This document shows positions 1 to 50,581 of a stretch of 50,581 nt of DNA, piece after piece (position 1 is the first letter of the stretch; each line of letters starts with the position of its first letter). Source of the stretch: an uncultured Oxalicibacterium sp. (GTDB lineage: Bacteria > Pseudomonadota > Gammaproteobacteria > Burkholderiales > Burkholderiaceae_D); the NCBI RefSeq assembly GCF_913776015.1, contig NZ_CAJYMD010000054.1, positions 1 to 50,581 of the forward strand, written 5' to 3'. Below the pieces are notes generated by a model, which saw only the letters and a program-made list of their open reading frames with translations, ran no database searches and had not been told where the DNA came from. The position numbers were made by a program, and so were the translations under genes.

Positions 1-199
1 CGTTGGCACCACCTTCCAGATCGATGAAACGCAAGGTCGTGCCGCGCCGCACACGGTAGGACCAGTGCGCGCCACCGGGGAACATCTCGGTCCAGAGTAC
101 TTTTCCGACGAGATCGGGCGCCAGCTCGTGCGCATAATCGGGTACAAAATCAGGCGCGCTGCCTTGTGAGGTTGCGACATCCATGGATTCGCTTGTCAT
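1..199 (-). CDS. Urea carboxylase-associated protein (DUF1989), carboxyguanidine deiminase subunit; partial
   Basis: Only the N-terminal 66 residues are in the window; the gene runs off the left edge. The start ATG at 199 lies 13 bases after the stop of the ABC ATPase gene. The translation contains GGAHWSYRVRRGTTLRF followed by DLEGGAN, the characteristic opening of the DUF1989 'urea carboxylase-associated protein 1' family. Proteins of this family were shown in other bacteria to be subunits of carboxyguanidine deiminase, acting between guanidine carboxylase and allophanate hydrolase in guanidine breakdown. The position directly downstream of a guanidine-I riboswitch and an uptake system fits that role. 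I expect the second subunit, the biotin carboxylase and allophanate hydrolase to follow outside the window. Which of the two deiminase subunits this is cannot be settled from the fragment. Confidence 0.85.
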   Translation of the reverse strand, partial: MTSESMDVATSQGSAPDFVPDYAHELAPDLVGKVLWTEMFPGGAHWSYRVRRGTTLRFIDLEGGAN

Positions 200-212
200 G
201 TCAATTTCTCCA

Positions 213-1061
213 TTACTTGTTCATTGCGGGATCGGCCGTACGTACCAGCTTCCCGAGTTGTTCGAGGTCGGTCTTCATGCCCGAGGTTTCGCGAATGCGA
301 TCGAGGATGTGTTTTTTCAGTGCGCCGAATTCCGGCGTGAGCTTCATGTCGAGATGACGCTCGTCGCCGAACGGCACGTCGACGATGGAATCGACACGAC
401 CGGGCCGCGGTGCCATCACGACGACACGCTGACCGAGATAAATGGCTTCTTCCACGTCGTGCGTGACGAACACGACCGTGGTCTTTTCGAGTTTGTAGAC
501 GTAGCGAATCAGGTCATGCATGACTTCACGCGTCTGTGCATCGAGCGCACCGAACGGTTCGTCCATAAGAAGCACGTCCGGCTGCACCATGAAGGCACGC
601 GCAATGGCGACGCGTTGCTGCATGCCGCCCGAGAGTTCGGAGGGATAGGCGTTGGCGACGTGACCAAGTCCCATCAGCCGAATCAGGGCATCCGCCCTGC
701 CGGCGGCGAATTCAACGTCCGCCGAACTTGCCCCTTCGCGATGACGCTTGAGGCGACGACAGAACTTGATGTTCTCCATCACCGTGAGCCACGGATACAG
801 GCTGTAGCTCTGGAACACCATAGCGCGATCCGAATCCGGCCCGTCGACCATCTTGCCGTTGCACAGAATGTCGCCGTCCGCGTACTCCTCCAGACCGCCG
901 ATCGTGCGCAGTAGCGTGGACTTGCCGCAGCCCGATGCCCCGACCAGCGTAACGAACTCGCCACTCCCGATATCGAGGTTGATGTTTTGCAATGCCTGAT
1001 TGCGTCGTTCACCCGTGCCGTAAAACTTGTCGAGCTGACGCACGCTAATTTTTATAGTCAT
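213..1061 (-). CDS. ABC transporter ATPase of the guanidine/urea-carboxylase operon
   Basis: This 282-residue protein is the cytoplasmic ATPase of the importer encoded by the two genes upstream. It shows Walker [10 protein letters not shown] (about residues 41-49), Q-loop [10 protein letters not shown], signature LSGGMQQR, Walker [13 protein letters not shown] and the switch histidine in VTHD. This is the nitrate/sulfonate/taurine (SsuB/TauB) class. The frame stays open far upstream, but the start at 1061 (protein begins [10 protein letters not shown]) is preferred because it overlaps the permease stop, a typical translationally coupled junction, and gives the family length. Genes of this type next to urea carboxylase-associated proteins are usually annotated 'urea carboxylase-related ABC transporter'. 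Guanidine as substrate is inferred from the riboswitch. Confidence 0.93.
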
Positions 1062-1918
1062 GCGCCACCTCGCAGGTGATGCCATTTGAAGCAGCGACGG
1101 TGCAACCAGCGGAAGGCTTGATCCGTGAGCAGGCCGACGAGACCGATTAGCAAAATGCCGGCGAAAATCTTGTCTGTCTGCAGAAAGCGTTGCGCCTTCA
1201 GGATCGAGAAGCCAAGACCGGAATTCGCCGCCACCAGCTCGGCCACCACCAGGTACGTCCACGACAAACCCATCATCGTACGCAAGGTCGTCAGGATCGC
1301 CGGGCGCGCGGCGGGAATCAACACGTGCTGCAGCACTTCGCTGTTGCTGGCGCCCATGGTGCGCGCCGCTTCTACCGAAGCATTCGGTACGCGGGCCACG
1401 TCGTCGGCAATCATTAGCACCATCTGGAAGAAGGTGCCAACGAAAATCACCGTAATCTTGGCGCTCTCGTCGATGCCGACCCACAACATGATCAACGGGA
1501 TGAAGGCAACAGCAGGCAGATAGCGACTGAAGTCGGTCAGCGGCTCAAGCAAGGCGCGCACCGGTGCGTACGTGCCAATCAACACACCCATCGGCACGGC
1601 GATGACCGCCGAGGCAATGAAGCCGCCGAACACGCGCGCAACACTGATACCGATATCGCCAAGCAGTTCGTCTTCCACCAACCATTCGGCCGTGCGCTGC
1701 ATGACCTTCCATGGCGTCGGCAGAAAGACGGGGTCGAACAAGGCCAGACCGGAAACGATCAACCATGCCAGAAATGGCAAGGCAAAACCGGCGGCGGCAA
1801 GGACGACAAACGCATACCGCGGCATCTCGCCGCGCACTGCCCAGGGCAGGCGGCGATTGCGTGGGCGACTACGCGTTACCGGAGACGCAGCCGTCACGTC
1901 AGGAGCAAGCTCGGACAT
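1058..1918 (-). CDS. ABC transporter permease of the guanidine/urea-carboxylase operon
   Basis: A 286-residue inner-membrane permease of the BPD_transp_1 (SsuC/TauC) class. After a basic N-terminus of about 35 residues come roughly six hydrophobic segments, with the ATPase-docking EAA loop visible as EAARTMGASNSEVLQHVLIP. The start at 1918 has a good Shine-Dalgarno (GAGGTCGATC before ATG on the minus strand) and lies 10 bases from the stop of the binding-protein gene. Its own stop overlaps the ATPase start by 4 bases. It probably forms a homodimeric channel with the ATPase at 213-1061 and receives substrate from the protein at 1929-2942. Confidence 0.93.
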   Translation of the reverse strand: MSELAPDVTAASPVTRSRPRNRRLPWAVRGEMPRYAFVVLAAAGFALPFLAWLIVSGLALFDPVFLPTPWKVMQRTAEWLVEDELLGDIGISVARVFGGFIASAVIAVPMGVLIGTYAPVRALLEPLTDFSRYLPAVAFIPLIMLWVGIDESAKITVIFVGTFFQMVLMIADDVARVPNASVEAARTMGASNSEVLQHVLIPAARPAILTTLRTMMGLSWTYLVVAELVAANSGLGFSILKAQRFLQTDKIFAGILLIGLVGLLTDQAFRWLHRRCFKWHHLRGGA

Positions 1919-1928
1919 GATCGACCTC

Positions 1929-2942
1929 TTACTTCTTCAACGCATCGTTCAGCAGCGAGGCATCGATCCCTTTCGCAAAATCGACGGGACCATCGATCAG
2001 CTTGTTTTCCTTGAGAAACGAATGAATGGTTGGGCCGACAGCGACCAGCGACTGCGCTTGCGCCGCATCCATCGCATTCTTGTTGTCGTTGGCTGTGAAG
2101 AAACGCGTGCCTGGCAGGAAGACCTTGTACTCGGCAGCCGACATGCCGACGACCTTGGACATGATCTTGATCGCCTCATCCGGATTGCTGCGAATGAAAG
2201 CTTCGGTTTCGAACCATGCGCCGATCATGCCAACCAGATCGGCACGCTTGGTCTTGTCGAGCAGCGCTTTTTCGTGCGCGACCAGCAGATCGGGCACAAG
2301 GCCTGGCATTTCCTTGGAGGTGAATAATGCGCGGCCCTTGCCGCTGGTTTCGATCTTGGATACCCATGGATTCCACACCACGGCAGCATCGACACGACCT
2401 GTCATGAACGCGGCGGCCGCGTCGCCAGCCGACAGATTCTGAATCTTCACGTCAGACATCTTCATCTTGTTCTTGGCCAGTGCAGTCGCCAGGACGAAAT
2501 GCGAAATGCTGTATTGCTCAAGCGCGACCGTCTTGCCCTTCAAATCGGCGATCGACTTGATCTTGGGGCTGACCATCAAGGCATCGTTGCCAGCAGAGTT
2601 GTCGTTGACCAGAACCGTTTTGAGCTTGACGCCCTTGGCCAGCGGGGTCATGGTGTCCGACCAGGTTTGCGAGTTTGCATCGAGCTGACCGGCGGACAAG
2701 GCAGAAATCGAATCCGTGTAATTGGCGAACCAGACCAGCTTGACCTTGGCGTTATGTTTCTTGAAGAAGCCTTTTTGTTCGGCCACATACCAGGCAACCC
2801 AGCCCGGCCAATCGGATACGCCAACCTTGACTTCGGCATGCGCCGGCGCCAGTGCGCCAAGGCCCAGCGACAGGCAGATCAGCGAAACGGAAAATTTGCG
2901 AAGGAAAGAAGATGACAGACGGGAAAATACGGATGTCAGCAT
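1929..2942 (-). CDS. Periplasmic substrate-binding protein, NMT1/SsuA-like, guanidine operon
   Basis: A 337-residue periplasmic binding protein. The N-terminus has a basic stretch, a hydrophobic core (SVSLICLSLGLGALAP) and a signal peptidase I site after AHA. The mature part begins EVKVGVSDWPGWV and follows the SsuA/NMT1 fold seen in sulfonate, nitrate and thiamine-precursor binding proteins. The frame stays open into the leader, but the start at 2942 is chosen because it gives a complete signal peptide, has GGGAG nine bases upstream and leaves the riboswitch as an untranslated leader. It is the first gene of the operon under the riboswitch at 3003-3105. Guanidine or a related nitrogen compound is the likely ligand by context; the sequence alone does not show it. 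Confidence 0.92.
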   Translation of the reverse strand: MLTSVFSRLSSSFLRKFSVSLICLSLGLGALAPAHAEVKVGVSDWPGWVAWYVAEQKGFFKKHNAKVKLVWFANYTDSISALSAGQLDANSQTWSDTMTPLAKGVKLKTVLVNDNSAGNDALMVSPKIKSIADLKGKTVALEQYSISHFVLATALAKNKMKMSDVKIQNLSAGDAAAAFMTGRVDAAVVWNPWVSKIETSGKGRALFTSKEMPGLVPDLLVAHEKALLDKTKRADLVGMIGAWFETEAFIRSNPDEAIKIMSKVVGMSAAEYKVFLPGTRFFTANDNKNAMDAAQAQSLVAVGPTIHSFLKENKLIDGPVDFAKGIDASLLNDALKK

Positions 2943-3002
2943 GAAAGCGCTCCCAGAGGGTGGATAAAATGAGAGGCGAGCGATCACAAAACCTGTTGTG
3001 AT

Positions 3003-3105
3003 GGCCTCCCGGGTTTTTATCCCTCCGTGTAGTCGCCCCAAGGGGTGCGACCGGATGCTCTCGGACCAGCATCGCTTGCGCGACCGGAACCCTAGCTTCC
3101 ATGCT
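3003..3105 (-). promoter_or_regulatory. Guanidine-I riboswitch (ykkC leader)
   Basis: On the minus strand the leader contains, in order, CTAGGGTTCCG, GGTCCGAGAG and ACACGGAGGGATAAAAACCC followed by GGGAGG, the highly conserved blocks of the ykkC class I guanidine aptamer. The aptamer ends about 60 bases before the start codon of the binding-protein gene. Guanidine-I riboswitches turn genes on when guanidinium binds, and urea carboxylase-associated operons are one of their known target classes. I do not see an obvious intrinsic terminator between aptamer and start codon, so control may act at translation or through a less regular hairpin. Confidence 0.96.
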
Positions 3106-3142
3106 CAAGAAGCGGTCACCCGCCTCTCGTTATGCTTTTACA

Positions 3143-3158
3143 AGCAATAGTGATGCCA
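3143..3158 (-). promoter_or_regulatory. Sigma-54 (-24/-12) promoter for the guanidine operon
   Basis: The minus strand reads TGGCATCACTATTGCT, which fits the sigma-54 consensus TGGCA-N6-TTGCW with the GG and GC elements exactly 12 bases apart. The predicted start of transcription is near 3132, just upstream of the riboswitch. Sigma-54 promoters commonly drive nitrogen-scavenging genes with NtrC. Confidence 0.72.
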
Positions 3159-3197
3159 GGCCATTTAGCCCAGCCTAGGACGATTCAGCCAGCCTTT

Positions 3198-3214
3198 TGC
3201 GCAAAACAGGTGCA
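3198..3214. promoter_or_regulatory. Candidate NtrC site 1
   Basis: TGCGCAAAACAGGTGCA matches 11 of the 14 fixed positions of the NtrC consensus TGCACCA-N3-TGGTGCA and includes an intact GGTGCA half. It lies about 50 bases upstream of the sigma-54 promoter, a usual enhancer position. It also overlaps a perfect palindrome TTTTGCGCAAAA at 3195-3206. Confidence 0.5.
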
Positions 3215-3239
3215 TCCACGAGAACTAAGCCTATGAACA

Positions 3240-3256
3240 GGCACAAACTTGACGCA
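3240..3256. promoter_or_regulatory. Candidate NtrC site 2 (weaker)
   Basis: GGCACAAACTTGACGCA matches 10 of 14 fixed positions of the NtrC consensus. Its centre is 42 bases (about four helical turns) from the centre of the stronger site at 3198-3214, a spacing that would allow cooperative dimers on one DNA face. Confidence 0.35.
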
Positions 3257-3308
3257 AAAGCGGCCCTCAGATGGCTGAACACGATCACCCCGCCTTATAC
3301 GTTTTCCG

Positions 3309-3322
3309 CATATTTAAATATG
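3309..3322. promoter_or_regulatory. Perfect 14-base palindrome upstream of sbp
   Basis: CATATTTAAATATG is a perfect inverted repeat ending 11 bases before the -35 element of the sbp promoter. It could be a regulator site, for example for a CysB-type activator, but the CysB motif is too loose to assign it. Confidence 0.3.
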
Positions 3323-3333
3323 AAAGATATCGT

Positions 3334-3361
3334 TTGAGCGCATAAGCACGTTTGTTATAGT
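3334..3361 (+). promoter_or_regulatory. Sigma-70 promoter of the sulfate transport operon
   Basis: TTGAGC at 3334-3339 and TATAGT at 3356-3361 are separated by 16 bases. The -10 ends about 70 bases upstream of the sbp start codon, which has the ribosome site GGAGAT at 3422-3427. Confidence 0.5.
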
Positions 3362-3432
3362 TCGCCTTCATCGCAAAAGATTGCGTCAGGCAACGAAATT
3401 TGCCGTACTACATTCATTGATGGAGATTTCAC

Positions 3433-4443
3433 ATGTTCAAGAAAGCTGTCTTGTTGTCGGCCATCGCCGCCACATTGTTCGCCGGCGCTGCGCAAGCACA
3501 GGAAAAGCCGCTGCTCAACGCGTCCTATGACGTCGCCCGCGAGCTGTTCGCCACGATCAATCCGAAATTCCAGGAAAAATGGAAAAAGGAAACCGGCCAG
3601 GATCTGAAGATCGATCAATCGTTTGCAGGTACGTCGCGTCAGGCACAGGACATCATCCAGGGTAAAAAGGTCGACACCGTCACCTTCAACCAGGTCACCG
3701 ACATCGACATCCTGGCCAAGCGCGGTCTGGTGCGCAAGGATTGGCAAAAGGCTTTCCCGAACAATGCCTCGCCTTACTACAGCACGATCGCTTTCCTGGT
3801 GCGCAAGGGCAATCCAAAGAACATCAAGACCTGGGACGATCTGGTACGTGATGACGTGAAAGTCGTCTTCCCGAATCCGAAGACCTCTGGCAATGCGCGC
3901 TACAGCTATCTGGGCGCATGGCTTTACGCCAATGAGAAATTCAAGGGCGACGAAGCCAAAACCAAGGAATTCGTCGGCAAGCTGCTGCGCAATGTCGTCA
4001 ACTTCCCAACGGGCGGTCGTGGTGCAACCGTGGCCTTTGCTCAGAACAACCAGGGCGACGCGCTGTTGACCTTCGAATCGGAAGTCATCAACATTGCGAA
4101 GAGTGATGAGTTCAAGGCGGGCGGTTATGAAATCGTCGTGCCCCCGGTTTCCGTGCTGGCAGAATTTCCGGTTGCCGTGGTCGACAAGGTTGTCGATGAA
4201 AAAGGCACACGCAAACTGGCAACCGATTACCTGAACTATCAGTACTCGCGTGAAATCCAGTTGCTGCTGACGACCTTCAACTACCGCGTCCATCACCCTG
4301 ACGTTGCCAAGGTCGTGGCCGATCGTTACGCGAAGGTGCGCCTGATCAACCCGAACACGGTGCTCGGTAGCTGGGATACGATCCAGGACAAGCACTTCGG
4401 TAGCGGCGGCGTGCTCGATCAGCTGCTGGCCCAGCGTCGTTGA
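3433..4443 (+). CDS. sbp: Sulfate ABC transporter substrate-binding protein
   Basis: A 336-residue periplasmic protein with a signal peptide cut after AQA (about residue 22). The mature protein has the sulfate-binding family features LLNASYDVARELF, SFAGTSRQAQDI and the block FPNPKTSGNARYSYL, typical of Sbp/CysP. It delivers sulfate or thiosulfate to the CysT/CysW permease encoded just downstream. The start at 3433 has a Shine-Dalgarno GGAGAT. The following 160 bases hold three hairpins, the last one terminator-like, which would keep this protein in excess over the membrane subunits. Sbp versus CysP cannot be fully separated by eye, but the sequence is closer to Sbp. Confidence 0.95.
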   Translation: MFKKAVLLSAIAATLFAGAAQAQEKPLLNASYDVARELFATINPKFQEKWKKETGQDLKIDQSFAGTSRQAQDIIQGKKVDTVTFNQVTDIDILAKRGLVRKDWQKAFPNNASPYYSTIAFLVRKGNPKNIKTWDDLVRDDVKVVFPNPKTSGNARYSYLGAWLYANEKFKGDEAKTKEFVGKLLRNVVNFPTGGRGATVAFAQNNQGDALLTFESEVINIAKSDEFKAGGYEIVVPPVSVLAEFPVAVVDKVVDEKGTRKLATDYLNYQYSREIQLLLTTFNYRVHHPDVAKVVADRYAKVRLINPNTVLGSWDTIQDKHFGSGGVLDQLLAQRR

Positions 4444-4449
4444 TGCCGG

Positions 4450-4512
4450 CCGGCAGCGTCAAAGACTGCCGGTTTCGCCCACAGACCCAGGGTGGTTTAC
4501 AATGCCACCCTG
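4450..4512 (+). repeat. Two tandem stem-loops after sbp
   Basis: CCGGCAG (4450-4456) pairs with CTGCCGG (4466-4472), and CAGGGTGG (4488-4495) pairs with CCACCCTG (4505-4512). Neither has a T-run. They precede the terminator-like hairpin at 4515-4548 and may protect the sbp message from 3' decay. Confidence 0.6.
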
Positions 4513-4514
4513 CA

Positions 4515-4548
4515 AAACGACCATCCGTTGTGATGGTCGTTTGTTTTT
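4515..4548 (+). terminator. Intrinsic terminator/attenuator between sbp and cysT
   Basis: AAACGACCATC (4515-4525) pairs with GATGGTCGTTT (4532-4542) over a 6-base loop, followed by GTTTTT. Because cysT follows 56 bases later on the same strand with no clear promoter of its own, this is probably a partial terminator. Confidence 0.75.
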
Positions 4549-4604
4549 CGGCCAAGGCTTTGCCTGGCAACAGGTAACCGCGGCCCTGCCGCAATGACTC
4601 CGCC

Positions 4605-5456
4605 ATGAACGCAACTCCGTCCTTACGCTTTTTCCGCAGCACACCGGTTCTTCCCGGCTTTTCGCTGAGCTTCGGCATTTCGACGCTCTATATCAGCCTG
4701 GTCATCCTGCTGCCGATTTCCGCGCTGATACTGTATGTCAGCGGCATGACCTGGCAAGAGTACTGGTTCGCCATTACCGATGTGCGCGTGCTGCAAAGCT
4801 ATAAGGTGACATTGCTGGGCGCGCTCTATTCGACGCTGGTAGTGACCGCAGTCGGCTTTCTGTGGGCCTGGATCATCACACGCTACAACTTCCCCGGTCG
4901 TCGCTTGCTCGACTCGCTGATGGATCTGCCGTTCGCGCTGCCCACCTCGGTCGCCGGCCTGACGCTTTCCACCCTGTTCATCCCAAGCGGCTGGCTGGGC
5001 CAGTTCTTCGATGCAGTCGGCATCAAGATTTCCTATGCATTCCCCGGCATCGTCGTCGCCATGATCTTCACCAGCATTCCATTCATCGTACGTTCGGTGC
5101 AACCCGTGCTGGAAGACATGGAAAAGGAACTTGAAGAAGCCGCCATGATGCTGGGTGCCAACAAATGGCAAATCTTCTGGCGCGTCATCCTGCCAACGCT
5201 GGTTCCTGCCTTGATCGCCGGTTCGTCGCAGGCCTTCATTCGTAGTCTCGGTGAGTTCGGTGCCGTCATCATGATCGCCGGCAATATCCCATTCGAAACG
5301 GAAGTGACCTCGCTGATGCTGTTCGTGCGCCTGCAAGAATTCAACTATCCGGCTGCTGCAGCCATCGCCTCGGTCGTGCTGTTCGCCTCGCTGACCTTGC
5401 TGTTCCTGCTGCAAGTGGTACAGGGACGTCTGTTCAACAAATCGACAGGCGCATAA
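4605..5456 (+). CDS. cysT: Sulfate/thiosulfate ABC transporter permease CysT
   Basis: A 283-residue inner-membrane protein with about six hydrophobic segments and the LPTSVAGLTLSTLF region typical of CysT (CysU). The ATPase-contact loop is EEAAMMLGANKWQIFWRVIL. It forms the channel heterodimer with CysW, whose gene starts 14 bases downstream. The cytoplasmic partner CysA is not encoded in the window. Expression from the sbp promoter would have to read through the hairpins at 4450-4548. Confidence 0.95.
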   Translation: MNATPSLRFFRSTPVLPGFSLSFGISTLYISLVILLPISALILYVSGMTWQEYWFAITDVRVLQSYKVTLLGALYSTLVVTAVGFLWAWIITRYNFPGRRLLDSLMDLPFALPTSVAGLTLSTLFIPSGWLGQFFDAVGIKISYAFPGIVVAMIFTSIPFIVRSVQPVLEDMEKELEEAAMMLGANKWQIFWRVILPTLVPALIAGSSQAFIRSLGEFGAVIMIAGNIPFETEVTSLMLFVRLQEFNYPAAAAIASVVLFASLTLLFLLQVVQGRLFNKSTGA

Positions 5457-5470
5457 GGACGGAGAACATC

Positions 5471-6325
5471 ATGGCAAAAGCAATCAAACGTCCGAACGAA
5501 TGGCATCAATGGGTATTGATCGGCCTCGGCATTTTCATGGCAGTCGTTCTGCTGGTACTGCCCCTGAGCCTGATCTTCGCGCAAGCGCTGAGTGGCGGCG
5601 TCGCTCTGCTGTGGCAGAACCTTAACGAAAGCTACATGACGCACGCGATCGGACTGACCTTGCTGGCTGCCGTGCTGACCGTACCGATCAATCTGGTCTT
5701 CGGCATCCTGCTGGCCTGGTGCGTGACGCATTTCGATTTTGTGGGTCGTCGCCTGCTGATCACGCTGACCGAAATCCCGTATGCCACCTCACCCGTGGTC
5801 GCCGGATTCTGCTATCTGGTGGTGTATGGCCTTGAAGGCGCAATCGGTCGCTGGCTGTACGCGGAAGACATTCAGTTGATGTTCGCGTGGCCCGGCATCA
5901 TCATGGTGACGGTGTTCGTCACGGCACCCTACATCGCGCGCATTCTGATGCCACTGATGCAAAAGCAAGGGACCGAAGAAGAAATCGCGGCCCTCTCGCT
6001 CGGCGCCAGCGGCTGGCAGATTTTCCGCAAGGTGACGCTACCCAACATCAAGTGGGCGCTGCTGTACGGCTGCGTGATCACCAATGCGCGTGCCGTCGGC
6101 GAATTCGGCGCAGTCGCGGTGGTATCCGGCACCATCATGAATCAGACCCTGACACTGCCATTGCTGGTCGAACAACTCAACAACGATTACAAGACGGCTG
6201 CCGCGTTTACTGCGGCCGGTCTGCTGGCTTGCATGGCGATGATAACGCTGGTGCTGAAAGCCTTCATGGAATGGCGTCAGGAACAGCGCGAAGCCGAACC
6301 TGTCGACGACATCCCCGCAGCCTAA
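5471..6325 (+). CDS. cysW: Sulfate/thiosulfate ABC transporter permease CysW
   Basis: A 284-residue inner-membrane permease, second half of the CysTW heterodimer. It has six hydrophobic segments, the EIPYATSPVVAGFCYLVV segment and the EAA loop EEEIAALSLGASGWQIFRKV. The ribosome site is GGACGGAGAA before ATG. In most relatives cysA, and often a cbl/cysB regulator, follows directly; here the next 400 bases hold no ATPase gene, only a hairpin and a small unrelated reading frame, so the operon seems to end here. The ATPase must come from another locus. Confidence 0.95.
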   Translation: MAKAIKRPNEWHQWVLIGLGIFMAVVLLVLPLSLIFAQALSGGVALLWQNLNESYMTHAIGLTLLAAVLTVPINLVFGILLAWCVTHFDFVGRRLLITLTEIPYATSPVVAGFCYLVVYGLEGAIGRWLYAEDIQLMFAWPGIIMVTVFVTAPYIARILMPLMQKQGTEEEIAALSLGASGWQIFRKVTLPNIKWALLYGCVITNARAVGEFGAVAVVSGTIMNQTLTLPLLVEQLNNDYKTAAAFTAAGLLACMAMITLVLKAFMEWRQEQREAEPVDDIPAA

Positions 6326-6736
6326 GCCGCTTTGGGCGCTTTTTCCGGCCCCGCTTCCTGCTCCTGCTACATTCCCCGTTGTTTTTCCTCGCTGCCGCCG
6401 GCATTTTTCAGCCGGCGCAGCCCTATTGCTTTCGTGCAATTACACGCATTGTGCAGTCATCTTGCCGTCATAACTGCCCGCCACAATCATTTCACCATCG
6501 TGTGTTAGACTCTACGCACTGTTGGTCGGACGCCAGTCTGGTACACCGCAGTCGAACAACATGGTCACATGCAGTTTGAACACGGGTCAGTGCATTCCTA
6601 CCCGATTTTGGGACAAGCGCTGATCGCTCTCCAACGAGGGCTCCTCTATTCTCCGCAATGCATATTGCGCAGAATTTTTGCCAGTATCGATCATGCCGAA
6701 AGGCAATGCTCGATCCGCCACAGGAAAGGAACGATC
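6326..6736. other. Gene-free stretch after cysW
   Basis: This 411-base stretch holds a strong stem-loop at 6391-6421 (arms GCTGCCGCCGGC and GCCGGCGCAGC, one bulged C, no T-run) that may end the cysW message, and an inverted repeat CGCAAT-GCAT-ATTGCG at 6654-6669. I see no remnant of cysA. The right part must contain the promoter for the small gene at 6737, but no clear hexamers stand out. Confidence 0.5.
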
Positions 6737-6916
6737 ATGTATAAGACTCACGATGAGATCACCACCCGCATTTTGTCCATGAGCAGCAGTGCCGAGGACG
6801 AACAAGACCGCAACACCGAGTCCGACACCCATGAAGTAGTTGAGCTCGACAAGCGTGAAGGCAGCCACATCACGGTCGTGCCCTTCAATCCAGTTCAGGT
6901 AGGTTCATTCCAGTAA
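6737..6916 (+). CDS. Small acidic protein, 59 residues, unknown function
   Basis: ATG at 6737 follows a strong ribosome site (AGGAAAGGA, 6722-6730). The protein is hydrophilic and rich in Ser, Glu and Asp in the middle (SSSAEDEQDRNTESDTHEVV), with a C-terminal stretch ITVVPFNPVQVG. It has no signal peptide, membrane segment or recognised domain. It converges on the NhaR-type gene, whose stop is 27 bases away. The reading frame continues upstream, but the ribosome site supports the start given. I do not recognise the family; a real small gene is likely but not certain. Confidence 0.5.
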   Translation: MYKTHDEITTRILSMSSSAEDEQDRNTESDTHEVVELDKREGSHITVVPFNPVQVGSFQ

Positions 6917-6943
6917 GTCACCACCATCACCACCATTCGGCCG

Positions 6944-7843
6944 TCAACGAATCAGACTCTCGCGTGCAGCGGAACTGATTGCCACGACGGCCGGATGCGT
7001 CAATTGTCTTTCCACAGAAATCGCATAAAACTGCTCGGTCACCAAGTTGGTGCTGCCAAGTTCAGTCACGCCTGACTGTTTGCGCAATTGATCGGCCACC
7101 GCAGACGGTGCCGCAAAAATCCCCTTTCCTGCTTCACCAAATGCCTGCAGCAAGGCGCCATCATCGAATTCGCCGACGATACGTGGATGCACGCGTTCTT
7201 TTTCAAACCAACGCAGAAGACGCGGCCGCACGGCAGCCAGTTCGCCCGGCATCAGGAATGGCGCACCATCGAGACTCTTCGGGAATCCTTTCTTGTATTG
7301 CTTGGCCAATCCATCGGCCGCAAAGAAACTCACACCACACTCGCCCAGCAAATGGTTGTAACCGCGCACATCGATATTGGCCGGCATCGGGCTGTCGGCA
7401 ATGACGATATCCAGACGATGAATCGCCAGATCGGCCAGCAGGTCCGTCAATGTCCCTTCGCGGCAAACCAGCCGTAGCGAATCCGGCAACTCCATTGATG
7501 GTTCCAGTAGCAGATAGGCGATAGCCTTGGGTACGGCATCGGCGACGCCGACGCGGAATTGCATGGGCAAACCATCGGGCCGCGTGCGCAGAATCTCCTG
7601 CAGCTCTTCACCGATGGTGAAAATTTCGTCGGCATAACTGAGCACCACACGCCCGGCGTCGTTGAGTTCCAGACGGCGACCGACGCGGTTGAAGAGCGGA
7701 TAGCCGAGCATGTCTTCGAACGAGGAAATCTGACCGCTGATCGTTTGTGGCGTCAAGTGCAGGCGCTCGCTTGCGCGACCGATGCCACCCGACTTGGCGA
7801 CCACCCAGAAATAATGCAAATGCTTGTAGTTGATTGCATTCAT
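6944..7843 (-). CDS. nhaR: LysR-family transcriptional regulator, NhaR-like
   Basis: A 299-residue LysR-type regulator. The N-terminal winged helix begins INYKHLHYFWVVAKSGGIG and contains LTPQTISGQI, very close to the NhaR signature (INYNHLYYFW and LTPQTITGQI in E. coli). The effector domain contains GECGVSFF and GEFDDGALLQAFG, also matching NhaR. In E. coli NhaR activates nhaA in response to Na+, and pgaABCD. No antiporter of the NhaA type is adjacent here, so its target is not evident from context. It is transcribed away from the zinc-ribbon gene at 8013. Confidence 0.9.
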   Translation of the reverse strand: MNAINYKHLHYFWVVAKSGGIGRASERLHLTPQTISGQISSFEDMLGYPLFNRVGRRLELNDAGRVVLSYADEIFTIGEELQEILRTRPDGLPMQFRVGVADAVPKAIAYLLLEPSMELPDSLRLVCREGTLTDLLADLAIHRLDIVIADSPMPANIDVRGYNHLLGECGVSFFAADGLAKQYKKGFPKSLDGAPFLMPGELAAVRPRLLRWFEKERVHPRIVGEFDDGALLQAFGEAGKGIFAAPSAVADQLRKQSGVTELGSTNLVTEQFYAISVERQLTHPAVVAISSAARESLIR

Positions 7844-8012
7844 AGCGCCTCGCTCTTCAGTTTTTACGAACGAAAAGCTGAGTATATTCGAATTTTAATG
7901 AAGTAAAACTGCCCTTACATTACGTCCAGACACAGAAAAGTTGCCGTCCATAAAAGCGCAAGTGGACAGGTACAGGGAGACCGCGGTACTGCCGCACTAC
8001 AGGATGCACACC

Positions 8013-8306
8013 ATGAAATGCCCTATCTGCAAGGACATGCAACTCATCATGTCCGACCGACACGGAATAGAGATCGACTACTGCCCCAATTGCCGCGGCA
8101 TCTGGATGGACCGTGGCGAACTCGACAAATTGATTGAACGTTCAATCAGCGCCCTGCCGCCGGAGCCGCCCAGCCCGCTGCGTCCGCAAGCGGCAGGATC
8201 GCGTCGTCCACCGCTTCTCTATCAGGATCCCCGCTACGGTTACGTCAAGGAAGGTTATGGCCAGAAACAGCGCAAAAACCTGTTGGCCGAACTCTTCGAT
8301 TTTTGA
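8013..8306 (+). CDS. TFIIB-type zinc-ribbon protein
   Basis: A 97-residue protein that starts MKCPICKDMQLIMSDRHGIE and continues DYCPNCRGIWMDRGELDKL. The two CPxC pairs form a zinc ribbon of the zf-TFIIB family (PF13453), with the WMDRGEL signature after the second pair. The C-terminal half is Pro/Arg-rich, with an aromatic YGYVKEGYGQKQRK segment. ATG 8013 is chosen because the zinc ribbon conventionally begins here and AGGA lies nine bases upstream; an ATG at 8004 would add three residues. The cellular role of this family is unknown. A strong terminator follows at 8333. Confidence 0.88.
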   Translation: MKCPICKDMQLIMSDRHGIEIDYCPNCRGIWMDRGELDKLIERSISALPPEPPSPLRPQAAGSRRPPLLYQDPRYGYVKEGYGQKQRKNLLAELFDF

Positions 8307-8332
8307 TCCGACTTCGAAAGAAGGCACCGCGT

Positions 8333-8366
8333 AAGCAGGCGGGCAATTTGCCGCCTGCTTTTTTTA
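8333..8366 (+). terminator. Intrinsic terminator after the zinc-ribbon gene
   Basis: AAGCAGGCGG (8333-8342) pairs with CCGCCTGCTT (8351-8360) and is followed by a T-run. Confidence 0.9.
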
Positions 8367-8556
8367 TGCTCAAACGCCTGAATTGCGCCTGACGGCGTAC
8401 CTGCCGATATTCCTTTAACGTTTTGCAAAGACAAAATTTGGCCGAATGCTTTAAAGTAATGCCCTCAGCGACGCTCTGTTTGCCAAAACATCGTCTTCGC
8501 GACGCCATTCAGGGCGCTCGTCCGTAACGCCAACAAGACACTTACAGGAATTTCCC

Positions 8557-9186
8557 ATGCCAAAGCGCACAGCCAAAGCAGCACTCGAACGCCTACGTGA
8601 GGGCAACCAACGTTTCGTATCCGATATTCGCAGTATCGAAAGCATGACGACCAAGGTGCGCCGTAGTGAAGTCGTCGATGGACAAGATCCGTTTGCCATC
8701 ATCCTCGGTTGCTCCGACTCGCGTGTACCGGCCGAAATGGTCTTCGATCAAGGCCTCGGCGATCTGTTCGTAATCCGCGTTGCCGGCAACGTCGTGGCTC
8801 CATCGCAAATCGGTAGCGTGGAATTTGCCGCGGCTCGTTACAACACAAAACTGGTAGTCGTACTCGGGCACTCGCAGTGCGGTGCGATTCTCGCCACGCT
8901 GGAAGAACTCAAGCGTCCTAGTGAAAACCAGTCGCCTCATCTGAAATCGATCGTTGATCGCATCAGCCCTTCGCTGAAGACATTGATGGAAACCGATCTC
9001 AAGCATGATCAGCATGCCCTCGTGCATCAATCGGTACGCGCCAACATTCGCGCCTCATGCAACCAGTTGCGCCACGGTTCGCAACTGCTGGAAAACCTGA
9101 TCGAGAACGAAGGCTTGGTCGTGGTCGGGGCCGAATACTCGCTCGAAACCGGCCAAGTGGAATTCTTCGACGGCCTCCCGGAATAA
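8557..9186 (+). CDS. Beta-class carbonic anhydrase
   Basis: A 209-residue cytoplasmic enzyme that interconverts CO2 and bicarbonate. The zinc site is visible as CSDSR (Cys52, Asp54, Arg56) and HSQCG (His105, Cys108), the defining motifs of beta-carbonic anhydrases. RVAGN at about residue 74 is also conserved. The start at 8557 has AGGAA upstream. It is a single-gene unit with a bidirectional terminator after it. Unlike the classical Can/CynT forms it has an Arg/Lys-rich N-terminus and no signal peptide, so it is probably cytoplasmic. Confidence 0.95.
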   Translation: MPKRTAKAALERLREGNQRFVSDIRSIESMTTKVRRSEVVDGQDPFAIILGCSDSRVPAEMVFDQGLGDLFVIRVAGNVVAPSQIGSVEFAAARYNTKLVVVLGHSQCGAILATLEELKRPSENQSPHLKSIVDRISPSLKTLMETDLKHDQHALVHQSVRANIRASCNQLRHGSQLLENLIENEGLVVVGAEYSLETGQVEFFDGLPE

Positions 9187-9205
9187 AAGAGCTGCATGCA
9201 AAAAT

Positions 9206-9235
9206 AAAAAAGACGGTAGCGATACCGTCTTTTTT
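9206..9235. terminator. Bidirectional terminator between carbonic anhydrase and lpxR-like gene
   Basis: AAAAAAGACGGTA (9206-9218) and TACCGTCTTTTTT (9223-9235) form a perfect 13-base-pair stem with a GCGA loop; A- and T-runs make it usable from both sides. Confidence 0.93.
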
Positions 9236-9260
9236 ATTGCGCGCTGCCTAAACCGTCTGG

Positions 9261-10358
9261 TCAGTATTCGAGGCTCAGCGTGATCGAACCGTAACTCTGC
9301 GGTTTGACCTGGCCGTGGAATTCCTTGCTGCGCAGATATTGCGCATAGGTGATCTTGCCGCCGCGCCATTGCCATGCAATCCCCGCGGCCACATCGCCCA
9401 CAAGATAGTATTTGGATACGCTATGGCTATCCGCAAAGGTATTCCCGTCGAGGAAGATATTGCGCAGCATCGTCCGTCCATCCAGCGAGACGAAGGCATG
9501 CACGCCACCTTCCGACAGACGACGCCACGATTTTCCTGCCAGCGGCGCGTTGCTGTCCGATGCGGGTCGAATCGGCGAAGTGCCGAAGTCGTTGGGCAGG
9601 TAGCTGCCAATACGGAATTCGACACCGGCATTCAGATACGTTTTCACGTTGCCCAGTGCATAGCCGTAATGCGTGATGGCATCCATCTTCGGCCCGCCAG
9701 ACTCGCCCATTTCCAGCACGCGTTGCTTTTTCTCGCGTACGTAGATGATGCCCAGTTCATTCTTCAACTGGTTGTCCCAGCCGTTGAAACGATCGATGCC
9801 GCGCAGATCGTGAATGAAATTCTGCGACTGTCGTGCCAACGATGCCGGACCGACCATGCCGATATCGAGCTCGACCGTATCCATTTCCTTCTCGGTACGG
9901 GCGTTATAAGCCATGCCAAGATACAACCAGCCGGCGTAGGGACGATCATTGGTGATCAGATCCGTCCGCGTGCGATCGGTCGGCGTATACATTTCCTGTC
10001 CAAGACTGAACACCATATTGCGTGACTCGTAGGCGCCCGGCTGCAGATTGCGCGACAGGCGGTTCAATCGCCGTATCCACAAAGGCAGGCAGGGATCGCT
10101 GGTGTAATCCTGCAAGTTGGCAGAGATCCACGACAGCTTGACGCCATTGGTGTAGTTGTTATCGGTGCCGGCGAACAGATCGTTTTCGAAATACAAGTTG
10201 TAGACGCCGGGGTAGTTGCGCAATTCGCCAACGGTGGGCTTCTCGCCGCAACGTGTATGTTCGTAGTCTTTCGTATCAGCAGCGTGCGCAAGACCGCTCG
10301 TCATGCAAAACAGAAGCAGCTTTGTCAGGCAAGCCAGGCGCAAGGAAATGGGCATCAT
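9261..10358 (-). CDS. LpxR-family outer-membrane lipid A deacylase
   Basis: A 365-residue protein with a signal peptide ending in HAA (about residue 27). The mature part has the DUF2219/LpxR hallmarks YFENDLFAGTDNNYTNGV and, later, HYGYALGN, which carry the Asn-Asp pair and the histidine of the LpxR active site. The pattern of alternating residues and the terminal SLSLEY fit a 12-strand outer-membrane barrel. LpxR removes the 3'-acyloxyacyl group of lipid A and changes outer-membrane charge and immune recognition. Two adjacent ATG codons (10358, 10355) are possible starts. It is divergent from the lysozyme-inhibitor lipoprotein gene at 10534, another envelope-defence function. Confidence 0.88.
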   Translation of the reverse strand: MMPISLRLACLTKLLLFCMTSGLAHAADTKDYEHTRCGEKPTVGELRNYPGVYNLYFENDLFAGTDNNYTNGVKLSWISANLQDYTSDPCLPLWIRRLNRLSRNLQPGAYESRNMVFSLGQEMYTPTDRTRTDLITNDRPYAGWLYLGMAYNARTEKEMDTVELDIGMVGPASLARQSQNFIHDLRGIDRFNGWDNQLKNELGIIYVREKKQRVLEMGESGGPKMDAITHYGYALGNVKTYLNAGVEFRIGSYLPNDFGTSPIRPASDSNAPLAGKSWRRLSEGGVHAFVSLDGRTMLRNIFLDGNTFADSHSVSKYYLVGDVAAGIAWQWRGGKITYAQYLRSKEFHGQVKPQSYGSITLSLEY

Positions 10359-10533
10359 CAGGTCATCCGCATGGTCGGTTCAAAACGGGAACGAAAACAA
10401 GGAATACGAAGCGGCTGGCATCATACGCCATTCGCGCACCGTGCGCGGGTACGCCAGCCCACACAGTCGAAGCAAGTAATATGCGAGGATAACGAGATTG
10501 TTCACGCACTCTGACAGGAAAAGTAAAAACGCC

Positions 10534-11241
10534 ATGATCTTATCCATCCGCACCACGGCCGTGGTTCTCTCGATTTCCCTGCTGGCGGGCTGTTCCAGCA
10601 TGTTCAAAAAAGATGCGAGCGCGAGCTTGTCGGGTCAGTTGTCAGGCAGCGTCACCTACCGCGAACGCGCTGCCCTACCACCCGATGCCAGAGTAATCGT
10701 CAGCCTTGAAGACCGTACGCGCGCCGAGAGCAGCGGCACGTTCGTCGCACAACAGGTGATCGAACCGCGCACGCAGGTACCGGTGGCATTCAATCTGCGC
10801 TATCAACCCAAGGCCATCGATCTCAAGCGCCAGTATGCGTTGAGCGCCACCATCATCGACGGCACCGAGCAGATTCTGTGGTCAACCGATCAACCGGTCG
10901 CTGTCAATTTTGCCGAGCAAGACAAGCCGATTGCGATTACCGTCAACCGCATGCGCAATCCGGTCGAACCACCGAAACCGGTCGCCAAGGGCGCTGTGCC
11001 CTTCCAATGTGACGAGATCAGCATGATCGCGCACTTCTCGGAAGGCGTGGTCGAGTTGTCGCTGGCCGGCCGTACGATCGCGCTGCCGCAGGTGGTATCA
11101 GCCTCGGGTGCGCGCTACACGGATGGCAAGACGCTGTTCTGGAACAAGGGCGATACCGCATTGTTCGAAATGAATGGCAAGGAATATACGGGTTGCCACG
11201 TGGACCGCGAACCGGCCCCTGCCAAACCTGTGAAGAAGTAA
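10534..11241 (+). CDS. Two-domain lipoprotein: YbaY-like domain plus MliC lysozyme-inhibitor domain
   Basis: A 235-residue lipoprotein. The signal peptide ends in lipobox LLAGC with Cys20 as the lipidated residue. Residues about 34-138 form a YbaY-type beta domain (SVTYRERAALPPDARVIVSL), and residues about 156-222 form an MliC/PliC domain with FQCDE, SASGARYTDGK, FWNKGD and a final Cys; Cys159 and Cys221 should form the family disulfide. MliC proteins inhibit C-type lysozyme, and the Ser and Lys of the SASG and NKGD blocks are the known contact residues. The start at 10534 has AGGAAAAG upstream. It probably sits in the outer membrane facing the periplasm and protects peptidoglycan. Confidence 0.88.
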   Translation: MILSIRTTAVVLSISLLAGCSSMFKKDASASLSGQLSGSVTYRERAALPPDARVIVSLEDRTRAESSGTFVAQQVIEPRTQVPVAFNLRYQPKAIDLKRQYALSATIIDGTEQILWSTDQPVAVNFAEQDKPIAITVNRMRNPVEPPKPVAKGAVPFQCDEISMIAHFSEGVVELSLAGRTIALPQVVSASGARYTDGKTLFWNKGDTALFEMNGKEYTGCHVDREPAPAKPVKK

Positions 11242-11300
11242 ATACAGCGCGTCATGCCTGCCAGGCTTCCCGATCACCGGATGGCTGGCACGGCATGCGA

Positions 11301-11894
11301 TCAACGCTTATGCCAGATCAGCAGGCGATTGTTGGCTGGCATGGGGTGATCGTCATGCAGGATGAAGCCATTCATCACGGCCAATTTCTGCACCTCCTCC
11401 AGATCGCGCAACCCCATGCGTACGTCTTGCGCCCGCAAGGCTTCGTCGAAGCGCGCATTGCCATCGCTGGTATATGTGCCGCCGATATTGAACGGCCCGT
11501 AGACGGCGAATATGCCACCTGATGGCAACAACTTGCCGACACCATCGAACATGGTCTCGACCTTGTCCCACGACATGATGTGACTGGTATTGGCCGTGAA
11601 GACGGCATCGAATTCTGCCGGCGGCCAGTGCGGTTGTGTCATGTCCAGCATCAACGGCGGCAAGACGTTGTCGAGCGGCGTCTCGGCCAACCAGGCGTGA
11701 ATACTGGGGTGATAAGCAGGAAGATCGCTGGTCTGCCAGATCAGATGCGGTAACCGCTGCCCCATGTAGACCGCGTGTTGCCCGGTGCCGCTGCCGATTT
11801 CCAGCACACGCTGCACAGACGCGAACACATCGCGCAAGATGGAAAAAATGGGTTCTGCATTGCGCTCGCAGGCGCTGGAGAATTGCTTCTTCAT
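11301..11894 (-). CDS. DUF938 SAM-dependent methyltransferase
   Basis: A 197-residue cytoplasmic protein of the DUF938 class I methyltransferase family. The SAM-binding motif I is VLEIGSGTGQHAVYMGQRLP near residues 30-49, followed by motif II-like acidic QTSDLP and the DUF938-specific block FTANTSHIMSWD. The C-terminal NNRLLIWHK is typical. It begins ACERNAEPIFSILRD, the usual DUF938 opening. Shine-Dalgarno GGGAG lies ahead of ATG 11894. Substrate unknown. Confidence 0.9.
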   Translation of the reverse strand: MKKQFSSACERNAEPIFSILRDVFASVQRVLEIGSGTGQHAVYMGQRLPHLIWQTSDLPAYHPSIHAWLAETPLDNVLPPLMLDMTQPHWPPAEFDAVFTANTSHIMSWDKVETMFDGVGKLLPSGGIFAVYGPFNIGGTYTSDGNARFDEALRAQDVRMGLRDLEEVQKLAVMNGFILHDDHPMPANNRLLIWHKR

Positions 11895-11958
11895 CGGACT
11901 CCCTGTTTTTACTCAAGCCTCAAGGGTACACGACGCGAGAGCGGTGCTATGCAAAGAC

Positions 11959-12249
11959 TCAAATAGGTGAAAGCAACTGTTCCCTGCCAACCCGCCACAG
12001 TTGCGCCTGCTGCAGGCAAAAGCGGCGCTTTTCACGCGCACTCAGACGCTTCATTGCATACTCGGCCCGCAAGGCCGTGCCACGATCAGGGTAAGTCACG
12101 GTGGCTAACAGGCGACGTGGCGGATGCGAACGCGTGTAACGCGCGCCCTTGCCGCACCGATGTTGCGCAAAACGCGCCTGTACGTCGCGTGCAATACCCG
12201 TGTAGATGCTGCCGTCGCAGCATTCGAGCATATACAGATACCAACTCAC
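11959..12249 (-). CDS. GIY-YIG domain protein (UPF0213)
   Basis: A 96-residue single-domain protein. The GIY-YIG core is visible as WYLYMLECCDGSIYTGIARDV, with the following helix RFAQHRCGKGARYTRSHPP and the conserved Glu in ALRAEYAMKRL. It belongs to the UPF0213 (YhbQ-like) family of small GIY-YIG proteins, thought to act on DNA. It overlaps no neighbour and is divergent from the cytochrome gene at 12349. Confidence 0.92.
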   Translation of the reverse strand: MSWYLYMLECCDGSIYTGIARDVQARFAQHRCGKGARYTRSHPPRRLLATVTYPDRGTALRAEYAMKRLSAREKRRFCLQQAQLWRVGREQLLSPI

Positions 12250-12348
12250 GCTTGTGACTCTCCCCCATGGATAGCCTGGCGTGGCTGGCTATACTGTGCG
12301 GCGGCATATCGCCTCACAAGCGACACGACATACTTCGGGAAATCAGGC

Positions 12349-13185
12349 ATGCTGTCTCTCAACCTTCGCTTCATCCTCATACTCGCCATCGCGGCCTTCT
12401 GTGCCTCCTCGCAACTTGCCGCGCATGCAGCCGACGAACCCGTACTCGAACTTGTCCTGCCGAACCAGCAACAGAAACTTGCGCGCAACAATCTGCTACG
12501 CCATCCCGAGATACGCACGATCACGATTGACGATGATCCTGTCTATCACCGCAGCATGACATACCGTGCGATTCCCTTGAAAGCCATCGTACGTCAAGTG
12601 TCGGCCATCGATACACTGCAAGTCGTTGCAACGGATGGCTTCGTCGCCAACATCCGTGGCGAACTGCTGCGCGCAGAAGCCGAACCGTGGATCGCCATTG
12701 AACCGGCCAATGCACCGTGGCCTGAACGCAAACCGGGCAGCGGCAGTGCCGGCGCATTCTATCTGGTCTGGCTGCATCCCGAAAAGGCCGGCATCACATC
12801 TGAACAATGGCCGTTCCAGATTGCCAGCCTGCGCAATGTCGAAGCGTTGACAGTACGCTATCCGCAACTGCTGCCGAAACTGGCGGCCACCGATACACGT
12901 TACGCCAGCGTACAACGCGGCTTGCCTCTGTTCACCACGCATTGCGCCAGTTGCCATCGCATGAATGGCGGCGGCGATGCAGCGATCGGGCCGGATTTGA
13001 ATCTGCCCGCCAATCCGACCGAGTATTTTCAGGAAAGCTGGTTGCGCAAGCTGATTCGCGATCCGGCCAGCGTACGGCACTGGGCGCAATCGAGCGTGCC
13101 CGGCTTCAGTGAAAAAACATTGAACGAAGATGAACTGGATGACCTGCTGGCCTACTTGCAACAAATGGCGCAGCAACGGCACTGA
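12349..13185 (+). CDS. Secreted c-type cytochrome with N-terminal oxidoreductase-like domain
   Basis: A 278-residue protein with a signal peptide cut after AHA (about residue 27). Residues 30-165 resemble the molybdopterin-oxidoreductase (sulfite oxidase/YedY) fold, as in related fused cytochromes, but I see no conserved Mo-ligating cysteine. Residues 185-275 are a monohaem cytochrome c domain with CASCH at 199-203. The expected axial methionine, normally in a SMPGF-type motif, is Val250 here (SSVPGF), a one-base ATG to GTG difference, so the haem may be five-coordinate or use another ligand. The start at 12349 (MLSLNLRF) is chosen over upstream alternatives because it gives a normal signal peptide. 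Confidence 0.82.
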   Translation: MLSLNLRFILILAIAAFCASSQLAAHAADEPVLELVLPNQQQKLARNNLLRHPEIRTITIDDDPVYHRSMTYRAIPLKAIVRQVSAIDTLQVVATDGFVANIRGELLRAEAEPWIAIEPANAPWPERKPGSGSAGAFYLVWLHPEKAGITSEQWPFQIASLRNVEALTVRYPQLLPKLAATDTRYASVQRGLPLFTTHCASCHRMNGGGDAAIGPDLNLPANPTEYFQESWLRKLIRDPASVRHWAQSSVPGFSEKTLNEDELDDLLAYLQQMAQQRH

Positions 13186-13190
13186 GTCAA

Positions 13191-14051
13191 TCAGGCTGGC
13201 GTGAAGAAACGTGACGACATTTCTTCCAGACCCAATGTCTGCAGCACTTCATGCAAACGTTCGGCGGGACGACGACGCGGCAAATCCTTGTAGGTCGCGA
13301 TGATGAGTTCGTTCTTCATCGAATGTTCCCAGCCGATCAGTTCGGTCACGTTGACCTGATAGCCGTGTGCCTCCAGTTGCAGGCAACGCAGCACATTCGT
13401 AACCTGGCTGCCGAATTCACGTGTGTGAATCGGATGTCGCCAGATTTCCGTCAAGGGATTGGCCAGCGCCTGCCCCTTGTTCTTGCGCAGCACGGTTGCC
13501 ACTTCCGCCTGACAGCACGGCACCAGTACGATGAACTGCGCCTGTTTCTTCAAGGCAAAATGAATCGCATCGTCGGTTGCCGTATTACAGGCATGCAAGG
13601 CGGTCACGACATCGACCTTGGCTGGCAGGCGATCGGAGACGATGGAATCGGCCACCGACAGATTCAGGAACGACATGCCGGGAAAACCGAGCTGTTCAGC
13701 CAGCGCCGTCGATTTCTGCACGAGTTCTTCACGCGTTTCGATGCCGTAGATATGTGACTGATCCTGACGCTGCTTGAAAAACAGATCGTAGAGAATGAAG
13801 CCCAGATACGATTTGCCGGCACCATGATCAACCAGCGTGATGTCGGCGTGATCCTGCGAAACCTGTTGCAGCAGCGGTTCGATGAATTGGTAAAGGTGGT
13901 AGACCTGCTTGAGCTTGCGGCGACTGTCCTGATTGAGCTTGCCGTCGCGCGTGAGGATGTGCAGTTCCTTCAAAAGTTCGATCGACTGGCCGGGACGAAT
14001 CTCGGCAGGCAAGTCAGGGGAGGATTGAGGAGAGGTCTGTTTGCGGGGCAT
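13191..14051 (-). CDS. Class I SAM-dependent methyltransferase-like protein
   Basis: A 286-residue cytoplasmic protein of the methyltransferase family represented by PF13679. The SAM-binding block is LVDHGAGKSYLGFILYDLF, followed by YGIETREELV and the catalytic-region sequence ALHACNTATDDAIHFAL; LVPCCQAEV is another family hallmark. It starts at 14051 (MPRKQTSPQ); the frame stays open upstream, but that stretch shows no conservation-like character. The gene is convergent with the cytochrome gene, their stops 5 bases apart, and divergent from tamA. Substrate unknown; related proteins have been linked to RNA methylation but this is uncertain. Confidence 0.85.
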   Translation of the reverse strand: MPRKQTSPQSSPDLPAEIRPGQSIELLKELHILTRDGKLNQDSRRKLKQVYHLYQFIEPLLQQVSQDHADITLVDHGAGKSYLGFILYDLFFKQRQDQSHIYGIETREELVQKSTALAEQLGFPGMSFLNLSVADSIVSDRLPAKVDVVTALHACNTATDDAIHFALKKQAQFIVLVPCCQAEVATVLRKNKGQALANPLTEIWRHPIHTREFGSQVTNVLRCLQLEAHGYQVNVTELIGWEHSMKNELIIATYKDLPRRRPAERLHEVLQTLGLEEMSSRFFTPA

Positions 14052-14305
14052 GATGGCAATACGGAAAACGGCAGAAAATCGCGCAAAGGCGGGTGAGCCG
14101 CCACTATAGGCACTTTGCACGCCAAGGACAACTTCGGGCGAACACGGGCGCAGCCTGCCACAAGCGCGGGAACCATGGTCGGGCATGAAGGTCGGACAGG
14201 TGGCGCGATCTGTCGCTCGGCTATTGTCCGCCCGGTCGAACCGTCTCTGCTGCAAAACTGCTAAGCTTGCACAGTTGGCAATGCGTTCACGCTGCCGCTC
14301 CGTCG

Positions 14306-16249
14306 ATGTCTGCACGACATCAGTTTGCCAACCCGCTTGCCCCCACGTCCGACATCGTGCCGAACAGAATCACTCTGCCCACTCTCGCCCGGCCTGCACA
14401 TGCCGCGCCGCTGTTTAGCACGCGCACGCTGCTGGTCGCGCTGTTTTTCTTCACCTGCCTGCTGGCAGGTCAGGGATGGGCGCAGGACAAGCTGGCTCCG
14501 GAAAACGTCACACCGGCCACGACTGCGGCCTCATCCGACAACGCCGACAGCCCCGCCACTACCAGCGAAGGCGACCGCATCATGCCTTATCGCGTCGAGA
14601 TCGAAGGTGCAGGCGGCCTCACGCCCTTTCTGACCGACAACCTCGAACTGAGCAAACGCCGTGACCAATCGCTGAAGGAAGACGAGGTGGAACGGCTGAT
14701 TGCCATCGCACCCAACCAGATCCGTTCGCTGCTGGCAACGGAAGGATATTTCTCAGCCAAGGTCACGCATGAAGTCGAACGCGATGGCTCGCCCTGGGTC
14801 GCACGCTTTCGCGTCGAACTCAATGAACGCACGCTGGTTACGGCGGTCGATCTGGTGATTACCGGGCATATCACCGAAGCCGATCCGCGTCGTGTAGAAC
14901 GCTTGCGCCGCCAGTGGGGCCTCAAAGTCGGCGGCATCTTCCAGCAAAAAGCCTGGGACGATGCCAAAAGCGAGATGCTGAAGTCACTTCTGGTGCGCGA
15001 CTACCCCGCTGCCGCGATCACCAACAGCGAAGCGCGCATCGAACCGCTGACCGCCAGCGCCACGTTGCGCATCGAAGTCGATTCGGGGCCGGCGTTCACC
15101 TTTGGCGAAGTCGAGATCACGGGTCTGCAACGCTACGAAAGCCGCATCGTCACCGATCTCAATCCGATCAAGCCCGGCGATCCCTACTCGCAGGAAAAGC
15201 TCAACGAATTGCAGGCGCGTGTGCAGGATACGGGTTACTTCCGTTCCGCTTTTGCCACCGTCGACATCGATCCGGCCAAACCGAATAACGTGCCAGTGCG
15301 GCTTGACCTCAACGAAAACGAACGCAAGCGCTTGTCGCTGGGTATCGGCTTCTCCACCGATTCGGGCGCTCGCCTGCAAGTCAAATGGCTGAACCGCAGC
15401 TTCCTCGGTCGCGACTGGCGGCTCGAATCCAACCTGAAGGTCGATCGCGACAATCGCCTGATCGGCTCCAACGTCTATCTGCCGCCGATCAGCAATGGCT
15501 GGCGGCCTAGCATGGGTGCGCAATACGAGTACACCAACAGCGCTGGCGAGATCAATAACAAGATCCAGGCCGGACCACGCCTGACCAGCCCCGACCGCAA
15601 CAATGAACAGGTGTGGGCACTGACGGCTTACGCCGATCAGCAACGCGTGGGCGACACCTATCGCGCCGATCGTCAGGCGCTGCTGGCTTCGTACACCTAC
15701 ACGCGGCGCCGCGTGGACAACATGATTTCGCCGACGCGTGGCTATGTCGCCTCGATCGAACTCGGTGCCGGCCCCAGCGGCATTCTCAACGAAGAAAACA
15801 TCGCCCGCGTGGTCGCGCGTGCCGCCTGGCTATCGCCAACGTGGAACCGACGCTTGCAAGCCGTTCTGCGCGGACAGGTCGGACAAGTCTTTGGCGCCGG
15901 TCGCGATACGGTCCCCGGCGATCTGCTGTTCCGTACCGGTGGTGACCAGACCGTGCGTGGCTATGGCTACAACCGACTGGGCGTGTCGCAGGACGGCGCC
16001 ATCGTCGGTGGCGTCGTGACGGCCGTTGCCAGCGCCGAACTCGTCTATCGCATCAACCCGTCCTGGGGAGCGGCGGTCTTTACCGATGCCGGTAATGCGG
16101 CGGACTCGTGGGGACAATTCAAGTTCATGCATGGCAGCGGTGTCGGTGCGCGCTGGCGCAGTCCGATTGGGCCGGTAAATCTCGATCTGGCCTACGGACA
16201 CGAAACCAAGGAACCACGCCTCCATTTTTCGATCGGCTATGGCTTCTGA
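14306..16249 (+). CDS. tamA: TamA, outer-membrane translocation and assembly module protein (Omp85 family)
   Basis: A protein of about 647 residues from ATG 14306. A hydrophobic signal (LLVALFFFTCLLAG) precedes the mature N-terminus near GWAQ. Two to three POTRA-type repeats follow (for example FTFGEVEITGLQRYES), then a 16-strand Omp85 barrel with the L6 signature TVRGYGYNRLG and the terminal FSIGYGF. TamA works with TamB in the outer membrane to assemble autotransporters and other proteins and to support phospholipid transport. The true start is uncertain: 14306 leaves a long N-region before the signal, and a GTG in DIVPN would shorten it. The 3' end overlaps tamB by 11 bases. Confidence 0.92.
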   Translation: MSARHQFANPLAPTSDIVPNRITLPTLARPAHAAPLFSTRTLLVALFFFTCLLAGQGWAQDKLAPENVTPATTAASSDNADSPATTSEGDRIMPYRVEIEGAGGLTPFLTDNLELSKRRDQSLKEDEVERLIAIAPNQIRSLLATEGYFSAKVTHEVERDGSPWVARFRVELNERTLVTAVDLVITGHITEADPRRVERLRRQWGLKVGGIFQQKAWDDAKSEMLKSLLVRDYPAAAITNSEARIEPLTASATLRIEVDSGPAFTFGEVEITGLQRYESRIVTDLNPIKPGDPYSQEKLNELQARVQDTGYFRSAFATVDIDPAKPNNVPVRLDLNENERKRLSLGIGFSTDSGARLQVKWLNRSFLGRDWRLESNLKVDRDNRLIGSNVYLPPISNGWRPSMGAQYEYTNSAGEINNKIQAGPRLTSPDRNNEQVWALTAYADQQRVGDTYRADRQALLASYTYTRRRVDNMISPTRGYVASIELGAGPSGILNEENIARVVARAAWLSPTWNRRLQAVLRGQVGQVFGAGRDTVPGDLLFRTGGDQTVRGYGYNRLGVSQDGAIVGGVVTAVASAELVYRINPSWGAAVFTDAGNAADSWGQFKFMHGSGVGARWRSPIGPVNLDLAYGHETKEPRLHFSIGYGF

Positions 16250-19200
16250 CAACACGACACCCTCCGCACCGCAACCAGCACCGCGCCCCACACACAAGTC
16301 GCGTAAGGCGCGCCGCTGGCTGGTCGTTGCACTCACTCTGCCGCTACTGGTGCTGGTACTGAGCATCGGTGGCGCTGGCTGGATACTGCAAAGCGAACGC
16401 GGCGCGCAAACCGCCCTGTCATTGGCAGAACGCTTCACAGTCGGTATGGTGACGGTCGAACAGGTGGAAGGCAGCTTCGATAGTCTGCTGCGCGTCGGTC
16501 GCCTGCAGATCAAACTGGAAAACCAGACGATCGTCATCGATCGCCTCGCACTGTCCCTGCGCCCACGCGAATTGCTGCAAGGCCGTCTGCATGTAACGAC
16601 ACTCAACATCGGCAAGCTCAACGTCAGCAGCAAGATCGATCAGAAAAGCGAACCCGCCACGCTGCCAACGAGCATCAGCCTGCCGTTGCGCGTGAAGATC
16701 GATGGCGTACAGGTCGAAGGCGGTGAACTGGCCTGGGGACCGCTCAATGTCGTCACGCTCGGTGCCTTCGCCTTCAACCTCGATTACGACGGCGAACGCT
16801 ACCTGCTCAACCTCGACCGCTTCAGCGCGCGCTCGACCTCGGGTGCCAATGCGTTCGCCGGTGACGTGCAAGGTCGCCTCGAACTGGCAACGGCCAAACC
16901 CTATGCACTTGATGCCGCGCTGAGCATCGATAGCGAGAACACGGTCGGCGAACGTACCATTGCCGCCAAAGGCAAGATCACGGCTGGCGGCTCGCTGGCG
17001 CAGATACAACTGGGAACGAACCTGCGCATCGACGCGGCACGTATCGAAGGCCACATGCAATTGCAGCCATTCGCTGATCGCACGCTGGGCGAGGCCGATC
17101 TGCAGGTGCGACAACTAGATCTCGCGCTGCTCGCCGAGGGCTTGCCGACCACGGCTCTTGATCTCGACCTGAAAGCCGACGAACGCGGCAATGGCACGCT
17201 GTCGCTGCGCAATCCTGCAGCCGGCCTCTACGACGGTGGCCGTGCGCCGCTGTCGCGCCTGCAAGTCGATTTTTCACAAACAGCGCAGCGGCTGGACATT
17301 TCCAACATTGCCGCCAACCTCGGCAGCCAGCAACGTCCGGCCGGAACCATCCAGGGCAGTGGCCATATGAAAGATGGCGCGCTCAACATGACGCTCAAGA
17401 CCGATGCACTCGATCTGCAACGGCTCGATGGCCGCATGCGTGCGACGAAACTGGCCGGCAGCCTGCTCATTCGCCATGCGACGGGCCGGCAGGAATTCAC
17501 GCTGTCGCTGGCCGAGCCGCTCAAGCGCAATCCGCTGACCTTGCAGGCGCATGCACTGGTTGCCGACGATGCCATCGTCATCGACAAGGCAGAACTGCGC
17601 GCAGGCAATTCCGCGGCCGATGTCACCGCACGCATCGGCCTAGCCGACACACAAGCTTTCGATGCCACAGCGAAAATACGCAACTTCGACCCGCGCAATT
17701 TCGGTGACTTTGCCGATGCGCCCAAGCTGATGCTTAACGCCGACCTTGCTGCCAAGGGCAAGCGACACCCGGCGCTGGAAGCCGATGCGAACTTCCGCAT
17801 CAATGACAGCCAGCTCGAAGGCCAAGCGTTGACCGGTAACGGGCAACTGGCCTTGCGCGCGCAAACCCTGTCGATCCCGGCACTGACACTGACCGCCGGC
17901 AGCAACCGCCTGTCGGCACAAGGCAGTCTGGCCGAACAGAATGCACGCATCGAATTCCATATCGATGCGCCAAATCTGGCACAACTTGGCAAGCAATTCG
18001 GTGGCGTGCTGAAACTTGATGGCGACGTGCGTGGGAACGTGCAGCAACCGAAGCTGGCCGCCAACTGGACCGCAAAAGGCCTGCGCCTGCCGGGCCAATT
18101 GCAAGTGGACGGTACGCAAGGCAAGCTCGATGTGGCGCTGGACCGCCGCGCCAACGCCTTCCTGCTTGCCAGCCTTGGCCTCGAAGCCGATGCGCAAGGC
18201 TTGCGTACTTCAACCCAGCAACTGCGCCAGTTGACTGCCAGCGCCCGTTTTGGCGGCCAAGCCAGTGCGCCGTTGATGCTGCGTGTACGCGGCGACGGCA
18301 TCAGCGGCGCGCAACTCGATGCCGAGCACTTCGAGATCAGTGGCGACGGCACGACGGCGCAGCATGTTTTACGTGCGGTGCTGGCCGAACGGCAACAGAA
18401 CTGGAACATGGAAGCGCGTGGCGGGCTGCAGAATCTCGCGCGCAATCCCGAATGGCGCGGCACGATCGCCCGGCTTGATGCCGATGGTCGCCTGAACGTC
18501 AAGCTGAGCGAGGCTGCCAGCTTGCAGGCATCGCAGCAGCAGGTATTGCTTGAACGCTTCAATCTGGCACTTGGTGGCGGCAGCATCGCCATCGACCAAT
18601 TCCTGCGCAATGAACGCGGCATCACGACACGCGGCCACATCGCCCGCTTGCCGCTTGCCGACCTGCTGCGTTATGGCGCGGCGGAGGCACCCATCAATAC
18701 CGACATGACGGTCGGCGGCGAATGGGATCTGCGCATGAGCAACCGCCTTGATGGCAGTTTCAACCTGCGGCGTGAAAGTGGCGACATCGCCATGCTGAGC
18801 AATACGTCGGCACGTCTGGGATTGACGACGCTGAGCCTGAACGGCACGAGCAACAACGGCCGCCTCGGCTTGCATTTCCTTGCCGAAGGCAGCAAGCCGG
18901 GTCGTATCGCAGTCGATCTGGATACCGTGATCGGCGGCGCCGACAGCCGCTTCTCGATTGCACCTAGCGCCCCCTTCACAGGCCGCGCCCGTGTCGATGC
19001 ACCGACACTCAACTGGCTCGGCCCGCTGGTCTCGCAAACGCTGGTCACCGAAGGCAGCGTCAAGGCGGATGTCGCCATCGACGGTACGTTCGGCCGGCCG
19101 CGCTTCAGCGGCGGCATCAATGCCGATCGCTTGCGCGTCCTGATGACCGATACCGGTGTGGATCTGCGCAACGGTACCCTGCGTAGCCACTTCCAGGGCG

Positions 19201-20228
19201 ATCAACTGGTGGTCGATGACCTGACCTTTCGCAACGGTGAAGGCACGCTCAACATTCGCGGCCCGCTGAGCATGGTGCGACAGGAACTGGCGCTCGAACT
19301 CAACGTCAACGCCTCGCGCTATCTGCTGCTGGACCGTTTCGATCGCAAGCTCGTCATCAGCGGCAGCAGCGTGGTCGGCTGGCGCGCTGGTCAGGCCAAG
19401 GCCAATGGCCGCTTCACGGTCGATTCCGGCATGATCGATATCGGTTCCTCGGAAGCGCCGCAATTGTCGGATGACGTAATCGTGGTCGGCCAGAGCGACA
19501 AGCAAGGCACACGTACCGTGCTGGCGCTCGATGTGGGCATCGATCTCGGAAAGGGCATTCAGCTGACCGGACGCGGCATCGACGGCACCATTGTCGGCGA
19601 CATTCGCCTGCTGGCCGATGCCGGCGGCCCGCTGCGTGCCGAAGGTACCTTGCGTGTCGCCAAGGGCACGTTCAAGGCTTACGGCCGCGAACTGGCGATC
19701 GAACAGGGCCTGTTGCGCTTCAACGGCCCGCTCAACAATCCGAACATCGATATTCTCGCGATGCGGCGCGGACAGGATGTCGAAGCCGGTGTGTCGGTAC
19801 GCGGCACGGTGATGACGCCGCGTATCACGCTGGTATCCGATCCGGTCGTTGCCGACGCCGAAAAGCTGTCGTGGCTGGTGCTGGGGCGCAGCCTGTCGGG
19901 TGCCGGCGAAGGCGATATCAGCGCCTTGCAGGCAGCGGCCAGTTCGCTGCTCACGCAGGGCGCGGCTGCCGGCGTGTCGTCGCAGATCGCCACGGCGTTC
20001 GGCCTCGACGATTTCAGCATCGGCACCAGCGATACCGGCCTGCAGCAACGCATCGTCACCTTGGGCAAGCGCATTTCATCGCGCCTGTATGTCAGCTACA
20101 AGCAAGGTTTGGAAACGGCAAGCAGCGTACTATTGCTGCGTTACACGCTGACACCGCGTATCACGGTGGAGGGTGAAGCCGGGACCACCAGCGCACTAAC
20201 GCTGTTCTACAACTTCGCCTTTGACTGA
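16239..20228 (+). CDS. tamB: TamB, inner-membrane-anchored bridge protein
   Basis: A 1329-residue protein. A basic N-terminus and one membrane anchor (WLVVALTLPLLVLVLSIGGA, about residues 28-47) are followed by more than 1200 residues of repetitive beta-strand sequence typical of the AsmA/TamB repeating-groove fold. The C-terminal DUF490 domain contains the conserved GTLRVAKGTFKAYGRELAIE and ends in SALTLFYNFAFD. TamB spans the periplasm and partners TamA; the family is also implicated in lipid transport to the outer membrane. The overlap with tamA shows tight coupling. Length is near the usual 1260-1400. Confidence 0.95.
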   Translation: MASDNTTPSAPQPAPRPTHKSRKARRWLVVALTLPLLVLVLSIGGAGWILQSERGAQTALSLAERFTVGMVTVEQVEGSFDSLLRVGRLQIKLENQTIVIDRLALSLRPRELLQGRLHVTTLNIGKLNVSSKIDQKSEPATLPTSISLPLRVKIDGVQVEGGELAWGPLNVVTLGAFAFNLDYDGERYLLNLDRFSARSTSGANAFAGDVQGRLELATAKPYALDAALSIDSENTVGERTIAAKGKITAGGSLAQIQLGTNLRIDAARIEGHMQLQPFADRTLGEADLQVRQLDLALLAEGLPTTALDLDLKADERGNGTLSLRNPAAGLYDGGRAPLSRLQVDFSQTAQRLDISNIAANLGSQQRPAGTIQGSGHMKDGALNMTLKTDALDLQRLDGRMRATKLAGSLLIRHATGRQEFTLSLAEPLKRNPLTLQAHALVADDAIVIDKAELRAGNSAADVTARIGLADTQAFDATAKIRNFDPRNFGDFADAPKLMLNADLAAKGKRHPALEADANFRINDSQLEGQALTGNGQLALRAQTLSIPALTLTAGSNRLSAQGSLAEQNARIEFHIDAPNLAQLGKQFGGVLKLDGDVRGNVQQPKLAANWTAKGLRLPGQLQVDGTQGKLDVALDRRANAFLLASLGLEADAQGLRTSTQQLRQLTASARFGGQASAPLMLRVRGDGISGAQLDAEHFEISGDGTTAQHVLRAVLAERQQNWNMEARGGLQNLARNPEWRGTIARLDADGRLNVKLSEAASLQASQQQVLLERFNLALGGGSIAIDQFLRNERGITTRGHIARLPLADLLRYGAAEAPINTDMTVGGEWDLRMSNRLDGSFNLRRESGDIAMLSNTSARLGLTTLSLNGTSNNGRLGLHFLAEGSKPGRIAVDLDTVIGGADSRFSIAPSAPFTGRARVDAPTLNWLGPLVSQTLVTEGSVKADVAIDGTFGRPRFSGGINADRLRVLMTDTGVDLRNGTLRSHFQGDQLVVDDLTFRNGEGTLNIRGPLSMVRQELALELNVNASRYLLLDRFDRKLVISGSSVVGWRAGQAKANGRFTVDSGMIDIGSSEAPQLSDDVIVVGQSDKQGTRTVLALDVGIDLGKGIQLTGRGIDGTIVGDIRLLADAGGPLRAEGTLRVAKGTFKAYGRELAIEQGLLRFNGPLNNPNIDILAMRRGQDVEAGVSVRGTVMTPRITLVSDPVVADAEKLSWLVLGRSLSGAGEGDISALQAAASSLLTQGAAAGVSSQIATAFGLDDFSIGTSDTGLQQRIVTLGKRISSRLYVSYKQGLETASSVLLLRYTLTPRITVEGEAGTTSALTLFYNFAFD

Positions 20229-20344
20229 ACGTCGATATTGCAGGCGAGGAACAAACCTCGCATCTGCTCTCTCCAAACAGACACTCGCCGTACGACACGG
20301 TGCATGGCGTGAAAAAGATAACGTCAAAAGGGAGAAGAGAAGAC

Positions 20345-21715
20345 ATGACAACAGAAAGCACATCCAGCAATGCACTGATACCGGCCGGCAAGGCCGAGCG
20401 CGTGCCGCACCGCATCGTGATCGTCGGCGGTGGTGCCGGCGGGCTCGAACTGGCGACACGACTGGGCGACCGCGTGGCCAAACGCGATCGCGGCGTGCAA
20501 GTCGTGCTGGTGGATCGTGGCTCTATCCATATCTGGAAACCGCTGCTGCATGAAGTCGCGGCCGGCAGCATGGATGCGGGCACCCATCTGCTTGAATATG
20601 CAGCGCAGGCGCGCTGGCACGGTTTCATCTTCAATCAAGGCGAGTTGCAGGCGCTAGACCGCCAGCGCAAGTGCATCACCATCGGGCCGATCAACGACGA
20701 AAGCGGCGAAGAACTGATTCCGCAACGCGAGATTGCCTATGACACGCTGATCTTCTCGATTGGCAGCGTCACCAACTTCTTCAATGTGCCGGGTGCCGAA
20801 CAGCATGCGATTGCGCTGGACGCGCTGCATCAGGCCGAGCATTTCCGCCGTCGCATGATCAGCCTGTGCATGCGTGCCGACCACGGCTTGCGTCACCACA
20901 GCAAGGAGCAAGAGCATCAACTGCATATCGCCATCATCGGTGGTGGCGCGACCGGCGTCGAACTGTCGGCAGAATTGCGTAACACGGCCGAAGTGCTGAG
21001 TGCCTACGGCCTGCATCATCTCGACCCACGCAAGGATATCCGCATTACCGTGATCGAAGCAGCACCACGCATCCTGTCGGCGCTGCCCGAACCGGTATCG
21101 ATGAAGACCACTGCCCTGCTGATAGAACGCGAGGTGGAGGTGCTGACCAACGCCAAGGTGTCGGAAGTCCGTGCCGACAGCGTGCTGCTGGCCGATGGTC
21201 GCAGTGTTCAAGCCGATCTGACGGTGTGGGCTGCCGGCATCAAGGCGCCGCCCGTACTCGGCACACTCGGCCTGCCAGTCAATCGACTGGGGCAACTCGA
21301 CGTGGAACAGACACTGCAAACCGTCGATCCCGATATCTTCGCTTTCGGTGATTGTGCGTCATGCCCATGGCCTGAAAAGAACAGCACGGTGCCGCCACGT
21401 GCCCAGGCGGCACACCAGCAAGCCCAATTCATGTTCGATGCGATACGGCGCCGGCTGGCCGGGCAATCTCTGGAACGCTATCACTACAAGGATCTGGGTT
21501 CGCTGGTATCGCTGGGCCGTTTCGATGCCGTCGGCAACTTGATGGGCCCACTGATCGGCAGCACGCTGTTCATCGAAGGCATTCTGGCGCGCCTGCTGTA
21601 TATCTCGCTGTACCGCATGCATCTGGCCGCCCTGCATGGCTGGCTGCGTACTGCCGCAGATTCGCTCGGACAGTGGCTGCAGCGCAAGACGTCACCACGC
21701 GTGAAACTGCATTGA
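20345..21715 (+). CDS. Type II NADH dehydrogenase-like FAD oxidoreductase
   Basis: A 456-residue FAD/NAD(P)-binding protein. The FAD motif HRIVIVGGGAGGLELATRL lies near residues 22-40 and the NAD motif HIAIIGGGATGVELSAEL in the middle; IFAFGDCASC is the third FAD contact. WKPLLHEVAAGS is the NDH-2 hallmark, and the hydrophobic C-terminal LIGSTLFIEGILARLLYISLYRMH matches the membrane-binding tail. It would oxidise NADH and reduce quinone without proton pumping. The start at 20345 has GGGAGAAGA upstream. It stands alone after tamB. Confidence 0.92.
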   Translation: MTTESTSSNALIPAGKAERVPHRIVIVGGGAGGLELATRLGDRVAKRDRGVQVVLVDRGSIHIWKPLLHEVAAGSMDAGTHLLEYAAQARWHGFIFNQGELQALDRQRKCITIGPINDESGEELIPQREIAYDTLIFSIGSVTNFFNVPGAEQHAIALDALHQAEHFRRRMISLCMRADHGLRHHSKEQEHQLHIAIIGGGATGVELSAELRNTAEVLSAYGLHHLDPRKDIRITVIEAAPRILSALPEPVSMKTTALLIEREVEVLTNAKVSEVRADSVLLADGRSVQADLTVWAAGIKAPPVLGTLGLPVNRLGQLDVEQTLQTVDPDIFAFGDCASCPWPEKNSTVPPRAQAAHQQAQFMFDAIRRRLAGQSLERYHYKDLGSLVSLGRFDAVGNLMGPLIGSTLFIEGILARLLYISLYRMHLAALHGWLRTAADSLGQWLQRKTSPRVKLH

Positions 21716-22078
21716 TTGGCCCACGCCGAGGATAGGGGATTTTTTCCACTATAATCGGCACCCCGGCAGACATTGCCGGGTTTCCCGCAAGAAGCATGTT
21801 GCATGACGCCAGCATCTCCTTGCCGGACAGCGGGTTGCGCTGTCGGTCGATAGTCCGCCGCAACTTGCCTGTCACCACGCACTTCGTCACGTCATCGTGT
21901 TGCAACGAAAACGTGACAAAAGTATCCAACATTGCCAGATGGCAAAGCAGTCAGCCTGATCAGCCAGGGCACACCGTGTTTTTGCCCGGCTCGCATTCTG
22001 TAGCGACGCATTGGCGCTTGTGCCAAACAAACATCGCTGCACCAGGCCGACCTGCCGCAATCGATTGCCGGGAGCAAT
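21716..22078 (+). promoter_or_regulatory. Gene-free leader with strong -10 and 5' hairpin before the antiporter
   Basis: A consensus TATAAT lies at 21750-21755 after a T-rich tract. Seven bases on, CCCGGCA (21762-21768) and TGCCGGG (21774-21780) form a hairpin followed by TTT, so a transcript from this promoter would begin with a stem-loop and a leader of about 310 bases. No good -35 is visible. The hairpin could also end transcription of the upstream dehydrogenase gene. The leader has a weak 97-codon frame without a convincing ribosome site. Confidence 0.45.
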
Positions 22079-23281
22079 ATGACGTCGCATAGTTTTTTTC
22101 CTGCGCTACCAGGCGCACTGAATGTCCTGACCGCCACCGGTCTGCTGCTGATCGCCGGCCTGCTGGGTGCGCACCTGCTGCGCCGCGTGTTTCCACAGGT
22201 ACCGGCCATTACCGGCTACGTGCTGACCGGTTTGCTGATCGGCCCTTCGGTCCTCAATCTGATCGATGTCTCCCTGCTCGGTGAAATGAGCCTGCTGGTC
22301 GATCTGGCGCTGGGGCTGGTGCTGTTCGAGCTTGGGCGGCGCGTCGATTACCAGTGGTTGCTGCGCGAACGTGGCCTGCTGGTGACGGGCGTGGTACTCA
22401 GCGTCGTTACCTTCTTTGCGCTGTTCCTGCTGATGACGTGGTTCGGCGTCAGCAAGCTGGTGGCGACCATGGTGGCAGCGCTCGGCATGGCGACTTCACC
22501 GGCCGTGGTACTCAATGTCGTGCGCGAAACCCGGGCCGAGGGGCAGTTGACCGAACGCCTGCTGCATATCGTGGTGATCGGCAACGCGCTGGGATTCGTC
22601 GCCTTCACCATCGGCCTGATTGCCGTCCATGTGGAATACGATGCCGGCTGGAAGAGCATCCTGCTGCATCCGCTTTACCTGCTGCTGGGTTCTGCCCTGC
22701 TGGGATGGATCATGAGCCGGCTGCTGGTATGGATCGGCCATTTTCTGGGGCGCGATGTGCAGGCGCGCACGATACTCGCACTGGCACTGATCGCCGCCAC
22801 GGTCGGCATTACCTTCATGCTGAATCTGTCGGCGCTGATCGCGCTGCTGCTGTTCGGCATCGCCAGCCGCAAGAACGATCCGCGCCACACGGTGGTGGAA
22901 ACCGACTTGAGCCCGTTCACCGGCGTGCTGTACGTTGCCCTGTTCGTGTTTGCCGGCGCGCGCCTCGAACTGTCGCACCTGCTGATGCTATGGCCTGCAG
23001 CGCTGGCCTTCATCGCCCTGCGCCTGCTGATCACGCTGACCACCACCACCGCGATGGCGCGCATCAACGGCATTGCCCTACGCAAGGGTGCGCTGCTCGG
23101 TGTGGGCCTGATTCCGCTGTCCGGCTTCAACATCATCATGGTGCAACACGCCGTCGGCTACTACCCGCAATTCGGTGCGCAATTGAGCGCGCTGGTGGTA
23201 TCGATTCTCGTGATCCTCGAACTGCTGGGCCCGATCTTCACGCGCCATGCACTGGTCGCTTCGGGCGAAGCCAGGAACTAA
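22079..23281 (+). CDS. CPA2-family monovalent cation:proton antiporter, membrane domain only
   Basis: A 400-residue inner-membrane protein with about 12 hydrophobic segments. The N-terminal GLLGAHLLRRVFPQVPAITGYVLTGLLIGP and LALGLVLFELGRRVD fit the KefB/Na_H_Exchanger (CPA2) fold. It ends after the membrane domain: no C-terminal TrkA-N/RCK nucleotide-sensing domain is present, unlike KefB/KefC. The start ATG has GGGAGCA just upstream. It may exchange K+ or Na+ for H+; the ion cannot be read from the sequence. It is followed closely by a ybdK-type gene, suggesting co-transcription. Confidence 0.88.
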   Translation: MTSHSFFPALPGALNVLTATGLLLIAGLLGAHLLRRVFPQVPAITGYVLTGLLIGPSVLNLIDVSLLGEMSLLVDLALGLVLFELGRRVDYQWLLRERGLLVTGVVLSVVTFFALFLLMTWFGVSKLVATMVAALGMATSPAVVLNVVRETRAEGQLTERLLHIVVIGNALGFVAFTIGLIAVHVEYDAGWKSILLHPLYLLLGSALLGWIMSRLLVWIGHFLGRDVQARTILALALIAATVGITFMLNLSALIALLLFGIASRKNDPRHTVVETDLSPFTGVLYVALFVFAGARLELSHLLMLWPAALAFIALRLLITLTTTTAMARINGIALRKGALLGVGLIPLSGFNIIMVQHAVGYYPQFGAQLSALVVSILVILELLGPIFTRHALVASGEARN

Positions 23282-23308
23282 ATCAACAAGCGGATCAAGG
23301 AAAAACGC

Positions 23309-24418
23309 ATGCTGGAATTCAACAACTCGACACCGTTGACCATGGGTGTCGAACTCGAACTGCAAATCGTCAACCGCCGCGACTACAACCTCACGCGCGG
23401 TTCCGACGATCTGCTGGAGATCATCAATCGCACCGAGCACGGCTACGACATCAAGCCCGAGATCACCGAAAGCATGATCGAGATCGCGACGTCCGTGCAC
23501 ACCGATCACCACGCGATGCTGGCCGAGCTGATCGAGATGCGCAAACTGCTCGTCAATGCCGCCGACAAGCTCAACCTCGGCCTTGCCGGCGGTGGTGCGC
23601 ATCCGTTCCAGCATTGGGAAGACCAGCGCATCTATCCGACCGACCGCTATCGCCTCGTCTCCGATCTCTATGGCTATCTGGCCAAGCAGTTCACCGTATA
23701 TGGCCAGCATATTCACATCGGTTGCCCGAGTGGCGATGAAGCGATGCGACTGTCGCATCTGTTGTCGCGCACGATTCCGCACTTCATCACGCTGTCGGCC
23801 TCCTCACCGTTCTACCAAGGTGTGGATACCACCTTCCAGTCCTCACGACTGACCAGCATCAATGCCTTCCCCTTGAGTGGCTACATGCCTTTCATCTGCG
23901 ACTGGGCCGGCTTCAATGCGTATTTCGCCAAGATGTCGAGTCTGAGGATCGTTGCCAGCATGAAGGATTTTTACTGGGACTTGCGCCCCAAGCCGGAATA
24001 CGGAACCGTCGAGATTCGCGTCTGCGATACGCCGCTGTCGATCGAAACGGCCGTAGCGCTCGCCGCTTATGCGCAAACCCTGAGCAAATACTTCATGGAC
24101 AACCGTGATCTGCATCCTGCCCAGGAAACGTATCTGACCTATTCGTACAATCGATTCCAGGCTTGCCGCTTTGGCCTGCACGGGGCGTTCATCAATCCGA
24201 TCACGGGCACGCAATCCTCGATTCAGGACGATATCCTGCACACTTTCGACCTGATTGCCGACGCAGCCGACGCACTGGGCACCGGCGATGCCATCACCCT
24301 GCTGCGTCAGCGCATTCAGACCCAGGGCGACGCCACGTGGCTGCGCGCCAGTTATGAGAAGAGCGGCTCACTGTCCGACGTTGTGCGCCAGCAGAGCAAC
24401 GTATGGATGGGCAAATAA
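23309..24418 (+). CDS. YbdK-type carboxylate-amine ligase (glutamate-cysteine ligase 2 family)
   Basis: A 369-residue cytoplasmic enzyme of the GCS2 family. It shows the ATP/Mg and substrate blocks MGVELELQIVN, EITESMIEIATSV, GGGAHPF and the His-rich YGQHIHIGCPSGDEAM, and later EIRVCDTPLSIE. E. coli YbdK makes gamma-glutamylcysteine weakly from glutamate and cysteine; many relatives ligate other carboxylates and amines. It begins 27 bases after the antiporter gene with AAGGAAAAACGC upstream of ATG, so the two are probably one transcript. Length is normal. Confidence 0.92.
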   Translation: MLEFNNSTPLTMGVELELQIVNRRDYNLTRGSDDLLEIINRTEHGYDIKPEITESMIEIATSVHTDHHAMLAELIEMRKLLVNAADKLNLGLAGGGAHPFQHWEDQRIYPTDRYRLVSDLYGYLAKQFTVYGQHIHIGCPSGDEAMRLSHLLSRTIPHFITLSASSPFYQGVDTTFQSSRLTSINAFPLSGYMPFICDWAGFNAYFAKMSSLRIVASMKDFYWDLRPKPEYGTVEIRVCDTPLSIETAVALAAYAQTLSKYFMDNRDLHPAQETYLTYSYNRFQACRFGLHGAFINPITGTQSSIQDDILHTFDLIADAADALGTGDAITLLRQRIQTQGDATWLRASYEKSGSLSDVVRQQSNVWMGK

Positions 24419-24610
24419 ACGCCATATTTCCACTTGCGATCAAGAAACATCGTGCTCTACCGTCATGCAAAAACGAGAGAACGCTGAAGTGGATCATGTG
24501 GACGGCGGCAGATAACAGCGAGCTGGCAAATACTGCCATCGACATTTTTTCCGTCATATCAAGCGCTCCTCCGCACTGCATTCGCTGACAGCCCGACAGC
24601 AGTGTTGTTT

Positions 24611-24628
24611 TGTAGGGATAATCCTACA
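24611..24628. promoter_or_regulatory. 18-base inverted repeat upstream of the sigma-54 activator gene
   Basis: TGTAGG-GATAAT-CCTACA has perfect 6-base arms around a 6-base centre. Its size and layout match sites of LuxR/FixJ-type response regulators such as GacA/UvrY (TGTAAG-N6-CTTACA). It lies 93 bases upstream of the activator gene, and a LuxR-type response regulator is encoded two genes along, so autoregulation is possible. A shorter inverted repeat, CTGTA-N5-TACAG, lies at 24684-24698. The 302 bases between ybdK and this gene otherwise show no clear feature. Confidence 0.5.
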
Positions 24629-24720
24629 TCACAATTGGTGAAGCACCGATTCAGCAATATGGACACCCGACAGACAATCTTCCCTGTAAAAAATACAGCT
24701 TGTTTTCAGAGGAGAAACCC

Positions 24721-25833
24721 ATGTCGAACGGATTGAATGTTTGTGGCAATGTCGTCGGCCTGCCGATGCTGGATGCGCAAACTCGACCGTCTCTGCACGA
24801 GAGACCTCTGCCGGACATGGACAATGTGCTGCAACGCTGCGGCAAACTGTATGGGGCGTCAGAACCCATGCTGCAATTGTTCCGCATGATCGGCAAGGTC
24901 GCACCAACCAATGCCAACGTTCTCATCGTCGGCGAAAGCGGTACTGGCAAGGAGTTGGTGGCCAACGTCATCCATCAGATGGGACGTAACAATGACAAAC
25001 CGTTTGTCGCCCTCAACTGCGGCGCGGTTTCCCCGCAACTGATCGAAGCCGAATTGTTCGGCCATGAACGCGGCAGCTTTACGGGCGCCATCCGCATGCA
25101 AAAGGGCTGCTTCGAACGCGCCGACGGCGGCACGCTGTTTCTCGATGAAGTCACGGAAATGTCGCTGGACATGCAGGTCAAGCTGCTGCGCGTACTCGAA
25201 ACCAATCGCTTCTATCGGATTGGTGCCGATGAAGAAACCGAAGTACGCGTGCGCGTGGTCGCCGCCACCAACCGCGACCCTGCCGAAGCAGTCGCAGCCG
25301 GCTTGTTGCGCAGCGACCTCTACTACCGTCTGGCTGTCTTCCCCATCTGCATGCCGGCCCTGCGCGAGCGCGGCAACGATATCTCGCTGCTGGCCAATCT
25401 CTTTCTCGAACAGCTCAACGACGAGGAAGATGGCAAAAAGGTTTTCTCGCGTGCTTCACTGCGTCTGATGCAAAGCTATGCCTGGCCTGGCAATGTGCGC
25501 GAACTCAAGAACATCGTGCACCGTGCCTTTATCCTGGCCGATCGCGAGCTGGACATCGCCGCTGCACTGGGCCCGATGAAGGCCGTACCGGCCGTCAGCG
25601 AATCCTCCAGCGAGTCGGTGACCGTACCGCTGGGCTGCAAACTCGCCGAAGCCGAACAGCAACTGATTTGCGCCACACTAGACCACTGTGGCGGCAATAA
25701 AACCATGACTGCAGAGGTATTGGGCGTGAGTTTGAAAACCCTTTACAATCGATTGAACGAATATCAATCGAAGTTGTTTCTGCAAGATGCCATCGCACAT
25801 GCACGGCCATACGGCGTACAGGCGCGTAACTGA
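24721..25833 (+). CDS. Sigma-54-dependent transcriptional activator without sensory domain
   Basis: A 370-residue enhancer-binding protein. After about 40 residues with no recognisable domain comes the AAA+ domain: Walker A GESGTGKE (71-78), the sigma-54 contact loop GSFTGA (118-123), Walker B GGTLFLDEV and the arginine-finger region LLRSDLYYRLAVF. The C-terminal Fis-type helix-turn-helix is TMTAEVLGVSLKTLYNRLNEY. No receiver, PAS, GAF or ligand-binding domain is present, so activity must be set by expression level or by a partner protein, as with PspF or HrpR/S. Ribosome site AGAGGAGAAACCC precedes ATG 24721. The next gene, 32 bases on, is a response regulator. Confidence 0.93.
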   Translation: MSNGLNVCGNVVGLPMLDAQTRPSLHERPLPDMDNVLQRCGKLYGASEPMLQLFRMIGKVAPTNANVLIVGESGTGKELVANVIHQMGRNNDKPFVALNCGAVSPQLIEAELFGHERGSFTGAIRMQKGCFERADGGTLFLDEVTEMSLDMQVKLLRVLETNRFYRIGADEETEVRVRVVAATNRDPAEAVAAGLLRSDLYYRLAVFPICMPALRERGNDISLLANLFLEQLNDEEDGKKVFSRASLRLMQSYAWPGNVRELKNIVHRAFILADRELDIAAALGPMKAVPAVSESSSESVTVPLGCKLAEAEQQLICATLDHCGGNKTMTAEVLGVSLKTLYNRLNEYQSKLFLQDAIAHARPYGVQARN

Positions 25834-25865
25834 CATCTGCTCAAACCTCACCTCACATCACGACA

Positions 25866-26498
25866 ATGATCAAAATTCTGGTAGTCGATGACCACGCAGT
25901 AGTCCGGGCCGGTGTCCAGCACTTCATCTCGCAAGTGCCGGACATGAAAATCGAAGGCGAAGCAGGCACTGCGCAGGAAGCCATCCGCATGATCCGCTCG
26001 CAGGAATACGACATCGTCCTGCTCGACATCAACATGCCCGACAAGAGCGGTGTGGAAGTGCTCAAGCAGATCAAGCGGGAAAAACCCAATCTGCCGGTGC
26101 TGATTCTGAGCATGCATCCGGAAAGCCGCTATGCCGTGCAGATTCTGCGCAGCGGCGCCAGCGGTTACGTCCAGAAGGAAGCACTGGCCGATGAACTGGT
26201 CAATGCGATCCAGACTATTTTGCGCGGCCACAAGTACATCAGCCACGCCGTCGCCGAATTGCTGACGACCGAACTGGATGCCAATACCGAAAAGCCATTG
26301 CACGAAACGCTGTCCAAACGTGAATACGAAATCTTCTACAAGCTGTGCCAAGGGCATGGCGTCACCAAGATTGCCGAAGATCTTTGCCTGAGCGTCAAGA
26401 CGGTCAGTACCTACCGCGCCCGCGTATTGCAGAAGATGAATATGGAAAACAATGCGGGCATCATCTATTACGCCATCAAGCAAAATCTGATCGACTGA
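25866..26498 (+). CDS. LuxR-family (NarL/FixJ type) response regulator
   Basis: A 210-residue two-domain regulator. The receiver domain has the acidic pair VVDDH (8-9), phosphoacceptor Asp54 in VLLDINMP and the conserved Lys in SGYVQKEA. The C-terminal LuxR helix-turn-helix is HETLSKREYEIFYKLCQG through SVKTVSTYRARVLQKM. It is similar in build to GacA/UvrY. It sits between the sigma-54 activator and a stand-alone receiver protein and faces a histidine kinase with a HisKA_3 domain, the kinase type that pairs with NarL/FixJ regulators. The 18-base repeat at 24611 is a candidate target. Confidence 0.93.
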   Translation: MIKILVVDDHAVVRAGVQHFISQVPDMKIEGEAGTAQEAIRMIRSQEYDIVLLDINMPDKSGVEVLKQIKREKPNLPVLILSMHPESRYAVQILRSGASGYVQKEALADELVNAIQTILRGHKYISHAVAELLTTELDANTEKPLHETLSKREYEIFYKLCQGHGVTKIAEDLCLSVKTVSTYRARVLQKMNMENNAGIIYYAIKQNLID

Positions 26499-26557
26499 TC
26501 AAGACAAGCATCCGGTCAGCATCGAAGGGCAAGCAGGAACGCAGAAGCGGCAACACT

Positions 26558-27034
26558 ATGAACGACACGATCAATAAACTGAACATGGCACATTGCGATC
26601 ATCCGCTACGGGTTTTTCTGGTGGAAGACTCTCTGGAAATTCGTGATCTGATGGTCGAGAACATGGCCATGATCGAAGGCCTGACGGTCGCCGGCATGGC
26701 GGAGTCAGAAGACGAGGCGCTCTCGCGCCTGCAAGCCGATACCTTCGACATTCTGATCGTCGATATCCAGCTCAAGAAGGGCAATGGCATCAATCTGCTG
26801 CGCAATATTGCAGATAACACCAAATTCGCTGCTGCGCTCAAAATCATCTGCAGCAACAATGCCAGTGAAGTGTTCCGCCGTGTGGGGCGGCAGTACGGCG
26901 TCAACCACTTCTATGACAAGACGTCCGAATTCCCGCAGCTATTCGCCCTTTTGCAAGAAACCGCTGCACGCCAGGAATGCCGTGACGCCAACGCTCTTCC
27001 AGGAAGAGACGGACGTTCCGGTTCCCGCGCCTGA
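26558..27034 (+). CDS. Stand-alone receiver-domain protein
   Basis: A 158-residue protein with a single receiver domain: VEDS acidic site (about 22-24), phosphoacceptor Asp69 in ILIVDIQLKKGNG, and Lys in HFYDKTSEF. No output domain follows; the last 25 residues are polar and low in structure. The start at 26558 (MNDTINKLNM) is preferred to the upstream open frame, which overlaps the preceding gene. It may act as a phosphate sink or relay for the kinase at 27107-29131, or bind the adjacent sigma-54 activator; both are inferences. Confidence 0.85.
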   Translation: MNDTINKLNMAHCDHPLRVFLVEDSLEIRDLMVENMAMIEGLTVAGMAESEDEALSRLQADTFDILIVDIQLKKGNGINLLRNIADNTKFAAALKIICSNNASEVFRRVGRQYGVNHFYDKTSEFPQLFALLQETAARQECRDANALPGRDGRSGSRA

Positions 27035-27106
27035 GGCGTCGCAGTCTTATACCGTCTTCCTTTTTCCTCAAGCTTCAGCATGCATCAGCGTTAGCACGGT
27101 GCTGCC

Positions 27107-29131
27107 TTACAGCACACCGTCCTGCCTTTCTTCCAGCTCCCCGGCCAGATCCACACCGTTTTCATAGCGCATATTGGCCGGAATCTTCGGAATGATCGCC
27201 GAAATCAGGGTCCCGCCATTCGGCGCATTACGAATGTTGACGGCGCCGCCCAGGTAAGTTGCCCGCTCACGCATGCCACGCAATCCATGCGTCATGACAT
27301 CAGTGAGGCGATCGGGCGCAATCCCGATACCGTCATCGCGAATATGCAGAATGATTTCATCATCCGTGTCGTCGAGGATGATGTCCACGTGCGAAGCCTG
27401 TGCATGCTTGGCGATATTGTTGAGCGATTCCTGCACCATGCGGAACAGTGCAATATCGACACGCGGCGCATAAGCCAGATTGTCGTCCGGCAGACTGGCC
27501 TCACAACTGATACCGGAATACTTCTCGAACTCCAGCGCCTGCTCGGCGATCGCCACCTTGATCCCGAATACGTCGAGCTTGTCGGGACGCAAGCCATTCT
27601 GGATGCGGCGCGTTGCGGTCGTAATGGAGGTCAGCAAGGTCTTGATCTTGGCCATGCGTTCGGTGAATTTCGGCTCGTCCGGCATCTGCTGTGAAATCAG
27701 CGAGAGATGCATGTTCAGCGCCGTCAGGGCCGAACCCAGATCGTCATGCAATTCACGGGCGATGGCCTTCTTCTCTTCTTCCCGCGTGGTTTCAAGGTGG
27801 CCGATCAGTTCATTCACCTCCGCCGTGCGCGATGCGACCAATGCTTCGAGTTGCGTTTCGTGCGCCTTCAAGGCGTCTTCGATGCGCTTGCGATCCGTGA
27901 TGTCGACACTGATGCCGACCAAGCCCATGATCTCGCCCTTGGCATTGAGCCACGGCGCCTTGGTCGAATGCAGGGTGCGCATGCCGGAGGGAAAATGCGT
28001 GGTGGTTTCGAATACCTGCGCCACACCGCTTTCCAGCACGAGCCGATCCTCATGCATGACACGATTGGCATCTTCACTATCGATATACAGTTCCTGACTG
28101 CGGAAACCGATGACTTCATCACTTTCCTTGCCCAGCAAGCGCAACTTGGCAGGATTGGCGAAGATCATGTGGCCTGCGCGATCCTTGACGAAAATGGCAT
28201 CCGGCGTGTTGTCGCTGACGGCGCGCAGCAACGCATTACTCTCGGCCAGAGCCTCTTCCCCCTGCTGACGCACTTCGTGCTCGCGGTTCAGCAAGTTCGC
28301 CGTACGACAAAACATGATGAACAAGAGCGAACTGGCCAACAGAATCAGAATGGGCGAGGTCTTGTCGGCATGATAGAAGCCATGCTGCGCGCCCCACTTG
28401 ACCAGAAAATCGAGCACGATCAATAACAGCAGGCTATTGGGTAACAGGCGACGCAGCAATGGCCCGCCAGGCGACTGGCTGTTCCACAAACTCATCAAAC
28501 GATGCCCAGGCCTTGCTGCCAGAATCCCAAGGGCCAGTACCACGAAAGCAATGGAGGTCATCGGTGCGACATCACGCGTGGTGATTGTGTCGCTGAAAGA
28601 AATCACATGATAGATATGCCCGATCAGCGGGACGCTCATCACAGCCCCGAGAATGACAGCGCTGTATTCAGCAGGATAGTGATTGGAAGGCGTACGGTAA
28701 TCGATGAACAGCAGGCAGCTTCCTGCCAGCACGAAGCCGGCTGCCGCGAGCGGAACGATGTTCGCGCCTTGCATCGACGCCTGCATGGCAGAGATCACAT
28801 AATCTTCGCCAATCTGCACATTGAACAATTCACGCAACAGCGCCAGCGTGCCTGCCGCGATGACGGCAACCGAGAAAATCGATGCCAGCATCGATGCCCC
28901 CGCCTTCACCACTCTGCTGGGGAAACGCATCGAACGCAATGCGAGCGCCATGCTGACAAGCACAAGAGCCAGACCGGTATTGGGATTCATCGGCACGAAA
29001 TCGGCCACCGGATACTCCAGAATCCAGTATTGCTGCTGGGCGTTGACGATGGAGGTCAAGCCGATGACAGCCAGAAAACAGGCCGCCAGCAGCGGCGCAT
29101 ACAGCGCACGATATCCGAGCAATCGGAACAT
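27107..29131 (-). CDS. Membrane PAS sensor histidine kinase (HisKA_3)
   Basis: A 674-residue kinase. Residues 1-275 hold about eight hydrophobic segments forming an integral-membrane sensor of unassigned type. A PAS domain follows (about 300-415, AVSDNTPDAIFVKDRAGHM), ending in the PAC-like VGISVDITDRKR, then a short coiled coil. The dimerisation/phosphoacceptor domain is HisKA_3 with ARELHDDLGSALT (His462), and the ATPase domain has QESLNNIAKHAQ, DDGIGI and GLRGMRERA. This kinase class normally phosphorylates LuxR-type regulators, and one is encoded convergently at 25866, so a cognate pair is likely. Signal unknown. Confidence 0.92.
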   Translation of the reverse strand: MFRLLGYRALYAPLLAACFLAVIGLTSIVNAQQQYWILEYPVADFVPMNPNTGLALVLVSMALALRSMRFPSRVVKAGASMLASIFSVAVIAAGTLALLRELFNVQIGEDYVISAMQASMQGANIVPLAAAGFVLAGSCLLFIDYRTPSNHYPAEYSAVILGAVMSVPLIGHIYHVISFSDTITTRDVAPMTSIAFVVLALGILAARPGHRLMSLWNSQSPGGPLLRRLLPNSLLLLIVLDFLVKWGAQHGFYHADKTSPILILLASSLLFIMFCRTANLLNREHEVRQQGEEALAESNALLRAVSDNTPDAIFVKDRAGHMIFANPAKLRLLGKESDEVIGFRSQELYIDSEDANRVMHEDRLVLESGVAQVFETTTHFPSGMRTLHSTKAPWLNAKGEIMGLVGISVDITDRKRIEDALKAHETQLEALVASRTAEVNELIGHLETTREEEKKAIARELHDDLGSALTALNMHLSLISQQMPDEPKFTERMAKIKTLLTSITTATRRIQNGLRPDKLDVFGIKVAIAEQALEFEKYSGISCEASLPDDNLAYAPRVDIALFRMVQESLNNIAKHAQASHVDIILDDTDDEIILHIRDDGIGIAPDRLTDVMTHGLRGMRERATYLGGAVNIRNAPNGGTLISAIIPKIPANMRYENGVDLAGELEERQDGVL

Positions 29132-29390
29132 GTTGGAAACTCCGGCAAATGAGACCAGCTACCTGTGAAAAACAAGTGCGACTGGAGTATGAACAACCTT
29201 GAGCATTGTCCACTTTTTGACGAGGACATGCATCCGTCTTGCGTCTTTTTTATGGAAATGCAGCAAAACCTTGCGTAAGAACACAGGATTCACGCTACCG
29301 CAGTCGAACGCATGACACGGAGATGCGCAAGAAGGACCGATTCTTGAATTCCTCTGGTAAGGGAAATTCCTCAAAACCCAGAAGAAATGA
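29132..29390. other. Upstream region of the kinase gene
   Basis: Between the kinase start and the terminator at 29391 I see no credible gene. The region must contain the kinase promoter on the minus strand but no clear hexamers stand out. A 70-codon frame on the plus strand (29239-29451) lacks a ribosome site and is not supported. Confidence 0.4.
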
Positions 29391-29414
29391 AAAAGTCCGC
29401 CGCAGCGGACTTTT
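29391..29414. terminator. Terminator after the 24-residue membrane protein gene
   Basis: AAAAGTCCGC (29391-29400) and GCGGACTTTT (29405-29414) form a perfect 10-base-pair stem with a CGCA loop. It works on the minus strand for the small gene at 29436 and may act in both directions. Confidence 0.85.
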
Positions 29415-29435
29415 CCTTTTTCGAAAACTGAAACA

Positions 29436-29510
29436 TCAAAAAATCAGGTAGATCAGCACCAGGACAAAAGCCGGTACACCGAGCAACCATGCGATGAAGT
29501 ATTTTCCCAT
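29436..29510 (-). CDS. 24-residue single-pass membrane protein
   Basis: The minus strand encodes Met-Gly-Lys-Tyr followed by a hydrophobic helix (FIAWLLGVPAFVLVLIYLIF) that fills the rest of the protein. ATG 29510 is preceded by a near-perfect ribosome site (AAAGGAG, seven bases upstream), and the gene ends 22 bases before a strong terminator. Both signals support a real gene despite the length. It is a single transmembrane peptide with almost no soluble part, so it may act by binding a membrane partner. It lies between the sensor kinase and a YihY membrane protein. I do not know its function. Confidence 0.75.
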   Translation of the reverse strand: MGKYFIAWLLGVPAFVLVLIYLIF

Positions 29511-29781
29511 GACGATTCTCCTTTCATGTTTTGCGTCAATCCTCATACCCTGGCGGCGCAACGCCGACAATGCATTTCAGAAACGCTTCGATCCTAGCAG
29601 CCAGCAAGGCGCGCCTCTATAGGCCGAACGCCCGTCAAGATGTAGGAAAGCAAGAAAGATGGCATCCTGCTGATCAAGCTATGGGCCAAGCTCCCAAGTC
29701 AGTGCCGACGCAACTTTTCCCTTGCGCATCAGTCTTTTCAACATGACGCCAGCTTGTTCGCGTCCTCTGAATGGAATCGTC

Positions 29782-30720
29782 ATGGCACACTCTTCCGCGA
29801 CTGCCGATACAGCAAGCACACTCTCCGTCTGGCGGCGTATGCGCATTGTTGCCGTCTGCTCGATCACGGAATGGTTTGCACTGCGCGGCGGCAGCAAGGG
29901 CGCAGCCGTGGCGTTCTACACGCTCTTCTCGATGGCGCCCATCCTCGTACTGGCCGTTGCGGTGGCAAGCGCATTCTTCGGCCCGCAAGCTGCACGCGGC
30001 GAGATCTTTGCGCAATTGACCAGCCTGGTTGGTCCGACCGGCGCGCAGGCGATTGAAATGCTGCTTACGCATGCACAGAACCGCGATGCCGGCTTCATCG
30101 CCACCCTCATCGCGACCGGTGTGCTGATCGTCGGCACCACTACCATCTTTGCCGAACTCAAGGACAGTCTCGATGAACTCTGGCATGTGCCGATCGCACG
30201 CCAGGCAGGGCTGCGCGAGGTACTCAAGGTACGCCTGCTGTCTTTCGGCATGGTGATGGTGCTGACTTTCCTGTTGCTGGTGTCGCTCGTCATCAGCGCC
30301 GGGCTGGCGCTGATCCAGCGATACTGGAACGGCTTGTGGCAGGAAACCGCCATCTATCTGTGGCCATTGGCCAATCTGCTTTCCTACTGCGTGATTGCGA
30401 TCCTGTTTGCCGTCATCTACAAGACGCTGCCGCAGATCAAGCTGTCGTGGCGCGACGTGATGATCGGCGCGCTCGGCACCGCTGCGCTGTTCATCCTCGG
30501 CAAATATCTGATCGGCGTCTATCTGGGCAACAGCGGTATCGCCAACAGTTACGGCGCTGCCGGCTCACTCGTGGCATTGCTGATGTGGGTCTACTACTCG
30601 GCGCAAATTTTTTTCCTTGGTGCCAGCTTCACACGCCAGTACGCACTCTGGTTCGGCACCTTGCGGAACGATGCGCACGCACATGCCGATTCGGCCGCCT
30701 GCGGCAACCAGCAAACCTGA
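29782..30720 (+). CDS. YihY/BrkB-family inner-membrane protein
   Basis: A 312-residue membrane protein of the YihY/virulence factor BrkB family. The N-terminal GGSKGAAVAFYTLFSMAPILVLAVAVA and the C-terminal SYGAAGSLVALLMWVYYSAQIFFLGASFTRQYA are the family signatures, with about six hydrophobic segments. The protein was once called RNase BN by mistake; its true role is unknown, with envelope or transport roles proposed. ATG 29782 gives a normal family N-terminus, but its ribosome site is weak; an ATG at 29743 would add 13 residues. Confidence 0.88.
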   Translation: MAHSSATADTASTLSVWRRMRIVAVCSITEWFALRGGSKGAAVAFYTLFSMAPILVLAVAVASAFFGPQAARGEIFAQLTSLVGPTGAQAIEMLLTHAQNRDAGFIATLIATGVLIVGTTTIFAELKDSLDELWHVPIARQAGLREVLKVRLLSFGMVMVLTFLLLVSLVISAGLALIQRYWNGLWQETAIYLWPLANLLSYCVIAILFAVIYKTLPQIKLSWRDVMIGALGTAALFILGKYLIGVYLGNSGIANSYGAAGSLVALLMWVYYSAQIFFLGASFTRQYALWFGTLRNDAHAHADSAACGNQQT

Positions 30721-30964
30721 ACCCACCTCCTTGCATCACAGCATGCGCACGCATCGCGCGCACTGACAACGATGTCGCTGCTTATCCTGCAAAGCCTTCC
30801 TTTTTTCCCACATGTAGCGCTTGCAATCCGTTCTGCAATATTTACACAAAGCCCAAAGAAAAATTGTAAGTCATTGTTTTTAAATGATTAAAAACCTGGC
30901 CCAGTGATTGCATAGTGTCACGCAGGCATTTTGCCGCCATGAAAAGAACTGGAAGGAGAAAAGC

Positions 30965-31183
30965 ATGAACTGGGACATCGTCGAAGGTAACTGGAAACAA
31001 CTCAAGGGTAACGTCAAGGAGCAATGGGGCAAGCTCACCGACGATCATCTCGACGTCATCGCAGGCAAACGCGATCAACTCGCCGGCAAGATTCAGGAAG
31101 CCTATGGCGTCAGCAAGGACGAAGCTGAAAAGCAAATCAAGGATTTCGAAGCACGTAACGGCGACGATCCGCGCTTCAAGTAA
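30965..31183 (+). CDS. CsbD-family stress protein
   Basis: A 72-residue hydrophilic protein starting MNWDIVEGNWKQLKGNVKEQWGKLTDD, the defining CsbD sequence, followed by VIAGKRDQLAGKIQEAYG and a charged C-terminus. CsbD-like proteins are often abundant under general or osmotic stress, but their molecular role is not known. GGAAGGAGAAAAGC before ATG is a strong ribosome site. The 244-base upstream region is AT-rich, with an inverted repeat TCATT-N7-AATGA at 30871-30887. Probably expressed alone or with the next gene. Confidence 0.93.
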   Translation: MNWDIVEGNWKQLKGNVKEQWGKLTDDHLDVIAGKRDQLAGKIQEAYGVSKDEAEKQIKDFEARNGDDPRFK

Positions 31184-31265
31184 TCGCAGTACCCGTAGTA
31201 ACCGGCTCACAAGGCCGTATTTCATCGCTCAGGCAAATCAAACCAACTAAAAAAGGACGACTATC

Positions 31266-31817
31266 ATGAAAAAAACGCTCTCCATGCTCATCATTGCCTC
31301 CGCAAGCTTCGGTTTCATGGCAACTTCGCACGCTGACAATCACCAAGGCAAAGTGACCAAGGCTGACTACGACGCCACGAAAAAACGCGCAGATGCCGAT
31401 GAAAAAGCAGCCAAGGCTGAATGCGACAAGATGAGCGGCAATGCCAAGGACGTCTGCAAGGCAGAAGCCAAAGCTGCCCACACCCGCACCGTAGCCGAAT
31501 CCGAAGCTGCCTACAAAGGTACGGACAAAGCACTGCAAAGCGCACGTAAAGACATCGCTGATGCCGACTACAAAGTCGCCAAGGAAAAATGCGATGACCT
31601 GAGCGGCAATCCAAAAGACGTGTGCGAAAAAGAAGCCAAGGCTAAGCATGAAGCTGCCGTAGCCGATGCCAAAGCAGCACGCAAAGTGTCGGAAGCACGC
31701 AAGGATGCAGCGGAAGACAAGAAAGACGCCATGATCAAGGTAGAGAAAGAAAAGTGCGATGCACTGAGCGGTGAAGCCAAATCGCGTTGCATCGGCGCTG
31801 CCAACGACAAGCGTTAA
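31266..31817 (+). CDS. Secreted coiled-coil protein with three paired-cysteine repeats
   Basis: A 183-residue protein with a signal peptide cut after SHA (about residue 23). The mature part is almost entirely Lys, Ala, Asp and Glu and should be helical or coiled coil. It contains three copies of C-D-x-[LM]-S-G-[NE]-x-K-x-x-C, with cysteine pairs 53/64, 109/120 and 164/175, a period of about 55 residues. Each pair could form a disulfide or bind metal. Similar proteins are sometimes labelled 'TolA-like' only for composition. Ribosome site AAAAAGGACGAC lies before ATG 31266, and a strong terminator follows. Function unknown; the location suggests stress or envelope. Confidence 0.85.
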   Translation: MKKTLSMLIIASASFGFMATSHADNHQGKVTKADYDATKKRADADEKAAKAECDKMSGNAKDVCKAEAKAAHTRTVAESEAAYKGTDKALQSARKDIADADYKVAKEKCDDLSGNPKDVCEKEAKAKHEAAVADAKAARKVSEARKDAAEDKKDAMIKVEKEKCDALSGEAKSRCIGAANDKR

Positions 31818-31866
31818 TTTGATGCCAATCGCAAGCTGATCTCTGGCACGCGATAGCAACAAACGG

Positions 31867-31905
31867 AACGACCCCGCTTGGCATTGCCGGTGGGGTCGTT
31901 TTTTT
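31867..31905 (+). terminator. Intrinsic terminator after the cysteine-repeat gene
   Basis: AACGACCCC (31867-31875) pairs with GGGGTCGTT (31892-31900), followed by TTTTT. The loop is 16 bases and contains a further small stem. Confidence 0.88.
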
Positions 31906-31935
31906 CAGCAGCGATGCGCTGCAAGGAGTCTTACC

Positions 31936-32202
31936 ATGCCACTGATTCTGTGTATTGCCACTGGTCTGGCACTCGGTGCCATGCTCGCCGTTCCCACCGC
32001 ACATTCACGCGCCGATGTCACATTGAACCTGCTGACCGGCATGTCCGGCGCGGTACTTGGCGGCTGGCTGCTCGGCCCCGTATTCGAACCGCAAGGTGTG
32101 GTCGCTGCGTTCGATGAAACAAACATGATTTCCGCCGTAGGCGGCGCCCTGATCCTGCTCGCCATCGTGCATGTCCTGCATACGCAGGATGCCGCTGACT
32201 GA
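31936..32202 (+). CDS. GlsB/YeaQ/YmgE-like small membrane protein
   Basis: An 88-residue protein with about three hydrophobic segments (LILCIATGLALGAMLAV, LLTGMSGAVLGGWLLGPVF, ISAVGGALILLAIVHVL). The glycine pattern in the second segment and the overall size match the transglycosylase-associated GlsB/YeaQ/YmgE family of stress-induced membrane proteins. The central GVVAAFDETNM loop is not typical, so the relation is not certain. Ribosome site AAGGAG (31923-31928) precedes ATG. It sits in a run of stress-type genes. Confidence 0.7.
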   Translation: MPLILCIATGLALGAMLAVPTAHSRADVTLNLLTGMSGAVLGGWLLGPVFEPQGVVAAFDETNMISAVGGALILLAIVHVLHTQDAAD

Positions 32203-32240
32203 AGGCGGCTAGCGCTAGCTGAATCACGAAGCAGCGACAA

Positions 32241-32262
32241 GCAGCGAAAAATCGTTCGCTGC
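32241..32262. terminator. Stem-loop between the small membrane protein and fumC
   Basis: GCAGCGAA (32241-32248) and TTCGCTGC (32255-32262) form an 8-base-pair stem with a 6-base loop between two convergent genes. No T-run follows on either side, so termination would be weak. A 12-base palindrome GCTAGCGCTAGC lies nearby at 32208-32219. Confidence 0.4.
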
Positions 32263-32301
32263 GTTCCCCTGCCGATGACGTGCTATCTGAAACGCCGGTC
32301 A

Positions 32302-33687
<1,386 letters not shown>

Positions 33688-34023
33688 GACATCTCCTTGT
33701 CTGATCGGTTGACGCTGCTGCTCCGTATCAATGCATGCTAGCGCAAAAGTCATCGCACATCGTCAGCATCCCCGCCACGAATGGGGATATCGACTGCACC
33801 CGCCAAATGCGTTTTTTGCATGCGCTTATGCGCATCGCGCCTTATGCAAAATACGCGAATGCATGCGCGAAGAGATTCGTTCACATGCCGGTTCGCCATC
33901 GCTACTCTTGTTCGCTTACAACATCCGCAGTGGTTACGAGTCTCGCTCACCACTGCCGTTTTCCAACGCTGATGCAGCCGCCACATACATAAGCGCTCGT
34001 ATCGCTACTCGAGAAGGCAGAAC
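33688..34023. other. Divergent intergenic region between fumC and the organosulfur operon
   Basis: This 336-base region must hold promoters for both fumC (minus) and the operon starting at 34024 (plus). The only symmetrical element I see is ATGCGC-TTAT-GCGCAT at 33820-33835, inside a purine/pyrimidine-alternating stretch rich in GCAT. No reliable promoter hexamers or CysB/Cbl site can be assigned by eye, and no small gene is supported. Confidence 0.4.
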
Positions 34024-35022
34024 ATGAATCGCAGAGCATTTCTTCGCAAGACTTCACTGGTTTCACTGGCCGGTCTGACGCAGGGCATTGCCCTGCCAGC
34101 CTTTTCCACCTCTACCCAACCGCAGGAAGTGCGACTCGATTATGCGTATTACTCTCCGACCAGTCTGGTGCTGAAAAAATTCGGCTGGCTCGAAGAAGCA
34201 CTCAAGCCAGCCAACATCAGCGTGAAATGGACCTTATCGCAAGGCAGTAATCGTGCGCTCGAATATCTGTCGGCCAGCAGCATCGATTTTGGTAGTACGG
34301 CCGGGCTTGCCGCCGTTCTGTCACGAGCCAATGGCAATCCGATCAAGAGTATCTATGTGTATTCACGTCCCGAATGGACGGCATTGCTGGTACCGAAAGA
34401 TTCGCCGATCACGTCAGTCGCGCAGTTGAAAGGCAAGAAAATCGCCGCGACCAAGGGCACCGATCCTTATCTCTTCCTGTTGCGTACCCTCAAGCTCAAT
34501 GGCCTGAGCAAGAAAGATGTCGAGATCGTCCACCTGCAACACGCCGATGGTCGCGCCGCGCTGGAAAGTGGCCGCGTCGATGCCTGGGCCGGACTCGATC
34601 CGCACATGGCAGCCAGCGAATTGCAAGCCAACTCGCGCCTGCTGTATCGCAATGTCGCATTCAACACCTATGGCTTCCTGAATGTACGGGAAGACTTTGC
34701 CAGCAAGTATCCGGACACCGTCAAGCAGGTCATCGCCGCGTATGAACGCACGCGTTTGTGGATTCTTGCCAACCCCAAGGAGGCATCGCAGATTCAGGCG
34801 GAAGAAGCAAAGATCTCTCTGGCCGTTGCCAAGGTACAGCTCAACCGCACCGATTTTTCCAATCCGGTGATCGGACGCGAGCATAGCGATGCACTGAAAG
34901 CGGCAGCCCCCATCCTGTTGCAGGAAGACCTCGTCAAGCGCGGCACCGATGTCAACAACGTCATCGATGCCTTGATCGATCCGCGTTTCGTGCAAGGCAT
35001 CGTCGTGCGCAAGCCGGCTTGA
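34024..35022 (+). CDS. SsuA-like substrate-binding protein with Tat-type signal
   Basis: A 332-residue binding protein of the aliphatic sulfonate/nitrate family. The N-terminus NRRAFLRKTSLVSLAGL carries the twin-arginine motif RRxFLRK, so export by the Tat route is likely. The mature protein has YAYYSPTSLVLKKFGWLEE, LKGKKIAATKGTDPYLF and ALESGRVDAWAGLDPH, where SsuA-like proteins contact the sulfonate. It is the first gene of an operon with a permease, an ATPase, a second binding protein and a flavin monooxygenase. Substrate is probably an organosulfur compound; taurine or nitrate cannot be excluded from sequence alone. Confidence 0.9.
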   Translation: MNRRAFLRKTSLVSLAGLTQGIALPAFSTSTQPQEVRLDYAYYSPTSLVLKKFGWLEEALKPANISVKWTLSQGSNRALEYLSASSIDFGSTAGLAAVLSRANGNPIKSIYVYSRPEWTALLVPKDSPITSVAQLKGKKIAATKGTDPYLFLLRTLKLNGLSKKDVEIVHLQHADGRAALESGRVDAWAGLDPHMAASELQANSRLLYRNVAFNTYGFLNVREDFASKYPDTVKQVIAAYERTRLWILANPKEASQIQAEEAKISLAVAKVQLNRTDFSNPVIGREHSDALKAAAPILLQEDLVKRGTDVNNVIDALIDPRFVQGIVVRKPA

Positions 35023-35065
35023 TAAGTGCAACGCGACCTGACACATCGGCCATAAAGGAACTGCC

Positions 35066-35971
35066 ATGTCTCGCCCTTCCTCGCTTTCCCTTCCTTCGTT
35101 CACGCCGCAAGCCAGCGTCGCCGGCGCATCGGCGGCTTCGCTTGCGACGCACAAGCCGCGTAGCGAAGATGCCGCCAATGATCGCGTGATCCGGCAAAAG
35201 CCAGCGCGCCGCCATCTGGGTTGGTTGGGGCTGGTACTGCCGGTTTCGCTGTTCGCCTTCGCCGAATTGGCCGCGCACATCGGCTGGGTCGAAGCGCGTC
35301 TGTTGCCGCCGCCGTCCGAAATTATCCAGACTCTGGCAGCGTTGCTCGATCAGGGGCTGCTTGGCCACATCACTGCCAGCACCACGCGCGTGGTGTCCGG
35401 TTATGTAATTGGTGCGCTCTTGGCCATCGCATTCGGTCTGCTGGTCGGATTGAACCGGCAGGTCGAAGCCTTCTTCGATCCGACCTTCCAGGCGCTGCGG
35501 GCGATTCCGAGTCTGGCGTGGGTACCTTTGCTGCTGCTGTGGTTCGGTATCGATGAAACACCCAAGATCACGCTGATCGCCATCGGTGCCTTCTTTCCCG
35601 TTTATCTCGGTCTGGTTTCCGGTATCCGTAACGTCGATCGCAAATTGATCGAGCTCGGCGAGATGTATGCGCTGTCACCGTTAGCACTGGCACGCCGCAT
35701 CGTATTGCCGGCTGCCTTGCCCAGCCTGTTCACGGGCTTGCGCAATGGTCTGTCGCTGGCGTGGATGTTCCTCGTCGCGGCCGAACTGATCGCCGCCACG
35801 CGCGGTATCGGCTATCTGCTAACCGATGGACGTGAAACCAGCCGTCCCGATGTCGTCCTGGCCGCGATCCTGCTGCTGGCACTGCTCGGCAAACTCACCG
35901 ATAGCCTGCTCAAGTGGCTGGAAGTACGCAAGCTGTCGTGGTCCGACTCACTGGCCACGCGATCGGCATGA
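35066..35971 (+). CDS. SsuC-like ABC transporter permease
   Basis: A 301-residue inner-membrane permease of the SsuC/TauC class. A basic cytoplasmic N-terminus of about 50 residues leads into LGLVLPVSLFAFAELAAHI and about five further segments. The EAA-type loop is IELGEMYALSPLALARRIVLP; the first residue Glu is kept but the following alanines are replaced. AAELIAATRGIGYLLTDGR is also typical of this class. It starts 43 bases after the binding protein gene and 10 bases before the ATPase gene. It pairs with the ATPase at 35982. Confidence 0.92.
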   Translation: MSRPSSLSLPSFTPQASVAGASAASLATHKPRSEDAANDRVIRQKPARRHLGWLGLVLPVSLFAFAELAAHIGWVEARLLPPPSEIIQTLAALLDQGLLGHITASTTRVVSGYVIGALLAIAFGLLVGLNRQVEAFFDPTFQALRAIPSLAWVPLLLLWFGIDETPKITLIAIGAFFPVYLGLVSGIRNVDRKLIELGEMYALSPLALARRIVLPAALPSLFTGLRNGLSLAWMFLVAAELIAATRGIGYLLTDGRETSRPDVVLAAILLLALLGKLTDSLLKWLEVRKLSWSDSLATRSA

Positions 35972-35981
35972 GGAAAGAACC

Positions 35982-36716
35982 ATGAGCGCCCTTCTCGATC
36001 TGCACATCGACGCCAAACATTTCGGCGAACGCGCCGTTTTGCAGAATGTCTCGCTGTCGCTGGATGCAGGCGAAGTCGTCAGTCTGGTCGGCAAGTCGGG
36101 CTGCGGCAAGAGTACCTTGCTGCGTCTGATCGCTGGGCTGGATCGTCAGTTCGACGGACGCATCGCTCTGCACGGCAAACCGCTGGATGGCGTGAATCAG
36201 GAGATCGGCCTGATCTTTCAGGAACCACGGCTGTTGCCATGGCTGACGGTTGCCGAAAATGTCGGCTTCAATCGCGGCACGACCAGCCCGGCAAATCAGG
36301 AAGGACGTATTCGCACGCTGTTACAGGAAGTCGGCCTGATCGATGCGATCGATGCCTTGCCCAAGCACTTGTCAGGCGGCATGGCACAGCGTGCCGCCAT
36401 CGCACGCGGCCTTTACGGACAACCGCGACTGCTATTGCTTGATGAACCGTTTTCGGCGGTCGATGCCTTTACCCGCATGCGCCTGCAGGATCTGCTGCTG
36501 AAACTTGCCGCCGAACATGGCTTTGCCGTGCTGCTGGTCACGCACGATATCGATGAAGCGGCCTATCTGAGCGACCGCGTACTGATCATGGGTCAGGGCG
36601 AAATCATCGACGAACTGCCTGTTGGCATTGCACGGCCACGCAATCGCCACGAAGACGCACTGGCACATGCGCGTGACAGCATCCTCGATGTGCTGGAAGA
36701 CATACACGCCATCTGA
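35982..36716 (+). CDS. SsuB-like ABC transporter ATPase
   Basis: A 244-residue ATPase. Walker A GKSGCGKST is near residue 38, the Q-loop is IFQEPRLLPWLTV, the signature LSGGMAQRAAIAR, Walker B LLLLDEPFSAVD, and the switch VTHDIDEA. QEPRLLPW is characteristic of SsuB. The start at 35982 has AGGAAAG upstream; the open frame continues back into the permease gene, but that part is a frame overlap. It powers the SsuC-like permease just upstream. Confidence 0.93.
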   Translation: MSALLDLHIDAKHFGERAVLQNVSLSLDAGEVVSLVGKSGCGKSTLLRLIAGLDRQFDGRIALHGKPLDGVNQEIGLIFQEPRLLPWLTVAENVGFNRGTTSPANQEGRIRTLLQEVGLIDAIDALPKHLSGGMAQRAAIARGLYGQPRLLLLDEPFSAVDAFTRMRLQDLLLKLAAEHGFAVLLVTHDIDEAAYLSDRVLIMGQGEIIDELPVGIARPRNRHEDALAHARDSILDVLEDIHAI

Positions 36717-36777
36717 TGCTTCAACCATTTTTCTCATTCCATGCCGTTATGGCAAACACACCTTCAGGGAGCAACAA

Positions 36778-37731
36778 GTGAATACCCGCCGTTCCATCCG
36801 CCGCACGCTGCTCGCGCTGCTGGCACTCGCCCCGCTCGCAACCACATCCGTACATGCGCAGAAGACGCCGGATACCGTCCGCATCGGCTATCAGAAGTCC
36901 TCGACACTGATCACCGTGCTCAAGACACGCGGCACACTCGAACAGAAACTCGGCGCGCTCGGCGTCAAGGTCACCTGGCATGAATTCGCCAGCGGCCTGC
37001 CCTTGCTGGAAGCGCTCAATGTCGGTGCCGTCGATGTCTCGGCAGACGTGGCCGATACGGTGCCGGTCTTCGCACAAGCAGCCGGCGCACAACTAACCTA
37101 CATCGCACAGGAAGCACCATCGCCAAGTGCACAAGCCATCGTCGTCAAGGCCGATTCGCCGATCAAGACAATTGCCGATCTGCGCGGCAAGCGCGTCGGT
37201 TTTGCCAAGGCAGCAGGCGCGCACTATCTGCTAATAGCCGCACTGGAAAAGGCCGGTCTTTCGCTCAAGGATGTGCAACAAGCCTATCTGGCACCGGCTG
37301 ACGGTCGCGCGGCCTTCGAGCGCAATGCCATCGATGCGTGGGTGATCTGGGATCCCTTCCTCGCCGCCGTCGAACGACAGTCGAAAGTGCGCGTATTGGC
37401 GGACGGTCGCAATCTGGCGGATTACCAGCGCTACTACCTCGCGTCCACACCGTTCGCCAAGGCCCGCCCCGACATCGTGAAAACCATCGTGACGTCGTTG
37501 CAGGAAACCGGCAAATGGGTCAAGCAGTCACCGCAGGAGGCCGCGGCATTGCTGGCACCTGTCTGGGGACTGGATGCCGCCACGGTGGAACAGGCCAATG
37601 CACGCCGTAGCTACCTCGTGCGCAGCGTGGCACCCAACGGCCTTGGTGAGCAACAAAAGATTGCCGATGCCTTCCTGGGCGAAGGCCTGCTACCGAAACG
37701 CGTCGATGCCACCAATGTACCGGTGTTCTAA
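36778..37731 (+). CDS. Second SsuA-like substrate-binding protein
   Basis: A 317-residue binding protein from GTG 36778, which has AGGGAG six bases upstream. The signal peptide (RRTLLALLALAPLATTSVHA) is a normal Sec type. The mature N-terminus VRIGYQKSSTLITVLKTRGTLEQKL and later WHEFASGLPLLEALNVGAVD, PADGRAAFERNAIDAWVIWDPFLA are classic SsuA. It is closer to SsuA than the first binding protein of the operon. Two binding proteins for one permease and ATPase suggest that the system takes up more than one organosulfur compound. Confidence 0.92.
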   Translation: MNTRRSIRRTLLALLALAPLATTSVHAQKTPDTVRIGYQKSSTLITVLKTRGTLEQKLGALGVKVTWHEFASGLPLLEALNVGAVDVSADVADTVPVFAQAAGAQLTYIAQEAPSPSAQAIVVKADSPIKTIADLRGKRVGFAKAAGAHYLLIAALEKAGLSLKDVQQAYLAPADGRAAFERNAIDAWVIWDPFLAAVERQSKVRVLADGRNLADYQRYYLASTPFAKARPDIVKTIVTSLQETGKWVKQSPQEAAALLAPVWGLDAATVEQANARRSYLVRSVAPNGLGEQQKIADAFLGEGLLPKRVDATNVPVF

Positions 37732-37766
37732 TCGCACACTTTCTTGAAACAACAGGAGTTATCGCC

Positions 37767-39023
37767 ATGGGCCAGTTACTGAAACTCAACGAACGACAGG
37801 CTGCGCCGGTAGTCGAACCCACACATCTGTTCAAGCGTGATTTCGGCCCGTGGACCGAAGCGGTTGAACAGGCTGCGTCCGCACTCGCGCTGACGGCTGT
37901 CGAGCGTGACCACAATGGCGGCACGGCCTGGGCCGAACGGCAAGCCCTGCGGGAAAGCGGCTTGCTGACGCTTGCGGTACCGGCGGCCTTCGGTGGCGAA
38001 GAAGCCCCGTGGCCAACCATCTATCGTATCATCCGGCGCTTTGCCGAAGTCGACAGTTCGCTTGCCCATCTGTTCGGTTTTCAGCATCTGCAAGTTGCCA
38101 GCGTCAACCTGTTCGGCAACCCCGAGCAAAAGCAGCACTATCTCGGCAAGACAGTGAGTGAACGCTGGTTCTGGGGCAATGCAACCAACGGACTCGACCA
38201 TCGCACCACACTGACATGGCGCGAAGCACAGACTGACGATCCCGCACATTTCGAACTCAATGGCATCAAGTCGTTCTGCTCGGGCGCTACCGGCTCGGAC
38301 ATCATCAATGTCACCGCCCCCCGCTCGGCCGACCCTGCCGACCGCGTGTTCCTGTCTATCCCGACCAGTCGTGCCGGCATCACCGTGCATGACGATTGGG
38401 ACAATCTGGGCCAGCGCCAGACTGATAGCGGTTCCGTCAGCTTCGACAAGGTGCGGGTGGAGCCGCATGAAGTGCTGGGCCCGCCGGGCACGGCCGGTAC
38501 ACCGCGCGCCACCTTGCGCACGCTGGTCTCGCAATTGATCCTGATCGAAATCTACATTGGCAACGCGCAAGGTGCCTTGCTGAATGCCTGGCATTACACG
38601 CATGAACAAGGGCGGCCGTGGTTCACATCGGGCGTGCAACGTGCCATCGACGATCCCTTTACGCAACAGCATTACGGGGACTTATGGATTGCCTTGCGCG
38701 GTGCAATTGCACTGGCAGAAGCTGCTGCGCGCGATCTGCAACAGGCATGGGAACGCGGCGACGCGCTGACGGCAGAAGAGCGTGGCGCATTGGCGGTCAC
38801 GATTTACGAAGCCAAGATTGCTGCAGCGCGTGCCGCACTCGACATCACATCGAAGATTTTTGAAGTGATGGGCGCACGCGCCACGGCAGCCAAATACGGC
38901 TTCGACCGCTTCTGGCGCAATGTACGCGTGCATACGCTGCACGACTCGCTCGATTACAAGCTCAAGGATGTCGGCCAGTGGGTATTAAGCGGTGAAGTGC
39001 CAACGCCATCGATCTATTCGTAG
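37767..39023 (+). CDS. DszC/SfnB-like flavin-dependent monooxygenase (acyl-CoA dehydrogenase fold)
   Basis: A 418-residue protein with the acyl-CoA dehydrogenase fold: N-terminal helical domain (RESGLLTLAVPAAFGGEEAPW), central beta domain (NGIKSFCSGATGSDIINVTA) and C-terminal helical domain ending in VRVHTLHDSLDYKLKDVGQWVL. The last motif and the lack of the acyl-CoA dehydrogenase catalytic Glu region point to the DszC/SfnB group, which uses reduced flavin and oxygen to oxidise organosulfur compounds. It is the last gene of the transport operon, 35 bases after the second binding protein. No SsuD-type monooxygenase or SsuE-type flavin reductase is encoded here, so reduced flavin must come from elsewhere. 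Substrate unknown. Confidence 0.85.
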   Translation: MGQLLKLNERQAAPVVEPTHLFKRDFGPWTEAVEQAASALALTAVERDHNGGTAWAERQALRESGLLTLAVPAAFGGEEAPWPTIYRIIRRFAEVDSSLAHLFGFQHLQVASVNLFGNPEQKQHYLGKTVSERWFWGNATNGLDHRTTLTWREAQTDDPAHFELNGIKSFCSGATGSDIINVTAPRSADPADRVFLSIPTSRAGITVHDDWDNLGQRQTDSGSVSFDKVRVEPHEVLGPPGTAGTPRATLRTLVSQLILIEIYIGNAQGALLNAWHYTHEQGRPWFTSGVQRAIDDPFTQQHYGDLWIALRGAIALAEAAARDLQQAWERGDALTAEERGALAVTIYEAKIAAARAALDITSKIFEVMGARATAAKYGFDRFWRNVRVHTLHDSLDYKLKDVGQWVLSGEVPTPSIYS

Positions 39024-39029
39024 ACAGCA

Positions 39030-40157
39030 TCATGTCGGCAAGGCAGGTTTGTGCTTCATGCCCAGCGCAAACTTCGCCACTAGATAAAGGCCGAACAGGC
39101 CGCCCATCAACAGCAGCAGATCGCCCAGATCATTGCGGTGATCCATGTTCTGCCCCAGCAGCGCCAGCGCCAGCAACACCATCACCAGATGAACGCAAAA
39201 CACCGGCAAGGATGCCGCGCCCATGACCTCGAACATGCGCAAGCGTGGCACCGACTGACGCATGCGTTCACCGTAATGCAGGATCAGGATCAGCAGCGCG
39301 AAGAAATTCAGCATGCGCAACGGGCCGAGATGCCATTTGTCCTGCAAGGCATTCAAGGCTTCGTTCTCGCCGAAAGGCACCTGTCCCACGATGTGACGCC
39401 AGATAAAGAAGATTGCTGCGGTCAGCAAGGCCGCAATGACCACCCCGCGCGGAAACGGCTTGCGCTCGCGCAATACGCCACGTGCATCGAGCGAACCGAG
39501 CCATAAACCGAACACCCAGAGAAATTGCCAGGCAAAGGTTTCGAACGAGCCTGTTTCATTGAATGGCACCGGCAAGCCCGTCAGCATGACCAATCCCTGA
39601 TAAAGCCAGGCAGAAAACTCGAACTGCGAAACGAACCACAGCAATGTGCTGATCACGAAGATGCCACGCCAACCATGCTGTATGCCATGCGAAAGAATGA
39701 AAGGACTGACGAGCAGCAACATCACGTACAACGGCAGGATGTCGAGGAGTGGCGGGTTATAGATCAACAATATGCCGGCCCACAAACCCGTCAACGGTTG
39801 GCTCAGATAAAAGCCGAGGTAATTGACGAACTCATCACGGTGGAACACCAAGCCCAGTGTGGCAATCAATGTGAATAGCAGCAGCAGGCAGGCAACATGA
39901 CAGCCATAGACTTCCAGCGCACGCCGCAAAAAGGAACGGCGCATCGAGGCAATGCCATGTTTCTCGGCCTTGCGCGTATTGATCATGCCGGCCATGAAAG
40001 CGGACAGAATCACAAAACCCTCAGCTGCGGAAACGAAACCCAAAGGTTGTCCGAGGCCAATGCTGTATTTGGTGGGAAGATGGGTCGCAAACATGAGGAC
40101 CAGCATCAGGCCGCGCAGAGCATCGAGCTCCCAGCGGCGTCTTGCCATATCGTTCAT
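39030..40157 (-). CDS. OpgC-domain membrane protein (acyltransferase 3-like)
   Basis: A 375-residue inner-membrane protein with about ten hydrophobic segments. The opening RRRWELDALRGLMLVLMFATHLPT and the next GFVSAAEGFVILSAFMAG match the OpgC family, which in enterobacteria adds succinyl groups to periplasmic glucans; the Arg and Asp of DALRG and the His in THLP are kept. The start at 40157 is chosen because the N-terminus then matches the family; longer starts add a low-complexity stretch. Its stop is 6 bases from that of the flavin monooxygenase gene on the other strand. Actual substrate unknown. Confidence 0.85.
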   Translation of the reverse strand: MNDMARRRWELDALRGLMLVLMFATHLPTKYSIGLGQPLGFVSAAEGFVILSAFMAGMINTRKAEKHGIASMRRSFLRRALEVYGCHVACLLLLFTLIATLGLVFHRDEFVNYLGFYLSQPLTGLWAGILLIYNPPLLDILPLYVMLLLVSPFILSHGIQHGWRGIFVISTLLWFVSQFEFSAWLYQGLVMLTGLPVPFNETGSFETFAWQFLWVFGLWLGSLDARGVLRERKPFPRGVVIAALLTAAIFFIWRHIVGQVPFGENEALNALQDKWHLGPLRMLNFFALLILILHYGERMRQSVPRLRMFEVMGAASLPVFCVHLVMVLLALALLGQNMDHRNDLGDLLLLMGGLFGLYLVAKFALGMKHKPALPT

Positions 40158-40345
40158 CGTGGAAATGGAACTGCGGAAAACTGCGCCGAGCAAGCCGACG
40201 GGTGAAACACATGCGCGTTCAGACAAGGCCAGAACAGGCGGCGAGTCTGGTAGACCGCAAGGTTTCCGACGAAGTTCATGCCAATTGATTAACAACCGTA
40301 TTCACGAGGCATATTGCAACATGATGTCTTGCCCTCGTGCAGCAA

Positions 40346-42754
40346 TCATGCCGTCAGCGCAAGTCGATGATCACGCCACAACACCAGCCCGGTCAGCACG
40401 GCCAGCAAGGCGCCGGTTGCACAGATCGCACTCCAGCCGCCAACATGCCAGGCGAGTGAGCCGGCTGCCGAGCCCAGCGCTGCACCGATGAAGTAACTCG
40501 TCATGTAGACCGCATTGATGCGCGAGCGCGCTTCCGGCTGCAAACGATAGACGATTTGCTGATTGCACAGATGCAAACCTTGCAGCGCGAGATCAATCAG
40601 CAGCATGCCGAGCAGGAACCACAAGAGGCTGTGCCCACCCAGCCACAATGCCCCCCAACTTGCCAGCAGCAATGCGGCGCACACCGTGCTGGTCTGCCTA
40701 TCCCATCCACGGTCGGACAAGCGTCCAGCAACATTCGCCATCAACGCGCCGGCAACACCGATCAGTCCGACCAGACCGATCTGCGCATCGCCCAGCCCAT
40801 ATTCCGGCCCCGACAGCAACAAGGCCATTGTTGAAAACAGCGCACTCACCGACGCAAACGCCAGGCCGCCAATCAGCGAGCGGCTGCGCAAACGCGGCAA
40901 GGACCGAATCAATTGCAGCATGGACAGTAATATCTGCACGTAACTCGTGGCAACCGGATTGCGTGAACGCGGCAATACGCGCCACAACAATAAGGCGACC
41001 AGCAGCATTGCCACGCCCGCCGCGCGATACACGGTATGCCAGCCACCCAGCCCGGACAACAAGCCGGCCACACTACGCGCTGCCAGAATACCGATCAGCA
41101 AACCACTCATGACGATACCCACGGCACGCCCGCTGCGTGCAGGGTCGGACAAGGTAGCGGCCATCGGTACCAGAATCTGAGCCGCGACCGAAAACAGGCC
41201 CGCCATGACGATGCCGGCGAATAGCAAACCGATCTCATGCGTGAAGCCGCTGATGAACTGGCCGGCCGCCGTCAATAACATCAGAAACACCACCAGACTG
41301 CGGCGCTCCAGTTTGTCACCCAAGGGCACCAGCAACAGCAAGCCACAAGCATAGGCGACTTGTGCCACCGTCACCGTCAAGGCAGCCGTGGCGTCGCTGA
41401 TCTGGAAACTCGCGGCGATCGAATGCAGCAGCGGCTGGTTGAAATAGTTACCGCCCGCGCACAAGCCGCACGCAACCGACATCAGCAGCAGTGCCGCCGT
41501 ACCCAGATGTTCGTGACGCAACGGCGATGCAGTGGAAGATGTCATGCTGTGCCCTTTTTTGACTGCGCCATGCAGATGACAGCGGTCTGGCGCAAAACGC
41601 TGTGCCATGACAAACATGATGACGGCACCCACGGCCATCAGCATCCATGCGTAACGCAAGTCATCGGCGTATTGCCGTACCAGCCCGGCAACGAAAGGAA
41701 ACAAGGCAGCGAGGATGTAACCGCCACCCTGCGCGAAGGCAACGATCTCACCTGCTCGTTGCGGTGTATCGGCGTGATCCATTGCCACGATCAGCGAAAG
41801 CGGGAATAGCGCACCGATCCCCAAACCAAGCAATACCGCCATCGGCCATGCCGCAGCAATCGGCATCGCAATTAGCAAACCCAGTGCAAGCAGCAAGGAA
41901 GTGATGGCGGCATGCAACGCAATGCGGCGATCACGCAGCCGATCGATCCAGGTCGAAACGGCAAGCCCGACTGCGACTTCCGCAAATGTCACCACGCCCA
42001 GTAGCGAACCGGCTTCGGAAGGCGTCCAGCCCAGAGCGGTGTAATAAGGCGGCAACCATGCGAGCACCAGCGCATAGGCGCCTGTTCCCAGACCGAAAAA
42101 CAGCATCAGCAACCAGGCACGCGGCACTCGCAGCAAGGAAGGCGATACCTGTGCCGATGACGGTGTTGCAGTCGGTTCGGCCACGCGTAGCAGCCACCAG
42201 AGCAACACGGCAAACAGCGCAGGCAAGGCCCAGATACCGAAAGCGAATGCCCAGTCGCTTTCGAGCGCAATACGCGGTGCACTGACACCAGCAATCAGCG
42301 CGCCACCCATAATGGCCGTGGTATAGAAACCCATCGCGTTGCCGGCACGCTGCGCGTAATGCTGGCGGATCAACACAGGCAACAAGGCCTGCACCACGGC
42401 GATTCCCAGACCGGCCGCGACTGCCGTCAGCACCATCGTGCTGGCAGCGGGATGAGCAAGACGCACCGCACAGGCCGCCGCAATCGCCAGCAAGCCATAC
42501 AGGATGCCGCGACTCACGCCCAGCCATTGCCGCAAGCGCCCTGCCATCAAGCCGCACAAGCCCATCAGTACTACAGGAATCGTCGTCAGCAGGCTCGCTC
42601 CCGTATTGCCAAGACCGTTGGCAATACGCATTTCGTCCAGCAAGGGACCAATGGTGGCCAGAGCAGGACGCAGGTTCAGCCCGATCACGATAATCGCGAC
42701 CGAAAACCAGAACAGCGAAGTACCCGAAGAACGCTCGTGGGATGCGGATGCCAT
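40346..42754 (-). CDS. In-frame fusion of two MFS transporters (CynX-like plus DHA1-like)
   Basis: A continuous 802-codon frame encodes two complete major facilitator proteins. The first (about residues 1-385) is CynX/NimT-like, with IVIGLNLRPALATIGPLLDEM; the second (from about residue 404) is a DHA1-type exporter, with GNYFNQPLLHSIA and LLLVPLGDKLERR. Each half has about 12 membrane segments. The join is a polar linker (APDRCHLHGAVKKGHS) followed by Met at 41545, which has AAAGGG six bases upstream, so the second half could also be made as a separate 399-residue protein. No stop codon separates the two. It faces a marR gene across two operators. A true 24-segment protein, two translation products or a sequencing error at a lost stop are all possible. 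Confidence 0.85.
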   Translation of the reverse strand: MASASHERSSGTSLFWFSVAIIVIGLNLRPALATIGPLLDEMRIANGLGNTGASLLTTIPVVLMGLCGLMAGRLRQWLGVSRGILYGLLAIAAACAVRLAHPAASTMVLTAVAAGLGIAVVQALLPVLIRQHYAQRAGNAMGFYTTAIMGGALIAGVSAPRIALESDWAFAFGIWALPALFAVLLWWLLRVAEPTATPSSAQVSPSLLRVPRAWLLMLFFGLGTGAYALVLAWLPPYYTALGWTPSEAGSLLGVVTFAEVAVGLAVSTWIDRLRDRRIALHAAITSLLLALGLLIAMPIAAAWPMAVLLGLGIGALFPLSLIVAMDHADTPQRAGEIVAFAQGGGYILAALFPFVAGLVRQYADDLRYAWMLMAVGAVIMFVMAQRFAPDRCHLHGAVKKGHSMTSSTASPLRHEHLGTAALLLMSVACGLCAGGNYFNQPLLHSIAASFQISDATAALTVTVAQVAYACGLLLLVPLGDKLERRSLVVFLMLLTAAGQFISGFTHEIGLLFAGIVMAGLFSVAAQILVPMAATLSDPARSGRAVGIVMSGLLIGILAARSVAGLLSGLGGWHTVYRAAGVAMLLVALLLWRVLPRSRNPVATSYVQILLSMLQLIRSLPRLRSRSLIGGLAFASVSALFSTMALLLSGPEYGLGDAQIGLVGLIGVAGALMANVAGRLSDRGWDRQTSTVCAALLLASWGALWLGGHSLLWFLLGMLLIDLALQGLHLCNQQIVYRLQPEARSRINAVYMTSYFIGAALGSAAGSLAWHVGGWSAICATGALLAVLTGLVLWRDHRLALTA

Positions 42755-42793
42755 GTCAAACGACCTTGATGAACACAATACAAGCAGATAAAG

Positions 42794-42811
42794 TATCTCT
42801 ACGTCGAGATA
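42794..42811. promoter_or_regulatory. MarR operator 1
   Basis: TATCTCTACGTCGAGATA is an 18-base palindrome with one mismatched pair. It lies 40 bases upstream of the MFS fusion start and is almost identical to operator 2. Confidence 0.8.
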
Positions 42812-42837
42812 TCAAGATGTGATACTACCGCAAAATT

Positions 42838-42855
42838 TATCTCTACGTAGAGATA
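42838..42855. promoter_or_regulatory. MarR operator 2
   Basis: TATCTCTACGTAGAGATA is a perfect 18-base palindrome, 16 bases before the marR start and overlapping its likely core promoter. Centres of the two operators are 44 bases apart, about four helical turns, so two MarR dimers could bind one face of the DNA. Confidence 0.85.
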
Positions 42856-42871
42856 TATAAGGAAACCCGGA

Positions 42872-43375
42872 ATGGACAGAGCAGAAAAAGCCGCCCGCCA
42901 GTGGCGCAAGGAGCGTCCCGATATCGATGTCGGCCCGATGGTGTTGCTCGGTCGCCTGCAGGAAACTGCGCAAGTGATTGCACGCGACCGCCTGCATCCG
43001 CTATTTGCCGAATACGGCTTGCAACCCGGCGAGTTCGACGTCCTGGCTACCTTGCGTCGTAGCGGCACGCCCTATGCGCTCACACCGACGGCGCTGTACA
43101 ACACGGCGATGATTTCCTCCGGCAGCATGACCAACCGCATCGAACGGCTGGAAAAAGCCGGCCTCGTGCAGCGCACAGCCCACCCCACTGACGGTCGCGG
43201 CTCGCTGGTCAAACTGAGCAAGAAGGGATTGGCACTGATCGAGGAAATGATCGTGCCGCATGTGCAAAATCAGAAAGCCATCGTATGCAACCTGAGCAAG
43301 GCCGAACAGACACAACTGGCCGAGCTTCTCGAGAAGCTGCTGGCCGATCAGTGCCCGCCACTTGCCGAAGATTGA
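42872..43375 (+). CDS. MarR-family transcriptional regulator
   Basis: A 167-residue winged-helix regulator. The MarR domain runs from about residue 30 to 140: LFAEYGLQPGEFDVLATLRR, ALYNTAMISSGSMTNRIERLEKAGLVQR (recognition helix) and the wing with HPTDGRGSLVKLSKKG (the Asp-Gly-Arg tip). It is divergent from the MFS fusion, with two operators between them, so it very likely represses the transporter and itself and is relieved by a small molecule. RBS AAGGAAA precedes ATG. Its 3' end overlaps the convergent UPF0104 gene by 28 bases. Confidence 0.94.
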   Translation: MDRAEKAARQWRKERPDIDVGPMVLLGRLQETAQVIARDRLHPLFAEYGLQPGEFDVLATLRRSGTPYALTPTALYNTAMISSGSMTNRIERLEKAGLVQRTAHPTDGRGSLVKLSKKGLALIEEMIVPHVQNQKAIVCNLSKAEQTQLAELLEKLLADQCPPLAED

Positions 43376-44376
43376 TGAGGATTCGCCTGCATCGACGATG
43401 ACTTCGCACCGGCTTCCATCAACAGATAGGCAATCGTCGCCAGACCCAGCGGAATGAAATAATACAAGGTGCGGTACAGCAGCAATCCGGCCAGCAATTC
43501 ATTCGCCGGGACGCGATGTGACAGCAAGGCCACGAACACTGCTTCAATCACCCCCAGCCCTGCCGGCACATGCGTGATCACACCGGCAATCGCGGCAATC
43601 AGCAACACGCTCAAGACATCGACATAGGCAATCTTCTGCTCCAGCAGGAAGAAGATCACCACGCCCATCACCATCCAGTTGGCACTCGACATCACCAGCT
43701 GCAGCAAGCCGAATGGCAGTGATGGCAACTGCATGTCATGTCCGCGCCACGATAGCGTTTTGCCGCCTCGTACGGCACACAGCACGAGATAAGCCAGGAC
43801 TACGCTGACCAGCGGCACGCCCAGCCAGTGCAGTTGCACGGTATCGATCTTCCATGATGGCGGCAAGGACAAGGGGCGAAACCAGAACAGCAATCCTGCC
43901 ACCAGCATGTAACCCAGCCAGTTCGTCAGCATGCTGGTCGCCACCACACGCGTGATGGTGTTGGCATCCAACCCCAGCCGCGAATACAGGCGATAACGGA
44001 ATGCGACACCCCCGACCAGCGAGCCCAGATTGAGGTTGAAGGCGTAACTGATCATGGTCACGCTGATGACTTGCCACACCCGTAATGCATGGCCGACCAG
44101 ATAGCGTCCCAGCAGATCGAAACAGCCATACAAACCGTGGCTGACCAGCACCAGAAGAATCGCCGGCCACAAGGCCCAAAGCGAGCGTTCCCTCAAGGTA
44201 TTGATGACATCGCCCCATTCGATGGTGCGCGCATGTGTGACGATCAACCAGGTGACGGCGACAAAGAAGGCAACTTTGAGAAAGCGCATCAGCCACGGCC
44301 ACCAGGGACGTTCGCGCCACCCGCCTTCCGTGTCGCCAGGCGACTTGGCCGGCAGTGTGGCAGACGATGTGCGCAT
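43348..44376 (-). CDS. UPF0104 / lysylphosphatidylglycerol synthase-type membrane protein (YbhN-like)
   Basis: A 342-residue inner-membrane protein with about eight hydrophobic segments. SYAFNLNLGSLVGGVAFRYRLYSRLGL and GVITHVPAGLGVIEAVFVALL are hallmarks of the UPF0104/MprF-flippase-like family. It starts at 44376 sharing one base with the clsB stop (TGATG), so the two are translationally coupled, as ybhN and clsB are in E. coli. A role in lipid flipping or modification is inferred from the fold and from the partner. The C-terminus overlaps the end of marR. Confidence 0.9.
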   Translation of the reverse strand: MRTSSATLPAKSPGDTEGGWRERPWWPWLMRFLKVAFFVAVTWLIVTHARTIEWGDVINTLRERSLWALWPAILLVLVSHGLYGCFDLLGRYLVGHALRVWQVISVTMISYAFNLNLGSLVGGVAFRYRLYSRLGLDANTITRVVATSMLTNWLGYMLVAGLLFWFRPLSLPPSWKIDTVQLHWLGVPLVSVVLAYLVLCAVRGGKTLSWRGHDMQLPSLPFGLLQLVMSSANWMVMGVVIFFLLEQKIAYVDVLSVLLIAAIAGVITHVPAGLGVIEAVFVALLSHRVPANELLAGLLLYRTLYYFIPLGLATIAYLLMEAGAKSSSMQANPHQSSASGGH

Positions 44377-45599
44377 CACGCTTCCTGGGTCACTGCTTCG
44401 ACCGAAGCGGTGGTCTGGGTGCGATGCGCCGCCTTGAGTGAAGGCGCATGTGTAGGCAGCCAGCCCATCCATGCCGGATAGCGACGCAGAATATGGAACA
44501 GGAAGAAGCTGCGCACCAGACGCCACCAGGTCGGTTCCTGAATGTCTTCGATGCTTAGCTTCTTGCAGCTTTCCTTCATCAGCCGATCAAGGCTGCGTCC
44601 GAGCTCGGCATTGAATGCACGATCGCGAATCATGACGTTCGCTTCCAGATTCAAGGCCAGACTCAAGGGATCGAGATTGCTGGAACCGACCGTAGCCCAT
44701 TCGTCGTCGACAAGAGCCACCTTGCCGTGCAGCGGTCGATCGCAGTATTCGTAAATCGTCACACCGGCACTCAGCAAATGGTGATACAGCATGCTGGCCG
44801 CGTACTGGACAATCGGCATGTCGGGATTGCCCTGCAGGATCAGCGACACTTCCACACCACGGCGTGCCGCCTTGCGCAAGGATTTCAGAAATGCATAACC
44901 CGGGAAGAAATAGGCGTTGGCAATCACGATGCGCTGTCGCGCCAGCCGAATCGCCAGGCGATACTGGCGCTCGATGTCGTTACGATTGCGATGGTTGTCG
45001 CGCCAGACGAAAGCAGCCAATGCGCCTTGCGGTTCGGCGAAGGACCTTGGCGTTGCACCACGGTCGCGGCGGAACCAGCGACGTCGCTCACGCGTCTTCT
45101 TCACCGCTGCCTGTGCAAAGGCGTACATGTGATGCACGATGGGACCGTGGACTTCCACCGAATAGTCCTGCTTGGCCTCGGGGCCGAAATCGCCAAGATG
45201 ATCGGCAGAAAAATTGATCCCGCCAATGAAACCCAAGGTGTCATCAATCACGATCAGTTTGCGATGCAGACGGCGGAAAAGATGGACACGGCGAAACATG
45301 CCTGGTGCCGGATCGAACACATGCACGCGCACGCCCGCTTGCGTCAGCGCCGAAATGAATTCCTCCGACAGATCCGGCGAGCCCCAGCCATCGATGGTCA
45401 TGTCGACTTCCACGCCACGTTGTGCCGCTTCGATCAATGCCTGTTGCAAGGCACGTCCGACCTTGTCGTCGAACAGGATGAAGGTTTCGAGATAGATGTC
45501 TTTCTGCGCAGCCGCAATCGCCTCGAATACACGAGGAAAAAATGCTTCGCCATTTTCCAGCAAGGCAAAGTGATTACCGTCAACCCAACGTTGTTTCAA
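44376..45599 (-). CDS. clsB: Cardiolipin synthase B
   Basis: A 407-residue phospholipase D-family enzyme that makes cardiolipin. Two HKD motifs are visible: HRKLIVIDDTLGFIGGIN and HGKVALVDDEWATVGSSN. GSPDLSEEF, GPEAKQDYSVE and YFFPGYAFLKSLRKAARRGV are specific to ClsB. The start is a TTG at 45599 (reading Met-Lys-Gln-Arg-Trp), chosen because it has GAGAGG seven bases upstream and aligns with the start of E. coli ClsB; no ATG is in a usable place. Unlike ClsA it has no N-terminal membrane segments. The phosphatase-like gene (ybhP) that often precedes clsB is not here. Confidence 0.93.
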   Translation of the reverse strand: MKQRWVDGNHFALLENGEAFFPRVFEAIAAAQKDIYLETFILFDDKVGRALQQALIEAAQRGVEVDMTIDGWGSPDLSEEFISALTQAGVRVHVFDPAPGMFRRVHLFRRLHRKLIVIDDTLGFIGGINFSADHLGDFGPEAKQDYSVEVHGPIVHHMYAFAQAAVKKTRERRRWFRRDRGATPRSFAEPQGALAAFVWRDNHRNRNDIERQYRLAIRLARQRIVIANAYFFPGYAFLKSLRKAARRGVEVSLILQGNPDMPIVQYAASMLYHHLLSAGVTIYEYCDRPLHGKVALVDDEWATVGSSNLDPLSLALNLEANVMIRDRAFNAELGRSLDRLMKESCKKLSIEDIQEPTWWRLVRSFFLFHILRRYPAWMGWLPTHAPSLKAAHRTQTTASVEAVTQEA

Positions 45600-45915
45600 G
45601 ACATGCCTCTCGCTATCGATCAGGCGCGCCTGGCGCTGTGCATGGAAACATATGCCAGGCACTATGCAGCACGCGCAATATGGCGACCAGCTTAGGCATG
45701 GCGCTCGCCAAAGTCTGTGCGTTGGTTCACAATGATCCCGGCACCTGCCGGATTTGGCGCACAGCAGCACTGTTCGTCAACGTACATAAAAAGTGTTTTG
45801 CCATCCTTACAATGAGTTGTCTCGATAAGTTGTCAAGGAAGGGAGGCAATCGGGATACGCCCGACCGTCGCCCTTTCCTTTTTCGCCTCGTAACCACAAC
45901 AAGAAAGGAACCGAC
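45600..45915. other. Divergent intergenic region between clsB and the 206-residue gene
   Basis: This 316-base stretch must contain promoters for both neighbours. TACAAT near 45807 could be a -10 for the plus-strand gene, but no -35 at proper spacing is seen. No other gene is supported. Confidence 0.35.
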
Positions 45916-46536
45916 ATGGCCACGAATATGAGCGGGGAAAGCGTTTCCCAATGCACGCTTCATCTGATCGAAGAACAATTGCAGGTCCTGCCGATTTCCG
46001 TTGCCACCATTTTGCAGGCAGACGAGGTCGGCTCGGTCGAGTCCGATTTACTGTCCGGCCTTCTGCTCAAGCGCAAACCACGTCAGCAAAAGACCGGTTC
46101 AGCCGGCAACATCGTCGCTGAAGAGGCACATCCTTCGGAAGAGATCGATTTCCATGAAGCGAGCGAGTATTTGCGTGAGCATCCATTGGAAAAAATGGAT
46201 TACGCCCGCGTGCTGGTCAGCAACTCGCTGCTGTCCGTCGGCATCTACATGCGTGATCACGACATGGCATCGATGCGCACACCAGAATTCCAGTTTCTCG
46301 GTCATGTCGTCAATGCCCTTCTCAACAACAATCGCTTCAAGGTCAACGAAGGCTACATTCCGATGGCAACCTTCGATGGTCTGGTAATCGACAGCAGCCT
46401 GAACGGCAAACGCGTCTTCGCTGAAAAAGGCGAGGAAGGTTTCCTTGAGTTCGGTGATGCGGTTGCCTTGCTGCAGTGGTTGTCACGTTACCTGCGCGGC
46501 GAAAAACGTTTTGTCTCGGGAGGCGATGCCGGCTGA
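45916..46536 (+). CDS. Unrecognised 206-residue cytoplasmic protein
   Basis: The protein is acidic and soluble, with no signal peptide or membrane segment. Residues 1-60 look helical, 65-95 are rich in Glu and charged (HPSEEIDFHEASEYLREHP), and residues 95-195 contain the more conserved-looking SNSLLSVGIYMRDHDMASM, FQFLGHVVNALLNNNRFKVNEGYIPMATFDGLVID and a final FGDAVALLQWLSRYLRG. ATG 45916 has AAAGGA upstream, and a terminator follows 14 bases after the stop, so it is a monocistronic gene. I do not recognise the family. Confidence 0.85.
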   Translation: MATNMSGESVSQCTLHLIEEQLQVLPISVATILQADEVGSVESDLLSGLLLKRKPRQQKTGSAGNIVAEEAHPSEEIDFHEASEYLREHPLEKMDYARVLVSNSLLSVGIYMRDHDMASMRTPEFQFLGHVVNALLNNNRFKVNEGYIPMATFDGLVIDSSLNGKRVFAEKGEEGFLEFGDAVALLQWLSRYLRGEKRFVSGGDAG

Positions 46537-46550
46537 TCCAGCCAGCCATA

Positions 46551-46579
46551 AAAAAAGCCGGCTTGAAGCCGGCTTTTTT
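46551..46579. terminator. Bidirectional terminator
   Basis: AAAAAAGCCGGC and GCCGGCTTTTTT form a stem of about 13 base pairs with a 3-base loop. It lies between two convergent genes and has A- and T-runs on both sides. Confidence 0.93.
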
Positions 46580-46596
46580 CATGATGCAGCAACAGA

Positions 46597-47889
46597 TTAC
46601 TGCGCCTGTTTGGCACGCTCCAGCCCATCTGCGATGAAGCGTTTGCGCATCGGTGCCAGCAGGAACTTGGCAGCAATACCTGCGGTGATCGTGACAATCG
46701 CAGCCAGGATGAAAACGCGATTCCAGTTACCGCCCACAGCCAGCAGCGAAGCCACCGGAACCAGCGCCGCGGCCGCACCCTTGGCGGTGTACAAGGTGCC
46801 TGCATTGGCCGAGGCAAACTTGCTACCGAAGGTATCGCCACAAATGGCTGGGAAAATCGAGAAGATCTCGCCCCAGAACATGAAGATCAGTGCAGCAAAC
46901 ACCATGAATGCATAAGGGTTGTGGCCCCATTGCATCAGACCCAGCAGTGCCAAGCCTTCGCCGATGAACACGATCAGCATGGTGTTTTCACGACCGATCT
47001 TGTCCGAGATCATGCCGCACAGCGGACGCGTGATGCCATTCGCCACGTTATCGATGGACAGCGCCATTGTCAGCAGGGGCAAGGTTGCACCGAACAAGGT
47101 GATCGGCGTACCGGCGATGCCATAGTCATGCGCAATCGGGCCTAGCTGTGCGGTCGCCATCACGCCACCTGCGGCAACACCGACATAGATGACATAGATG
47201 AGCCAGAACACCGGCGTTTTCAGCATCTGCTTCGGCGTGTAATCAGCCGCTTCAACGATTTTCTTGCCATTGGCGGCAGCTTTTGGCGCACGCGGGCGAA
47301 CCAGGAACAAGGCCAGCGCAAAAATCACCACGCCTTGCAAAATGCCGAATGTCAGGAAGGTCTTTTCATAGCCATCGCTGGCGATCATGTTGGCAATCGG
47401 GATCACGGTGATCGCGGCACCAGCACCAAAACCCGCTGCAGTCAGACCGGCAGCCAAGCCTCGACGATCGGGAAACCACTTGAGTGCATTACCAACACAA
47501 GTTCCGTACACGCAACCTGCGCCAATACCCGAGATCACCGCCGCCGTATAAAGCAAAGGCAGGGAGTCGGCCATGCTGTTGAGCACCCAGCCGATACCGG
47601 CAAAGATCGCACCGCCTGCCACCACAGGACGTGGACCAAACTTGTCACCGAGCCAACCCTCGATCGGCACCAGCCAGGTTTCCGTCACGATGAAAATCGA
47701 AAATGCCAATTGGATCGCTGCAGTACCCCATTGATGCTTGGCATTCATCGGTTCGACAAACAAGGTCCAGCCATATTGCAGATTGGCAACCAACCCCATA
47801 CACAGGATGCCAAGGATCAGTTGTACCCAGCGATTGCGGAAGCCGGTCTGCGCCGGCACCTGTTGCCCGATTGTTTGTTCTTCTGACAT
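46597..47889 (-). CDS. oxlT: Oxalate:formate antiporter-type MFS transporter
   Basis: A 430-residue, 12-segment inner-membrane transporter of the OFA family. The opening RWVQLILGILCMGLVANLQYGWTLFV, then GWLGDKFGPRPVVAGGAIFAGIGWVLNS and YGTCVGNALKWFPDRRGLAAGLTAAGFGAGAA match OxlT of Oxalobacter. In that organism it exchanges oxalate for formate and helps make a proton gradient. The start has GGAGGCGGATC upstream and a sigma-70 promoter at 47924-47951. No oxalate decarboxylase genes are in the window, so other dicarboxylates are possible substrates. Confidence 0.88.
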   Translation of the reverse strand: MSEEQTIGQQVPAQTGFRNRWVQLILGILCMGLVANLQYGWTLFVEPMNAKHQWGTAAIQLAFSIFIVTETWLVPIEGWLGDKFGPRPVVAGGAIFAGIGWVLNSMADSLPLLYTAAVISGIGAGCVYGTCVGNALKWFPDRRGLAAGLTAAGFGAGAAITVIPIANMIASDGYEKTFLTFGILQGVVIFALALFLVRPRAPKAAANGKKIVEAADYTPKQMLKTPVFWLIYVIYVGVAAGGVMATAQLGPIAHDYGIAGTPITLFGATLPLLTMALSIDNVANGITRPLCGMISDKIGRENTMLIVFIGEGLALLGLMQWGHNPYAFMVFAALIFMFWGEIFSIFPAICGDTFGSKFASANAGTLYTAKGAAAALVPVASLLAVGGNWNRVFILAAIVTITAGIAAKFLLAPMRKRFIADGLERAKQAQ

Positions 47890-47923
47890 GATCCGCCTCC
47901 GGAAAAATATGCAATGTGAATTT

Positions 47924-47951
47924 ATTCTACTCGTGAATATTTTATTTTCAA
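47924..47951 (-). promoter_or_regulatory. Sigma-70 promoter of oxlT
   Basis: On the minus strand TTGAAA (47951-47946) and TAGAAT (47929-47924) are separated by 16 AT-rich bases; the -10 ends 34 bases upstream of the start codon. Confidence 0.6.
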
Positions 47952-47957
47952 ATTAAA

Positions 47958-47994
47958 TTGCGGTTAAAAACCGAAAAACTGTGGAAAACCGCAA
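47958..47994. promoter_or_regulatory. Long-spaced inverted repeat upstream of the oxlT promoter
   Basis: TTGCGGTT (47958-47965) and AACCGCAA (47987-47994) are perfect 8-base arms around 21 bases. The element begins 7 bases upstream of the -35, a normal place for an activator. Beyond it, up to 48231, I see only a short hairpin GCCGTC-N9-GACGGC at 48198-48218 downstream of regA. Confidence 0.45.
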
Positions 47995-48231
47995 TACGCG
48001 GAACAAACCTACTATTCGTTTTCCAGACCAACAAGACTTAGTCACTACGTGGATTTCACACCCGAGCGCGTAAGCTCGCTGCGAACCAGATACGGCTCTT
48101 AATCAGATTGCAAGAAATCCGATGTGGAAACTTGGAGGCCGCAGGCGAGAAAAGATTCCTTTTGAGCTACAAAATTCTCGTCTCAGGAAATAGCAGGCCG
48201 TCTCATGAAAGGACGGCGAGCAATGCACTTA

Positions 48232-48768
48232 TTATTTCACGCGCTGTTTTTCGAGCTTGCGTGCCAGCGTGCGGCGATGCATGCCGAGGCGTCGCGCCGT
48301 TTCGGAGATGTTGAAATCGGTTTCAACGAGGACTTGATGAATGCGCTCCCATTCGAGCGTCTTGATGGAGGTCGATCGATTCGTCAGTTCGATCTCGGTC
48401 GTCCCCGCCACATGGTTGAAGGCGGCTTCGATGTCGTCGGTATTCGAAGGCTTGGCCAGATACTGGCAAGCACCGAGCTTGATCGCCTCGACCGCTGTCG
48501 CCAGACTGGCAAAACCGGTCAGCACCACGATCAACATGGCGGGATTATGGTTGTGCAGCATTTGTACGCATGCCAGCCCGGATGAATTGCCCTCTAGCTT
48601 CAGATCGACCACGGCATAGCTCGGCACATGGTCACGCAATACAACCGCCGCTTCATCCTGATTGGTCGCCAGCAAGACCTGGTAGCCGCGACGCTCGAAC
48701 GAGCGCGACAAGGTTCGTGCAAAAGCCGTGTCATCCTCGATGATCAATAACTGTCGTTCATCCAACAT
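48232..48768 (-). CDS. regA: RegA/PrrA/ActR-type response regulator
   Basis: A 178-residue regulator. Receiver domain: acidic IIEDD (about 10-12), phosphoacceptor Asp55 in AVVDLKLEG, and conserved Lys in YLAKPS. After a short linker comes a Fis-type helix-turn-helix, ISETARRLGMHRRTLARKLEKQ, nearly identical to RegA/PrrA. The short size and HTH are diagnostic of the global redox regulator family that controls respiration, electron-transport and carbon/nitrogen fixation genes. It overlaps the regB stop by 11 bases, so the pair is co-translated. Confidence 0.94.
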   Translation of the reverse strand: MLDERQLLIIEDDTAFARTLSRSFERRGYQVLLATNQDEAAVVLRDHVPSYAVVDLKLEGNSSGLACVQMLHNHNPAMLIVVLTGFASLATAVEAIKLGACQYLAKPSNTDDIEAAFNHVAGTTEIELTNRSTSIKTLEWERIHQVLVETDFNISETARRLGMHRRTLARKLEKQRVK

Positions 48769-50098
48769 CGTTTTCTTCCTCTTCCAGACTGATCGCGGCC
48801 AGCGGCAAGGTCACCTCGACGATGGCACCGCCCTCTTCGCGATTGCGCGCTGCGATGGTGCCCCCCAGCTTGCGCGCGACATTTACAACCAGAAACAAAC
48901 CCAGTCCGCGCCCCGGCCGGCCCTTGGTCGATTGATACGGTTTGCCGAGCTGCGGCAGCATCGCCGGCGGAAAACCGGGCCCGGCATCCGTGATGCGCAA
49001 GCACAGCGATTGACCTTCGCGCGCAACATCGAAACCGACCCAGCGCGGCGATGCCTCTGCCGCATTATCGAGCACATTGCAGATCATCTGCTTGAGCACC
49101 GAATCGAACACGACCGGCACATCCTGCTCGATGCGATTGATGTAATCGAACGCTGCAACGGAACGATTCTCGCGCCACTCGGCAACCAGTTCATCGAGAA
49201 AAGTCCGCAAGGTAGTCTTGACCGACGATTCACCACGCGCTTCACCGGCCGACAACAGAATGCTGCTGACAATGCTCTTGCAACGCTGAATCTGCGCTTC
49301 CATCTCGGCAATCTCGGCCTGCACTTCGCTGCTCTGGAACTCGGGCATGCGCCGCCAATCCCCCAGAATCACGGACAGCGTGGACAGCGGCGTACCAAGT
49401 TCATGTGCCGCACCGGAGGCAAGCAAGCCCATGCGCACGATGTGTTCTTCCTCGACCGCACGATTGCGCAAGGCCGCCAGTTCGGCATCGCCCATGCGCA
49501 GATTACCCATGATGCGAATAATGAAGAAAGCGAGCAGCGCCGCATTCAGCACGAAACAGATCAGGATGCCTTGCACATACAAACTGAAGAACAGCGATTC
49601 GTTTTCAGGGGGCAGGACCAATGGCCGCGAAAACACCGACAATCCGACCAGACAGGTGCTGGTGATACCGACAATCATCCAGGTTGACCAGGCTTCGAGC
49701 AGCAAGGCACTCAGGATGATCTGCAGCAGATAAAGGAAAACGAAGGGATTGCTGGTGCCGCCACTGAGGTACAACTGGGCGGTGAGAATCGTCACATCGA
49801 CCAGCATCGCGAGGAACAATTCCTTGTTCGAAACGATCGGCCGCTCGTGCCAGCGCAGATGACTGGCCAGATTGAAGGCAATCAGGCAGACCAGTACTTC
49901 GAGCATTAGCCTGACCGGCAAATCGATACCGAACACCACGGTAACGACAAAGATGGTCGAAAGCTGGCCGATCACCGCAATCCAGCGCAACTGAATCAAT
50001 TGCTGCATGTTGCGGTGGCCAGCGACATTGCCGCCCAGGTTCGGCACCCATCTTCTGCGTGCGCCCTGCTCGCTGCCTGCGGTTTCGCTCTTTGCCAT
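48758..50098 (-). CDS. regB: RegB/PrrB-type redox sensor histidine kinase
   Basis: A 446-residue membrane kinase. Six hydrophobic segments lie in about residues 35-200, with the quinone-binding heptapeptide GGTSNPF between them, the RegB hallmark. The phosphoacceptor box is GAAHELGTPLSTL, and RCKSIV downstream carries the cysteine of the RegB redox box. The ATPase domain has CNVLDNAAEASP, DAGPGFP and GRGLGLFLV. Together with RegA it senses the ubiquinone pool and redox state. The start at 50098 (MAKSETAGSE) is chosen because longer starts would overlap the upstream SURF1 gene. Confidence 0.93.
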   Translation of the reverse strand: MAKSETAGSEQGARRRWVPNLGGNVAGHRNMQQLIQLRWIAVIGQLSTIFVVTVVFGIDLPVRLMLEVLVCLIAFNLASHLRWHERPIVSNKELFLAMLVDVTILTAQLYLSGGTSNPFVFLYLLQIILSALLLEAWSTWMIVGITSTCLVGLSVFSRPLVLPPENESLFFSLYVQGILICFVLNAALLAFFIIRIMGNLRMGDAELAALRNRAVEEEHIVRMGLLASGAAHELGTPLSTLSVILGDWRRMPEFQSSEVQAEIAEMEAQIQRCKSIVSSILLSAGEARGESSVKTTLRTFLDELVAEWRENRSVAAFDYINRIEQDVPVVFDSVLKQMICNVLDNAAEASPRWVGFDVAREGQSLCLRITDAGPGFPPAMLPQLGKPYQSTKGRPGRGLGLFLVVNVARKLGGTIAARNREEGGAIVEVTLPLAAISLEEEENDVG

Positions 50099-50120
50099 GG
50101 CCGGTTCCGGTGACGTCGAA

Positions 50121-50581
50121 TCAATCGATCTGGTCGCCGGTACCTCGTGCGCGCCGACGTTCGGTACGCAGAATCCACACCACAATGGCGACGACCATCA
50201 AGGCGAGAGCATACCAAGTTAGTGCATAGGCCAAATGATTATTGTGGAAGGCGATCACCGTTAATCCACCGACCGGCTGTTCATTCACTGTCAGCACCGG
50301 GTCAGGTGCCGTCGGGCTGGCATCGGCATCAATGAAATACGGCGCCACCGGCGTCAGTCCGCGCGAGGCAGCGATGGATTCGACATCACGCGAATGCCAG
50401 CGATCCGCCGCCGGATCGTTATGACGCAGAAAACCGCCGCCCGGCTCGCTGATGCGCAGCAAACCATTTACCGCCAATCGTTCACTGGCCGGCAACTTGC
50501 GTTTCTCTGCCAGCATCGCGCGCACCTGCGCCGCTGCCTGTGCGGTCACAAATCCACGGTTGATCAGAATCTTGTTGCCAG
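50121..50581 (-). CDS. SURF1-family cytochrome oxidase assembly protein; partial
   Basis: Only the C-terminal 152 residues are in the window; the gene runs off the right edge. ILINRGFV at the edge is the conserved SURF1 block following the central domain, and near the end FHNNHLAYALTWYALALMVVAIVVWIL gives the second membrane segment with the conserved His-x-x-Tyr-x-x-Thr-Trp pattern. SURF1 helps insert haem a into cytochrome aa3 oxidase. It lies 22 bases upstream of regB, suggesting that a cox operon continues into regBA. Confidence 0.92.
   Translation of the reverse strand, partial: GNKILINRGFVTAQAAAQVRAMLAEKRKLPASERLAVNGLLRISEPGGGFLRHNDPAADRWHSRDVESIAASRGLTPVAPYFIDADASPTAPDPVLTVNEQPVGGLTVIAFHNNHLAYALTWYALALMVVAIVVWILRTERRRARGTGDQID

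Follow-up and report, generated by a model that had tools for sequence, protein, structure and literature searches.

The control region described here very probably acts as two switches in series, i.e., as an AND gate that would turn on the operon behind it only when nitrogen is limiting and guanidine is present. This is our best reading of a minus-strand promoter region within the window (the whole stretch of 50,581 nucleotides that was analysed). Its basis is sequence: the elements themselves, their conservation, the gene content, and the covarying pairings of a strand at the transcript's 5' end (A) with a strand ahead of the riboswitch aptamer (A') and with a strand past it (C). That the first input depends on NtrC is supported by data of others from a related genus. 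New here is that the sigma-54 transcript, as predicted, can pair through about its first 16 nt with the strand just past the aptamer. An AND gate had already been proposed in an earlier note on this DNA; apart from its distal NtrC-like site, the proposal is now supported by conservation, by the enrichment of NtrC sites, by the pattern in one family of genomes (f15), by ntrC data from B. cenocepacia and by a pairing signal at +1.

Promoters of the glnA type are run by NtrC and sigma-54 under nitrogen limitation. For the present case, we propose that under nitrogen limitation phosphorylated NtrC would bind the upstream palindromes and activate sigma-54 polymerase at the -24/-12 element, giving an RNA that starts at about position 3132. 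If guanidine is absent, A would pair with A' and the 3' part of the aptamer with C, such that the leader is OFF. If guanidine is present, the aptamer would keep its 3'-end strand (B), and C would be freed for the 5' strand A of the transcript (ON). The ON state, which may act on termination or on translation, would then allow expression of the guanidine ABC importer, followed by the downstream guanidine carboxylase pathway, which is annotated as urea carboxylase.

In the window, the -24/-12 element TGGCATCACTATTGCT has the form TGGCAT-N5-TTGCT at 3158-3143 (minus strand), which confirms the correctly spaced -24/-12 sequence claimed before; the spacing is GG-N10-GC, in a TGGCAY plus TTGC context. 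Counting 12 nt past the C of the -12 GC places the predicted transcription start (+1) at about 3132 (3131-3133, minus strand). Upstream, two NtrC-like 17-mer palindromes are found with starts 42 bp apart, i.e., a proximal one at 3198-3214 (TGCACCTGTTTTGCGCA) and a distal one at 3240-3256 (TGCGTCAAGTTTGTGCC), both on the minus strand. These elements do precede a ykkC aptamer, as had been stated: a Guanidine-I riboswitch aptamer (ykkC subtype 1, RF00442) covers 3106-3004 (minus strand) with 84.5 bits (gathering score 63, E 9.9e-14). The aptamer would presumably bind guanidine as the effector here.

The strands of the proposed switch are all encoded on the minus strand. Strand A (3116-3128), at the 5' end of the transcript, is able to pair with C or with A' (3106-3115), the latter being its partner in the predicted ligand-free 5' hairpin. 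Strand B (3004-3010) is the 3' end of the aptamer and can take C as its partner, which gives the hairpin predicted for OFF. Strand C (2971-2983) provides the 13-pair main stretch with A and is complementary to B, too. The whole predicted A:C duplex of the window comprises 16 pairs with -29.3 kcal/mol. In the predicted lowest-energy fold, A is paired with A' just ahead of the aptamer and the 3' part of the aptamer with C, and UUUUAUCC (2962-2969, minus strand) is the partner of the aptamer's GGAUAAAA. The start codon of the first operon gene follows downstream of the aptamer at 2942 (minus strand). On the other side of the promoter region lies a divergent solute-binding-protein gene (3433-4443, plus strand; SBP_bac_11).

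We studied whether the -24/-12 element is a chance match. The pattern TGGCAY-N5-TTGCW has 18 sites in the 3.16 Mb genome compared to 8 for a reversed-pattern control, and 2 of the 18 precede the genome's 2 guanidine-I riboswitches. For the comparison with relatives, guanidine-I loci were collected from an order sample (60 relatives plus 399 genomes). With the window counted in, they number 89, and 88 have at least 190 nt upstream. Given a score threshold of at least 12.6, which was set with 13 loci already known, and a distance of 20-130 nt from the aptamer, an element is found in 72/88 loci, where shuffles yield an expectation of about 1.7. The 16 loci without it are 14 of permease/carboxylase/exporter type as well as L012 and L078; L012 has a -24/-12 element at -215. 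According to Pfam, the 14 precede amino-acid permease (10), biotin carboxylase (1), SMR (1) and EamA (2) genes. The groups were initially drawn up with the help of ORF translations shown alongside the scores, i.e., after first results; when these 14 loci are set apart, the element is present in 72/74 (shuffles 1.5; reverse strand 0/74) and in 0/14 of the set-apart group.

Similar results are observed for a phylum sample (398 genomes, 51 further loci), with the element at 32/34 same-class and 0/17 other-class loci, the latter probably being Alphaproteobacteria. A combined-pattern scan of named genomes returned at least 120 stretches; the 80 listed include the genera Pseudomonas, Paraburkholderia, Caballeronia, Cupriavidus, Herbaspirillum, Raoultella, Enterobacter, Pantoea, Methylophilus and Thiobacillus. 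For Herbaspirillum seropedicae SmR1, PMC7011215 gives two ykkC leaders. The elements are thus conserved in relatives, a point on which the earlier note had made its claim depend, and the respective counts (72/88 in the order, 32/34 in the same class) lead us to reject a chance match. The genome of the window also encodes rpoN. When 2900-3440 was scanned with a simple sigma-70 consensus, the plus strand gave 2 sites and the minus strand none.

Some further loci were noted in passing. L026 (before an amino-acid permease) and L055 (before a biotin carboxylase) are divergent guanidine-I riboswitches without sigma-54 elements. The riboswitch of L078 stands before a TonB-receptor plug protein, and that of L085 before a TIM-barrel gene (AP_endonuc_2), with L086 similar by eye.

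Upstream sites were scored by their match to the 12 defined positions of TGCACC-N5-GGTGCA, which is the NtrC consensus given in PMC8743547. Against this consensus (TGCACCAnnnTGGTGCA), which usually occurs in pairs, the window has one good site (10/12, proximal) and one weak site (8/12, distal). The former is the only position scoring at least 10 in the 50.6 kb window. A score of at least 8 is reached by 233 positions, such that the distal site is no better than chance. Of the two 17-mers claimed before, the proximal one is a good match, and the distal one is unconvincing when taken alone.

Across loci, the NtrC signal is clear. When no motif is supplied, GCAC-N7-GTGC emerges as the most frequent inverted 4-mer dyad ahead of the -24 element (24/72 loci; next 9). 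The best NtrC score is at least 10 in 21/72 order loci, compared to 0.4 in mononucleotide shuffles, and in 40/122 matches of the named set. Two NtrC-like sites of at least 9 are found at 31/104 promoters (0.15 expected). Their spacing peaks at 31-32 bp (26/83 pairs, counting second sites of at least 8), and 7/83 pairs are 41-44 bp apart. Over the 104 promoters, 85/117 centres of sites of at least 9 lie 81-140 bp before +1. Among promoterless loci, a best score of at least 10 occurs in 1 of the 14 set-apart and 0 of the 17 other-class loci.

The nearest kin of the window locus, i.e., the same-genus locus L007 and L002 of the same genome, have no NtrC-like site of at least 9. In the whole genome, the strict palindrome KGCACY-N5-RGTGCM occurs at 2 places, neither of them at the window promoter. 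The genome encodes ntrC; in total, 6 of its proteins match the central part of the NtrC model, one of them within the window. The latter (24700-25833) is an AAA+ activator of the NtrC family, which aligns to the NtrC model from past the receiver domain onwards, and it adjoins a response regulator (25866-26498) that looks LuxR-type by eye. At another locus (L103), two divergent genes of nitrate-assimilation type (by eye) each have a sigma-54 element and share one NtrC-like site.

We also related the presence of NtrC to that of the promoter. The family f15 accounts for 11 of the 16 promoterless loci of the order sample, and all of its 11 loci are without promoter, including L055 directly ahead of a biotin carboxylase gene. 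Loss of rpoN is ruled out as the cause, since rpoN is found in 10/10 sampled f15 genomes. NtrC over the family cut-off was found in 0/10 of these genomes, also with a looser limit (best 425.5 vs. 558.6 bits); they do encode NtrC-like regulators of full length, which score 385-425 bits and so stay under the cut-off of 558.6. All 10/10 tested genomes from outside f15 have NtrC over the cut-off. The coincidence of no NtrC over the cut-off and no promoter stems from one family and may reflect a single event. The exporter-type genomes G018 and G239 have NtrC, such that the gene type and not the regulator would explain the missing promoter there. In G159 (78% complete), the locus L017 has the element, yet no NtrC over the cut-off is found.

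The operon behind the leader begins with three minus-strand genes for an ABC transporter, namely the substrate-binding protein (NMT1/THI5-like; 1929-2942), the permease (1058-1918) and the ATPase (213-1061). The second guanidine-I riboswitch of the genome (L002) is located on contig C40, with TGGCAT-N5-TTGCT 67 nt ahead of its aptamer. The end of this contig runs from a UAAP1 fragment through UAAP2 and urea carboxylase (1838.9 bits against a cut-off of 1303.85) to a TorF-type porin, after which comes the riboswitch. The two riboswitches of G001, a complete genome from the same genus, enclose permease, ATPase, UAAP1, UAAP2, carboxylase and porin, in this order. Because of this gene order, the ABC genes of the window and the genes of C40 are probably one operon that is split across two contigs. 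With the contigs joined in this way, the ABC transporter, UAAP1/UAAP2 and a urea-carboxylase-type enzyme follow each other in the order of a guanidine carboxylase operon. Plasmid records from Caballeronia and Pantoea that match the transporter of L033 show binding protein, permease, ATPase, UAAP1, UAAP2 and urea carboxylase. A tblastn search of viral contigs for the binding protein gave no relative.

Two observations concern G001 itself. Between its first riboswitch and the permease (L119 2164-2500), no full reading frame for the binding protein is seen, unlike in the window. Its second riboswitch cluster is followed (L119 14539-15979) by a protein of the creatininase family, which is over cut-off, and by a biuret amidohydrolase-like hydrolase, which is below cut-off, hinting at a broader use of guanidino compounds.

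Next, we evaluated the pairing of A with C. A single consensus alignment of 69 leaders gave an RNAalifold energy of 0, with the downstream strands misaligned. We therefore compared the pairing with the own partner to that with permuted partners. Strand A reaches -23.3 kcal/mol with its own C compared to -19.0 kcal/mol with the C of other loci (sd 0.40, n=71). For a finer picture, a 12-nt window was slid along the leaders, again comparing own and permuted partner. For 102 distinct leaders, z ranges from -2.2 to 1.4 at starts -44 to -8, drops to -4.4 at -4 and reaches -12.5 at +1. For 110 named loci, of which 21 have their first 20 nt in common with the 102-leader set, z is -0.5 to 2.8 at starts -36 to -8, -5.1 at -4 and -12.0 at +1. 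Perfect Watson-Crick runs of at least 7 are found in 47/102 leaders (11.1 expected). With 60-nt windows, such a signal is absent from the 14 set-apart loci (z +1.7) and borderline in the 17 out-of-class loci (z -1.8). Since the signal starts at +1, sequence evolution appears to treat the sigma-54 +1 as the first base of the RNA. The predicted +1 at about 3132 is thus supported by the complementarity that, in relatives, starts at this very position.

The same strands enter competing pairings. In unconstrained predicted folds of 104 leaders, A:A' is formed in 81, B is paired downstream in 95 and A:C is formed in 27. Covariation is also seen between A and A' (z -6.5, n=86). Within C, the best-pairing stretch for A and that for B share at least 4 nt in 90/104 leaders, which makes A:C and B:C mutually exclusive. 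This suggests a switch of four strands, with A:A' and B:C in the OFF state and the aptamer plus A:C in the ON state. The assignment of ON is the more conjectural part, since forcing the aptamer's P3 in the folding, itself an incomplete constraint, raised A:C only to 34/104 leaders. Concerning the output, U-tracts after C (at least 6 T in 8) occur in 22/72 order leaders (11.8 expected) and in 6/32 others (2.6 expected). Given this modest enrichment, intrinsic termination may be the output in some leaders only.

How do other explanations fare? That the -24/-12 element is a coincidence or relic, with the operon transcribed by sigma-70 and the riboswitch as its sole control, we regard as highly improbable. 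A single consensus match could well arise by chance, and the element is indeed absent from the loci of one family and from those outside the class. Such an origin is at odds with the conservation in both samples, the sigma-70 scan offers no minus-strand site, and the pairing signal starts at the +1 of sigma-54 and not elsewhere. Improbable, if less so, is a genuine sigma-54 promoter activated by a different enhancer-binding protein, in which case the first input would not be nitrogen status. The six genome proteins with an NtrC-like central part, one of them in the window, would provide candidates; the sites of the window and of L002 are weaker than those of many relatives, and the incomplete G159 combines an element with no NtrC over the cut-off. 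Against this stand the NtrC palindrome as the most enriched upstream dyad, often paired 31-32 bp apart, the absence of the promoter from f15, which has no NtrC over the cut-off, and the NtrC dependence reported for B. cenocepacia in the part of PMC5491218 considered. The nitrogen-plus-guanidine gate accommodates these observations best.

A third alternative leaves the promoter as it is and concerns the RNA: A:C could be a passive clamp of the 5' end, with no switching, which would stabilise the mRNA or do no more than close the aptamer. In favour of this are the location of A at the very 5' end, the fact that A:C encloses the aptamer and does not become the main fold with P3 forced, and the modest enrichment of U-tracts. 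The covariation of A with A' as well, and the overlap within C that renders its two pairings exclusive, fit a switch better, and we consider a mere clamp rather unlikely. On the side of the switch, a stricter version of the gate can be formulated, i.e., the sigma-54 start sets the first bases of the RNA and just these bases are the working strand of the switch. We put this forward tentatively, as somewhat short of an even chance. If true, a guanidine-responsive leader would be confined to transcripts that start at that +1. That is, the nitrogen input would define which RNA can sense guanidine at all.

Guanidine riboswitches are widespread, and there is debate on whether guanidine is a toxin that the cell expels or a food. 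In the sampled same-class loci, the answer can be read from the wiring of the DNA, since operons of ABC importer and carboxylase mostly stand behind a nitrogen-starvation promoter and the 3 exporter/EamA-type loci do not. The same wiring suggests that those 'urea carboxylase' operons that are under NtrC control are guanidine operons. Guanidine uptake and nitrogen-source genes appear to be on only with nitrogen shortage plus guanidine, a design that recurs in many related bacteria. It would represent a natural two-signal gate whose RNA part starts at the first transcribed base.

In the sections of PMC12316311 considered, sigma-54 control is predicted for 102 COG3665 genes, 59% of which are called urea carboxylase; the word 'guanidine' does not occur in its main text. 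According to PMC5491218, RNA-seq under nitrogen limitation of B. cenocepacia H111 mutated in ntrC gave no reads for I35_7283 and I35_7285, and I35_7286 (urea carboxylase) is down (-6.0 in the table). I35_7283 is named there as a urea-carboxylase-related ABC periplasmic protein, and I35_7283-7286, all down, are classed as urea genes by the authors. The product names suggest that I35_7283-7286 are an operon of the same type as that studied here. Burkholderia is not among the named genera given above, nor among the 30 listed of 229 plasmid records. Within the excerpts of PMC12508155 used, the proteins of the V. boliviensis guanidine carboxylase operon are strongly up on guanidine compared to ammonium. 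Among the listed matches from the open-access PMC literature, no paper joins a guanidine riboswitch to sigma-54 or NtrC, and neither 'sigma' nor 'NtrC' appears in a review of 2025 (PMC12186494). As far as the sections considered reach, the systems of PMC12316311 and PMC5491218 resemble ours in having urea-carboxylase-type genes under sigma-54 or NtrC.

Compared to glnA-type promoters of NtrC and sigma-54, the region shares the -24/-12 element and 17-bp palindromes that lie mostly 80-140 bp before +1, with a spacing of 31-32 bp in many relatives. It differs in that a metabolite riboswitch follows directly, such that nitrogen limitation alone should not suffice. As in other Guanidine-I riboswitches (RF00442), the aptamer is above the gathering score and carboxylase and ABC transporter genes lie downstream. 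In these, however, a P0 helix is absent according to the part of PMC6031431 considered, whereas here the first bases of the transcript are predicted to pair beyond the 3' side of the aptamer. A P0 helix is described in the same part for the PRPP riboswitch (ykkC subtype 2b), where the strands flanking the aptamer form a helix that is part of the expression platform, as is predicted here. The PRPP riboswitch has another ligand and other genes; in our leaders, moreover, A' separates the 5' strand from the aptamer, and the 5' strand is located at the transcript start. Membership in the PRPP class is rejected, as Rfam matches Guanidine-I alone and the gene content is of guanidine type; the leader may work in a similar way but belongs to another class. 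The individual parts are thus already known, and a switch strand locked to the transcription start site is what the present analysis adds.
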